This document shows positions 1 to 41,122 of a stretch of 41,122 nt of DNA, piece by piece (the stretch's first letter is position 1; each line of letters opens with the position of its first letter). Below the pieces are notes generated by a model that did no database searches, was not told the origin of the DNA, and saw only the letters and a program-made list of their open reading frames with translations. Both the position numbers and the translations under genes were made by a program. This DNA comes from Candidatus Peribacteria bacterium (GTDB taxonomy: Bacteria > Patescibacteriota > Gracilibacteria > Peribacterales > Peribacteraceae): the NCBI GenBank assembly GCA_943357915.1, contig CALRGQ010000007.1, positions 1 to 41,122 of the forward strand, in the 5' to 3' direction.

Positions 1-2855
1 TCATTCACAACGACCTCAATATTCGTCGTTGGATCATTTGCAAAAGCCTGGAACTTAGCGACCTTCTGATGAAGCGAACCGTTCGGATCTTTTTCGATTG
101 TTTGGGTGTTCGTATCGAAGATGATGCTATTGAAACCAAGTGCCTGCAAACGTTTAAGCGTCAGATGATGATCCTGCTCCTGATTGAGACAATTAAAGAA
201 GTTCATCTGATGGTCGGCTAACGGAAAAATCTCACGGTTTCTGGGAATAAAATACGAAATGAATGTGCCGATGCGATACGTATACGGCATCTGGGGCATG
301 GTCTCATGTCGTTCTACAACGTTTTCGCGAATATCGTCATATTGCGGAATCGTTACCTCACGGAGTGCCGTGGCGCTGATTTTGCCCAGCGGATATTCAA
401 AGAGATTTTTTTGCGCATCAAACTGCCACAAACGGTTTGCGAGACAAATGATAATACTGATCGCAAGAAGAAAGCTAAACACATACCGGTTAGGGTTATC
501 CGGCGCATGAGCGATGAACGCTTCCAGTGCGATCACAAATCCGAGGAACATACCAATGCCATACCAAGGAATACCGTTCGCCGCCAACGACCACTGTACA
601 AAGAAAATGAATGTCCCGGCAAAAAGAAGCCGTAACCATCGGCCTTCAGACGACCAGAAAAACGGAAGCAAGAGCAGAAGCGGAAATAAGAGAAGCGCCG
701 GCATCTGCGTGACGTAATAACCGAAGGAATCAAGATTCATGACCTGTCTCCATGCAAGGCCCAGATAATGGCTGATACCTTTTCCAAAACCCCAATAGCG
801 ATCCAATTCTTCGATACGAGCAGAGGATTTACAAGCAGCGTTGTTCGGATCCAGCTTGAGTTCCGGCGGCAAATACCGCACCGGAACAGTCGAGGGCAAG
901 TTCATGGCATCGATGTCTTCTTTCTGACCATAGTAAACCTGTACTCCAGTGTTATCACTGGCTGCTAGCATCACGCCTGTACTCAGATTCCCAGAAGGAT
1001 TAATGAAAATATTGTGGAGCATCCACGGAGCAACCGAGACACCCATACCGAGTGCCAAACACCCCACGGAAACGAGCAGCGGCTGCATGATTTCACGTTT
1101 TCTATAGACGGCGTATGCAATCAGTCCAACACCGAGCATAAGAAAAGAAAGCGCAAGAATCGTCGAAGAAAAACTTGCCGGAATCAGAGCGCGTTTGAAC
1201 ACTTCCGTGATGTTGATCGCTCCAAATTTCTGTAGAAGTCCGAATCCTGCAAGAGCGGCACCGGTAAAAGCGAGCGGGCCACCAAGGGCACCCACGAGCA
1301 TGCTGAGAACCATGACAATGCCAAGAATGGCGGTCGGCTTAATGGCAAAACTGAAACCAAGGATAAGACCGGCAATCACGAGGAGGCGCGGGTTACGCGT
1401 CTCAGAGGATTCATGGATGTCTTTCGCAGGGAAAAGATAGGCAAAGACAGCCAGGACGCCAAGTGCAGCTGTGAAGAAAGAAGCATTATCGATCTTCATA
1501 TCCGCGAACGAAAAGTGCCCCGTCATCGGCAAAAAATAATACAGGATTGCAGCCAGTACGCCGCGGCCGCGGCCAAACATTCGTCGTCCGAAAGCATAGA
1601 TTACGAGCACCGATATCATGCCTGCGGCCCAATTGATCTCCATCGCAAATGTAGAACCAATCCAGCTGTCATAACCGAACAGGAGAAAGCCAAGCGACGT
1701 GAGATACTCCCACTGAAATTGCGACATCGACGGAATAAAGTATCCATAACTCGCAAGGAGCCGTGGACGGTTCAGGTAACTGCCGAGGTCATCCCAACCG
1801 ATGGGGAATGGACGAACGACATTGAGGAAATTGAGTGCGAGATATGAGAGTAGTAGCCATGTCAGTAAAAGATGCCAATTGTTGAGAGAAAAACGAACTG
1901 AAATATGCTTTTTCATCATTTCTTTGATCCACCACATGCTCTGATAGAAGAGAGCAAATGGCATTCCAAAGAACAGCAAACGAACAGGGAGAGGACGTAG
2001 GAAAGCAAAAACTCCCATCAGCCACAAAATGGCCACCCAGCTGAGCGCACCAACGCCAAAAGAAAGGCACGCCAGAAGCAGTACGTTGTCAGTCTTGTAT
2101 CCAATTACTTTCGTGATGAACAAACGCCCAAGGACGAGCAGGTTGAAGAAAAAGAAAAGCACCATGAGAATCTGTATACCTGCACGCTCAAAAAAGCTGA
2201 GTTGTGTGCACCACAAACGCAAGTTATAAAGCTTGGCTCCATTTTGAGTCTGGGATCCGGTCTCAGAAAGGCATCCGCGTGCGAGGAGAAAATCATAGTT
2301 TGCTCGCAGTTCTGCAAGCGCTTCAGGCCCTGCTCCGGCATAGATCTCGGAGGTTGGCTCGAAGAAACGACTGAATGACGGCAAGACCTTCCTTCCACTG
2401 AGATCAGTGAGCATCACATTCTCAGGTGTATTCAAGTTATAGGTCGTTCCCATGGCAAAGGTGGTACCAAGCAACCACACAACAGCGATGCCTAGAAGCA
2501 TGATGACGAAAGCGTTCGTCTTGAAGACGCGTTCAAAACGACCGGTCTGGAACCCGGCATACAAAAGTACGCCTGCAAAGACGAATATTGAGAGCGTGAT
2601 ATACAAAAAGAACGGACTTGCCATCTTGATGACTGCAATCAGGAACGGAAAAAAGACCGCGGCACCGCGACAGAAGTACACACCGTTCGTCGGACCAGAA
2701 CCACACGCAGCATCCAGTGCCTGAACATCATCATTTGTGGCATACACAAGCTGATGGATGGGTATGCCAAGATAGATAATGAGACTGTAGCCGCCCCACA
2801 GAAGAGCACAGACGAATAAAGCAAAGCTGAGAATCACGATGGTGCGCTGAGTCAT
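1..2855 (-). CDS. GT-C fold membrane glycosyltransferase (GT39/PMT-like), 3' end outside window
   Basis: An open frame of 951 codons runs on the minus strand from an ATG at 2855 and leaves the window at base 1, so the C-terminus is missing. The protein is a polytopic membrane protein with many hydrophobic segments. After an N-terminal extension of about 350 residues with its own membrane spans, a loop carries GWDDLGSYL (about residues 352-360), the acidic first-loop motif of GT-C glycosyltransferases. A second acidic loop, FADMKIDNA, lies about 100 residues later. Such enzymes move sugars from polyprenyl-phosphate donors on the outer face of the membrane; acceptor and donor cannot be told from the sequence. 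A TACTAT box at 2863-2868 lies 7 nt before the ATG, suggesting a leaderless message. It is divergent from sufS. Family is fairly secure, substrate unknown. Confidence 0.8.
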   Translation of the reverse strand, partial: MTQRTIVILSFALFVCALLWGGYSLIIYLGIPIHQLVYATNDDVQALDAACGSGPTNGVYFCRGAAVFFPFLIAVIKMASPFFLYITLSIFVFAGVLLYAGFQTGRFERVFKTNAFVIMLLGIAVVWLLGTTFAMGTTYNLNTPENVMLTDLSGRKVLPSFSRFFEPTSEIYAGAGPEALAELRANYDFLLARGCLSETGSQTQNGAKLYNLRLWCTQLSFFERAGIQILMVLFFFFNLLVLGRLFITKVIGYKTDNVLLLACLSFGVGALSWVAILWLMGVFAFLRPLPVRLLFFGMPFALFYQSMWWIKEMMKKHISVRFSLNNWHLLLTWLLLSYLALNFLNVVRPFPIGWDDLGSYLNRPRLLASYGYFIPSMSQFQWEYLTSLGFLLFGYDSWIGSTFAMEINWAAGMISVLVIYAFGRRMFGRGRGVLAAILYYFLPMTGHFSFADMKIDNASFFTAALGVLAVFAYLFPAKDIHESSETRNPRLLVIAGLILGFSFAIKPTAILGIVMVLSMLVGALGGPLAFTGAALAGFGLLQKFGAINITEVFKRALIPASFSSTILALSFLMLGVGLIAYAVYRKREIMQPLLVSVGCLALGMGVSVAPWMLHNIFINPSGNLSTGVMLAASDNTGVQVYYGQKEDIDAMNLPSTVPVRYLPPELKLDPNNAACKSSARIEELDRYWGFGKGISHYLGLAWRQVMNLDSFGYYVTQMPALLLFPLLLLLPFFWSSEGRWLRLLFAGTFIFFVQWSLAANGIPWYGIGMFLGFVIALEAFIAHAPDNPNRYVFSFLLAISIIICLANRLWQFDAQKNLFEYPLGKISATALREVTIPQYDDIRENVVERHETMPQMPYTYRIGTFISYFIPRNREIFPLADHQMNFFNCLNQEQDHHLTLKRLQALGFNSIIFDTNTQTIEKDPNGSLHQKVAKFQAFANDPTTNIEVVVN

Positions 2856-2942
2856 GCCCGAAATAGTACAGGAAAAGAACTAACTCGACGATGCAAAATA
2901 GCTAAAGACCACCGGTGTGCTCTGCTGTATACTTTTCGCTCT

Positions 2943-4175
2943 GTGAACTTCGATATTTCATCAATTCGTCGGCAATTTCCGATCCTCCAAAAAAAAGTGG
3001 GAGGGCAAGTGCTTTGCTATCTAGATAGCGCTGCTACAAGCCAAAAGCCGCAACCCGTCATCGATGCAATTTCCGGTTTTTATACGACGAAGAATGCCAA
3101 CGTGAACCGTGGTGTCCATGCACTCTCAGAAGAAGCAACTGTCTCCCATGACCAAGCACGCAACACTGTACGTAAGTTTCTGAATGCACGACATTCACAT
3201 GAAATAATATTCACCAAAAATGCAACCGAGGCCATCAATCTTGTTGCTCATATTTTCGGTGACACTCTAAAACCTGGCGACCATATCGCATGTTCAGTAC
3301 TGGAACACCACAGCAATATCATCCCATGGATGCAGTGTGCGGAAAGAAAGGGGTTAGAACTGGACTGGTTACCGATCACAAAAGAAGGATATTTAGACCT
3401 GCGCGAAACAGAAAAAATACTGGCAAAAGGTAAGACAAAACTTGTGGCCATCAGCGGACTCAGTAACGTAGTAGGCACGCTGCAGCCCATTACAGAGATG
3501 ACTGCATTAGCACATAAATACGGCGCGGTTATTCTGGTGGATGCATCACAACTCGCAGCACATGAACCGATCGATGTGCAAAAACTTGATTGTGATTTTT
3601 TGGCTTTCTCAGGCCATAAAATTTATGGACCGACTGGCATCGGAATTTTATACGGCAAGACCGCTCTTTTAGAAAAAATGCCGCCTTTTCTGGGCGGTGG
3701 TGACATGATCCAGAGCGTTACGAACGCTGGCTTTACGTGTGCCGAACTTCCACGAAAATTTGAAGCCGGCACACTCGCAGCTGCAGACGCTGCTGGCCTG
3801 GCTGCGGCGATAGGTTGGATGGAAAAAGTAGGAATAGAAAACATACAAAAACATGAAGAGTCACTCATTGCTCATACGCTCACAGAACTGCAAACAATCA
3901 AAGGCCTGAAAATTCTTGGCCCCACCGATCCACAAAAAAGAACCGGATGCGTAAGCTTCACGATCGACGGCATCCATCCTCATGACCTCACAGATATTCT
4001 CGGAAAAGAAGGCATCTGCTTGCGTGCCGGACATCACTGTACCCAGCCGCTGCACGCATTTTTAGGCATCACGGCTTCTACTCGCCTATCGGTAGCCGTT
4101 TATAACACCATCGAGGAAGTCGACCAGACTATTGCGTCAATTCTTAGGGCGCAAAAACTATTACAAAAAAAATAA
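2943..4175 (+). CDS. sufS: Cysteine desulfurase SufS (group II)
   Basis: This is a PLP-dependent cysteine desulfurase that takes sulfur from cysteine as a persulfide for Fe-S cluster assembly. The 410 residues match the usual SufS length. The PLP lysine is K226 in SGHKIYGPTG, and the catalytic cysteine is C366 in RAGHHCTQPLH, the group II signature. The N-terminal YLDSAATSQKP and RGVHALSEEAT segments are also typical. The start is GTG at 2943; a TATACT box at 2928-2933 sits 9 nt upstream, so the message is probably leaderless or nearly so. The gene is followed after 39 nt by a SufU/IscU-like scaffold on the same strand, forming a sulfur donor plus scaffold pair. SufB and SufC are not in the window, and SufD lies about 35 kb away. 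Confidence 0.95.
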   Translation: MNFDISSIRRQFPILQKKVGGQVLCYLDSAATSQKPQPVIDAISGFYTTKNANVNRGVHALSEEATVSHDQARNTVRKFLNARHSHEIIFTKNATEAINLVAHIFGDTLKPGDHIACSVLEHHSNIIPWMQCAERKGLELDWLPITKEGYLDLRETEKILAKGKTKLVAISGLSNVVGTLQPITEMTALAHKYGAVILVDASQLAAHEPIDVQKLDCDFLAFSGHKIYGPTGIGILYGKTALLEKMPPFLGGGDMIQSVTNAGFTCAELPRKFEAGTLAAADAAGLAAAIGWMEKVGIENIQKHEESLIAHTLTELQTIKGLKILGPTDPQKRTGCVSFTIDGIHPHDLTDILGKEGICLRAGHHCTQPLHAFLGITASTRLSVAVYNTIEEVDQTIASILRAQKLLQKK

Positions 4176-4177
4176 AG

Positions 4178-4212
4178 ACTTTTCACTTTTCACTTTCAAC
4201 TTTCCACTTCTC
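4178..4212. repeat. Short tandem CACTTTT-type repeat between sufS and sufU-like gene
   Basis: The gap between the two suf genes is almost entirely made of degenerate copies of ACTTTTC (reverse: GAAAAGT). A closely similar stretch lies inside the yebC coding sequence at 32565-32596. No ribosome binding site is visible here, so the second gene starts directly after the repeat. Confidence 0.7.
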
Positions 4213-4214
4213 TC

Positions 4215-4622
4215 TTGGATCTCTACGCCGACAACATTCTCGATCATTACAAACACCCGCGAAATACGGGCAGTCTTACAGATGCGATCTCGCACCGTGA
4301 AGAAAATATTTCCTGCGGCGATGATCTAATAATCGATCTCACCATTGACGACGGAAAAATTAAAGATCTCAAATGGCGTGGCCAAGGCTGTGCTATCAGC
4401 CAAGCTGCGATGTCACTGATGTCTGAAGAGCTGATCGGCATGACGGTAGCCAAAGCAGAAACATTCAAACCGGATGATGTGTACAAGCTGCTTCGTGTTC
4501 CTGTCGGCCCACGAAGATTTAAGTGTGCACTGCTCGGTCTCCACACTTTTCTAAATACACTGCGTAAAGCCCAAGAAAAGCCCCTTCAGAGTTGGATAGA
4601 AACCGTGAGCGTGGATAATTGA
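4215..4622 (+). CDS. sufU: SufU/IscU-like Fe-S cluster scaffold
   Basis: This is a 135-residue U-type scaffold or sulfur acceptor that works with SufS. The three cluster/zinc cysteines are present: C34 in SCGDD (with D36), C59 in GQGCAIS and C104 in RFKCALLGL. The position before the third cysteine is lysine, as in SufU-type proteins, rather than the histidine of IscU. The spacing between the second and third cysteines is only 45 residues, close to IscU and without the roughly 20-residue insertion of Bacillus-type SufU. So it combines features of both. The start is taken as TTG at 4215, immediately after a short tandem repeat, because the family N-terminus (LYxxxILDHYxxPRNxG) begins there. 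It lies 39 nt after sufS and is likely cotranscribed with it. Confidence 0.88.
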   Translation: MDLYADNILDHYKHPRNTGSLTDAISHREENISCGDDLIIDLTIDDGKIKDLKWRGQGCAISQAAMSLMSEELIGMTVAKAETFKPDDVYKLLRVPVGPRRFKCALLGLHTFLNTLRKAQEKPLQSWIETVSVDN

Positions 4623-4656
4623 ATGAGCAGGTACATATTGATACACTGGTATCATC

Positions 4657-5250
4657 ATGCCTTTACTCTCCCAAGCAAATCTTCAAAATTGGTATGTGAA
4701 GAACAAGATGTCGATGATGGACATTGCCATTTTATGTAAGTGCTCCGTGCATAAGGTCCAATATTGGATGAAGAAATACGAGATTCCTACTCGATCCATA
4801 AGCGACGCTGCGTACACAAAACATAATCCTGATGGCGATCCTTTTTCTTGGACTCCTCCAAAAAATCCCGACGACCATATATTGTACGGACTGGGTATGG
4901 GGTTATATTGGGGCGAAGGAACCAAGAGCTGCACCTCAGGAGTACGTCTAGGCAATACCGATCCAAAGTTACTCCTCTCATTTATGAGGTTTCTCATACG
5001 GTTTTTCCGTATTCGTAGAGAAGATTTTCGGTTCGGACTTCAGGTATTTAGTGATATAAATCCTGAGGATGCTCTGGACTATTGGACAAAAACACTTAAA
5101 GTGCCGAAGAGTCAATTCCATAAAAAAGTAATCGTTACACGCTCCGGTTCACTCGGAACGTATAGGAAAAAAAGTGTCTACGGCGTCGTTACTGTTCTTT
5201 ACCACAATAAAAAATTGCGCGATGCATTGTGTCATCGTTTGCCGCTGTAG
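4657..5250 (+). CDS. HTH + LAGLIDADG-like protein overlapping tRNA-Thr
   Basis: A 197-residue protein. Residues about 5-45 look like a small helix-turn-helix (MSMMDIAILCKCSVHKVQYW). From about residue 85 a LAGLIDADG-like helix is seen (LYGLGMGLYWGEG), followed by an NTDPKLL segment and basic beta-rich sequence ending in YHNKKLRDALC. This resembles the single-motif LAGLIDADG fold of homing endonucleases and WhiA-like proteins; whether it cuts DNA, binds it or regulates is unknown. The final ten bases, including the TAG stop, are the first ten bases of the downstream tRNA-Thr gene. TACACT at 4642-4647 lies 9 nt before the ATG, inside a small GATAC/GTATC palindrome. Function is not assigned with confidence. 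Confidence 0.75.
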   Translation: MPLLSQANLQNWYVKNKMSMMDIAILCKCSVHKVQYWMKKYEIPTRSISDAAYTKHNPDGDPFSWTPPKNPDDHILYGLGMGLYWGEGTKSCTSGVRLGNTDPKLLLSFMRFLIRFFRIRREDFRFGLQVFSDINPEDALDYWTKTLKVPKSQFHKKVIVTRSGSLGTYRKKSVYGVVTVLYHNKKLRDALCHRLPL

Positions 5251-5315
5251 CTCAGGGGTAGAGCATTCCCATGGTAAGGGAAGGGTCACCAGTTCAATTC
5301 TGGTCAGCGGCTCCA
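5241..5315 (+). tRNA. tRNA-Thr (GGT anticodon)
   Basis: The cloverleaf is complete. The acceptor arm GCCGCTG (5241-5247) pairs with CAGCGGC (5305-5311), the discriminator is T and CCA is encoded at 5313-5315. The anticodon stem TTCCC/GGGAA encloses ATGGTAA, giving anticodon GGT (Thr). The T-arm has ACCAG/CTGGT around TTCAATT. Its first ten bases are also the last codons and stop of the preceding protein gene, so its promoter must lie within that gene or the two are cotranscribed and processed. Confidence 0.97.
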
Positions 5316-5334
5316 CAAAAACCAAGACACCTAT

Positions 5335-5340
5335 TATAAT
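5335..5340 (+). promoter_or_regulatory. -10 box TATAAT, leaderless start of HAD gene
   Basis: A perfect TATAAT lies 8 nt before the ATG at 5349 and 20 nt after the end of tRNA-Thr. With a normal 6-7 nt spacing to the start of transcription, the 5' end falls on or just before the start codon. Confidence 0.65.
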
Positions 5341-5348
5341 TCGAACCT

Positions 5349-6029
5349 ATGAGCACCTTTAACGTCATTTTCGACCTCAATGGAACACTGGTCGATACTG
5401 AGTCCGCATACTTCCTCGCATATAAAGACGTGCTGAAACAGCATGGCGTCGATTTCACAATGCAGGAATTCACGGACAACTGGTCGACGAAGGGAAAGAA
5501 GCTGAATGATTATCTAGAAAATATCGGCAGACAGGATCTTCTTCCTCAAGAAAAAGCCATTCTTAAGGAGAAAGACGATATTTTTCAAAAGACCATCAAC
5601 GAACGAGTGAAAATCATGGATGGCGCGACAGAAATTCTTATAATGATGCAGAAAAAAGGTATTCTGCCTGGATTAGATTCATCAACGACACGAGAAAATA
5701 TAGGCCATATTCTATATGCAGTAAGGCTTGAATCATTCTTCAGGGTCATTTCCGCTGGAGACACATTGTTTGATGAAACAAAGTATGGCGACCGAAAAAA
5801 GAAAGAGTCGCGACTGCGATATCTGGCAGATCAGATGCAAAGTTCACCTGAACATACAATTGTAATTGGAGATGCCGAAAAGGATTTGAGTGGAGCGAAG
5901 AAAGCCGGAATGAAAGTGGTGGCGATTCCCAATCAATACACACAAAACAATGATTTTTCGCTGGCAGACTGCCAATTCAGCTCGCTAAGAGACATAAGTA
6001 TCACTGATTTGGAGATACTCGTTCAATGA
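5349..6029 (+). CDS. HAD-superfamily hydrolase (Gph/PGM-like)
   Basis: A 226-residue haloacid dehalogenase-type phosphohydrolase. Motif I is FDLNGTLVDTE near residue 8, with the nucleophile Asp present but the usual second Asp (DxD) replaced by Asn. Motif II is LDSSTT (about residue 117), a lysine-rich motif III lies at DRKKKE, and motif IV is IGDAEKDLSGAKKAG. The alpha-helical cap between motifs I and II resembles phosphoglycolate phosphatase or beta-phosphoglucomutase subfamilies. The second Asp normally acts as general acid/base, so the Asn may change or weaken phosphatase activity. The substrate is unknown. It stands alone behind tRNA-Thr with its own -10 box. Confidence 0.85.
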   Translation: MSTFNVIFDLNGTLVDTESAYFLAYKDVLKQHGVDFTMQEFTDNWSTKGKKLNDYLENIGRQDLLPQEKAILKEKDDIFQKTINERVKIMDGATEILIMMQKKGILPGLDSSTTRENIGHILYAVRLESFFRVISAGDTLFDETKYGDRKKKESRLRYLADQMQSSPEHTIVIGDAEKDLSGAKKAGMKVVAIPNQYTQNNDFSLADCQFSSLRDISITDLEILVQ

Positions 6030-6046
6030 TCTACCCCTAACCATAG

Positions 6047-6073
6047 CCCAGAATATTCTGGGATAAGATCCCA
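6047..6073. other. Two overlapping perfect hairpins between convergent genes
   Basis: CCCAGAATATTCTGGG (6047-6062) is a perfect 16-base palindrome. TGGGAT/ATCCCA with a three-base loop (6059-6073) shares its right edge, so the two structures exclude each other. They lie between the HAD gene and the convergent Bro-N gene. No T-run follows, so a terminator role is possible but not shown. Confidence 0.6.
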
Positions 6074-6089
6074 TAAGGAGCTCCATACA

Positions 6090-6944
6090 TCAAACGCCCC
6101 CCAATTCCGGCCGCCGTTTTTTCGCCGGCAGATCTAAGTAATTTTTTTCGGACACCACTGGTTCCCCGCTCTCCACTTCCAATTTCTTGCGAGCATCACC
6201 AGCAATCTTTCCGCCTTTTTTCGCCGCAACACGATTCTGCTGAAACCCTTGTGTATCTTTTTTCTGGGCGATTTCCGTCGTTGCCGCTTCGCCGAGCATG
6301 GTGAAGATGAGTTCTAAGTCATTCATGTGGTCACGAAGATTCTCACGTTTGAGTTTTTTCTTTTGCTTGTACTCTGTGGGTGTTATCCCAAACGTTGCCT
6401 TGGAAATTTCCGCTGTCAGGATACCGTACTCCTTCCCCTCTTTCACTCCACGATTTTTCCACTCATCCGTGAGCTGCTCACGAACAGCGATGCCCCGCAT
6501 CCGTTTCTCAATCCAGTCGTCGGGATAGCCCTTGGCTTTGTAGAGGGCACGAGTGCGCTTGGTCGCCAGCTCTGGATCTTCGATCTCCTGCACCCGCTCA
6601 TATCCGACTTTAGCGAGCCAGCGCTTAAATGGCTCGGCCTTTGGGGACGGAATGGACTGGATGATGCGGAAGATATTCTCGGTGTTTGCACAGTCTGTCT
6701 CATACATTTTCCCATCTGCCGACCGCAGTTTCAGTTGTCGACACAATGTCGACAACTCGGCACCGTCCTCCATTTGCACACGAACTTTCATCCTGTACCA
6801 GTAATCGCGAGAATTGATGGTTTCCGTCAGTACAGCGATGACATCGACAACCGAAAACCACCATTCATTCTTATACAGTATCTTGCGTATCTCTTTGTCA
6901 TGGAAGATCGCAATGCGGGTCTCGGGAGCAGGTGAAGTATCCAT
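6090..6944 (-). CDS. Bro-N family (phage antirepressor-like/DinD-like) protein
   Basis: The N-terminal part carries the Bro-N fold signature (IAIFHDKEIRKILYKNEWWFSVVDVIAVLTE... split by variable residues), followed by the RSADGKMYETDCANTENIFR strand region and IQSIPSPKAEPFKRWLAKVG. The C-terminal half is basic and helical (KKLKRENLRDHMNDLE, KGGKIAGDARKKLE), resembling the chromosomal Bro-N/DinD group. These are DNA-binding proteins first known from phages and baculoviruses; many chromosomal copies are of unknown role. The start is set at ATG 6944 (284 residues) because TACATT at 6954-6959 lies 9 nt upstream; an ATG at 6971 would add nine residues. No phage structural genes are nearby, so it looks like a domesticated or lone accessory gene. 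Confidence 0.8.
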   Translation of the reverse strand: MDTSPAPETRIAIFHDKEIRKILYKNEWWFSVVDVIAVLTETINSRDYWYRMKVRVQMEDGAELSTLCRQLKLRSADGKMYETDCANTENIFRIIQSIPSPKAEPFKRWLAKVGYERVQEIEDPELATKRTRALYKAKGYPDDWIEKRMRGIAVREQLTDEWKNRGVKEGKEYGILTAEISKATFGITPTEYKQKKKLKRENLRDHMNDLELIFTMLGEAATTEIAQKKDTQGFQQNRVAAKKGGKIAGDARKKLEVESGEPVVSEKNYLDLPAKKRRPELGGV

Positions 6945-7014
6945 AGGTGGATGAATGTACACCCTTATCACATGAGGTCAATAGATTTTGGTGACATATG
7001 CTGTAATAGCGTAC

Positions 7015-7126
7015 TCACACAAACACCGTCATCACCCTCAGCACACTATCCACGATCACCGTGATCCATGTCAGTAAAATCGGAATACCAAGCATGCGCT
7101 CTGCAAGAAGCAAACCGATCAGGATG
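7015..7126 (-). pseudogene. C-terminal fragment of a second site-2 protease (M50) copy
   Basis: This segment repeats 9096-9207, the 3' end of the intact M50 gene, in the same orientation, with roughly 90% identity. It encodes the last 37 residues plus the stop, with only about two amino-acid changes (ILIGLLLAERMLGIPILLTW compared with ILIGLLIAERMLGIPILLTW). Most differences are silent, so the lost paralog was probably functional before truncation. It breaks off where an orphan tRNA 3' half begins. Confidence 0.85.
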
Positions 7127-7127
7127 A

Positions 7128-7170
7128 AATTCCTAAACGGTCGCGGGTTCAATTCCCGCAGACGGCTCCA
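7128..7170 (+). pseudogene. Orphan tRNA 3' half (T-arm, acceptor 3' strand, CCA)
   Basis: A T-arm GCGGG/CCCGC encloses TTCAATT (7144-7160) and is followed by the acceptor strand AGACGGC, discriminator T and CCA at 7168-7170. The matching 5' half (expected to start GCCGTCT) is absent; upstream lies the protease fragment instead. It is not a copy of the tRNA-Thr in this window, whose T-arm differs. The break falls near the anticodon, the usual attachment core of tRNA-targeting integrases. Confidence 0.75.
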
Positions 7171-7183
7171 TCATTCAATTACT

Positions 7184-8125
7184 TCACTTGCGTTCGATCA
7201 GAGTGAATGTTTTATCTGGGTCCAAGCCCATGACTTGTGCCACGGCATCTGACTCTTCTCGGGTACTGTAGAAGAGAAAATTCGCCAGAGCCGACTTTTC
7301 ACCGTTCTTGTTCAATCCAGCAGAAAAATCTCCATAACGATTTTTAAGATTCTTACGGACCGCATCAGACATAACATCATATTCACTTAATCCTCCTTGT
7401 CGCATCCTCTTTTTTTGATGTTCGAAAATTGCCTGAGGAACAAAAAGTATCCCCGGGTTCTCCGATTGGTGGTCATTCGTTTCATGATCATGCAAAACAT
7501 TAACGAAAAATGGAATGCCTCCGATAGAAATGATATACATCGGATCAAGAGGATCCCGACTGTAACCCTGAGCTACGGAGCTCCCGCTTTGCGCATCAAA
7601 GTCACCAATGACCTTCAGCAGTTTAGAAAAATACGAGATCGCTTCAATACGCGAAGAGAATTGCTTATCGATCACCGCAATGAATACCGTATTCAATAGA
7701 GGCGTTTCATTTGGACTTTTTTGCATCTCGTCGGCATATGCTTCAACGCGATTCAGCTCTGCATAACGCGATATAGCCGAAAATAATGCGGGTAATTCCT
7801 TCGTGGGATCAATCAATGCATCGCCGGAAAAATTGGCAAGGAAGGTATCTCCTTTTTCCATGACTTGTGTCGCTCCCGGACATGAAAATCTGCCACGCGT
7901 CTTTTCGCGCTCACCGGTCAACAATACAAGGCGGAGGAGGCCCGCAGTGACAAGTCTGAGCGTTTCAGGAACGTTATTCTGAGCGTGCAATGCGATAATC
8001 TCGGCGTCCATAGCTTCAAAATCATTCGTTTTATATTTGCCACGACGAACGAACAGAGATTTCTCGTTCACAGAATTGCCACTTGATTCAACAATCTTCA
8101 GTGAAGATGGAGAGGTACTAGACAT
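7184..8125 (-). CDS. YqcI/YcgG-like protein (tentative)
   Basis: A 313-residue soluble protein. Three segments recall the YqcI/YcgG family: FSCPGATQVMEKGDTFLANF (family: a Cys-containing FPC-FG segment followed by a basic strand), GGIPFFVNVLHDHE (family: FFVVGLHP), and GILFVPQAIFEHQKKRM followed by a helical tail with GDFSAGL. That family has no firmly established biochemical role. The match is by eye and could be wrong. The start is ATG 8125 rather than TTG 8134, because TATAAT (8134-8139 on the minus strand) lies 8 nt upstream. It is divergent from a TrmB-type regulator across a 129-bp AT-rich region, which suggests the regulator may control it. Confidence 0.5.
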   Translation of the reverse strand: MSSTSPSSLKIVESSGNSVNEKSLFVRRGKYKTNDFEAMDAEIIALHAQNNVPETLRLVTAGLLRLVLLTGEREKTRGRFSCPGATQVMEKGDTFLANFSGDALIDPTKELPALFSAISRYAELNRVEAYADEMQKSPNETPLLNTVFIAVIDKQFSSRIEAISYFSKLLKVIGDFDAQSGSSVAQGYSRDPLDPMYIISIGGIPFFVNVLHDHETNDHQSENPGILFVPQAIFEHQKKRMRQGGLSEYDVMSDAVRKNLKNRYGDFSAGLNKNGEKSALANFLFYSTREESDAVAQVMGLDPDKTFTLIERK

Positions 8126-8254
8126 AATAATCAATTATAGTATTTAATATATTAATAGATCAATTCAATTCAACTTATTAATAAAATACCTTTAATTTAA
8201 GCCAATATAATGATATATTAGATCTAATTTTGTAGATTTTCTTTCTACATTAAT
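8126..8254. promoter_or_regulatory. Divergent promoter region with candidate operators
   Basis: This is a strongly AT-rich intergenic region between the YqcI-like gene (minus) and the TrmB-like gene (plus). TATAAT on the minus strand at 8134-8139 serves the former. TATAAT on the plus strand at 8206-8211 could serve the regulator, giving it a leader of about 37 nt. TGTAGA/TCTACA (8231-8236 and 8244-8249) is a perfect inverted repeat just before the regulator start. An imperfect inverted repeat (GTATTTAATA... and ...TTAATAAAATAC) spans about 8143-8190. Both are plausible binding sites for the adjacent regulator. Confidence 0.55.
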
Positions 8255-9031
8255 ATGCATGATGATCAGGTAAACACCGTACTTTCCTACTTTCACTGCA
8301 ACCAGAAGCAGCAGCAAATCTATCTTTTGTGCCTGCAGCAAGGACCTCTGACAGTGCAGGAACTTGCAACAATCCTGTCCATCAACAGAGTGACGGTCCA
8401 TAGCAGCGTGGAGGAACTGATGAAAAAAGGCCTGCTCTACGAGACATGGAAAGGCAAAAAACGATTGATCGTGTCGGAAGGCGTCAATGCCCTCTACCGA
8501 CTATTCGAAAATAAGAAGGCTGAGATGCAGAAAATGGAAGCCACGCTCAAGCTTGCGACAGAGGCGATGAAACATCTGAGTGGCGGCCAAAAAGTCTCTC
8601 GCCCAGGATTCAAATTCTATGAAGGTGTCGTCGGATTCCGGAAGATGCTCGAAGAGACTCTCGACAGCAAAGATTACGTCTACATCATTCTATCAGCCGA
8701 CGTCTTCTCGCAGATTGTCGATACGGATTATTTTCTTCAATATTTTTCACGCCGGGCCTCCAAAGGCATCGCGACAAAGGTCGTGTACCCCACCTGCGAT
8801 TTCGCAAGAAGCGTCAATAGACGGGCAAAGGAGTACAATATGGAGGTACGCGTATTGCCAGCGGAAGTGACATGGAGTGCGGGCATTTTTTCCTGGAACG
8901 ACACCGTTGCACTCCTTTCTTTTTCGCAACAGAGTTACCTAACCACAACAATCGTTGAAAACCGCGATATCGCACACATGTTTCAATCCATTCTTTTTGA
9001 TTCAGTCTTCTCAAGAGCAAAGGCGTTGTAA
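8255..9031 (+). CDS. TrmB-family transcriptional regulator
   Basis: A 258-residue protein with an N-terminal winged helix (about residues 10-75: QQQIYLLCLQQGPLTVQELA, then INRVTVHSSVEELMKKGLLY), a coiled linker (about 85-110) and a C-terminal sensor-like domain containing YEGVVGFRKMLEETL, YVYIILSADVF and FSWNDTVALLSF. This order matches the TrmB group with a phospholipase-D-like C-terminal domain, which is common in CPR genomes and Archaea; the catalytic HKD pairs are not evident, so it should be a binding rather than enzymatic domain. Inverted repeats in the promoter region suggest autoregulation. The effector is unknown. Confidence 0.85.
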   Translation: MHDDQVNTVLSYFHCNQKQQQIYLLCLQQGPLTVQELATILSINRVTVHSSVEELMKKGLLYETWKGKKRLIVSEGVNALYRLFENKKAEMQKMEATLKLATEAMKHLSGGQKVSRPGFKFYEGVVGFRKMLEETLDSKDYVYIILSADVFSQIVDTDYFLQYFSRRASKGIATKVVYPTCDFARSVNRRAKEYNMEVRVLPAEVTWSAGIFSWNDTVALLSFSQQSYLTTTIVENRDIAHMFQSILFDSVFSRAKAL

Positions 9032-9095
9032 TGAGTGTATGCACCTCACCAAAGTTCGGAATATTCTGCAATAAGCTCCCAGAACAGGCTCCACC

Positions 9096-9767
9096 TCACA
9101 CAAACACCGTCATCACCCTCAGCACACTATCCACGATCACCGTGATCCATGTGAGTAAAATCGGAATACCGAGCATGCGTTCTGCAATAAGTAGACCGAT
9201 CAAAATGTAGGGGCCGTTGTCCATATATTTCTCAAACGAATATTCGTACCGAACCGGGATGAACGCCTGAAGAATTTTTGATCCATCGAGTGGAGCCACT
9301 GGCAGTAAGTTGAAAGCCATTAAACCAAGATTGATGAACAGTGAATTTGCGAGAACCTGCGACAGAAATGCCTGAAACCGCGCACCGAAGCCAACTGTCA
9401 TCAGAAGCTCATCTGAGGATCCGACATGCAAAACCTGCGGAGCGATTAACATCAGGAGAAAAAATACGATAAACGCGACGATAAGATTACTCAGCGGACC
9501 AGCAAGAGCGACAAGCGCACTATCACGACGTATATTTTTGAAATAACGCGGGTTAATAGGCACCGGCTTTCCCCATCCGAAATGAACGATGAAGAAGAGA
9601 ATTGTTCCCAGCGGATCCAAATGCGAGATCGGATTCAGGGTCAGGCGTCCTTCACTCCGCGGCGTTGGATCGCCCAGCCTATCGGCCACAAGCGCATGTG
9701 CCCACTCATGCACCGTGAGTGCGATGAGAATGGCGATGATGAACGGAGGATTGAAAAGCTCACTCAT
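9096..9767 (-). CDS. Site-2 protease family (M50) membrane metalloprotease
   Basis: A 223-residue intramembrane zinc protease. The metal-binding HEWAH (HExxH) lies in the first transmembrane helix at about residue 20. The third ligand motif NLLPVAPLDGSKIL (NxxPxxxxDG) is in a later helix. The compact build with LGDPTPRSEGRLTLNP between them is the YwhC/SREBP-like small M50 group. It probably cleaves membrane-embedded anti-sigma factors or signal peptides; no partner is visible. A weak TACGCT box (9777-9782) lies 9 nt upstream. The 3' end has a truncated duplicate at 7015-7126. Confidence 0.93.
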   Translation of the reverse strand: MSELFNPPFIIAILIALTVHEWAHALVADRLGDPTPRSEGRLTLNPISHLDPLGTILFFIVHFGWGKPVPINPRYFKNIRRDSALVALAGPLSNLIVAFIVFFLLMLIAPQVLHVGSSDELLMTVGFGARFQAFLSQVLANSLFINLGLMAFNLLPVAPLDGSKILQAFIPVRYEYSFEKYMDNGPYILIGLLIAERMLGIPILLTWITVIVDSVLRVMTVFV

Positions 9768-9820
9768 AGTTCGTAAAGCGTACGAGAGGAGAGTAGATTT
9801 TGCCAGTACCCATCATCTGC

Positions 9821-10375
9821 ATGCACCGATTTTTTGCCGCCGGATTCACATTTATACTTCTTGCGGGCTGTATGCCTGATCCTGCAGCTACAAATGCTGG
9901 AACCCCAGTGACGATACCACTCGCCTCGTCATCTTCTCTTCCAAAAACGCAGCAGCAAACAGATTGCTACCCTGGTTCCTGTGAAATTCCCCCGATGACC
10001 GATACCGAACTTACGAATATTCTGACAGCTGATCAATATCACATCATGCGGGAGGCCGGCACGGAACGTCCCTACACCAGTCCACTGAATGACGAACATC
10101 GCGCGGGAACATTCGTCGCCGCTGATACTGGCGAGCCACTGTTTCGATCTGAAACAAAGTTTGATTCTGGCACTGGGTGGCCAAGTTTTTACGCGCCGAT
10201 CAATACTGAGGTGCTGGTAGAGCACACTGATACAGCACTTGGCATGAGTCGTACGGAGATACGCACCCGAAATGGCTCGCATCTTGGACACGTCTTTGAA
10301 GATGGCCCCGAGCCAACCGGGCTACGGTATTGCATGAACGGGCTGGCTCTGCGGTTTATTCCGGATAAGGACTGA
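9821..10375 (+). CDS. msrB: Peptide methionine-R-sulfoxide reductase, lipoprotein form
   Basis: MsrB repairs methionine-R-sulfoxide in proteins. A lipoprotein signal peptide ends in FILLAGC with lipidated C17, so the enzyme should be anchored outside the membrane. The catalytic domain (about residues 65-184) has FDSGTGWPSFYAPI, the histidine region HLGHVFEDGP, and the catalytic cysteine in RYCMNGLALRF (usual RYCINS). The two CxxC zinc sites of many MsrB proteins are missing: the equivalent strand reads AADTGEPLF. Additional cysteines (DCYPGSC) in the linker could resolve the disulfide. ATG 9821 is preferred over TTG 9800 because it gives a clean signal peptide. It is divergent from the M50 protease. 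Confidence 0.93.
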   Translation: MHRFFAAGFTFILLAGCMPDPAATNAGTPVTIPLASSSSLPKTQQQTDCYPGSCEIPPMTDTELTNILTADQYHIMREAGTERPYTSPLNDEHRAGTFVAADTGEPLFRSETKFDSGTGWPSFYAPINTEVLVEHTDTALGMSRTEIRTRNGSHLGHVFEDGPEPTGLRYCMNGLALRFIPDKD

Positions 10376-10428
10376 ATGACGAAGCAGCATTGACGAAGGC
10401 GGCAGGATTCTCTACAGTCTGCAAGCTC

Positions 10429-10632
10429 ATGGCGCGTGTATGCCAAATGACCGGCAAAAAAGGCTCAACGGGTAACCTCCGTAGCCATTCGCTACGTGCC
10501 ACCAGGCGCACATTCAAGGCGAATATTGTCAAGAAACGTGTCTTTGACCCAACGACAGGAAAGTACGTACGCATGAAAGTCGCTACGTCGTACCTACGAA
10601 CACTCGCAAAACAGTTACAGCAAGGACGTTAA
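10429..10632 (+). CDS. rpmB: 50S ribosomal protein bL28
   Basis: A 67-residue protein starting MARVCQMTGKKGSTGN and continuing with HSLRATRRTFKANI, the bL28 signature; length and basic character fit the family. The single N-terminal Cys remains but not a full zinc set. ATG 10429 is chosen over in-frame upstream codons because the family begins exactly here. It follows msrB by 53 nt and ends 34 nt before the convergent glycosyltransferase. Confidence 0.96.
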   Translation: MARVCQMTGKKGSTGNLRSHSLRATRRTFKANIVKKRVFDPTTGKYVRMKVATSYLRTLAKQLQQGR

Positions 10633-10644
10633 AGAAGTATCCGT

Positions 10645-10667
10645 GTTGCACCGACGCAGCTTTTTTT
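10645..10667 (+). terminator. Rho-independent terminator after rpmB
   Basis: A short stem GTTGC/GCAGC (one G-U pair, six-base loop) is followed directly by seven T residues (10661-10667). The stem is weak, but position and T-run fit; the run touches the stop codon of the convergent gene. Confidence 0.5.
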
Positions 10668-12492
10668 AGGTTGGGTTCAGTACCGCCAGTGATACCAAAA
10701 AGCCAAGACACGCCAGAAGCCAACCGGCAAGAAATACGTAGGCATACCGCTGGAATCTAGGGCGCAATTGCGCAATGCCGATCAGTAAAAAATACCCAGC
10801 CGGGAGAAGCAAGATGGAGGAATAACGAAAATCTTGCGAGGGGGCAAAGGGGTAATAGAAACGAAAAAAAAGATGACCGCCTAGAATAGACACGAAAAAT
10901 ATCCACAACGGAAATGCGCGTCGCCACTCCGAAACACGAATCTGAAAAAACCCGACAAAGATAAATATGAGACAAACATATCCTCCAAGCAGCAGAACCT
11001 GAGCGAAGCGACGAAGTGTCTCTCCCCAAAAGAATTCGCCAAAGAATGCTGATCGGTAGAAGTATTCGAAAAAGAACGAGCGCCGCATGGCATCATCCCA
11101 TGCTTGATTGTAAGGGTGCCAAAGCACCTGGATCGGGTTGAAGATGATAAAGTCAAACGGTGTACGTGTGACCATGAGCCCTTCATGAAGGTTGCCGATA
11201 TTGCCAACCATTCGTGCAGATGGATCTTGCACTATCCGAAGTATAAAAAGCCATTCCGTCATCGCGAGGAGAATCCCAAGACCGGTAACGGCAAGCAGCA
11301 TTTTCCTTTTGAGCGAGAATGCAGGATGAATAACCATTGTAGCAAATGCGGCTGCAATGAGTGGAACGGCGTTCATTTTCGTGAGTAACGCAAACGAGAG
11401 AACGATGATGAGGACATACCATGTGTTTGTAGAAGCTCGCTGCCAGAACGATAGTGTTAATCCGAGTGCAAGAAACGAAAGTATCTGCAACAGAACATCA
11501 TTGTTGATCCGAGGGGCAAACAGAGCAATCCCCGGAAAAAATGCAATGATCGCAAGTAAAAAGAGTCGCTCTTTCTTTTGCGTATCTGAAAACAGAAGCC
11601 GGCTTATGGCAGTACATATCCCCAGAAGACAAAGGGATAGAACGAATGAAATGAACTGTAAAAAACGAATAATAAGAAGATGCGGCACACCAAGTACCTG
11701 TGCGACTCGATACGGAAGAGCCATTAAAAAGTAATAAAGCGGCGGTTGATAAAATTCCCATCCACTGTGAATCGGCGGAACAGTCCAATGCTGAACGACA
11801 TACAAAATATAATCGACATGTCCTTCCGGGTCATTGGCGCGTACGTTGAAAGGAGTCGCATCGAAGAGAATGAGCCGGATAAGAATCCCACAAATGATGA
11901 TAAGAAGAGTCGCTCGTTTCCAGGGATCACGCGGACGAGACGCAATAAGAAGCCCAAGAAGAAACAGAAAAAACAGCAGAGAAAGTTTTGTAGAAAGAAT
12001 GAGTGAATCACTGCGAGAAGACTCAAAAGAAAGACCTTGCCTACCACCGGAATCAGCAATGTTTGCGACGATCAAATTATCACCAACTTTCAGATACGGT
12101 TTCAGCATGAAGTTTTTTGGCTGATCAATCATGCATGGCTCAATGAGTTCCGAAGGAAGCTTTTCACCGTTGATGGAAAGCTCCTGCAAGCAGTCATCCG
12201 CACGAATGGTGTAGATCGACGAATGGAGATTTGTTTTCAGATTGACCGTAAACTGTATGACAAGTGGCTCTGCGGGATCGCGCGAATCTACAAAGAACGG
12301 CAGCGCGTCGACCGCAGGTTGTGAGGTTCCGCGCGTGTACTCGACACCGGTGATATGGGGACTGATTTGATACAGAAAAAGAGAGAGCCCAAGAATGACG
12401 AATCCGAGAACGATCTCATCGATCCACGAGCGCTTGGGGGATACAAAAGCTGAGACAAGACGACGAACGATTTTTGTCTGCGATACAAGCAC
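10666..12492 (-). CDS. GT-C fold membrane glycosyltransferase with N-terminal beta domain
   Basis: A 608-residue polytopic membrane protein. One hydrophobic helix (about residues 27-45) precedes a soluble, beta-rich domain (about 50-165; YTIRADDCLQELSINGEKLP resembles galactose-binding-like sandwich folds). About ten further membrane helices follow. The first large loop has NDPEGHVDYILYVV (about residue 218) and WEFYQPPLYYFL, the acidic loop and the P-P-x-Y-Y-F pattern of GT39/GT83-like enzymes. The likely role is transfer of a sugar from a lipid-linked donor outside the membrane; the substrate is unknown. The start is GTG 12492, with no clear -10 box, so it is uncertain. It is unrelated in detail to the larger GT-C protein at the left edge. 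Confidence 0.8.
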   Translation of the reverse strand: MLVSQTKIVRRLVSAFVSPKRSWIDEIVLGFVILGLSLFLYQISPHITGVEYTRGTSQPAVDALPFFVDSRDPAEPLVIQFTVNLKTNLHSSIYTIRADDCLQELSINGEKLPSELIEPCMIDQPKNFMLKPYLKVGDNLIVANIADSGGRQGLSFESSRSDSLILSTKLSLLFFLFLLGLLIASRPRDPWKRATLLIIICGILIRLILFDATPFNVRANDPEGHVDYILYVVQHWTVPPIHSGWEFYQPPLYYFLMALPYRVAQVLGVPHLLIIRFLQFISFVLSLCLLGICTAISRLLFSDTQKKERLFLLAIIAFFPGIALFAPRINNDVLLQILSFLALGLTLSFWQRASTNTWYVLIIVLSFALLTKMNAVPLIAAAFATMVIHPAFSLKRKMLLAVTGLGILLAMTEWLFILRIVQDPSARMVGNIGNLHEGLMVTRTPFDFIIFNPIQVLWHPYNQAWDDAMRRSFFFEYFYRSAFFGEFFWGETLRRFAQVLLLGGYVCLIFIFVGFFQIRVSEWRRAFPLWIFFVSILGGHLFFRFYYPFAPSQDFRYSSILLLPAGYFLLIGIAQLRPRFQRYAYVFLAGWLLACLGFLVSLAVLNPT

Positions 12493-12633
12493 ACGTAAGG
12501 TGGAATCAGAACTGAAGACCAGTATAAAGAAAACTGAACGGAGTCACACGTGCAGAATGGAAAACCTATGGTGAGATGGGCCTTCGACTCTCTTCGCAGC
12601 AAGTGGCCTACTGTCTAAAAATTTACGTGGCCT

Positions 12634-12667
12634 GCCACCCGAAGCTCCCGCAGGAGCGTAGGGTGGC
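12634..12667. repeat. Compound palindrome overlapping tRNA-Ser 3' end
   Basis: Outer arms GCCACCC/GGGTGGC (7 bp) and inner arms GCTCC/GGAGC (5 bp), each separated by three bases, form a near-perfect cruciform. The right outer arm includes the CCA end of the minus-strand tRNA-Ser. It could be a terminator or processing signal for the tRNA (an AAATTTTTA stretch lies about 10 nt further along the minus strand) or a mobile mini-repeat. Confidence 0.65.
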
Positions 12668-12754
12668 GGAGAGGGGGAGATTCGAACTCCCGAGACCCTT
12701 TCAGGTCTACTTGCTTTCCAAGCAAGCGCACTAGGCCACTATGCGACCTCTCCA
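12664..12754 (-). tRNA. tRNA-Ser (GGA anticodon)
   Basis: A class II tRNA read on the minus strand. The acceptor GGAGAGG/CCTCTCC has discriminator G and encoded CCA (12664-12666). The anticodon stem CTTGC/GCAAG encloses TTGGAAA, giving anticodon GGA (Ser, UCC/UCU). A long variable arm (AGACCTGAAAGGGTCT) confirms serine, and the T-arm has GGGAG/CTCCC around TTCGAAT. Confidence 0.97.
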
Positions 12755-12792
12755 CGGTTGATGATGATAAGAAACGATCGAAGGCTTATTTG

Positions 12793-12827
12793 CGATGGCG
12801 CTCTGGCGCCATCTGTGCGACCTCTCC
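12793..12827 (-). pseudogene. 5' relic of a tRNA-Ser-like gene
   Basis: On the minus strand, the first 12 bases of tRNA-Ser (GGAGAGGTCGCA) recur from 12827, followed by a partly D-arm-like sequence that now forms a perfect 8-bp hairpin GATGGCGC/GCGCCATC. The rest of the tRNA is absent. It lies 66 bp upstream of the intact tRNA-Ser, in the same orientation. Confidence 0.55.
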
Positions 12828-12868
12828 AAAAAAATCAAAGCGGGCGCGGACTATACCACACCCGCTTT
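12828..12868 (-). terminator. Terminator of the small membrane protein gene
   Basis: On the minus strand, AAAGCGGG pairs with CCCGCTTT (8 bp, 16-base loop), followed by GATTTTTTT. It lies 11 nt beyond the stop codon of the gene at 12879-13154. The loop contains TGTGGTATAGT, which could also act as an extended -10 box. Confidence 0.75.
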
Positions 12869-12878
12869 CGTTCATGCA

Positions 12879-13154
12879 CTATTTCGAACAAACCTCACAA
12901 GGACTCATGCAGCAGATCATGTGCTTCATGCAGGCAACTGACGCCATAACGAAGGCAATGATCGAGAGTGAGCCAGACGTGGAACCGAATTGAATCGCAA
13001 AACGGGCCGGATCAGTACCGACGATAACGTGTGTCTCGTAGACGCCTATCAATGCCGCAATCGCGACAATGAGAAGAAGTAGGCACAAAACCCATTTGGT
13101 GATCATGCACCCCGTAGAACATGTGTCAGATTTCTTTTTGCCGAGAAGAGCCAT
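12879..13154 (-). CDS. Small two-helix membrane protein, unknown function
   Basis: A 91-residue protein with two hydrophobic segments (WVLCLLLLIVAIAALIGVY, about residues 22-40, and SLSIIAFVMASVACM, about 65-80). It contains seven cysteines, including a pair near the N-terminus (CSTGC) and a cluster at the C-terminus (CCMSPCEVC). I do not recognise a named family. A longer open frame extends upstream to 13637, but that part is the antisense of pheT; ATG 13154 gives the compact protein. TACACT (13188-13193 on the minus strand) would give a leader of about 27 nt, unlike most genes here. A good terminator follows. It is divergent from pheT. Confidence 0.7.
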   Translation of the reverse strand: MALLGKKKSDTCSTGCMITKWVLCLLLLIVAIAALIGVYETHVIVGTDPARFAIQFGSTSGSLSIIAFVMASVACMKHMICCMSPCEVCSK

Positions 13155-13224
13155 AACGAAGAGGGAAGAAGAAGTAAGTGGATCCCAGTGTACACCACTT
13201 CTGCCGTCCCCTATTCTAGGGGTC

Positions 13225-15588
13225 ATGAAGATCTCCCACGACTGGCTATCGGATTTCATTAACTGGATCGAAACTGATCCGGCGAAGATTGCTGACCGCA
13301 TCACGCGTGGCATGGGCGAAGTGGATGAAATCGAAAGGCAAGGCGCTTTGATGGAAAATGTTGTGGTCGGGAAAATCCTGACGCTCCGCAAACATCCGAA
13401 TGCTGATAAGCTTTCAGTCTGTACTGTAGAAACAGACCAGGGAACCAAGAAGATAGTCTGTGGCGGAACGAACCTGAAAGAAGGCATGCTCGTCGCACTT
13501 GCACACGTCGGTGCCACCGTAAAAGCCGGAGGCGCAGAGATGGTAACGCTCACGAAAGCGAAAATCCGAGGCGAAGAGAGCGAGGGCATGATCTGCGCGG
13601 CAGAAGAACTTGAGATCGAATCACTGTTTCCAGTCACTCCCGATCAAGGCGCGAGGCCAGTAGCTGATCTCACGGCTTGTGGATTCAAGCCCGGAACCAC
13701 ACTTCGTACAGCACTCGGTCTTACTGATGTTATTTTTCACATCGATAATCACGCGATTACGAACCGTCCCGACCTCTTCTCTCACATCGGAATTGCTCGT
13801 GAACTGGTAGCAATGGGCCTTGCCACATGGAAAAAAGAACCGACGATTCCAGCAGTAAAGTTTCCTACGGAAAACATACCGTTCACACTGAAAAACAACG
13901 TACCGGATCTCATCCCCTACTACGAAAGTGCACTACTCACGGTGAATGGCTCTGGTCCGTCTCCAGACTGGATGCAACGCAGGTTAGCTGCAACTGGTTG
14001 GCGGCCAATTAACCTCATGGTGGACGTCACAAACTATGTGTTGATGGAAATCGGTATGCCGCTTCATGCTTTTGATGCGGATGATTTCAAAGGTGAACTT
14101 CATATCCGTAAAGCAAAGAAAGGCGAGAAGATTACAACACTTGATAAAGCTCAGCGCGCACTGCCGGAAGGCGCCTTGGTCATCAGTGATGATGAAGGCA
14201 TCTTTGATCTCTTTGGTGTGATGGGCGGACTCCGCACATCTAATAAGCCAACGACTCGTAACGTATTCCTGCAAGCTGGCATCGTGGATCCGGTCTCCGT
14301 CCGCCGCACGGTCATCGCCATGGGCCACCGCACGGACGCAGCAACTGTGTATGAAAAAGGCGTACTGCCAATTACAGCATCTACTGGGCTTCGTCGCGCT
14401 ATCGAGCTACTCACAGAAAACGCCAAAGACTGCACGGTACAATCAAAAGTTGTGACATGGGGAGCATCTGAAACTCCGAAACCGGTGAACGTAACGCTCG
14501 AAAAAATCCTCAGCTACATCGGCGCGCCTATCGACACCAAAAAACTTAAGCAAATTCTCTCCGACCTCGGTTGCGATGTGAAAGGATCGGATAGCGCACT
14601 CACCGTGACTCCACCAGCCTGGAGACGAGACATCACACATGTCCAAGACATCGCCGAGGAAGTAGCGCGTGTCTACGGGTACGCAAACGTCACTCCGTTG
14701 ATGGCAGAAGCATCTATTCTTCCGCCAGTACGCGACTCTCGTATCAATATACTGCGTGATGGGCTGAAAGATGAACGCTATACAGAACTTCTGCATCTCG
14801 CATTCACCAGCCCTGCTGTGCTGAAGAAAGCTGGGCTTGATCCGAGTAAGAGTGTCGCGATAGAAAACCCGATCGGTGAAGAACTTTCACGCATGCGTAT
14901 GAGTCTTGTGCCGGCCTTACTGGAGACAGCCGGACGTGAACTCGTGATGTACGACGAGCCCGTACTCAAAGTCTTTGAATATGGACAGGTGTTTTCTCCG
15001 GGCAGTGAACGAGGGGAGCTCGTGCTGCTGGCGGCAGCCAAAGGAAAAACGACGCTCAAAAATGATCCGCTTCTCATTGCAAAAGCCGGTCTTTCACACG
15101 CGATGAAACAGGCCGGTTACACACTCTCGTTCACGCAAACCAAAGAAAAGCTTCCAGCGTTTGCGCATGCCGGGCGTAGTGCGAGTATTCGTTGCAAAGA
15201 AAAAACAGTGGGGCTGCTGACAGAAGTAGCGCCGAATATTCGTCAAGCATTTGATCTTACTGGACGCACAGCAGTGACCATTATAGACCTGGAGACACTC
15301 CTGAAGATCGAACCAAATATTCTGATCACCTCTCCTCTACCCGCGTTCCCCGCGGTGGAATTTGACGAGACTCTCGAGATCCCGAAGACCGCATTCAGTA
15401 CGATCTCCGGAAAACTCATGACGATCAATCCACTACTGCGTAACGTGGTCATCATCAACCTCTACGAAGGCGACATCGGCAAACGTCTGACGCTCCGGTT
15501 CACCTACCAAGCAGATGACCGTACGCTAACGCAGGAAGAAGTAGAAAAGATCCATACAGGAGTGCTTGCAGAGCTCAAAAAATCATAG
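13225..15588 (+). CDS. pheT: Phenylalanyl-tRNA synthetase beta subunit
   Basis: Charges tRNA-Phe together with PheS. The 787 residues match the bacterial beta chain. The order is an N-terminal MKISHDWLSDFI segment, tRNA-binding OB domain (about 40-150: VGKILTLRKHPNADKLSVC, IVCGGTN), B3/B4 editing region with NRPDLFSHIGIARELVAM, B5 domain, catalytic-like core, and a C-terminal ferredoxin-fold anticodon-binding domain (about 700-787: SPLPAFPAVEFDETLEIPK). ATG 13225 is chosen over upstream in-frame codons because the family N-terminus begins there; TATTCT (13212-13217) lies 7 nt before it, inside a CCCCTA/TAGGGG palindrome. pheS is not in the window, which is unusual as the pair is normally adjacent. 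Confidence 0.96.
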   Translation: MKISHDWLSDFINWIETDPAKIADRITRGMGEVDEIERQGALMENVVVGKILTLRKHPNADKLSVCTVETDQGTKKIVCGGTNLKEGMLVALAHVGATVKAGGAEMVTLTKAKIRGEESEGMICAAEELEIESLFPVTPDQGARPVADLTACGFKPGTTLRTALGLTDVIFHIDNHAITNRPDLFSHIGIARELVAMGLATWKKEPTIPAVKFPTENIPFTLKNNVPDLIPYYESALLTVNGSGPSPDWMQRRLAATGWRPINLMVDVTNYVLMEIGMPLHAFDADDFKGELHIRKAKKGEKITTLDKAQRALPEGALVISDDEGIFDLFGVMGGLRTSNKPTTRNVFLQAGIVDPVSVRRTVIAMGHRTDAATVYEKGVLPITASTGLRRAIELLTENAKDCTVQSKVVTWGASETPKPVNVTLEKILSYIGAPIDTKKLKQILSDLGCDVKGSDSALTVTPPAWRRDITHVQDIAEEVARVYGYANVTPLMAEASILPPVRDSRINILRDGLKDERYTELLHLAFTSPAVLKKAGLDPSKSVAIENPIGEELSRMRMSLVPALLETAGRELVMYDEPVLKVFEYGQVFSPGSERGELVLLAAAKGKTTLKNDPLLIAKAGLSHAMKQAGYTLSFTQTKEKLPAFAHAGRSASIRCKEKTVGLLTEVAPNIRQAFDLTGRTAVTIIDLETLLKIEPNILITSPLPAFPAVEFDETLEIPKTAFSTISGKLMTINPLLRNVVIINLYEGDIGKRLTLRFTYQADDRTLTQEEVEKIHTGVLAELKKS

Positions 15589-15591
15589 GTA

Positions 15592-15597
15592 TATACT
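15592..15597 (+). promoter_or_regulatory. -10 box TATACT before cobalamin adenosyltransferase
   Basis: TATACT lies 9 nt before ATG 15607, only 3 nt after the pheT stop codon. It would give the gene its own near-leaderless transcript and argues against the GTG at 15598 as start. Confidence 0.6.
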
Positions 15598-15606
15598 GTG
15601 CTCCTC

Positions 15607-16224
15607 ATGAGCATGAAGATTTATACGAAAACTGGCGATACGGGCAAAACCGGACTTTTTGGCGGACAGCGAGTGTCTAAATCTGCCGTACGCCTGCACG
15701 CCTACGGAACGCTTGATGAACTGAATGCGATCCTCGGTTCAACGGTTACCGATACAACGCTGCCTGTCTCTGTGAAAACCCAGCTCCTGTGGATCCAATC
15801 TCTTCTGTTCCAAATCGGTGCTGACCTCGCAACTCCACTTGAGAGTGGGGCTAATATTCTGCGCATGGATCTGTCTCATGCGACGACGCTGGAACAGTGG
15901 ATCGATAGTATGGAGACTCAGCTATCTCCTCTGACGAGTTTCATTCTTCCGGGGGGTTCACCTGCCGGAGCAAAACTACATGAGGCGCGCACCGTTTGTC
16001 GTAGAGCCGAACGCTGGATCGTCGAACTTATGAATAGCGAACCGGTGACAGAAGCAGTCATCGTCATTGTGAACAGACTCAGTGACTACCTCTTCGTCGC
16101 CGCACGTTTCGTGAATCATAAGCTCGATATTCCAGAAGCAATCGTCAGTATTCCGCGTACGGTGACACAGATGCTTTCGCACACACATTGCGATCCAAAA
16201 AGTCACTTATCAAAGCTGCCGTGA
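15607..16224 (+). CDS. Cob(I)alamin adenosyltransferase, PduO type
   Basis: Transfers adenosyl from ATP to cob(I)alamin to make coenzyme B12. The 205 residues show the PduO-type motifs: KIYTKTGDTGKTGLFGG (ATP-binding N-terminus), AYGTLDELNAILG, the helix ARTVCRRAERWIVEL with the R-x-x-R-R-x-E signature, and VNRLSDYLFVAAR near the C-terminus. ATG 15607 is chosen on the -10 box; ATG 15613 is equally consistent with the family. It follows pheT by 18 nt. A cobalamin-using enzyme such as a class II ribonucleotide reductase would be expected elsewhere in the genome, since CPR organisms usually cannot make B12. Confidence 0.93.
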   Translation: MSMKIYTKTGDTGKTGLFGGQRVSKSAVRLHAYGTLDELNAILGSTVTDTTLPVSVKTQLLWIQSLLFQIGADLATPLESGANILRMDLSHATTLEQWIDSMETQLSPLTSFILPGGSPAGAKLHEARTVCRRAERWIVELMNSEPVTEAVIVIVNRLSDYLFVAARFVNHKLDIPEAIVSIPRTVTQMLSHTHCDPKSHLSKLP

Positions 16225-16260
16225 AGAAAGTCTTGAGCCGTTTTTTTCGTAGATCACTAA

Positions 16261-16563
16261 CTAAAACGTCGGAAACGGCATTGCAAAATTGAACCAGCAA
16301 AATACCGCGAAGAAAACGCCGAGTGGGACAAAAACAACCAGAAGTAACGGTAATGACTTTTTGCCGCGCGACAGACTGACATACAAACTGCTTCCGGCGT
16401 AGAGGATAGTGATAAGAATGATCGGAAGATCCAAAATATGCAGGTACGGTGCAAACTCAACAAACAAGCCTCGCTTCATGAGCACAATGAACGCAATCAG
16501 CAGTACACCGACTGTGTAAAACAGAAAACCCGATGCCTGACGAACTGAGTCCATGAGCGTCAT
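16261..16563 (-). CDS. Small membrane protein with three predicted helices
   Basis: A 100-residue hydrophobic protein with segments at about residues 12-30 (FLFYTVGVLLIAFIVLM), 40-58 (HILDLPIILITILYAGSSLY) and 70-95 (LPLLLVVFVPLGVFFAVF), separated by short charged loops (SRGKK). No family is recognised. ATG 16554 is an alternative start, with TATCAT 7 nt before it on the minus strand. It lies downstream of the terminator of the Cys-rich gene and so is likely a separate unit. Convergent with the adenosyltransferase. Confidence 0.65.
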   Translation of the reverse strand: MTLMDSVRQASGFLFYTVGVLLIAFIVLMKRGLFVEFAPYLHILDLPIILITILYAGSSLYVSLSRGKKSLPLLLVVFVPLGVFFAVFCWFNFAMPFPTF

Positions 16564-16571
16564 GATACAAC

Positions 16572-16605
16572 AAAAAAACCCGCACCACAGTATCTTTGAT
16601 GCGGG
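16572..16605 (-). terminator. Terminator after Cys-rich secreted protein gene
   Basis: On the minus strand CCCGCA/TGCGGG arms (16600-16605 with 16579-16584) enclose a 15-base loop and are followed by seven T. It lies 24 nt beyond the stop of the gene at 16630. Confidence 0.85.
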
Positions 16606-16629
16606 GGTGTTTCGAAGCCTTAGAATGAA

Positions 16630-16932
16630 TTAATCACAATCCGCGTCGGTCGCGCAAAGATCCGGTGCTGAATCTGGACCTGGAACAGGTACGCATGAAA
16701 AGTTTGCACACTCAAGATGTGTAACTGTAACCCCACCACAATCCTCGTTAGTCTCGCATTGATCCATTCCTGAACCTGGAACAGGTACGCATGAAGAACT
16801 TTTACACGCAAGATGTGTTTCCCTAGGAGGAACAGATATACTCGAGGAGTTCATGACGGTTGCTGAGAGAGATACGGTGGCGACCATCGCTAATACGAGG
16901 GCAGTTCCACGGTACTTTTTGGATTGTTCCAT
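16630..16932 (-). CDS. Secreted Cys-rich protein with two tandem repeats
   Basis: A 100-residue protein. An N-terminal basic stretch and hydrophobic segment (ALVLAMVATVSLSATV) form a signal peptide or anchor. The exported part is two copies of the pattern THLxCxxxSCVPVPGxG followed by CxTxxDC, each with four cysteines, probably disulfide-bonded. The DNA repeat unit is 94 nt, with close identity between 16674-16722 and 16768-16816. Such repeats are seen in exported proteins of CPR and other environmental bacteria, with no known function. ATG 16932 is preferred over 16971 because the signal peptide is then at the N-terminus. It follows bL34 by 111 nt on the same strand. Confidence 0.75.
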   Translation of the reverse strand: MEQSKKYRGTALVLAMVATVSLSATVMNSSSISVPPRETHLACKSSSCVPVPGSGMDQCETNEDCGGVTVTHLECANFSCVPVPGPDSAPDLCATDADCD

Positions 16933-17043
16933 AGTATGGAGATTGGAATGAAATAAATAATGCATCCGCATGATAGCAAATATGGTTTATCTAATAAAAA
17001 GATAAAAATGACAAAAAAGCCAACATCACCATTCTTAGGGCCG

Positions 17044-17187
17044 CTATTTGGTTTTCTTCTGCACCGTCAGACGCTTCCTACCCTGCGCACGACGGCGCGC
17101 AATGACCTTACGGCCATTCTTTGAGGCTGAACGTGCGAGAAACCCGTGCACGCGTAGACGCCGACGCCAACGTAACTTACCAAGCAT
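17044..17187 (-). CDS. rpmH: 50S ribosomal protein bL34
   Basis: A 47-residue, extremely basic protein, [20 protein letters not shown] followed by [20 protein letters not shown]. The core HGFxARxxxKNGRKVxxRRRAxGRKRL is diagnostic of bL34. The first dozen residues differ from the usual KRTYQPSxxKRxR, a divergent N-terminus. The usual partners rnpA and dnaA are not adjacent: upstream is the divergent M16 peptidase gene, downstream the Cys-rich protein gene. Confidence 0.95.
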
Positions 17188-17242
17188 AAAGCCAAGAGAG
17201 GGTACAGACTCCCCTCTACTGGCGTCAAGGCTAACTCTTCCC

Positions 17243-17248
17243 TACACT
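17243..17248 (+). promoter_or_regulatory. -10 box TACACT before M16 peptidase
   Basis: TACACT lies 8 nt before ATG 17257. There is no purine-rich ribosome binding site in the intervening CCTGCACG. Confidence 0.6.
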
Positions 17249-17256
17249 CCTGCACG

Positions 17257-18519
17257 ATGTACTCACTGCAAAGACTTTCGTCCGGCCTTCCCGTCCTCAC
17301 TGCTCCGACAGACGGAACATCTGCAGTCACAGTTCTGGTATTTGCCGGTGCCGGCTCACGCTATGAAATCCAGAAGAACCGTGGCATCAGCCACTTTTTA
17401 GAACACATGTTCTTCAAAGGCGGCAAGAAATATACGAATGCAGCAGCAGTCAGCATGGCGATCGACTCTGTCGGTGGTGATTTCAATGCATTTACTGGAA
17501 AAGAATACGCCGGTTACTACGTGAAAGTCGCAGCTGAGAAAGTAGAGCTGGCATGTGATGTGCTTTCAGACATGCTCCAGAACGCTACGTTTCCTCCGGA
17601 GGAGATCGAGAAAGAACGTGGTGTGATCATCGAGGAATACCGCATGTACCAAGACACGCCGATGTACCAGGCGGGATGGGATTTTGAGACACTGGTCTTT
17701 GGAGATCAGCCGCTGGGCTGGGATACGATTGGTACAGAAGAAGTAATCCGCAGTGTGACCCATGATGATTTTATGAACCACAAGAACGAGCTCTACACAC
17801 CGGATAATTTGGTCGTCACATTCGCAGGAAAGATCGATGAATCACGCGCAATGCAGCTGGGGAAAGATTTCTTTGGAGGCATTAAAGGTAAAAAAGTTGG
17901 CGCATTTGATCCGGTGAAGAAGCACGAAGGCAAACGTATTTCACTGACGACCAAACAAACAGAGCAAGCGCACCTTGTCCTGGGCGTTGAGGGAATCTCA
18001 GCATTGGATCCAGACCAATTCGCACAGAAACTTCTCTCGGTCATCCTCGGCGGCTCCATGAGTTCCAGAATGTTCCTCCGCATCCGCGAGAAGCGTGGCC
18101 TGTGCTACTACATTTCCACAGCGACTGATAACTATATGGACACTGGCCTGCTCTCCACCCGCGCTGGTGTAGACCAAAGCCGTCTCCATGAAGCCATTTC
18201 TGCTATTCGTCATGAATATGAAGAATGTGCAAAAGACGGCGTCACCGAAGCAGAACTACGCCGCGCCAAAGATTTCCTGAAGGGCAAAATCACACTTTCG
18301 ATGGAAGATTCGGAAGAGCGAGCACACTTCTTTGGTAAGCAACAACTTCTGTATCCGGCCGTTCGTGATCTCCCAATGTATTTTGAGGAAATCGAGAAAG
18401 TGACGGTCTCTCAGATCAATAAACTAGCCGCAAAACTACTACAAACTGACCGGCTGAGGCTTGTTGTGATTGGGAAGGAGAATGGGGAGAAGAAGCTGGA
18501 AGAGCTGATAATGGCTTAG
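17257..18519 (+). CDS. M16 family zinc peptidase (processing-peptidase-like)
   Basis: A 420-residue zinc peptidase of the PqqL/YmxG/mitochondrial-processing-peptidase beta type. The inverted zinc motif HFLEH (HxxEH) spans H46-H50, with the distal glutamate in VIIEEYRM (about residue 125). The second half (inactive-like domain) holds GGSMSSRMFLRIREKRGLCY, the R/Y pair that binds substrate. Length is typical of the single-chain bacterial form that works as a homodimer. No signal peptide is seen, so it is probably cytoplasmic. The -10 box 8 nt before ATG points to a leaderless message. The next gene begins within 50 nt. Confidence 0.93.
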   Translation: MYSLQRLSSGLPVLTAPTDGTSAVTVLVFAGAGSRYEIQKNRGISHFLEHMFFKGGKKYTNAAAVSMAIDSVGGDFNAFTGKEYAGYYVKVAAEKVELACDVLSDMLQNATFPPEEIEKERGVIIEEYRMYQDTPMYQAGWDFETLVFGDQPLGWDTIGTEEVIRSVTHDDFMNHKNELYTPDNLVVTFAGKIDESRAMQLGKDFFGGIKGKKVGAFDPVKKHEGKRISLTTKQTEQAHLVLGVEGISALDPDQFAQKLLSVILGGSMSSRMFLRIREKRGLCYYISTATDNYMDTGLLSTRAGVDQSRLHEAISAIRHEYEECAKDGVTEAELRRAKDFLKGKITLSMEDSEERAHFFGKQQLLYPAVRDLPMYFEEIEKVTVSQINKLAAKLLQTDRLRLVVIGKENGEKKLEELIMA

Positions 18520-18566
18520 TGAAGAAGGTAGTTGACAAATTACATATTTTGATGTTTTATAAGTAT

Positions 18567-19025
18567 ATGCATGAGACGTTTACACATAACTACCTACCTG
18601 TAGATGGAAAGGCAGCAGAGGCAATCGTCGCAGAGGTGGGGGCAATGCTGAACGACCAACCGGGTTCTTCTTGCCGTTTTCAAGTATGCGCTCAAATTGA
18701 TGCTTGTCACGGGCAATGCATGGTAATAATGGGAAAGCCTTTGGATGACGCGCTCGATGAGACAGGCGAAAATATGAAGGTGATTGTGATTCTCCAATGT
18801 GATTATGGAGCCAGATACTCCATCGATAACAATCAAAGGCCAATCGAAGTCGACAGAAGTCCTCGTGCCGGAACAATGGCTCACGGTGATCCGATTGTAA
18901 TACCGGCATCTTTGGTAAGACCAGCAGGCACTCTCGAGGAAAGAGCTAGGGCAATGCGACGCAAGACCGCGCGTGCCTCAGGCTATGGTCAAATAGATCC
19001 CGATGAATTGAGTGAGTATGATTAG
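18567..19025 (+). CDS. Hypothetical protein
   Basis: A 152-residue soluble protein with no recognised family. It contains a Cys-bearing stretch (SSCRFQVCAQIDACHGQCMV) with four cysteines and alternating hydrophobic residues, a VIVILQCDYGARYSIDN strand region, and a charged C-terminal tail (LEERARAMRRKTARASGYGQ). The start at ATG 18567 is chosen because TTGACA (18532-18537), a 17-nt spacer and TTTTAT (18555-18560) place the transcript start at that ATG; a GTG at 18519 touching the M16 stop would add 16 residues. It sits between the M16 peptidase and ndk. Confidence 0.6.
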   Translation: MHETFTHNYLPVDGKAAEAIVAEVGAMLNDQPGSSCRFQVCAQIDACHGQCMVIMGKPLDDALDETGENMKVIVILQCDYGARYSIDNNQRPIEVDRSPRAGTMAHGDPIVIPASLVRPAGTLEERARAMRRKTARASGYGQIDPDELSEYD

Positions 19026-19135
19026 CCATTGTAGGATCACTGATTGCCTGATGAATTTTAATGTTTGCGGATCAGCAGGGTTGTGATCCTTGGTGTTTTC
19101 ATGTAAAGATACCTCAACTTCCCTGCCTCTCACCT

Positions 19136-19555
19136 ATGGAACGCACTCTTATCCTCCTCAAGCCCGACGCCGTCGCTGGAAAATTCTGCGGCAAGGTGAT
19201 CGACAAATTTGAATCCGCTGGCTTTACGATTCGCGGTTGCAAGATGATTCGTCTCACACCTGCGATCCTGAAAGAGCACTATGCACACGTTGCGGATAAG
19301 CCGTTCTATCCCGAGATCGAGAAATTCATGAGCTCAGTTCCGGTGATCGCACTAGTACTGGAAGGTGAGGACATCGTCGTAAAAATGCGCGATATGTTAG
19401 GGGTGACAGATAGCCGCAAGGCAGCACCTGGAACACTGCGCGCAACGTTTGGCAAAGATGTCATGATCAACGTCGCTCACGCTTCTGATAGCCTGGAGAC
19501 TGCGGAGAAAGAAGTGGCTCGCTTCTTCAGGGAAGACGAACTTTTTGCGTACTAG
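19136..19555 (+). CDS. ndk: Nucleoside diphosphate kinase
   Basis: Equilibrates nucleoside tri- and diphosphates via a phosphohistidine. The 139 residues are typical. Motifs: MERTLILLKPDAVAGKFCG at the N-terminus, FYPEIEKFMSSVPV, GVTDSRKAAPGTLRATFG (nucleotide binding), and the catalytic histidine in NVAHASDSLETAEKE (usual NxxHGSDS, here HAS). ATG 19136 is where the family sequence starts; in-frame upstream codons back to 19061 add unrelated residues. It stands alone on the plus strand. Confidence 0.97.
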   Translation: MERTLILLKPDAVAGKFCGKVIDKFESAGFTIRGCKMIRLTPAILKEHYAHVADKPFYPEIEKFMSSVPVIALVLEGEDIVVKMRDMLGVTDSRKAAPGTLRATFGKDVMINVAHASDSLETAEKEVARFFREDELFAY

Positions 19556-19620
19556 GTAGTGAAAAATCATGAAGTTTCATAGCCTTGAATTGAGTGATTT
19601 GAGCCATGATTTACAATAAT

Positions 19621-19648
19621 TTGACAATTAGTAAAATAGACTTACTAT
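19621..19648 (+). promoter_or_regulatory. Sigma70-like promoter of the dehydrogenase gene, leaderless
   Basis: A consensus TTGACA (19621-19626), a 16-nt spacer and TACTAT (19643-19648) lie directly before the gene. The -10 box ends 6 nt before ATG 19655, so the A of ATG is the expected +1. Confidence 0.75.
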
Positions 19649-19654
19649 TGAACT

Positions 19655-20905
19655 ATGAGTATTCATTATGCAGGCGATATTGACAGTAAGGGCAATGCGC
19701 ATCCCTTCCGGGTTGCGGTGCGAGACGGCGTTAGTCCTGATGTAACTCGACACTTGGAAAACAGTCCAGGTATAGAGGTTGTTGATGATCCAGCAATCGC
19801 TCAAGCTGCTCTTATACGAAGTGCAACAAAATTCATGTCACCTGATGCGATCCAAGAGTGGGCACAGCTCATGTTTCTCGTTCGCGTCGGTGTGGGAACT
19901 GACAATATAAAAATGGATCTTGCATCGGAGGCCGGTATCGCAACAATGAATACTCCAGGGGCTAGTACGGAGGCCGTGGCGATACGTGCTGTAACGTTTA
20001 TGTTGGCATGGGCGGCAAGACTGAAGCAGGGCACAGACAGTCTGGCAAAGGGCACGTGGCCCAAAGGAGACCAAACCGTTGAACCACGAGAGCTGGACGA
20101 ACGGACTCTTGGTATTGTTGGCTACGGCCGAATTGGAAGAGCAACAGCGAAAAAAGCTGCTCCTTTTTTTGGAAAAACTATCTTCACTGACACACAATCA
20201 ATTGAGGGTATGACATCTATGCAAGAACTGCTTGCCAGTGCAGACGTGATTTCAGTTCATGCATCCGGCGATACAGAAGTACTAACGCCAACATTGTTGC
20301 AACAGGTACGATCTGGTTCTCTTATTGTGAATACCTCTCGAGGAGGTGTTATTAATCCCGCCGCATTACTGGATTGTATGGACAGAGGTGTGAGCGTCGC
20401 TCTCGATGTCTTCCCCACGGAAGGACCTGCGATGTTCCAAAATGACACCATTCAAAAAATCACTCAACATCCCCTCTTTTTCGGTACACCACATACCGCT
20501 GCTTCAGGATCTGGAACGCAGAAAAAGCTCGGATTGGAAGGAGCGGGGTATGCAACAGCATTTGCCCATCATGGCAGTGTGAATACCGGAAACATTCCAG
20601 GACACACGCTACCTCGGATGATCCCGACTGAGCGTAAAGGTACAGGAGTCAGAGGTGTCGTCACTCATCCAAGTGTAAAAGGAACAATTGGAAGAATAGG
20701 CAACATTGCTCAAGGCTTAGGACTAAATATCGCGCAATTCTGCAATGAACAAGGACCTAAATTTGGCGAAACGAGATTGGCAATTACTGCCTTTGACCTT
20801 GAAGATGCAGGGGTAGAAGAAGGTCTGAATGTTATGAGAGCAATTGGAAAAGAAATCTCCGTGCTCCGCAGTAGATTATTGCTCTATGAAAACGGCACCG
20901 AGTAA
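19655..20905 (+). CDS. D-isomer 2-hydroxyacid dehydrogenase, phosphoglycerate dehydrogenase-like
   Basis: A 416-residue NAD-dependent dehydrogenase. The dinucleotide fold has GIVGYGRIGRATAKK (about residues 150-165). Catalytic residues are in place: Arg in NTSRGGVIN, Glu in ALDVFPTEGP and His in GTPHTAASG. Before the fold are VRVGVGTDNIKMDLASEAGI and NTPGASTEAVAIRAVTFML, typical of SerA. The C-terminal 90 residues (VRGVVTHPSVKGTIGRIGNI) look like a degenerate ACT-type domain. The natural reaction would be 3-phosphoglycerate to 3-phosphohydroxypyruvate, but no serC or serB is nearby, so the substrate is inferred. It has its own strong promoter. Confidence 0.85.
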   Translation: MSIHYAGDIDSKGNAHPFRVAVRDGVSPDVTRHLENSPGIEVVDDPAIAQAALIRSATKFMSPDAIQEWAQLMFLVRVGVGTDNIKMDLASEAGIATMNTPGASTEAVAIRAVTFMLAWAARLKQGTDSLAKGTWPKGDQTVEPRELDERTLGIVGYGRIGRATAKKAAPFFGKTIFTDTQSIEGMTSMQELLASADVISVHASGDTEVLTPTLLQQVRSGSLIVNTSRGGVINPAALLDCMDRGVSVALDVFPTEGPAMFQNDTIQKITQHPLFFGTPHTAASGSGTQKKLGLEGAGYATAFAHHGSVNTGNIPGHTLPRMIPTERKGTGVRGVVTHPSVKGTIGRIGNIAQGLGLNIAQFCNEQGPKFGETRLAITAFDLEDAGVEEGLNVMRAIGKEISVLRSRLLLYENGTE

Positions 20906-20922
20906 TCGGAAGAAATCAAAAA

Positions 20923-22203
20923 CTACCGCGTCCCACCCGTCCCAGTTTTTATCACCTGACTCTCTACTTTTTTTCCAGCCAAAACCCCAAGAGCCGCATC
21001 CAGCTGTGGGTCTTTTTCCGCACGATATTCTTCCAGCGTACGATCGATCACAATATCGGGCGTGATGCCCTTCTTGCTAATGTCATGACCTGCCGGCGTG
21101 TGCCACTTGGCAGTCGTGACCCGCAGCGCAGAGCCGCCCGGCAGATCCAAAATCTCCTGCACCGTGCCTTTGCCAAAACTCTTCATACCAAGAATCGTCG
21201 CACGTTTCGCGTCCTGCAGCGCTCCAGCGACAATTTCCGATGCACTGGCCGAGCCTTCGTTGATCAGAACGACAAGCGGCGTACTGGGAAAAATTGTCGT
21301 GCCAGAAACTTTATGAACCTCAGGCGGAACATCACGCCGGTGAACCGTCACAACGTCGCCAGCTGTAAGGAACATTGAGGTAAGATCAACTGCGCCCTCC
21401 AAATAGCCGCCACCGTTGTACCGAAGATCAAGGACAATACCTTTGAGATTCTTCGGAAACGCAGCCAGTGCCTTTTGTATTTCTGGGATCGAATCATTAC
21501 CAAACTGATTCAGTGTCACAATGCCAATAAGACCCTCCGGCGTCTGCTGCGTTTTGGACTCAACGCTTGGAATATGGATAGCCTGCCGAGTCACGGTAAG
21601 CGTGATCGGATCTGGTGTTCCCTTGCGCACAAGAACGATCGTGACCTCGGAACCCTTCGGCCCACGAATCAAATCAACAACCTGCTCTAACGAAAGACCA
21701 TCGATATCTTTCCCATTCACCATGATGATGATGTCCTTGGGCAGAAGCCCTGCTTTCTCAGCGGGAGAACCTTTGAGCGGAGCGATAACAACCACAGCAT
21801 TATCAGCAAAATCGAGCTGCGCACCGATCCCCTCCAGCGTGCCCGACATGGAGTCCTCAAAAGACTTGGTATCAAGTGGTGTCATGAACACCGTATACGG
21901 ATCACCAACCGCAGCCACAAGCCCGCTCACGGCACCATACACCATGGTATCAATCTGCAGGTCATCGGGTGCGACATAATGTTTTCTGAGTAGTCGCCAT
22001 ACGCCCCAAAGGAGCGAAAGATCTACTTCCTTTTCCGGGTCACTCTGTACTGTGTGTCCGCTACCGGACAATGAATACAGATCCTCTATCTGGGAACGTT
22101 CAGACGCGAGCTGGTGAAACTCATAACTTGTGCCAATCTGAAAGCCAAGCGCGAGCGCAATGAGTGGAAGCAAGCCGAGGACGAGCGTGCGAAGAATCTT
22201 CAT
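20923..22203 (-). CDS. S41 C-terminal processing peptidase (CtpA-like)
   Basis: A 426-residue exported serine protease. An N-terminal signal anchor (TLVLGLLPLIALALGFQIG) is followed by a helical prodomain, a PDZ domain (about residues 105-195, LKGSPAEKAGLLPKDIIIMV) and the S41 core. The nucleophile serine is in INEGSASASEIVAGAL and the general-base lysine in GMKSFGKGTVQE, four turns later. Such enzymes trim C-termini of envelope proteins and peptidoglycan hydrolase regulators. ATG 22203 begins the signal. It is divergent from the DUF1858/IscA-like gene over a 44-bp gap that holds overlapping -10-like sequences on both strands. Confidence 0.95.
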   Translation of the reverse strand: MKILRTLVLGLLPLIALALGFQIGTSYEFHQLASERSQIEDLYSLSGSGHTVQSDPEKEVDLSLLWGVWRLLRKHYVAPDDLQIDTMVYGAVSGLVAAVGDPYTVFMTPLDTKSFEDSMSGTLEGIGAQLDFADNAVVVIAPLKGSPAEKAGLLPKDIIIMVNGKDIDGLSLEQVVDLIRGPKGSEVTIVLVRKGTPDPITLTVTRQAIHIPSVESKTQQTPEGLIGIVTLNQFGNDSIPEIQKALAAFPKNLKGIVLDLRYNGGGYLEGAVDLTSMFLTAGDVVTVHRRDVPPEVHKVSGTTIFPSTPLVVLINEGSASASEIVAGALQDAKRATILGMKSFGKGTVQEILDLPGGSALRVTTAKWHTPAGHDISKKGITPDIVIDRTLEEYRAEKDPQLDAALGVLAGKKVESQVIKTGTGGTR

Positions 22204-22247
22204 AAAAAAACTCGTATGCAGGAAGGCATGAAGTATAGACTATGACT

Positions 22248-22853
22248 ATGCCAAAGACACGACAATCAAAGGCGCTTGCCAAACCAAAAAAGGCTCCCAA
22301 GCAAAAAATTCCAGATGTTGATGCATCGATGAACGTCATGGAAATCATCGGACTGCACCCTGAAGCAGCGGATATTCTGGCCGCCTACGGACTGCATTGT
22401 TTTCAGTGCGCATTTAACACACTGGACTCACTGGAATCCGGAGCCAAGTCTCATGGGCTCACCGATACAGATATTGAAAATATGGTGAACGACATTACAG
22501 AACTTCTGCAGTTGTCACCCGTCCCACCTCAAAAACTCACTCTCACCGAAAGTGCGGCAAAGGCACTGCTCGAAATTGCGAAAGCAGAAGGAAAAAAGAC
22601 ATGTCTCTTAAGAGTAGGAAGTGACGACTCCGGTGGCTTCTGCATGGAATTTGCAGAACTCAAGACATCAGAAGACCGTGAATTTAGTAACGCCAACGTG
22701 AAAGATGTATCACTCATCGCAACTCCTCAGGCATTGCACCGCATCGGCGGTTCTACGGTGGATTTTCGGGAGGGAAGGTTTAAGCTTGATGTACCGAAAG
22801 CGTCATCCTGCGGATGTGAAAAGAAAGAATGTTCATGTAAAAAAAGTGGCTAG
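22248..22853 (+). CDS. DUF1858 + IscA/HesB-like fusion protein
   Basis: A 201-residue two-domain protein. After a basic, Pro-rich tail (1-22), residues about 23-88 form a DUF1858 domain (MEIIGLHPEAADILAAYGLH then C51-x-x-C54), a small helical domain found on its own or with hybrid-cluster and ScdA-like proteins. Residues about 95-201 resemble an A-type Fe-S carrier (LTLTESAAKALLEIAKAEGK, LLRVGSDDSGG-FCMEFAEL with C132) ending in a Cys-rich tail with C188, C190, C195 and C197, in place of the CGCGxSF motif. It probably binds or delivers Fe-S clusters with the SufS/SufU pair, but this is inference. ATG 22248 is chosen over 22242 because TATAGA (22234-22239) then lies 8 nt upstream. Confidence 0.8.
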   Translation: MPKTRQSKALAKPKKAPKQKIPDVDASMNVMEIIGLHPEAADILAAYGLHCFQCAFNTLDSLESGAKSHGLTDTDIENMVNDITELLQLSPVPPQKLTLTESAAKALLEIAKAEGKKTCLLRVGSDDSGGFCMEFAELKTSEDREFSNANVKDVSLIATPQALHRIGGSTVDFREGRFKLDVPKASSCGCEKKECSCKKSG

Positions 22854-22854
22854 A

Positions 22855-22935
22855 GGTTAGTGGCTAGTGATTAGTCGCAAGCGATTTTCAATGATTTTCG
22901 CAAAAAAACTAACCACTAATTACTAACCACTAACC
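22855..22935. repeat. Long imperfect inverted repeat (GGTTAGTGG type)
   Basis: A 21-base left arm (22855-22875) matches the reverse complement of 22915-22935 at 19 of 21 positions. The right side is itself a tandem of CTAACCACTAA/TTACTAACC units. It begins 2 nt after the stop codon of the fusion gene and ends 20 nt before the promoter of the RNase H gene. Confidence 0.8.
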
Positions 22936-22954
22936 ACTTCTCAAACGCACGCGC

Positions 22955-22960
22955 TATACT
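22955..22960 (+). promoter_or_regulatory. -10 box TATACT, leaderless start of RNase H gene
   Basis: TATACT lies exactly 6 nt (TCTCCC) before ATG 22967. The transcript should begin at the start codon. Confidence 0.7.
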
Positions 22961-22966
22961 TCTCCC

Positions 22967-23533
22967 ATGGTCAAACTCCCCGTGACACTGGAACGTAAGC
23001 TGCACACTGTCTTTCCAAAGGTCCGTGAGCGTGAACATTTTGTGGCTGAGGTGTTAAGTAAGGCACTCGAAACGCGTTCATCAGTAGAGGCGGAGCAGCC
23101 ACTTGCTATCGGCGGAACGCTGCATCTTTTCACGGACGGCGGTTCACGCGGAAACCCAGGACAAGCTGCGGTAGGCTGCGTACTTATTGATCCATTGAAA
23201 AGCGAAATACTCCGTGAGTACGGCGAAGCTATTGGTATCGTCACGAATAACATTGCTGAGTATCAGGCACTCATTACCGGACTCAAGATCGCCAAAGAGT
23301 ACTGTCCAAATCACCTGATTTGCCATCTGGATTCCGAACTTGTCGTGAAGCAACTCAGCGGCGAATATCGTGTGAAAATGGTGACATTCCAGCCGTTGAT
23401 ACAAGAAATCACAGAACTAAAAGCTAACTTTCCACATATTTCTTTCGTCTACGTTCCTCGTGAGCAAAATAAACGCGCTGATGCACTCGTAAATAAGGCA
23501 CTAGATGAGCTGAAAAGCGCACCTGTTTTTTAG
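22967..23533 (+). CDS. Ribonuclease HI family protein
   Basis: Degrades RNA in RNA-DNA hybrids. The 188 residues hold a 45-residue N-terminal extension (LERKLHTVFPKVREREHFVA) and an RNase H fold with all four acidic residues: Asp in LFTDGGSRGNPGQA, Glu in NNIAEYQALITGL, Asp in CHLDSELVVKQLSG and Asp in EQNKRADALVNKAL. It belongs to the RnhA-like (YpeP/archaeal-type) branch lacking the basic protrusion of E. coli RNase HI. A -10 box 6 nt upstream supports this ATG. VanW follows after 18 nt with its own -10 box. Confidence 0.94.
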   Translation: MVKLPVTLERKLHTVFPKVREREHFVAEVLSKALETRSSVEAEQPLAIGGTLHLFTDGGSRGNPGQAAVGCVLIDPLKSEILREYGEAIGIVTNNIAEYQALITGLKIAKEYCPNHLICHLDSELVVKQLSGEYRVKMVTFQPLIQEITELKANFPHISFVYVPREQNKRADALVNKALDELKSAPVF

Positions 23534-23539
23534 GACTGC

Positions 23540-23545
23540 TACACT
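23540..23545 (+). promoter_or_regulatory. -10 box TACACT, leaderless start of vanW-like gene
   Basis: TACACT lies 6 nt (CTATTC) before ATG 23552 and only 6 nt after the stop of the preceding gene. Confidence 0.6.
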
Positions 23546-23551
23546 CTATTC

Positions 23552-24880
23552 ATGTACGTCAGATTCGCCTCTTTCAGCATCGGTATAGGTTTGCTGCTCT
23601 ACGCTACACCTGTGGCTGCAGCAGCCTCCAGCATGACGTATAACGACGGTCATCACATCATCTCAGTTTCGGTTACTGCTCATCCCGAGTGGCGTCAGAC
23701 AAAGCGAGTGTGGTTGTATCGAGGGGTGGAAGCTGTGCCTCCGGCCAGATTTAAAACCTGTGGGGATGATGACATTGTTGATCCTGCAGCCGACGCTAAA
23801 GCTATGGCCGCCAAGGGTTGGACGTGGGAAGAGCGAACCGACTGGAATGCAGACGCTATAAAACGCACGATCGAAACTGAGGTGTCATCGAAGCTAGATC
23901 GCCCAGCCGGTAGTGTGATCATTAGTCGCAATGCGACAGGAAGCATTGTTTTTGATGGCATCGGGCTCACGGGACGTAAGGTAAACGCTACTCTTGCAGC
24001 CTCGCTGACGCTGAAAGCACTGGAAAATAGCGTCGCGACCGTGCAACTTCCCGTCGAGGAAACTCAGCCGATCGTCGACGTCCGTGATGCAGAATTACAG
24101 GCAATGGGCATTCGTGAAGTTGTGACGATCGGTGAATCTGTCTTCACAAAATCGCCGGTGAATCGGAGACATAACATCCAAGTCGGTCTTGCCAAGTTCA
24201 ACGGTCATCTCATTCCGCAAGGCAGCATCTTTTCGTTTGTTGAAATCCTCGGACCGGTGACTGCCGCTACCGGTTACCGAAAAGAACTTGTGATCCAAGG
24301 CAATGAAACGCTCCCAGACTACGGAGGCGGCCTGTGCCAAGTGAGCTCCACTGCGTACCGTGGGCCATGGGAATACGGCATGCCGATCGTCCAGCGTAAG
24401 AACCATAGTTACTCCGTGAGTTACTACAGTCCTCAAGGCACTGATGCGACAATTTACCCACCAAGTGTTGACATGAAATTCCGCAACGACACACCGGGTT
24501 CCCTTCTCATCCAAACAGCATCCGATGCTGAAGATCGCGCATTTTTTATCTATTACGGCACGCGTGATGCCCGCACGTCAGAAGTGACCGGACCATATAT
24601 TTATGACCGTATCGGAGCACCGAAAGAAGAAAAAATTTCCTACACCACTGATATCCCCGTCGGTGCAAAACGTAAAGCAGGTGAACGGCATGATGGCATG
24701 AAGGCGATCTGGTATCGCGAAGTCACGATGCCCGGTTCCGGCGCAGTTCTGGAACGTTATTACTCTGCATATCAGGCCCGTCCACTCTATTGGCAAATCG
24801 GCGTCACGGCTGAGGACATACTCAAGCGTACTTCAGGAGATTTGAGTGAAATGCCGAGCTGGCTCCCGAGCAAACCTTGA
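23552..24880 (+). CDS. VanW family exported protein
   Basis: A 442-residue exported protein. A signal peptide (about residues 1-25, ending PVAAAA) is followed by a region of about 150 residues resembling the putative peptidoglycan-binding domain that precedes VanW (IISRNATGSIVFDGIGLTGR). The VanW domain (about 205-330) includes RRHNIQVGLAKFNGHLIPQG, IFSFVEILGPVTAATGYRKE and YGGGLCQVSSTAYRG. A C-terminal beta stretch (about 340-430) resembles a G5-like domain. VanW proteins are widespread in Gram-positives and CPR; their activity in the cell wall is not known. The last 94 bp overlap the convergent recO gene. Confidence 0.93.
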   Translation: MYVRFASFSIGIGLLLYATPVAAAASSMTYNDGHHIISVSVTAHPEWRQTKRVWLYRGVEAVPPARFKTCGDDDIVDPAADAKAMAAKGWTWEERTDWNADAIKRTIETEVSSKLDRPAGSVIISRNATGSIVFDGIGLTGRKVNATLAASLTLKALENSVATVQLPVEETQPIVDVRDAELQAMGIREVVTIGESVFTKSPVNRRHNIQVGLAKFNGHLIPQGSIFSFVEILGPVTAATGYRKELVIQGNETLPDYGGGLCQVSSTAYRGPWEYGMPIVQRKNHSYSVSYYSPQGTDATIYPPSVDMKFRNDTPGSLLIQTASDAEDRAFFIYYGTRDARTSEVTGPYIYDRIGAPKEEKISYTTDIPVGAKRKAGERHDGMKAIWYREVTMPGSGAVLERYYSAYQARPLYWQIGVTAEDILKRTSGDLSEMPSWLPSKP

Positions 24881-25452
24881 AGGAACCGCCCGATTTCAAC
24901 CGAGAGGCTATCTCCAAGAACCGTCATATCCGTGAGCCGAATATCATCAAGAGTGTTGAGGATTTGTGCGAATGCCGGTGAAAGCCGTACAGGTGTAGAT
25001 GCTGCAGACGGCAGATAGCCAAGCAGTTTCAGAAGCTTCAGCGTGTATAACCGCAGCGCCGTCGTTGGTACCGTAGAACCGCATGCTCGCAAAAACTCAG
25101 CCGTGAGATCGTACACATCCGGAAGATCCAAGCCGTCTTCCGTGAGCGCCAGCAAAAGCTCGATCCCTTGCGCCGCACACGAAAAACGTTGCGCATCACA
25201 CCAGGCAGCGCTGTTTGCATCTAGGCACTCCACAGAAATAACCGAGTTACCAAACGAGTGCTGTTCCCAGGTCACGCTGATCCGATGCAATGGCAACAGT
25301 CCGCGGCCGCGGCGGCTCTGAATTTTACGAGCACCCGTCGCGCGAACAGTGATCCGGCCACTGTCTCGCGTGAAGAGAACACAGAAACGATCCGTCTCTC
25401 CAACGTTGTGGCTCCGGAGAACGATGGCCTCATCGGTATGTGAATGTGGCAC
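24787..25452 (-). CDS. recO: DNA repair protein RecO
   Basis: Recombination mediator that loads RecA together with RecR. The 221 residues start with an OB fold (DEAIVLRSHNVGETDRFCVL, FTRDSGRITVRATGARK) and continue with a helical domain (SCAAQGIELLLALTEDGLDLP, TALRLYTLKLLKLLGYLP). No zinc-finger CxxC pairs are present, as in E. coli RecO. The start is GTG 25452, directly after the ftsX stop (3-nt gap), so it is translated from the ftsX message. The C-terminal 31 codons overlap the 3' end of the convergent vanW-like gene; the end is slightly short, so a recent extension into the neighbour is possible. Confidence 0.9.
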   Translation of the reverse strand: MPHSHTDEAIVLRSHNVGETDRFCVLFTRDSGRITVRATGARKIQSRRGRGLLPLHRISVTWEQHSFGNSVISVECLDANSAAWCDAQRFSCAAQGIELLLALTEDGLDLPDVYDLTAEFLRACGSTVPTTALRLYTLKLLKLLGYLPSAASTPVRLSPAFAQILNTLDDIRLTDMTVLGDSLSVEIGRFLQGLLGSQLGISLKSPEVRLSMSSAVTPICQ

Positions 25453-25455
25453 GGA

Positions 25456-26433
25456 TTATTGGGGATACGAAGTCGACAAAAGAGAGTGTGACATCTGGCC
25501 ACGAAATGCGATCAGTGTGCCAACAATGGAGAGCGCCAGAGCAAGCACAAGTTCGGTCACGATGATCCATGGTGCCAATTGCAAGAGCACGAATCCGGTA
25601 GTAGAACTCCACGTACTGAAGATGCCATCACTTGCGAGCACAGGAAGAAAATGTGGCAAAAGAAGAATAAGGGCGCCTTCCAGAAGAAGTGATGCCGCAA
25701 GTGCGACGAGTAGCATGCAGGTCATTTCCACGAAAAACGGAAACAAAATTTCCATCCGACCGGCACCCACAAGTTGCTGTACAAAAAGTTCCTGACGCTT
25801 ACTGAGTGCACGACGCCGAATGAGCTCGATAACCACAAACAACAGGACAATGACTGCAAGTCCTACGATGAAAAAGAGGACGATCCGCACACTCGAAACA
25901 ACATGTGTCAGCTGCTCCACTTGCTGTTGTTGATCAGTCGTTGTTGTCAGAAACGTAGGATCAACAACCGCAGCAAATACCGGCTGTTTCAGGAACTGTA
26001 GAAATGCGGGGTAATCTTCCAGTCGCCTCAGGCGTACGCCCATGGTATCCGGAAACGGATTTTCAATGCCGAATTTCACGAGAAACTCGATGAGGGTGGG
26101 ATCTTTCTTTTTTTGACGTGCAAATGCCTGCTCCCGCGTGATATAGACCGTATCCTCGATGTATGGAAGCTGCCCTAAATTTTGGTACAGATCCTGAATC
26201 TGTGCATCGGTGGCAGTCGCCCTGATCTGTAACCGCAGGTCTGTGCGTTCCCTCAGGAGTACGACACCCCCCTGCACCCCGACTGCCAAAAGCACGATGA
26301 TCTGCGCAAGTAGAATGACGCCAAAGAGCGAACCGACCGCTGTCCCAAATCCTTTCTCTCGAAACACATTCACGATGCCGCGCTTTGCGGACCTCCGGAA
26401 GAATACCGTTGCCATGAGCGTTTCACGCAGCAT
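25456..26433 (-). CDS. ftsX: Cell division protein FtsX
   Basis: The membrane partner of FtsE that activates peptidoglycan hydrolases at the septum. The 325 residues have the expected layout: short cytoplasmic N-terminus (FFRRSAKRGIVNVFREKG), TM1 (about 30-55), extracellular loop with YIEDTVYITREQAFARQ and FGIENPFPDTMGVRL, then three TMs (VRIVLFFIVGLAVIVLLFVV; VEMTCMLLVALAASLLLEG; LAPWIIVTELVLALALSIVG). ATG 26433 is chosen because TACACT (26441-26446) sits 7 nt upstream; ATG 26415 is also possible. FtsE is not adjacent, unlike in most bacteria. recO follows at 3 nt. Confidence 0.92.
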   Translation of the reverse strand: MLRETLMATVFFRRSAKRGIVNVFREKGFGTAVGSLFGVILLAQIIVLLAVGVQGGVVLLRERTDLRLQIRATATDAQIQDLYQNLGQLPYIEDTVYITREQAFARQKKKDPTLIEFLVKFGIENPFPDTMGVRLRRLEDYPAFLQFLKQPVFAAVVDPTFLTTTTDQQQQVEQLTHVVSSVRIVLFFIVGLAVIVLLFVVIELIRRRALSKRQELFVQQLVGAGRMEILFPFFVEMTCMLLVALAASLLLEGALILLLPHFLPVLASDGIFSTWSSTTGFVLLQLAPWIIVTELVLALALSIVGTLIAFRGQMSHSLLSTSYPQ

Positions 26434-26461
26434 GGATATCAGTGTACCAATGACTATGGAT

Positions 26462-27073
26462 TTATGCGATGTTCTCCATTCCCGTGTCAGTGCGCTCAGA
26501 GATCCGACCCGCCATCTCCAAACATTCCTGCACTCGCAGATTTTCAGGATCAATCTCCAGTGCGCGTTCCAGAAGCGCTCTTGCCTTCGGGAATTCCTTC
26601 ATTTTGAGATACACAACACCAAGATCACACAAAATCAGCGGGTTATGACTTTCCAAATTAAGTGCCCGTTCCAGTGTCACCACTCCTTCCACAGTGTGTC
26701 CGGCAGAAAAGAGTGACCAACCAAGGCACCGCAAAATTTCCGGATTATTTGGTTCCAGTCGATTGGCAATTTTCAGTGAACTAATAGATCTCTCCCATTC
26801 CTCCCGCACTGAAGCGATGAAACCAAGAACATAGTGACTATCAAAACGATTCGCATCGAGAACAACGGCATGTTTCGCTGCAACCTCTGCACGATCATAT
26901 CTCTCCAGACTGAGTTCGTTATCGGCAATTTCCTCCAGTGCTGTAATGTTGTTGGGATCCTTCGCCAAAATCCCTTCTAACAGAACAAGTGCTTCCTCAT
27001 GACGTGACTCAAGCTTGAGCTGCTCGGCTTGTTCAAGGAGATGCTTGATGATGTCATGATGTGGAGTGGACAT
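26462..27073 (-). CDS. TPR-repeat protein
   Basis: A 203-residue protein made of about five tetratricopeptide repeats (for example ALVLLEGILAKDPNNITALE, SISSLKIANRLEPNNPEILR, ARALLERALEIDPENLRVQE). Such domains bind other proteins; no enzymatic part and no signal peptide is present. TATACT (27083-27088) lies 9 nt before ATG 27073. It stands between the pilin-like gene and ftsX on the same strand, each with its own -10 box. Confidence 0.88.
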   Translation of the reverse strand: MSTPHHDIIKHLLEQAEQLKLESRHEEALVLLEGILAKDPNNITALEEIADNELSLERYDRAEVAAKHAVVLDANRFDSHYVLGFIASVREEWERSISSLKIANRLEPNNPEILRCLGWSLFSAGHTVEGVVTLERALNLESHNPLILCDLGVVYLKMKEFPKARALLERALEIDPENLRVQECLEMAGRISERTDTGMENIA

Positions 27074-27082
27074 CGAGAAGAG

Positions 27083-27088
27083 AGTATA
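27083..27088 (-). promoter_or_regulatory. -10 box TATACT before TPR gene
   Basis: Read on the minus strand, TATACT lies 9 nt before the ATG; the spacer has CTCTCTTCT and no purine-rich ribosome site. Confidence 0.6.
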
Positions 27089-27097
27089 ACACCAAAA

Positions 27098-27436
27098 TCA
27101 ACCAGCGATGACGTACACCGCAGTCGAAAGAATAAGCCAGGAACTGAGGATAATTGCCAGGCCAATCAATGATGCCTTCATAATTTTCTTACCGTTACTC
27201 AGTATGGCATCACTACCACCGGAACCAACCATCAGGATACAGCCAATGAGAAAGAGCGCAGTTGCAAGCAGTCCACTCCATAGAAGTAGAAGATTCACGA
27301 TACCCGCAAAAATACTGGGAATAGTACTCGTCACACCGGTATCGACACACACCTGATGCGGAAGGCACACGGCGAGCGCAACCATCGGAGACAGTAACCA
27401 GACCGCGCCGAGGAGAAGGACATGCTGTAGACGCAT
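27098..27436 (-). CDS. T4SS-pilin-like small membrane protein
   Basis: A 112-residue protein. A signal sequence (QHVLLLGAVWLLSPMVALA) is followed by a short Cys-containing exported part (CLPHQVCVDTG) and two hydrophobic helices (about residues 45-67, LLLLWSGLLATALFLIGCIL, and 85-108, SLIGLAIILSSWLILSTAVY) separated by MVGSGGSDAILSNGKKIMK. The G-G-loop-K-K arrangement matches the VirB2-like/Mbov_0395 pilin group common in CPR. A role in a pilus or conjugation-like channel is inferred only from this resemblance. ATG 27436 is supported by TACAAT 6 nt upstream (27443-27448); a long open frame upstream to 27841 is antisense to the PBP gene. Confidence 0.75.
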   Translation of the reverse strand: MRLQHVLLLGAVWLLSPMVALAVCLPHQVCVDTGVTSTIPSIFAGIVNLLLLWSGLLATALFLIGCILMVGSGGSDAILSNGKKIMKASLIGLAIILSSWLILSTAVYVIAG

Positions 27437-27442
27437 CTGAAT

Positions 27443-27448
27443 ATTGTA
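27443..27448 (-). promoter_or_regulatory. -10 box TACAAT, leaderless start of pilin-like gene
   Basis: On the minus strand TACAAT lies 6 nt before ATG 27436. It decides between several possible starts in this long open frame. Confidence 0.6.
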
Positions 27449-27529
27449 CCACATCACACCCGTAAACTGAAGAGCGTTCACGTGGCATGTATTGAGTCTC
27501 TGAGCCATCTGCTCTAGACTGCCGTGTCC

Positions 27530-30436
27530 ATGATCGACTTTGGTTTTCATACCCGCAACATCGGCGAAAATGCTGATGCTGACCGAACGACTATGACGCA
27601 CGCACAGCGGAAGATCCATACTTTCCGGAAACATGCAGGAGCCAGCCATGGAACAGGTATTTTTCGGCGCATGATGCAAAGCATTGTTGGATTCGTAGGG
27701 AAACCACGAACCAGGAATCAATGGTTCAAACTGATACTGAAAGTTTTTGGCGGACTTGCTGGATTTGGTGCCATTGCTGTAGTCATTTTGTGGTTCACAC
27801 TCCCGAATATCGATGACCCGATGACGATGTTTCCCGCGCAAAGTACTGTCATTCTGGATCGTAACGGTATTGAGCTCTATCGGCTTTTTTCAGAACAAGA
27901 TCGGACGTACGTTCCGAGTGCAAGCATTAGTCCATTTGTGAAACAAGCGACAATTGCGATCGAAGATGAGAGGTTCCTATCGCGTAGTGCATGTTTCGAT
28001 GTCATTGGTTTTGTTCGCGCTTCGCTCAGCCAAATTGCTCCCAGCATGTTCGTTCGTTCCGGAGGATCCACACTGACACAACAGTTTGCGGGCAATGCCC
28101 TAGTCGGCCGTAAACGGTCCATTACACGCAAAATACGTGAGCTCATGCTGGCCTGTGAGCTTGAACGGAAATACAACAAAGACGAGCTTCTGGAGCTGTA
28201 CCTCAACTGGATCCCCTACGGGCACAATGCCTATGGCATCGAGCAGGCTTCCAAGAACTACTTTGGCATCAGTGCCACTGATCTCACGCTCGCACAGGCG
28301 TCCATACTCGCATCGCTCCCCCAACGACCTTCGTATTTCAATCCGTACGGCTCGCACCTCGTGACGACTGTATCGGACACAACGAAACTAGATATTCAGT
28401 CTGGAAAAATCAAAGCAACTTCTGAGATCCCGGATGCCGCAGTGCGCATTGGACTTATCGGAACGCGCATAGGTTCAGGTTCAACCTCGCTGTACATTGG
28501 CGGACGCACCGATCAGGTTATTCGAAATATGCTCGATCAAGGCAAGATCACTTCTGAGGATCAGGCCAAGGCACTGGAAGAATTGCAAAAGATAGAATTC
28601 TCTCCGGGAAGGCAAAATATTCGCGCGCCACACTTTGTTCTAAAGATTCAGAGCGAAGTGCAAGAGTTGCTGGGAATCAATGAAACTATTCTGGAGCAAG
28701 GCGGATTTAGGATCCAAACGACACTGGACTGGAACTTGCAGCAAGCTGCTGAGAAAGCAGTGGAAAGCCATAAAGATGATATTCAGAAACGTTTCGGTGC
28801 CGCAAATATCGCACTGGTGTCACTCGCGCCACAAACTCGCGAGGTCATGGCCTATGTTGGTAATGCCGACTTCAATGACGACGAACACCAAGGGAAGATC
28901 GATATGGCTCAGGCTGCACGTCAGCCGGGTTCCAGTTTCAAACCATTCGCGTACCTGACTGCCTTCGAGGCGGGCTACGGTCCCGGGTCTGTCACCTGGG
29001 ACGTCCCCACAAAATTTGGTACCGATCAGCCGGCAAACTATGACAGCACATTTTGGGGGCTCACAACCATGCGTCTTGCTCTTGGTGGTTCCCGGAATAT
29101 TCCGGCCATCAAAGCATTCTTTTTAGGCGGCGGTGAAGACGCACTTCTCTCACTTGCAACGCGCATGGGAGTACCGTCACCGTCTGAGCAAAAAGCGACG
29201 ATCCGAAAGACACAACCGAATTTTGACTACGGCTGGCCGCTCGCGATCGGCGCTGCGGAAGTACCGCTCACCGAAATGGTGCAGGGCTACGCGACCATTG
29301 CCGATGGCGGAAATTTCCTGCCCATGAAAAGTATTTTAAAAATCGAAGATAAAGACGGAAATATTCGGTATCTGCCAAAAGATGAGATTGCTCACCAAGT
29401 CATTGACGAACGTTATACGGCGCAAATCACGTCTATCCTCAGCGACGTCTCAGCTCGTCCGAATGACTACTGGAAGAGCATTCTTTCTATTCCTGGCTAC
29501 GAAGCTGCGGCCAAAACCGGTACCAGTAACAAATGTCTGGAACGCGACAAGAAAAACAACTGCACACTACGCAGACCAGAAAGCACCTGGACAATCGGTT
29601 TCACACCAAACCTTATTACCGGCGTCTGGGCCGGTAACGCAACCAGCCAATCGTTATTCGATAAAGCCGATGGACTGACAACTGCCGCACCCGTGTGGCA
29701 CGACTACATGGTCAGCGCACATAAGAAGCTGGAAAACAGGCGGACAGCCTTCGTGCTCCCCTCCCGTCTCTCTCGGCCACAGATCTCACGGCTATCCGGA
29801 GAATTGGCGTCTGTATGCACACCCGTACATCTCCGCAGTACCGATCTTTTCCTGGATGAAAATATTCCATCAGTAGAAGACCCTGCGTGTGTCTTACTAC
29901 GAGTCGATAAAGTCACTGGACTTCTTTCCTCTCTTAGCTGCCCTGCAGATGCCGTCGAAGAGCGTGCGTTCTTTATCCCAAAGAGCGAACTGCCGACGCG
30001 TTGGCCACTGTGGGAAACCGGCGTGCAGGACTGGGTGACGAAACAGATGGAAGTATGGAACTCCAACGAAGCACACTCAGGTTCACTCTTGCAGCTCCCC
30101 GTCGCACCCACGCAAGAATGTGACATGGCTCTAACGCCGGGTCGTGATGTAAAACCCGAAGTCACGATCCTCTCGCCGTCAGCCGGAGCTACCGTCTCTT
30201 ATCCGGCATTTCCCGTAGAGCTCGAACTCAGCCGAGGTTCGGCGTTTAGCGAAGTAAAATACAATATCGACAGCAAAGCATCGTTCTCGTTCACGGAACC
30301 ACCGTTCAATTCACGATCAATTCGTCTGCCCAGAACAGTTGATCGAGAAGGTACACACACGCTCACGGTGACCGTGACCGATAAATACTTTAATACGGCA
30401 ACAACGTCGACGACGTTTAGGTTTGGGGGGCAGTAG
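27530..30436 (+). CDS. Class A penicillin-binding protein (PBP1A/1C type)
   Basis: Bifunctional peptidoglycan synthase of 968 residues. An N-terminal cytoplasmic region (about 1-70) and one TM (LAGFGAIAVVILWFTLP) lead to the GT51 domain (about 110-290: ATIAIEDERFLSRS with the catalytic Glu, GGSTLTQQFAGNAL, RKIRELMLACELERKYNKDE). The transpeptidase domain has S468-S-F-K471, the SRN motif in GGSRNIPA, and KTG in AAKTGTSNKC. A PBP1C-like C-terminal beta domain (about 870-968) follows. ATG 27530 has TAGACT 9 nt upstream; GTG 27524 and ATG 27593 are alternatives. Its last 20 bp overlap the convergent ABC transporter gene. Confidence 0.95.
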   Translation: MIDFGFHTRNIGENADADRTTMTHAQRKIHTFRKHAGASHGTGIFRRMMQSIVGFVGKPRTRNQWFKLILKVFGGLAGFGAIAVVILWFTLPNIDDPMTMFPAQSTVILDRNGIELYRLFSEQDRTYVPSASISPFVKQATIAIEDERFLSRSACFDVIGFVRASLSQIAPSMFVRSGGSTLTQQFAGNALVGRKRSITRKIRELMLACELERKYNKDELLELYLNWIPYGHNAYGIEQASKNYFGISATDLTLAQASILASLPQRPSYFNPYGSHLVTTVSDTTKLDIQSGKIKATSEIPDAAVRIGLIGTRIGSGSTSLYIGGRTDQVIRNMLDQGKITSEDQAKALEELQKIEFSPGRQNIRAPHFVLKIQSEVQELLGINETILEQGGFRIQTTLDWNLQQAAEKAVESHKDDIQKRFGAANIALVSLAPQTREVMAYVGNADFNDDEHQGKIDMAQAARQPGSSFKPFAYLTAFEAGYGPGSVTWDVPTKFGTDQPANYDSTFWGLTTMRLALGGSRNIPAIKAFFLGGGEDALLSLATRMGVPSPSEQKATIRKTQPNFDYGWPLAIGAAEVPLTEMVQGYATIADGGNFLPMKSILKIEDKDGNIRYLPKDEIAHQVIDERYTAQITSILSDVSARPNDYWKSILSIPGYEAAAKTGTSNKCLERDKKNNCTLRRPESTWTIGFTPNLITGVWAGNATSQSLFDKADGLTTAAPVWHDYMVSAHKKLENRRTAFVLPSRLSRPQISRLSGELASVCTPVHLRSTDLFLDENIPSVEDPACVLLRVDKVTGLLSSLSCPADAVEERAFFIPKSELPTRWPLWETGVQDWVTKQMEVWNSNEAHSGSLLQLPVAPTQECDMALTPGRDVKPEVTILSPSAGATVSYPAFPVELELSRGSAFSEVKYNIDSKASFSFTEPPFNSRSIRLPRTVDREGTHTLTVTVTDKYFNTATTSTTFRFGGQ

Positions 30437-32189
30437 TAATGTGATCCCGTTCCCGCTTCCACAGCGGATACAGAATGCCGCCTTCGCCGAGCAAATTCTT
30501 CGGTGTATCGTGCGCGATCACTCGGCCATCTTTAAAGACATACGCTTCATCAAACATCGGAAGTAAATATAATTTATGGAGCGACGATACAACGCAACGG
30601 TCAGCAAATTTCTTGAACAGATTTTCGTAAATAGCTCGTTCGTTAGCGGGATCCACAGAACTTGTCGGCTCATCAAGCAAAATAATGCCACTCTTTTTGG
30701 CCGCGAAAAATCCACGAGCGAGTGCGAGGCGTTGCTTCTCGCCACCACTCAGATTCACTCCTTTTTCTGCGGTATTGGTTTCGAGGCCATCGGGTAATTT
30801 TTTAAGGACGGATTCAAAACGTGCGAGCCGAATATCATCCATGATATCTGCTTTTGTATGACGGGTCCCAAGCGTGATGTTGTATCTGATCGTATTCTCA
30901 AAGATCTCTGGCTCCTGCGGGATGAGCGTCGTCGTTGACCCCACATCTTTCAGCCCATGACGAAGTGGCTTCCCGTCACACCGAACTTCGGCACTCGACG
31001 CTGTTTCAAGGCCGCGGATCAGCACCATGAGTGTAGATTTGCCGCTACCACTCTCCCCGATAAATGCAATGCGCTTGCCACGTCGGAGCGTCAAAGCCAC
31101 GTTGCTGAGATGATGCGAACGATCGTCTTCATCTTTGTACGAAAAATGCAGTTTCTGAATAGAGATTTCTTTCCAGTTCGCAGGCAACCGACACGCATCA
31201 TGCGAATCAGCTTTGTCCGCTCGCAAAATAGGTTGTACGGTTTTCAGGTTTGCATACTGTTCAATGATCTGTCCGTACTTCCACGCAAACGTATAAAAAG
31301 CTCCTCCGATCTTCTGCAGATACTCGTAAAGCATGAAAAACGTCCCTGCAAGCAGCGGCAACCCAAGCGTAATATTCGTATATGCATACCACCCTAGTAC
31401 GCCAGCAGTTGTGACAGAGATGGCCATCGTCGCCATGAACCATTTCCACTCATTGAGCGCCGTTTCACGCTTAAAAATAGGGAAATGATGCGACATCCTA
31501 TGGAGTAATTCACTCTGCGTCAGTGCCTCCAGCCTGAGTGTGATCACCGTCGTAATATTCGTAATGTAGTCGTGCAGCACAGACGCAGCGCTATGATCTT
31601 TTTCGTTGATCTGGTCATAGAGAGGGAAAAGAATCCGATCAAAAGAAAATACGACGATGCATGCTGCGATCATCGCGCCTGCCGTGATGAGAGCGGCCAT
31701 CGGCAAGAGAAGCGACAAAGCAACGAGGGCTCCAATCGGACGGATCAACATCTCAATGAGCTGGAAACCATTTTCACTGAAATCGTAGAGCGAATTCGAG
31801 GCCTTACCGATACGGTTTATCGTACGGCCACTATGATGAGTTTTGTGCCATCGCAGCGGGAGAGCCGTCATGGTAGAAAACAAGTGCTGCTTAAATGCGA
31901 TGCGGATCTGAAATGCTGTCCGACGTTCTAGAATCCGTGCCGGACCATGCAATAACCAAGAGCCAGCGGAAAGAGAAACAAGTAGCCCAAGATAAAAGAA
32001 AATAACCGTAAGAGGTTTATCCCTCGTCGCAGCAGTCTGTACGCCATTGAGTAATTGTCCGACGGCATACGGTTCAAAAAGCCACACGATATTCGAGAGC
32101 ACGAACATCGTTGTATACAGCACAACGACAGGCCGTCTGTTTCCAGCGTAACGCCATAGAGCCGATACTAAAGCCAAAAAACCACGCAT
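30417..32189 (-). CDS. ABC transporter, fused permease and ATPase (exporter)
   Basis: A 590-residue half-transporter, expected to dimerise. Six membrane helices occupy about residues 1-310. The ATPase domain has Walker A GESGSGKST, a Q-loop, the signature LSGGEKQRLALARGF, Walker B GIILLDEPTSSVD and a switch histidine in VVSSLHKLYLL (the usual H-loop is VxHR; here SLHK). It belongs to the ABCB/MsbA-like exporter type; the cargo is unknown (lipid, peptide or drug). TATAAA lies 9 nt upstream of ATG 32189 on the minus strand. Overlaps the PBP gene end by 20 bp. Confidence 0.93.
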   Translation of the reverse strand: MRGFLALVSALWRYAGNRRPVVVLYTTMFVLSNIVWLFEPYAVGQLLNGVQTAATRDKPLTVIFFYLGLLVSLSAGSWLLHGPARILERRTAFQIRIAFKQHLFSTMTALPLRWHKTHHSGRTINRIGKASNSLYDFSENGFQLIEMLIRPIGALVALSLLLPMAALITAGAMIAACIVVFSFDRILFPLYDQINEKDHSAASVLHDYITNITTVITLRLEALTQSELLHRMSHHFPIFKRETALNEWKWFMATMAISVTTAGVLGWYAYTNITLGLPLLAGTFFMLYEYLQKIGGAFYTFAWKYGQIIEQYANLKTVQPILRADKADSHDACRLPANWKEISIQKLHFSYKDEDDRSHHLSNVALTLRRGKRIAFIGESGSGKSTLMVLIRGLETASSAEVRCDGKPLRHGLKDVGSTTTLIPQEPEIFENTIRYNITLGTRHTKADIMDDIRLARFESVLKKLPDGLETNTAEKGVNLSGGEKQRLALARGFFAAKKSGIILLDEPTSSVDPANERAIYENLFKKFADRCVVSSLHKLYLLPMFDEAYVFKDGRVIAHDTPKNLLGEGGILYPLWKRERDHITTAPQT

Positions 32190-32251
32190 GAGTGCACAGT
32201 TTATATCTCAACTATGTGCGCGTCTAGATGTGGGCAAATGCACAGTCATAG

Positions 32252-32280
32252 GTAGAGACGTGCGCGCCGCTCGTCTCTAC
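32252..32280. repeat. Perfect 9-bp palindrome GTAGAGACG/CGTCTCTAC
   Basis: Arms 32252-32260 and 32272-32280 enclose an 11-base GC-rich loop (TGCGCGCCGCT). It starts 3 bases beyond the yebC stop on the minus strand, and on the plus strand is followed by TTTT. GTAGAGACG palindromes of this kind occur as dispersed repeats in several bacteria; here it may act as an end-of-gene structure. Confidence 0.75.
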
Positions 32281-32282
32281 TT

Positions 32283-33023
32283 TTAGGCTACGACAGCATT
32301 CGTATGCACCTCACTCACATCGTCATCCTCTTCCAGTAGATTCATCAGTGCATGAACTTTGTCAAAAGTAGCTGCATCCACGGGCGCTGTCTGCTTTGCA
32401 ATAAACTGCAACCCCGCAGATTCGATCTCAAAATTCTGCGATGTCAAAAAATCACGCACTCCTGTCCATTTGGCACTATCGGTCACGACCTGAATGCGTC
32501 CATCGATTACCTCAAAATCTTCTGCACCCTTATCGATCAGCTCAAGCTCTAGTTCTTCAAGGAATTTTTCACTTTTCACTTCTAATTTTTCACTTCGTGC
32601 CGCGATCACGCCGGCACGCTGAAACATCCACATCACCGATCCATTTTCCGCAAATCGTCCACCATTTTTCGCAAGAGTATTTTTCACATTACCCAGTGTT
32701 CGGTTCTTGTTATCCGTCAAGCACTCGATGATAAACGCAGCGCCAGCTGGGCCGTAGGCTTCATAGACGACTTCTTGCATCGCCTCTCCTTTCAGCTCAC
32801 CCGTGCCCTTCTTGATGGCACGCTCAATATTCGCATTCGGTACGCTCTCTGATTTCGCATTATCAATAGCAGACCGAAGAGCTGCATTACTCGTCACATC
32901 CCCGCCTCCCGTCCGCGCGACTATCTCAATGAGCCTCGCATGACGCGTGAAAACCTTCCCGCGCTTGGCGTCCTGCGCGGTTTTCTTCACCCGAATATTT
33001 GCCCATTTGGAATGACCGGACAT
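32283..33023 (-). CDS. YebC/PmpR family protein (TACO1-like)
   Basis: A 246-residue protein starting MSGHSKWANIRVKKTAQDAK, the family hallmark, followed by RGKVFTRHARLIEIVARTGG and YEAYGPAGAAFIIECLTDNK. Members were described as transcription regulators and, more recently, as ribosome-associated factors that ease translation of polyproline stretches; which applies here is not known. In the middle domain, after FQRAGVIAA, a short-repeat sequence (RSEKLEVKSEKF) makes the loop about seven residues longer than in E. coli YebC. ATG 33023 starts the conserved sequence; upstream in-frame codons are rejected. Confidence 0.95.
   Translation of the reverse strand: MSGHSKWANIRVKKTAQDAKRGKVFTRHARLIEIVARTGGGDVTSNAALRSAIDNAKSESVPNANIERAIKKGTGELKGEAMQEVVYEAYGPAGAAFIIECLTDNKNRTLGNVKNTLAKNGGRFAENGSVMWMFQRAGVIAARSEKLEVKSEKFLEELELELIDKGAEDFEVIDGRIQVVTDSAKWTGVRDFLTSQNFEIESAGLQFIAKQTAPVDAATFDKVHALMNLLEEDDDVSEVHTNAVVA
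32565..32596. repeat. Short tandem TTTTTCACTT repeat inside yebC
   Basis: Three degenerate copies of TTTTTCACTT (minus strand AAGTGAAAA) lie within the coding region and are translated as SEKLEVKSEKF. Nearly the same sequence fills the sufS-sufU gap at 4178-4212. Confidence 0.75.
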
Positions 33024-33101
33024 AGCTCCTACGCTACCAGTCGGAGCGATGTATCGACAAGGCACAGGGAACCGCTGGTTACGTGAAGACAATACAAAAT
33101 A

Positions 33102-33129
33102 TTGATTAATTATCAAATAATATTATAAT
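33102..33129 (+). promoter_or_regulatory. Promoter with palindrome, leaderless start of secreted protein gene
   Basis: TTGATT (33102-33107), a 16-nt spacer and TATAAT (33124-33129) end 6 nt before ATG 33136. The -35 region is part of the palindrome TTGAT/ATCAA (33102-33116), a possible operator. Confidence 0.7.
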
Positions 33130-33135
33130 ATCTAT

Positions 33136-34584
33136 ATGCTTACCCCACTCTCGTTCCTCTCTCGTATCGTCATGAGCACCTTTGGTGTGCTCTTCATCGT
33201 GGTGCCATCTGCATCAGCCACCATGGTAGATACGACAGTCGCCCCACCGTCACAGCGAACGCGACGCGAACAAGTAGAACATATGCGCGATCAAAAGTTG
33301 CAGAAAAAAAATGATGAAAAAAATTCTGGTTCCAACAATACTCAAGCGACAAAAGAAGATCTCAAGGGTGGCGAGCTCCTCGAGGTGATCTACGAAGATA
33401 GTGATTTCTACACATTCGGCGCTCAAATTATGATCGAAAATCTGGAGACAAAAAACAGGAGATACTTTACGACAAAACAAGGTGGCACTCCGCCAATACT
33501 GGCTCCGGGTCGTTACAGTGCGTATACAGAAGCATCAAGCAAAGGCTTCCCCCAAGAAGCAAAGTACCAAATTATCGATACTGTCTCTGGTGACATCATC
33601 GAAGAATTTCCTCGTACACATGTTCCGGTGAATAACGTTCTTCTCGAGAAAGGTCAAAAGCTCAGAATTATTATTCTTCCTGCGACACGTCCATATAATT
33701 CCGTCTTCTTTAGACTCGGAAAACAACGTTCAGCGGTTGGTATTATTTTCAATAGGCCATATCCCATATTCGATTTTGAGCCTGGTGATTTTAAAGGAAC
33801 GGAACAATTCCCGTCTGCTCAAATTGCGATCGCATTCTCAGGAATGAAAGAAGTTGAACGGCAACCAATACTTGCGACGTCTATCCGTAAAGATGGCATT
33901 GAAGGAACCAGGGCAGGCTCTGGTGGCCGTTTCCATGATCCCGTACTCGTTCTTGGCGTACGAACAATCGCACGAGATCTTGCTCGCTCATTCATTGATC
34001 ACCGCAATGAAAATGCTGAGTCATATCGTGGAAAGTATCACGTCTCATTCCAGGTACAGCGGACTGCCGATGGAAAAGTTCCACGTGCATTACTGAATAT
34101 GAATGAAGAAAGTCTCACGGAAATTTTTGAAAAACAAATTCTATGGATTGAATATCATAACGTTCACCGAGCAAACGAAGGTGGTGGTTACGCTGGAAAA
34201 ACATTCCTGGAAGTCCTTGAAGAAGCAAAAACAAAAGCGATGATCTGGCCACGCAATAGCCTCCTCAGTACTGAAATCTCTCGTGTTGAAGTAGGCGCAC
34301 TTGAAACCATAGCTGCAACCGTAGGGATGGATACATTCGTGTCACTACCAAGTGAGCAGTCCGGAGTTGTTCGTAGACTACTCAAGGAAGAAATCCGCAC
34401 CCTCGTGAAAGCAATCCGCAGGGAGCGTCTGAATTATCAAACGTATGAAACTAGATGGATTGAAGACAGCATGGCATCGATGGGTTTTTCGCTAGCGGAC
34501 AGAATGCGGACACTGGATACCGTAGAATCTGCGATGCTGAGTCATCTAAAAATTCTTGATCCAAAAGACGCGGAGATCTATTAG
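33136..34584 (+). CDS. Large exported protein, unknown function
   Basis: A 482-residue protein with a signal peptide (about 1-29, STFGVLFIVVPSASA), then a charged, low-complexity linker (about 35-75, rich in K, N, Q and E), a beta-rich domain (about 80-250, with repeated strand-turn patterns) and a mainly helical C-terminal half (about 270-482: ETIAATVGMDTFVSLPSEQS, LLKEEIRTLVKAIRRERLNY). No cysteines or enzymatic motifs are evident and I do not recognise the family. It has a strong own promoter and terminator, so it is a monocistronic unit, presumably well expressed and located outside the membrane. Confidence 0.75.
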   Translation: MLTPLSFLSRIVMSTFGVLFIVVPSASATMVDTTVAPPSQRTRREQVEHMRDQKLQKKNDEKNSGSNNTQATKEDLKGGELLEVIYEDSDFYTFGAQIMIENLETKNRRYFTTKQGGTPPILAPGRYSAYTEASSKGFPQEAKYQIIDTVSGDIIEEFPRTHVPVNNVLLEKGQKLRIIILPATRPYNSVFFRLGKQRSAVGIIFNRPYPIFDFEPGDFKGTEQFPSAQIAIAFSGMKEVERQPILATSIRKDGIEGTRAGSGGRFHDPVLVLGVRTIARDLARSFIDHRNENAESYRGKYHVSFQVQRTADGKVPRALLNMNEESLTEIFEKQILWIEYHNVHRANEGGGYAGKTFLEVLEEAKTKAMIWPRNSLLSTEISRVEVGALETIAATVGMDTFVSLPSEQSGVVRRLLKEEIRTLVKAIRRERLNYQTYETRWIEDSMASMGFSLADRMRTLDTVESAMLSHLKILDPKDAEIY

Positions 34585-34603
34585 GCAGCAGAATACATAC
34601 AAT

Positions 34604-34632
34604 AAAAAAAGCCCGCCATAGAGGCGGGTTTT
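34604..34632. terminator. Bidirectional terminator
   Basis: CCCGCC/GGCGGG arms with a 5-base loop are flanked by seven A on the left and four T on the right. It lies between the convergent secreted-protein gene and rpsR and can serve both strands. Confidence 0.85.
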
Positions 34633-34650
34633 AACTATCGAGAGAATATA

Positions 34651-34899
34651 TTATTTACGGTATGCGAGCATGCCGAGGAACCTCGCGCGCTCCACAGCAT
34701 TCTTGAGCATCTTCTGGTGCTTCAGACACAAGCCGGAGTAGTAACGCTTGCGGATGTTTCCGAAGTAGTCGATATACGGCTTGAGAGTTGGATAGTCTTT
34801 GTAATCCATATAGTGGACGCCAGCGCGGTCAAACGGACAGACTTTCTTTTCAACGCGCTTGGCTTTGCTCTGGTTGAATGGCTTCATAGGTTTAGACAT
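34651..34899 (-). CDS. rpsR: 30S ribosomal protein bS18
   Basis: An 82-residue protein with CPFDRAGVHYMDYKDYPTLK, YIDYFGNIRKRYYSGLCLKH and MLKNAVERARFLGMLAYR, diagnostic of bS18. The two cysteines kept (CPF and GLCLKHQ) suggest a partial zinc-type form. It is downstream of rpsF on the same strand, separated by 81 nt with two hairpins. The usual ssb gene between them is absent. Confidence 0.97.
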   Translation of the reverse strand: MSKPMKPFNQSKAKRVEKKVCPFDRAGVHYMDYKDYPTLKPYIDYFGNIRKRYYSGLCLKHQKMLKNAVERARFLGMLAYRK

Positions 34900-34926
34900 G
34901 GGTGCGGGGTGGAAAGGTTTAGGAGA

Positions 34927-34971
34927 GCGGGTCTACTGACCCGCGGTGTACAGAGCAGGTCTTCGACCCGC
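34927..34971. repeat. Two tandem hairpins between rpsF and rpsR
   Basis: GCGGGTC/GACCCGC (34927-34944, perfect 7 bp) and GCAGGTC/GACCCGC (34955-34971, 6 of 7 bp) are two related copies, each followed by GGTG. They fill the space where ssb lies in most bacteria and could modulate rpsR expression. Confidence 0.7.
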
Positions 34972-34980
34972 GGTGCAGAA

Positions 34981-35535
34981 TTAGAGTTTCAAATCATCAT
35001 CAGAGATAAGCTTGTCGAGCTGTTCCGTAAGCTGGCCGATCTCAAGCAATTTCGGAGCTTCTTTTGGCTTACTCTCCATACGTTTTGCAGCGCGCTTGGC
35101 CGTGTCCGTCACAGTCTGCTTCAGACGCTCCTCACGCTTGTTCTGCTTCTGGTCAGCAAGTGTCACGCGGTTCTTGAGCCAGTCGTGGTACCTATCTTCG
35201 TAGCTCACAGCTTCGTATCCCTTAGGAGGGATGACAACGAGATGTCGCAAAACGCCTTTCGTGAGGCCGAGTTGCTTATTCAGTTCACGGATGACGGACG
35301 GATCCATCTCGAGGTAATAGATGATGAACTTTGCCTCAGTAAAGCCGCCGATCTTGTAGGCAAGACCGCGCTTGGTCCAAGGATCCTTGAAGATCGTGAC
35401 TGCCTTTGCGTCGGCAAAATGGCCTTCTACTTCAGAAATAAGGTTCTTCTCGGCTTTCTGATCCAAGTCTGGTTGGAGCATGACGGCGATCTCATAGACG
35501 CGCACGTCTTCATTGCTCGGGATAAGTGTGGGCAT
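34981..35535 (-). CDS. rpsF: 30S ribosomal protein bS6, C-terminally extended
   Basis: A 184-residue protein, longer than the usual 95-135. The bS6 core is in the first 110 residues (VRVYEIAVMLQPDLDQKAEK, KRGLAYKIGGFTEAKFIIYY, LNKQLGLTKGVLRHLVVIPP). The extension is highly charged and helical (KQNKREERLKQTVTDTAKRA). ATG 35535 starts the conserved sequence; an open frame continues upstream to 35655 but has no family match. The leader of about 110 nt holds a perfect TCCCGC/GCGGGA hairpin (35591-35606), and autoregulation by the S6:S18 complex as known elsewhere is possible. Confidence 0.93.
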   Translation of the reverse strand: MPTLIPSNEDVRVYEIAVMLQPDLDQKAEKNLISEVEGHFADAKAVTIFKDPWTKRGLAYKIGGFTEAKFIIYYLEMDPSVIRELNKQLGLTKGVLRHLVVIPPKGYEAVSYEDRYHDWLKNRVTLADQKQNKREERLKQTVTDTAKRAAKRMESKPKEAPKLLEIGQLTEQLDKLISDDDLKL

Positions 35536-35672
35536 ATGCTTCGTGGGGGAAATCGCGGCGTAGTCCAGAGACGAAGCCGGATAAAACCTGTCCCGCGAAG
35601 GCGGGAGAGGGAAGTAAGCTGACGGACTGTAGTGGGTACGCGGGCGTAACGTCAAGGAAAGATGGCATGAAT

Positions 35673-35712
35673 ATTGTAAATTATTGTAAATTAACTAAAA
35701 CTATTGTATAAT
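35673..35712 (+). promoter_or_regulatory. Promoter with tandem ATTGTAAATT repeat
   Basis: Two direct copies of ATTGTAAATT (35673-35682 and 35683-35692) cover the -35 region TTGTAA (35684-35689). A 17-nt spacer leads to a perfect TATAAT (35707-35712), 7 nt before ATG 35720. The tandem repeat may be a regulator site. Confidence 0.7.
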
Positions 35713-35719
35713 ATAACAA

Positions 35720-36853
35720 ATGAACATACTCATTGTCGGCGCAGGGCCAGCCGGTTTAGCTACAGCAAATTTCTTGAATACCAAGAAGCATGCTGTAACG
35801 ATTATTGAGAAAGAAAAGAAATTCTCAACAATGGGCTTTGGAATATTTTTCTTCAATGAAGGGAAAAAGTTACTCAGAAAAGCGACGCATGACCGAGGAA
35901 TCCATGCATTCTTGAAACAAATTGGTTATAAGTATTATCTCAACGAGCACGGGAAAATGCTAAGTGATATTCATTACAATAGCGTGTTTCATGTGAGTAA
36001 CTATAATGCGATCACCAGCATCAAAAGAGAGGACTTACATGGATTACTGCGAAAACACTTACATCCGGACGTCTCTATAAAAATGGGAACGACGATTTCC
36101 CACATCGATAACAAACCCGACTGCGCCCATGTAGAACTCTCTGATGGTACAAAAACAACGTTTGACCTAGTGATCAGTGCTGAAGGTTCCCACTCCCAAT
36201 TACGAGATTTATTTTTTTCATACAAGATTAAAAAGCTTCCGTGGGTCGCTCGTTATTTCTGGCTCGAAAAAACAAAAACACGCTTTTTCCTAGAATGGAG
36301 CCAATATGCAACTATCATGTGCATGCCACACAAAAACAAAACAACGATGCTCTCGATCGAGAGTAACGATATCTACGCCAGCTGCAACGAACACCAGATC
36401 GTCCCCAAGGAACTGCAAGAATTTTATACATCGATTGGCGTATCGAAAGAAGAGATTGAGAAAGGCTATAAAGAATCGTATGTTGCGCCGATGAAGTATG
36501 TGTACACAGACCGATGGTTCATGAACCGTGTCGTACTCATTGGTGATGCGCAACACGCGATGACTCCTACCTTGGGCTTTGGAACATCCCTCGCTCTCGA
36601 CGACGCGTATGAATTAGCTACCATGCTCAACACCCTCGATGATTCGCAGAACTTGAAGAGTGGGTTAGGACAGTTTTCTACAAAAAGAACGCACAGAGTA
36701 CGAACTCTCCGGAGGATCAACAGAGTGGCTGATTTCTTTACGTTCCACCATTGTAAGCCGTACTTCGCTTTTTGGAGCAAGCATCACTATCTTTCTGAAA
36801 TGGCTGCAAAATTCATAGATAGAGGTATCCGCCTTGGCTGGAAATATGCCTAA
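35720..36853 (+). CDS. FAD-dependent monooxygenase (PHBH-like fold)
   Basis: A 377-residue flavoprotein. The N-terminal dinucleotide site is ILIVGAGPAGLATANFL followed by an acidic strand end (IIEKEKK). The mid NAD(P)H/FAD motif reads VISAEGSHSQLR, with Glu in place of Asp in the usual DG motif. The GD motif RVVLIGDAQHAMTPTLGFG binds the FAD ribityl chain and is well kept. The layout is that of aromatic hydroxylases and related group A monooxygenases. The substrate cannot be inferred. Such enzymes are uncommon in reduced CPR genomes, so transfer is plausible. AT-rich promoter and codon use also differ somewhat from neighbours. Confidence 0.88.
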   Translation: MNILIVGAGPAGLATANFLNTKKHAVTIIEKEKKFSTMGFGIFFFNEGKKLLRKATHDRGIHAFLKQIGYKYYLNEHGKMLSDIHYNSVFHVSNYNAITSIKREDLHGLLRKHLHPDVSIKMGTTISHIDNKPDCAHVELSDGTKTTFDLVISAEGSHSQLRDLFFSYKIKKLPWVARYFWLEKTKTRFFLEWSQYATIMCMPHKNKTTMLSIESNDIYASCNEHQIVPKELQEFYTSIGVSKEEIEKGYKESYVAPMKYVYTDRWFMNRVVLIGDAQHAMTPTLGFGTSLALDDAYELATMLNTLDDSQNLKSGLGQFSTKRTHRVRTLRRINRVADFFTFHHCKPYFAFWSKHHYLSEMAAKFIDRGIRLGWKYA

Positions 36854-36910
36854 GCGATGAGCGAAAACAGTGAGAATCGCACCAATACTCTGAAATCACG
36901 CAAAATGTTC

Positions 36911-36939
36911 TTGACGCTCCACGGGTGCACTCGTAAGAT
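36911..36939 (+). promoter_or_regulatory. Candidate rRNA promoter
   Basis: TTGACG (36911-36916), a 17-nt spacer and TAAGAT (36934-36939) form a good sigma70-type promoter about 230 bp upstream of the 16S gene. It is the best candidate in the 314-bp gap after the FAD monooxygenase gene; 36854-36910 shows nothing else. Confidence 0.55.
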
Positions 36940-37167
36940 GCCCCAGCTGTGAGTAAGCCTATGTATTCGTAATGGCTTGTTTGTCTCCCTTCCAAAAGGA
37001 GCCTTACGCCTCACACGCCAAAAGCTCCTTCACAGCATCGTGTAGTAGAGAAAAATTAGGTCCAATTTATTTCCTTTGGAATTAAAACAAAGGGTGTACC
37101 ACCTTTGGAAAAAAACGGTATTTAGAAGCCATGTATCGATCTAAACAGTCGATACACAAAATCTTCT
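36940..37167 (+). other. 16S rRNA leader with hairpins
   Basis: No gene is seen here. CAAAGG/CCTTTG (37088-37107 region) and a perfect 8-bp hairpin TGTATCGA/TCGATACA (37132-37156) lie before the mature 5' end. CCTTTGGAA occurs twice, about 40 bp apart. These are likely processing or antitermination structures. Confidence 0.5.
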
Positions 37168-38636
<1,469 letters not shown>

Positions 38637-38835
38637 CCAGGGAGTTTTACCTGGAACTATGCTCTGGGGTGTATATCGCACTTTCATTAGTGCGAAACCA
38701 ACATAGTCAACACTTTGAGTAGGGAACACCCTCTTCGGTCCTCAGAACTCAGTGCCTTTCATAGGACACTGGGTTCTGCGGGGCCAAGAGCCCTATACGT
38801 GAATCGTCCGGCCTAGCCTTAGGGCGAAGTCGGAC
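38637..38835 (+). ncRNA. Highly structured segment downstream of 16S (spacer or unknown RNA)
   Basis: Successive helices are visible: CCAGG/CCTGG (38637-38654); ACTATG/CATAGT (38656-38707) enclosing TCGCACT/AGTGCGA (38676-38695); AGGG/CCCT around 38721-38732; GAACTCAGTG/CACTGGGTTC (38745-38776, one G-U); GGGC/GCCC around 38781-38793; GTCCG/CGGAC (38806-38835) enclosing CCTA/TAGG. No tRNA, 5S or 23S signature is present. It could be the transcribed spacer or a separate structured RNA. The next 117 bases up to the following gene show nothing further. Confidence 0.5.
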
Positions 38836-38952
38836 AAACCTAACACTTTCTCTACTACACGATGGGGTGAATTTTGGCGTGCCTAATTTCTGGACAACAG
38901 CGTTCTCTTGACTTATAAACCATATCCCGCACAGTTCTCCAACGTTAACATT

Positions 38953-39315
38953 ATGTTCAACTTTGAATCTCCTTACCCCTACGGCCAGAACGACAAAGGT
39001 GGATGGCAGCCGCGCATACCAAATAAAAATGATACTAGAACAGTTTTACTGAACATGGTTGCTTCACAAATGAAATATGGGGTACGTGATCAAATTGAAG
39101 CTGCATTTTCTCTTCAAGAGCAAAGAGAGCAAGAGGAAGCAGAAACAGCAATGGATGTAGCCTGTAATGAAAAAGAAGCGAGCGAACGTGCGGTGACCGA
39201 ATACCATACCTTCGATCGACTCTCTGGCGAAAACACTCTGCAACCTAGTCCACATGCCCAGGCAAAAATCCGTCGTGCTAAGAGACGAGAACGGAATCTT
39301 CAAGATAAATATTAA
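38953..39315 (+). CDS. Hypothetical protein
   Basis: A 120-residue soluble, charged protein. The N-terminal part is rich in aromatic and Pro/Gly residues (MFNFESPYPYGQNDKGGWQP), the middle is a predicted long helix with heptad-like charge (DQIEAAFSLQEQREQEEAET), and the C-terminus is strongly basic (AKIRRAKRRERNLQDKY), suggesting nucleic acid or ribosome contact. No family is recognised. TTG 38908 would add 15 residues; ATG 38953 is preferred. No clear -10 box is seen, so it may be on the rRNA transcript. Confidence 0.55.
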   Translation: MFNFESPYPYGQNDKGGWQPRIPNKNDTRTVLLNMVASQMKYGVRDQIEAAFSLQEQREQEEAETAMDVACNEKEASERAVTEYHTFDRLSGENTLQPSPHAQAKIRRAKRRERNLQDKY

Positions 39316-39334
39316 CCATAGGTCACTTAATCCA

Positions 39335-40135
39335 TCAGCCATGTACCTTCAGCGCCGCTTGTACTGCAACGCGGATTTTTTCCTGTGAAATCCGCTCTGT
39401 CAGTTCATACAAAAAGCCATCCACAAACATGCTGCGTGCCGTCAGGCTATCAATCCCGCGTGACTGAAAATAAAAGAGATCCTCAACGGTCACACGCGAG
39501 ACTGTGGCACTGTGACTCGCTTTCACGTCGTTCGTACGAATCTCCAGTCCTGGGATCGCATCGACTTTTGCCGTCGCATCCAGCATCAACACGTCTTCAG
39601 TAAGATACGTGTCTGTGCCAGTCCCCTGCTCCGTAATCTCGATCATGCCATTGCAGACCGCAAACGCATTCTGCTCGGCCACTCCTTTGAGTGTGATTTC
39701 TCCGCCGCCATTTCTGGCCGCAAAAATATTACGAACGGTCACGGACTGCTTGTCTTTTCCCGAGACCGAAAAAATCCAGTCGATATTGCTGACTGCATTC
39801 GGACCAGCACAGGTGGACACAAGAGAATGAACGTCATTCGCTCCACCCAGCGTCGTGCAGTGCCAGTGGAGTGAAGCCCCTTCACCGACTGAAGATTCCA
39901 GCTTTCTCGCAGATCCGGTACTCAGTGAGATATACGTCACATCGCTCTCAGGCTCGAGTGTGACACTCACAGAATGCAGCACAGACGAACTGGTATCAAA
40001 AATCGTCACCCGCGCGCCGTGTCCTACGGAAACTTCCAGATGTGACTCAACACCGTCCAAAGCAATACTCATCGGCTCAGTAGGGCTTTCCCCTGCTCTA
40101 ACCGTTATTCGCCGTATATCGGTGGCTTTTTTCAT
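39335..40135 (-). CDS. sufD: SufD-like Fe-S cluster assembly protein (SufBD family)
   Basis: A 266-residue protein of the SufBD beta-helix family; SufD partners SufB and the ATPase SufC in cluster building. Diagnostic C-terminal sequence is PGLEIRTNDVKASHSATVSR with the conserved His, then DLFYFQSRGID and ARSMFVDGFL. The central part is all beta with hydrophobic alternation. It is shorter than classical SufD (about 400) because the N-terminal domain is reduced. ATG 40135 is supported by CATACT 6 nt upstream; 40159 would add eight residues. SufB and SufC are not in the window. It is convergent with the hypothetical gene after the rRNA. Confidence 0.88.
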   Translation of the reverse strand: MKKATDIRRITVRAGESPTEPMSIALDGVESHLEVSVGHGARVTIFDTSSSVLHSVSVTLEPESDVTYISLSTGSARKLESSVGEGASLHWHCTTLGGANDVHSLVSTCAGPNAVSNIDWIFSVSGKDKQSVTVRNIFAARNGGGEITLKGVAEQNAFAVCNGMIEITEQGTGTDTYLTEDVLMLDATAKVDAIPGLEIRTNDVKASHSATVSRVTVEDLFYFQSRGIDSLTARSMFVDGFLYELTERISQEKIRVAVQAALKVHG

Positions 40136-40305
40136 ACTGGGAGTATGGAAGAAAAACATGAAAATTGGTATACAGACAGGAAGAATATAGATGTCGTGAG
40201 AGAATGAGAAAATGTCATACTGAAGCCACTTTCCGTGATAATCCCGCGAAATAATTTGCTAGATTATTGATATTTCTTTATAAAGTGGTATAAATTCCCT
40301 CCCCT

Positions 40306-40719
40306 ATGATTGAATCCCAAGGAACATCATCTGTAATCACTGATGAAAGCAGCAGGTTTGCACCTGTTGTTAAACCTGAAAAAATATACCCTCCGACTCA
40401 TCATGATAAAGAAACCTTTAAGGCGGACAGAGAAATAATTGTAACAAATGTACGAGAAGAAATTAACGAATGCAGGCGTCTTGAAGATGAAGGATATGTG
40501 GAATTTGGATATGGTCTACATGCACATGCTCAAGCTGCTAGGGACTTTAGTCATGATAATGCTATTTATCATGAGACAGATGTTACAACGTGTTCAGTAC
40601 GTCTACAGGCAGATGATTCTGCACTTGTGAGACTGCAAGTCTTTTACTGCCTAAAAGGATCAGTCCCTATCGATAGGCAAGCTATTTTAAGAGAATACAG
40701 TGAACTAGCCACGGGCTAA
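40306..40719 (+). CDS. Hypothetical protein, 3' end replaced by IS end
   Basis: A 137-residue soluble protein with a disordered N-terminus (about 1-45, with KPEKIYPPTHHDKET), a helix (DREIIVTNVREEINECRRLE) and a segment rich in His and Ala (YGLHAHAQAARDFSHDNAIY). No family is recognised. The last four codons and the stop (LATG-stop) lie inside the terminal hairpin of the adjacent IS200/IS605 element, so the original C-terminus was probably longer. TATAAA at 40289-40294 lies 11 nt before the ATG. The 170 bp before the gene hold nothing else. Confidence 0.55.
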   Translation: MIESQGTSSVITDESSRFAPVVKPEKIYPPTHHDKETFKADREIIVTNVREEINECRRLEDEGYVEFGYGLHAHAQAARDFSHDNAIYHETDVTTCSVRLQADDSALVRLQVFYCLKGSVPIDRQAILREYSELATG

Positions 40720-40731
40720 AGCCGCGTGGCT
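40707..40731. mobile_element. Terminal hairpin (right end) of IS200/IS605 element
   Basis: Outer stem AGCCACG/CGTGGCT and inner stem GGCT/AGCC with an AA loop make the imperfect palindrome typical of IS200/IS605 ends. It contains the stop codons of both the transposase (minus, 40716-40718) and the hypothetical gene (plus, 40717-40719). The element extends past the right edge of the window. Confidence 0.8.
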
Positions 40732-41122
40732 TCCCCTCCACCCTCCATCTCGCTGCACTCATCCTCGATATCTTTCTTTCCTTGTTGTTCAACATAGTTC
40801 TTGATCGTTTCGTGGTTGATCTCTCCTACCGTTGCCACAAAGTAGCCCACTGCCCACAAGACTGGTTTCCAGTAGAACGGGCGGAGCTCTTTGGCAAACT
40901 CCTTACGGATAATTTTTGCAGTTCTTCCCTTTAGTATTTGCACGACATATGGAAGAGGTTGGACAGGGGGAATCGTAAGGTAAAGATGCACATGGTCTTC
41001 TTCCATCCCAATCCCTATAACGCGGACATTGAGTTCTTTACATATGCCCTTAAAGAGCATCTCCAAACGCTTTTGGATAGGAAGACTCAAGGCACATCGT
41101 CTGTACTTGGTGATCCACACGA
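40716..41122 (-). CDS. tnpA: IS200/IS605 family transposase TnpA, 5' end outside window
   Basis: A Y1 (HUH) single-strand transposase. At least 134 residues are present, with the start beyond base 41122. WITKYRRCAL is the family N-terminal strand. The HUH motif is DHVHLYLTIP, and the catalytic tyrosine is in the C-terminal helix HETIKNYVEQQ. LRPFYWKPVLWAVGYFVATV is also typical. The frame is intact to its TAG stop in the end hairpin, so the element may be active. No tnpB is seen on this side. Confidence 0.93.
   Translation of the reverse strand, partial: VWITKYRRCALSLPIQKRLEMLFKGICKELNVRVIGIGMEEDHVHLYLTIPPVQPLPYVVQILKGRTAKIIRKEFAKELRPFYWKPVLWAVGYFVATVGEINHETIKNYVEQQGKKDIEDECSEMEGGGEATRL

Follow-up and report, generated by a model that had tools for sequence, protein, structure and literature searches.

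In the stretch of Candidatus Peribacteria DNA analysed here (41,122 nucleotides, referred to as the window), the open frame at 22248..22853 on the plus strand (201 amino acids plus stop) encodes a DUF1858 domain fused to a domain that descends from A-type iron-sulfur (Fe-S) carriers. With moderate confidence, the fusion is regarded from sequence comparisons as a late-acting carrier of Fe-S clusters, or a targeting factor, for the SUF machinery that works like NfuA, and it probably stands in for the usual Fe-S carriers in most close relatives. Support for this reading comes from the A-type homology of the C domain, the place of the gene in the suf operon of one sister family (f5), the missing usual carriers, fusions of DUF1858 to NifU_N and SufT, a constant CxxC motif and the precedent of NfuA. 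The first three of these (the third being the failure to detect Nfu, SufT or a stand-alone A-type protein in f1, the family of the window) also favor the lineage-specific Fe-S carrier suggested in an earlier note on this DNA, a suggestion that appears partly supported and the best founded of those considered.

The gene and its DUF1858 domain

An alternative in-frame ATG is located at 22242, 6 bases upstream of 22248; the start equivalent to 22248 is the one used by homologues. The gene is under purifying selection, with dN of 0.15 and dS of 2.6 (saturated) relative to the nearest homologue. Cysteines are located at positions 51, 54, 119, 132, 188, 190, 195 and 197 of the protein. Directly behind the gene, a hairpin (22844-22939) with inverted arms of 37 nt, repeated TTAGTGGTTAGT-like words and an RNA fold of -35.8 kcal/mol (z -7.3) was noted, and complementary-looking stretches were also seen by eye behind the stop of the G015 homologue. 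Selenocysteine was considered for the TGA of that homologue and rejected; the sequence after this codon (part read, by eye) is repeat-rich and lacks a cysteine-rich continuation, and the TGA is therefore taken as a normal stop.

In a single-sequence phmmer search, the fusion protein matched 2k5e, a DUF1858 structure, and HI1723, an A-type protein. In agreement with the earlier note, the N domain (residues 25-71; 22320..22460, plus strand, placed by genome search) is a DUF1858 domain with a C51-x-x-C54 motif, for which the PF08984 score of 36.2 bits exceeds the cut-off of 32.2. This domain also passes the cut-off of TIGR03980, the hybrid cluster protein-associated redox disulfide domain of NCBIfam, and comparison of a predicted structure model with 2k5e gave a VIA Z of 9.0. 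The CxxC motif is near-invariant among the 83 distinct full-length fusion proteins of nine families (one distinct protein per genome, covering model positions up to 22 and from 163, with 30 partial matches excluded), C51 being present in 82, C54 in all 83 and the complete motif in 82.

Such constancy, together with the redox disulfide name of the NCBIfam model, would fit a thiol-disulfide or persulfide relay in which the CxxC pair of DUF1858 reduces SufU/SufB or relays sulfur to them and the A-type domain only docks. DUF1858 selenoproteins with CxxU, which are tabulated in excerpts of PMC9312934 and PMC13188914, suit a redox role as well, as does the retention of CxxC by fusions of families f5, f6, f165, f156 and f173 despite their cysteine-free tails. 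This relay is nonetheless considered rather unlikely, as five further cysteines that are conserved in f1 would be superfluous for it and as hybrid cluster protein (PF03063), the partner in name, was found in none of 59 genomes. The likeness to TIGR03980 therefore stops short of its partner association, and hybrid cluster protein was rejected as a partner of the fusion.

When the N-domain profile was compared with the PDB, the next-ranked match after two DUF1858 structures was ScdA (E 0.016-0.018). A role in Fe-S repair or iron donation, related to that of ScdA/YtfE, might be imagined from this match and from the interaction of YtfE with IscS and IscU that is described in an excerpt of PMC8117158. 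ScdA was matched only weakly, with single-domain E values of 0.76 and 1.7, and no Pfam match of the fusion protein to a hemerythrin-like (di-iron) domain of the RIC/ScdA type was obtained at E up to 1, which makes such a factor very improbable. The Nfu domain (PF01106) was similarly without a match in the fusion protein at E up to 1, and none was found in genome G000, that of the window.

Fusions of DUF1858 to other Fe-S proteins were also noted. Thus, NifU_N with a C-terminal DUF1858 is encoded by a further three genomes of this phylum (G045, G095 and G112; proteins at L087:7285-7905, L117:767-1459 and L121:1501-2244), and SufT::DUF1858 is recorded for four proteins (S6 architecture, n = 4) in an excerpt of PMC4982691. 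The former come from the phylum of the present fusion and, like it, combine DUF1858 with a protein of Fe-S assembly, but their partner is a U-type scaffold and their DUF1858 is C-terminal; the latter likewise join DUF1858 to an Fe-S maturation factor, with another partner domain and another domain order. The union of DUF1858 with an A-type domain, with a U-type scaffold and, in published proteins, with SufT points to a role in Fe-S maturation. In genome G056, DUF1858 was noted near the C terminus of a 424-residue protein (L088:7741-9012) whose gene is convergent with an adjoining gene for a short SUFBD_core protein (6875-7732).

The A-type domain and its cysteines

The C domain (22533..22814, plus strand, as placed by PF01521) scored 18.5 bits with PF01521 (Fe-S_biosyn), below the cut-off of 26.3, and the protein was also below the cut-off of TIGR00049. 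Other fusion members pass the PF01521 cut-off (36.9, 47.2, 34.9 and 39.0 bits), and profile-profile comparison by hhalign with canonical A-type domains from sister families (n = 8) gave a probability of 98.4 and an E of 8.8e-15. Searches of the PDB with a profile made from f1 only matched 1nwb (AQ_1857) at 2.3e-7, HI1723 at 3.6e-7, IscA at 2.6e-4 and SufA at 6.7e-4, and a wider profile matched A-type structures at up to 2.4e-11. SufA and IscA were among the top matches of the predicted model (VIA Z 9.3 over 92 residues at 3.4 A for SufA, 8.7 for IscA and 8.0 for IscA with [2Fe-2S]); Foldseek also ranked A-type structures first, yet with no E below 0.001. Mean pLDDT of the model was 67, and since it fell under 50 for residues 168-201, no claim is attached to the geometry of the tail. 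The C domain thus descends from A-type carriers, as the earlier note had supposed. Of the two domain searches it proposed, that with PF08984 succeeded and that with PF01521 fell below cut-off for the window protein, so that the lack of a HesB/IscA profile match, which it would have taken as a refutation, applies to the single protein at the Pfam cut-off and not to the family.

An A-type carrier sensu stricto is defined, in an excerpt of PMC2682760, as a single complete PF01521 domain, whereas the domain described here is fused to DUF1858. Nor does it have three cysteine ligands with the first in a GCxG loop, this loop being deleted and CGC kept. In a tree of the C domain based on 100 columns, f1 sequences grouped together (55 in a clade of 56, support 0.80); these columns gave no firm deeper order and did not settle whether the fusions of families f166 and f18 arose independently.

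The positions of the cysteines differed in part from those assigned in the earlier note, according to which a four-cysteine tail replaces the canonical CGCGxSF end and the first conserved cysteine sits in GGFCMEF. In profile alignments, C188-G-C190 fell on the CGC of IscA, SufA, HI1723 and the stand-alone A-type proteins of sister families. The tail (22809..22838, plus strand) therefore retains the canonical CGC, and its novel part is an added CxC (C195 and C197); the GxSF that follows CGC is lost. Alignments by hhalign, HMMER and MAFFT paired FCMEF with Y-x-M-x-F of a canonical strand and indicated deletion of the CxGF loop, and the predicted model places Cys132 inside strand 131-135. Single-sequence alignment by phmmer paired Cys132 with the canonical first cysteine instead. 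On the evidence of the profile alignments, which were trusted over the latter, Cys132 does not correspond to the first cysteine of canonical proteins and is a new one in the next strand. The oddity noticed earlier was thus real and had been placed one motif off.

Few positions of the f1 domain are better conserved than Cys132 (51 of 54 proteins), which does not occur in any of the 29 full-length fusions from other families. Similarly, at least four tail cysteines were counted in 47 of 54 f1 proteins and none in six, while 21 of 29 tails from outside f1 are without cysteine. Conservation of the cysteines, on which the earlier note had staked its proposal, consequently stands inside f1 and fails outside it. 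Lineages differ in their A-type cysteines, which may be canonical, relocated or missing: fusions of f166 and f18 retain canonical motifs in the A-type domain, those of f16 have cysteine-rich tails, and those of f5, f6, f165, f173 and f156 have tails without cysteine and keep CxxC. A count of three GCSG-like motifs in f1 was obtained with a loose pattern applied to everything after residue 60.

Alignment of C188 and C190 with canonical ligands, as well as the frequencies of Cys132 and of tail cysteines within f1, could be accounted for by a classical A-type carrier with its cluster on the rebuilt cysteines (i.e., Cys132 and the CGC/CxC tail) and with DUF1858 for docking only. Absence of all tail cysteines from most sister-lineage proteins while CxxC stays, and the six cysteine-free tails within f1 itself, make this arrangement quite unlikely. 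The same six tails, and the existence of versions with DUF1858 only (G018) or the A-type part only (G014 and G414), might be ascribed to decay of the A-type part to a functionless remnant, an explanation that is scarcely credible in view of purifying selection, invariant residues in the 54 f1 proteins and full-length retention in nine families. In G014 (L090:6802-7183, minus strand) and G414 (L113), where the A-type part stands alone, the residue at the position of Cys132 is not cysteine (ALFMEF) and the tail is dense in Cys and Gly.

Distribution, gene order and other carriers

Of 59 relatives, 41 had a homologue of the fusion, as did 122 of 353 genomes of the class and 64 of 379 of the phylum; coverage outside the class was mostly of DUF1858 only. 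A survey of the fusion, as the earlier note had proposed, found it to be common: 57 of 74 f1 genomes contained matches, 54 of them full-length (G018, G014 and G414 accounting for the part-length ones), and 29 full-length proteins came from eight other families (f5, f6, f16, f18, f165, f166, f173 and f156). Distribution outside the phylum rests on one pattern scan for close relatives, in which 84,980 species gave four loci, all from Candidatus Peribacteria/Peribacterales metagenome assemblies. The homologue set consisted of 32 distinct sequences from 34 loci (two duplicates); alignment A2 included 31 of these 32, without L024, which has no tail after its stop, and alignment A3 included 27, without L024 and four out-of-family rows.

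The SufS/SufU pair and the SufD-like protein that the earlier note placed in the same window were all found by Pfam. The gene for a SufS-like cysteine desulfurase (2943..4175, plus strand; PF00266, 477 bits) is not adjacent to that of the fusion; a SufU/NifU_N protein is encoded at 4215..4622 (plus strand; PF01592, 87 bits), a short SufD-like SUFBD_core protein at 39335..40159 (minus strand; PF01458, 150.6 bits) and SufB on another contig (G000:C1:134255). The SufD-like protein has 274 residues, compared with 437 for SufD of the f5 operon, and many second SUFBD copies of f1 are similarly short.

Linkage of the fusion to suf genes was evident from family f5, in which the gene comes after sufU in the suf operon in all three genomes (Pfam scan for G039; tblastn for G051 and G550). 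Thus, the order Rrf2-SufC-SufB-SufD-SufS-SufU-fusion, with the fusion as the last gene, was found in G039 and G051, and SufD-SufS-SufU-fusion was found at a contig end in G550. Genes for SufB, SufD, SufS and SufU were near the fusion at none of 26 other non-f1 loci, and among the 54 f1 loci, where flanks were mostly limited to about 1.5 kb on each side, none had adjoining suf genes. At all 50 f1 loci with sufficient flanking sequence, a divergent S41 peptidase gene lies upstream; at 41 of 53, an RNase H-like gene closely follows the fusion. Unlike in f1 and f5, the fusion in two f6 genomes (L085:6039-7762 and L086:7408-9194) has immediately behind it a gene of one and the same kind, beginning MKTIFLAAG, that looks like a nucleotidyltransferase.

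In Pfam searches of 36 f1 genomes (G000-G035), Nfu, SufT and a separate A-type carrier were not detected. Among the 59 relatives, Nfu was found in three and SufT in three, none from f1, and all nine PF01521 matches were to the fusion itself. PF01521 overlooks most fusions and might equally miss an A-type protein that stands alone and has diverged, so that the absence of a separate A-type carrier is the weakest of the three. Stand-alone canonical A-type proteins were noted in families f19, f21 and f175 of the class. No genome had both the fusion and Nfu or SufT (0/31 vs 6/28; Fisher p 0.008 with genomes counted as independent). At the family level this exclusion was not significant (p 0.30), and exclusion of Nfu/SufT by the fusion was accordingly rejected as significant only with genomes so counted.

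The fusion was without any match in 8 of the 36 f1 genomes (G002, G009, G010, G017, G025, G027, G029 and G035), of which seven contain SufB/D, indicating that the fusion is not obligatory. These genomes speak against a carrier, as do the lack of suf adjacency outside f5, genome G050, in which the fusion is present and SufB/D absent, the family-level p value, and radical-SAM clients, which number 0-3 per f1 genome and showed, by eye, no tracking with the fusion.

Proposed role and relation to known systems

Nfu domains contain a CxxC motif. In the carrier function favored here, we infer that clusters built on SufB-SufC-SufD would be passed to the fusion protein, where the CxxC of DUF1858, probably in a dimer, may be the site kept across all lineages; the A-type domain would dock apo-proteins as clients and, in f1, might additionally offer a rebuilt thiol set (i.e., Cys132 and the CGC...CxC tail). 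More tentatively, and with less confidence than the general function, DUF1858 itself, an unrelated CxxC domain, may be the cluster-carrying module that replaces Nfu in an analogue of NfuA, with the A-type domain shifting from cluster holder to docking domain through canonical, relocated and cysteine-free stages.

The closest precedent is NfuA, in which, according to an excerpt of PMC8593673, an A-type domain without a required cysteine targets apo-clients and the Nfu domain carries the cluster. Like the fusion, NfuA combines an A-type domain that has drifted with a second module (PMC8593673 and PMC2682760, in excerpt). This second module has a CxxC motif in both proteins, and in both the A-type domain is without a canonical ligand, the first-cysteine loop being deleted in the fusion. 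In contrast with NfuA, the CxxC module of the fusion is DUF1858 and not Nfu, the domain order is reversed and tail cysteines have been added. SufA, IscA and ErpA share with the fusion a homologous domain, its fold and the CGC; the fusion differs from them in lacking the CxGF loop with the first ligand and in having the new Cys132, the extra CxC and an N-terminal DUF1858.

The fusion was undescribed in the literature searched (DUF1858, DUF1858 with HesB, Peribacter iron-sulfur), largely without full text. Its domains and Fe-S carriers as such were already known; what appears, from sequence, to be new is their combination, together with the move of one cysteine and the doubling of CxC. No function is assigned to DUF1858 in Pfam, and the domain would gain one if the cluster-carrying reading is true. 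A role in Fe-S maturation would also explain how clusters could be delivered in a lineage in which Nfu, SufT and a separate A-type carrier were not detected, and the lineages that carry the fusion form a natural series of an A-type domain losing or moving its ligands.

Follow-up and report, generated by a model that had tools for sequence, protein, structure and literature searches.

A conserved pseudoknotted trailer fold downstream of the solitary 16S rRNA gene of Peribacteraceae

A solitary 16S rRNA gene and its flanking helix

The window analyzed here (41,122 nucleotides) is one entire contig (G000:C7) from the 1.39 Mb assembly of a Candidatus Peribacteria bacterium of the family Peribacteraceae. 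A full-length 16S rRNA gene is located on its forward strand at 37168–38636 (Rfam RF00177, 1461 bits, model positions 1–1533). The first-pass annotation of this DNA had described the gene as having no tRNA, 23S, or 5S after it, and this was borne out in the window: a tRNA search detected none near the 16S gene, and an Rfam search of the window yielded neither 23S nor 5S nor any further family 3' of it. The same annotation had allowed that a 23S gene might follow in the true assembly, and none does, even in relatives with long or single contigs.

In the source genome, 23S is on another contig, and 5S lies 114 bases behind it. Separation of 16S from 23S is general in the family, with ~170–190 kb between the two where one contig carries both (assemblies G052, G071, G066, G006, and G020; for G052, which is a single contig, the distance was counted across the record ends, with the record taken as circular). 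An ordinary 16S–23S internal transcribed spacer was excluded as the identity of the downstream segment because no 23S, often accompanied by tRNA, is downstream in the unit. A tRNA or tmRNA remnant was likewise rejected after the tRNA search.

Several further features were observed in these genomes. The 23S gene of the source genome (L044:937–5302) is 4366 bases in length, with a group I intron at 3928–4173 and other insertions; it has its own flanking stem (GAACAGCAC/GUGCUGUUC), and 5S is close behind. An ORF running to the end of the window (40716–41120, minus strand) resembles, by eye, a TnpA transposase of the IS200/IS605 family. One assembly (G016, contigs C11 and C14; L012 and L038) has two 16S genes with differing tails and differing trailers, which may be due to a second species in the bin or to a true second copy. 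A contig filed as Kiritimatiellales (JAIPIN010000001.1, L101) bears a Peribacteraceae 16S end and trailer, and is probably misbinned.

The 16S gene and the trailer that follows it are enclosed by a 25–35 bp helix between leader and trailer, termed P. In the window, the 5' arm of P (37014–37060, comprising 37014–37023, 37029–37053, and 37056–37060) is complementary to the 3' arm (38839–38881, comprising 38839–38843, 38847–38871, and 38872–38881), both on the forward strand. The distance between the P arm and 16S on the 5' side is 55–246 nt in the family. For the 28 genomes holding both ends of 16S, the arms paired at -42.3 kcal/mol with their own partners vs. -32.0 kcal/mol when mismatched (z -9.4), and compensatory changes are evident in GUGUAACAGAG/CUCUGUUACAC and GUGCAGGUGAGAUA/UAUCUCACUUGCAC as compared with the common GUGUAGUAGAG/CUCUACUACAC. 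Judging from sequence, this layout is the classical 16S processing-stem arrangement. Because the segment following 16S lies inside this conserved and covarying helix, we assign it as the 3' transcribed spacer of the solitary 16S precursor.

The leader contains a boxA-like motif (TTTCCTTTGGAA; 37070–37081, forward strand), which we take to be boxA; a TTTCYTTTGAA-like motif is found in the leaders of relatives. In L007 and L012, a second and partial copy of the P arm (GTCTRYTACACRATG) occurs downstream of the P arm, after a GC-rich palindrome, and REP-like palindromes recur at the 16S flanks of relatives.

Fold of the trailer and its conservation

Dense structure had been claimed directly 3' of the 16S gene, and the segment indeed folds considerably better than expected from its composition: the energy of 38637–38840 is -89.2 kcal/mol vs. 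-60.0 ± 4.4 kcal/mol for 200 dinucleotide shuffles, none of which was as good (z -6.67). The helices claimed previously, including nested stems, are present. The structured unit is wider than had been noted, extending from inside the 16S tail (38630, through pairing of the anti-SD) to the P arm near 38881. It also includes a pseudoknot, which is invisible to nested folding and was found only by comparison of relatives.

The trailer elements are all on the forward strand and begin with two short helices. In S1, CUCC of the anti-SD tail, within 16S (38630–38633), pairs with its covarying partner GGAG in the trailer (38641–38644). In S2, recognized from sequence, CCAGG (38637–38641) pairs with CCUGG (38650–38654); the partner strand of S2 is weak or missing in some relatives. 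CCAG and S1 are able to form a small H-type pseudoknot across the 16S 3' boundary.

Hairpin H1 consists of stem A (ACUAUG at 38656–38661, paired with 38702–38707), a CUC internal loop (38662–38664) that is conserved among relatives, and stem E (UGG at 38665–38667, paired with 38698–38700), with both stems identified by covariation. Its 3' side (38698–38707) is made up of E' (CCA), one unpaired A, and A' (CAUAGU). An extra hairpin within the H1 loop (UCGCAC/GUGCGA, 38676–38695), identified by folding and comparison, is variable among relatives. A UUUG linker (38714–38717), which is AUUG in 57 of 60 relatives, leads to hairpin H2. Stem C of H2 (GUAGGG at 38719–38724, paired with CCCUAU at 38791–38796) is identified by folding and covariation, and encloses the stem D hairpin (38731–38790), which is formed by CUCUU/AAGAG and a 12-bp arm pair (38743–38754/38767–38778). 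Helix B, a kissing or pseudoknot helix supported by permutation, pairs GGUGU of the H1 loop (38668–38672) with ACACC (38726–38730). A small hairpin identified by folding and comparison (UCCGGC/GUCGGA, 38807–38834) is located between H2 and the P stem, and both same-genus relatives have a similar one.

Downstream regions were gathered by searching 40 relatives with 16S plus flanks. A pattern consisting of the 16S tail and the first trailer bases (TGGAANNYYTCCTTACCAGGGA) occurs in 60 of the 74 family genomes and also in named GTDB genomes, and the reverse-read control form of this pattern was never found. Hits to the pattern in two Spirochaetaceae and two Ruminococcus records were discarded, as no 16S lay around them. 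The set left once unrelated hits and short pieces had been filtered out comprised 60 distinct trailers.

These 60 trailers have a common order of elements: 16S tail, S1/S2, H1, AUUG linker, H2, and 3' P arm. H1 is composed of stem A, a 3-by-1 internal loop (CUC/N), and stem E, and H2 of stems C and D; in helix B, 5–9 bp (6–7 bp in 38 of the 51 relatives with a clear parse) are formed by the H1 loop and the strand that links C to D. The element invariably follows the 16S 3' end and precedes the P arm. Trailer length, including the P arm, varies from 112 to 270 nt due to insertion of whole hairpins, which occurs at three sites (the S2–A interval, the H1 loop, and stem D). Stem D is variable in length and absent altogether in 4 of the 51 clearly parsed relatives, in which B is a plain loop-loop kissing helix. 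The internal loop of H1 is CUC in 48 of the 60 trailers, CGC in 8, CAA in 3, and CAC in 1.

Covariation in the 16S downstream regions of relatives had been proposed as a check on the structure, and it is strong in the helices. Duplex energies were calculated for the 5' strand region of each helix with the 3' strand region of its own genome or of other genomes. In permutations that ignore phylogeny, own-partner z values for the 60 trailers were -13.2 (A), -10.5 (E), -12.9 (B), -6.7 (C), and -6.5 (S1), vs. -0.8 for control regions; for 31 dissimilar trailers, these values were -10.2, -7.2, -10.3, -6.6, and -4.8, respectively, vs. -1.2 for control regions. All five helices beat every permutation in both sets.

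A further count for stems A and E was made on 27 sequences that MAFFT had aligned without structural information. Paired cells constituted 88.9% of the total vs. 20–47% when the strands were slid, and there were 42 double-change cells vs. 15.1 ± 3.3 in shuffles, a count that likewise takes no account of phylogeny. For stem A, 97.8% of cells are paired, and four of its five pairs have double changes. Helix B was tested through matched and mismatched partners, as MAFFT set it one base out of register in places. The structural conclusion is drawn from the concordance of several helices, among them B, which entered into no alignment or model.

A covariance model built from just the A/E part matches 58 of the 74 family genomes and none of the 279 other genomes of the class, and we therefore consider the fold to be a family trait. 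Matches to the model and the pattern together cover 62 of the 74 family genomes, and in several of the family genomes without a match, 16S is absent or partial in the assembly. The model found no copies away from 16S in the family or the class. The trailer, a conserved structured RNA, has no match in Rfam 15 at the gathering threshold or at permissive E-values. The first-pass annotation had suggested either a processed spacer or an unrecognized structured RNA, and there is evidence for both; we infer the processing from the presence of the processing stem and of an RNase III gene.

Other families of the class, such as those of L018, L020, and L039, have trailers with a different and simpler conserved layout (TAAGGAGCTTAGC...GTTAGGTCG) and the same CTTCTCT arm motif.

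The 16S tail and maturation enzymes

The 16S tail of the family is GGAACAYYUCCUUA instead of the usual GGAUCACCUCCUUA. Neither the CCUCC anti-SD core nor the GAUCA site of Era is intact in the 3' tail of the source 16S (GGAAUAUCUCCUUA, 38623–38636), and of 60 family tails, just 2 retain CCUCC. The evidence for S1 consists of a single covarying column with two states, in which the second Y of the tail forms a U-A pair in 36 trailers, a C-G pair in 23, and a mismatch in 1 (n=60). As an anti-SD partner is found right after the tail in other families of the class as well (e.g., CCUCU/AGAGG and GCCU/AGGC), S1 probably predates the H1/H2 fold.

In the usual 16S tail, GAUCA together with CCUCC forms the binding site for Era, and most CPR bacteria have no Era according to a review (PMC10582724). 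Era was absent from the family, in which only Der-like double-GTPase matches were detected. YbeY was absent from the source genome and all 74 family genomes, as compared with its presence in 178 of the 279 other genomes of the class. An RNase III gene (243.6 bits, over cut-off) and a PNPase gene are present in the source genome, and RNase R was not found there. Loss of YbeY and Era was considered as an explanation for the fold and fits only partly: YbeY is gone family-wide, but both proteins have also been lost in other families of the class without the fold, and thus the fold is not required merely by their loss.

Proposed function and relation to known systems

We favor, with reasonable confidence, a model in which the trailer of the solitary 16S precursor acts in cis in 16S maturation, probably by shielding the 3' end and guiding nucleases. 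Leader and trailer, which would be transcribed with 16S as one precursor, pair into P, which closes the precursor and is the expected substrate of RNase III. Within P, the trailer folds into two hairpins joined by a loop-loop pseudoknot of 5–9 bp, and its first bases pair with the anti-SD tail of 16S, which would hide the anti-SD from mRNA. The kissing hairpins would constitute a compact block between the 16S tail and the P stem, which would shield the unfinished 3' end. Once RNase III has opened the precursor, the fold could block a 3'-5' exonuclease (PNPase being present and RNase R not found), or alternatively could present the 16S boundary to an endonuclease for the last cut. The trailer fold would presumably be discarded after maturation. 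Under this model, RNA ends are expected inside P close to CUUCUCUAC, with one at 38636 arising later.

Other explanations were weighed against this one. REP-like palindromes occur near the 16S flanks of some relatives, which might suggest chance folding of a GC-rich spacer or debris of palindromic repeats, but such an origin is vanishingly improbable given the z of -6.67 against shuffles, and is already refuted by covariation, with compensatory changes seen in all helices. The helix order and connectivity are those described for the pistol ribozyme (PMC6154101), and this identical topology led us to consider a self-cleaving ribozyme that cuts the precursor without protein, a reading with which the lack of YbeY in the family would agree. 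However, no Rfam ribozyme matched even at E≤5 among 17 trailers, and the 3' junction, at which the pistol G-U cut site is located, is empty in 38 of 47 trailers, in which no unpaired nt separates D' from C'. In addition, 4 of 51 trailers lack stem D, and the possible cleavage site has no conserved residues. We find a ribozyme of this type very unlikely, and due to the empty junction, the dispensability of D, and the absence of an Rfam match, the pistol identity was rejected.

The conserved CUC internal loop and AUUG linker are relevant to two further possibilities. Their conservation is not explained by pairing, and might indicate a site bound by a ribosomal protein or assembly factor, through which maturation of 16S would be coupled to assembly or placed under feedback control. 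The partner in this case is a putative one, and the covariance model is matched at 16S alone; we judge such a site to be unlikely. RNAs that have partners also typically show compact folds with a pseudoknot and conserved unpaired motifs, as CUC and AUUG are here. Once excised by RNase III, the trailer might persist as a small RNA and act in trans, for instance in regulating ribosome synthesis, with the precursor being only its carrier. Against this, no copy exists apart from 16S in the family or class, the first strand pairs with the 16S tail, and the flanks form a processing stem, and we regard a function in trans as quite unlikely.

An extension of the proposed cis-acting role in maturation is that the kissing-hairpin domain took over the job of YbeY and Era in Peribacteraceae, possibly as a nuclease-resistant or self-processing element. 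We hold this extension to be doubtful. If true, the domain would be a new class of cis-acting ribosomal precursor RNA, and would protect the anti-SD tail and set the 3' end of 16S in place of the two proteins.

With the exception of the RNase III stem, the spacers of bacterial 16S are generally regarded as filler with a short lifetime. The entire family Peribacteraceae keeps a pseudoknotted domain that lies between the end of 16S and the RNase III stem. To our knowledge, no comparable pseudoknotted fold exists in other bacterial 16S trailers, and a search of open-access full text revealed neither such a fold nor a published description of this one. The trailer provides a new RNA family absent from Rfam, for which a search model is supplied, and its host bacteria, having no YbeY, Era, or standard anti-SD, offer a testable case of how the 16S 3' end is finished with few proteins.

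Precursors of 16S in which downstream sequence pairs with the anti-SD are common in Bacillus and relatives (CCUCCUUUCUAAGGA). Similarly, the first trailer bases in Peribacteraceae pair with the anti-SD, but unlike the Bacillus type, S1 overlaps the CCAG/CUGG helix, possibly as a pseudoknot, and the anti-SD and its trailer partner have drifted in step. Loss of CCUCC is shared with SD-scarce bacteria, among which Candidatus Peribacter riflensis is described, in the passages devoted to it, as having 7% SD and no CCUCC (PMC10783764); unlike the case presented here, those passages contain no trailer structure.

In the pistol ribozyme, the loop of the P1 hairpin pairs over ~6 bp with the junction between P2 and P3 (PMC6154101). 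The same order of helices (A/E, B, A/E', C, B', D, D', C') holds for the pistol or pseudoknot hammerhead fold (PMC6154101, PMC11300833) and the trailer, in which helix B, at 5–9 bp, corresponds to the pistol pseudoknot of ~6 bp. The G-U site within a P2–P3 junction of conserved length has no counterpart in the trailer, which, unlike pistol, shows no sign of a catalytic core and has a dispensable stem D. The closest setting is that of unlinked 16S precursors, such as that of Helicobacter pylori (mentioned in PMC7761764). As in the RNase III processing stem of such precursors, a long helix surrounds a solitary 16S, 23S and 5S are elsewhere, and an RNase III gene is present. Since pre-rRNA spacers with structure are already known in general, we regard the trailer as a novel RNA structure occupying a known niche; as far as we know unlike other unlinked 16S precursors, that of Peribacteraceae bears, within the 112–270 nt extending from the 16S end through the stem arm, a conserved pseudoknotted fold.
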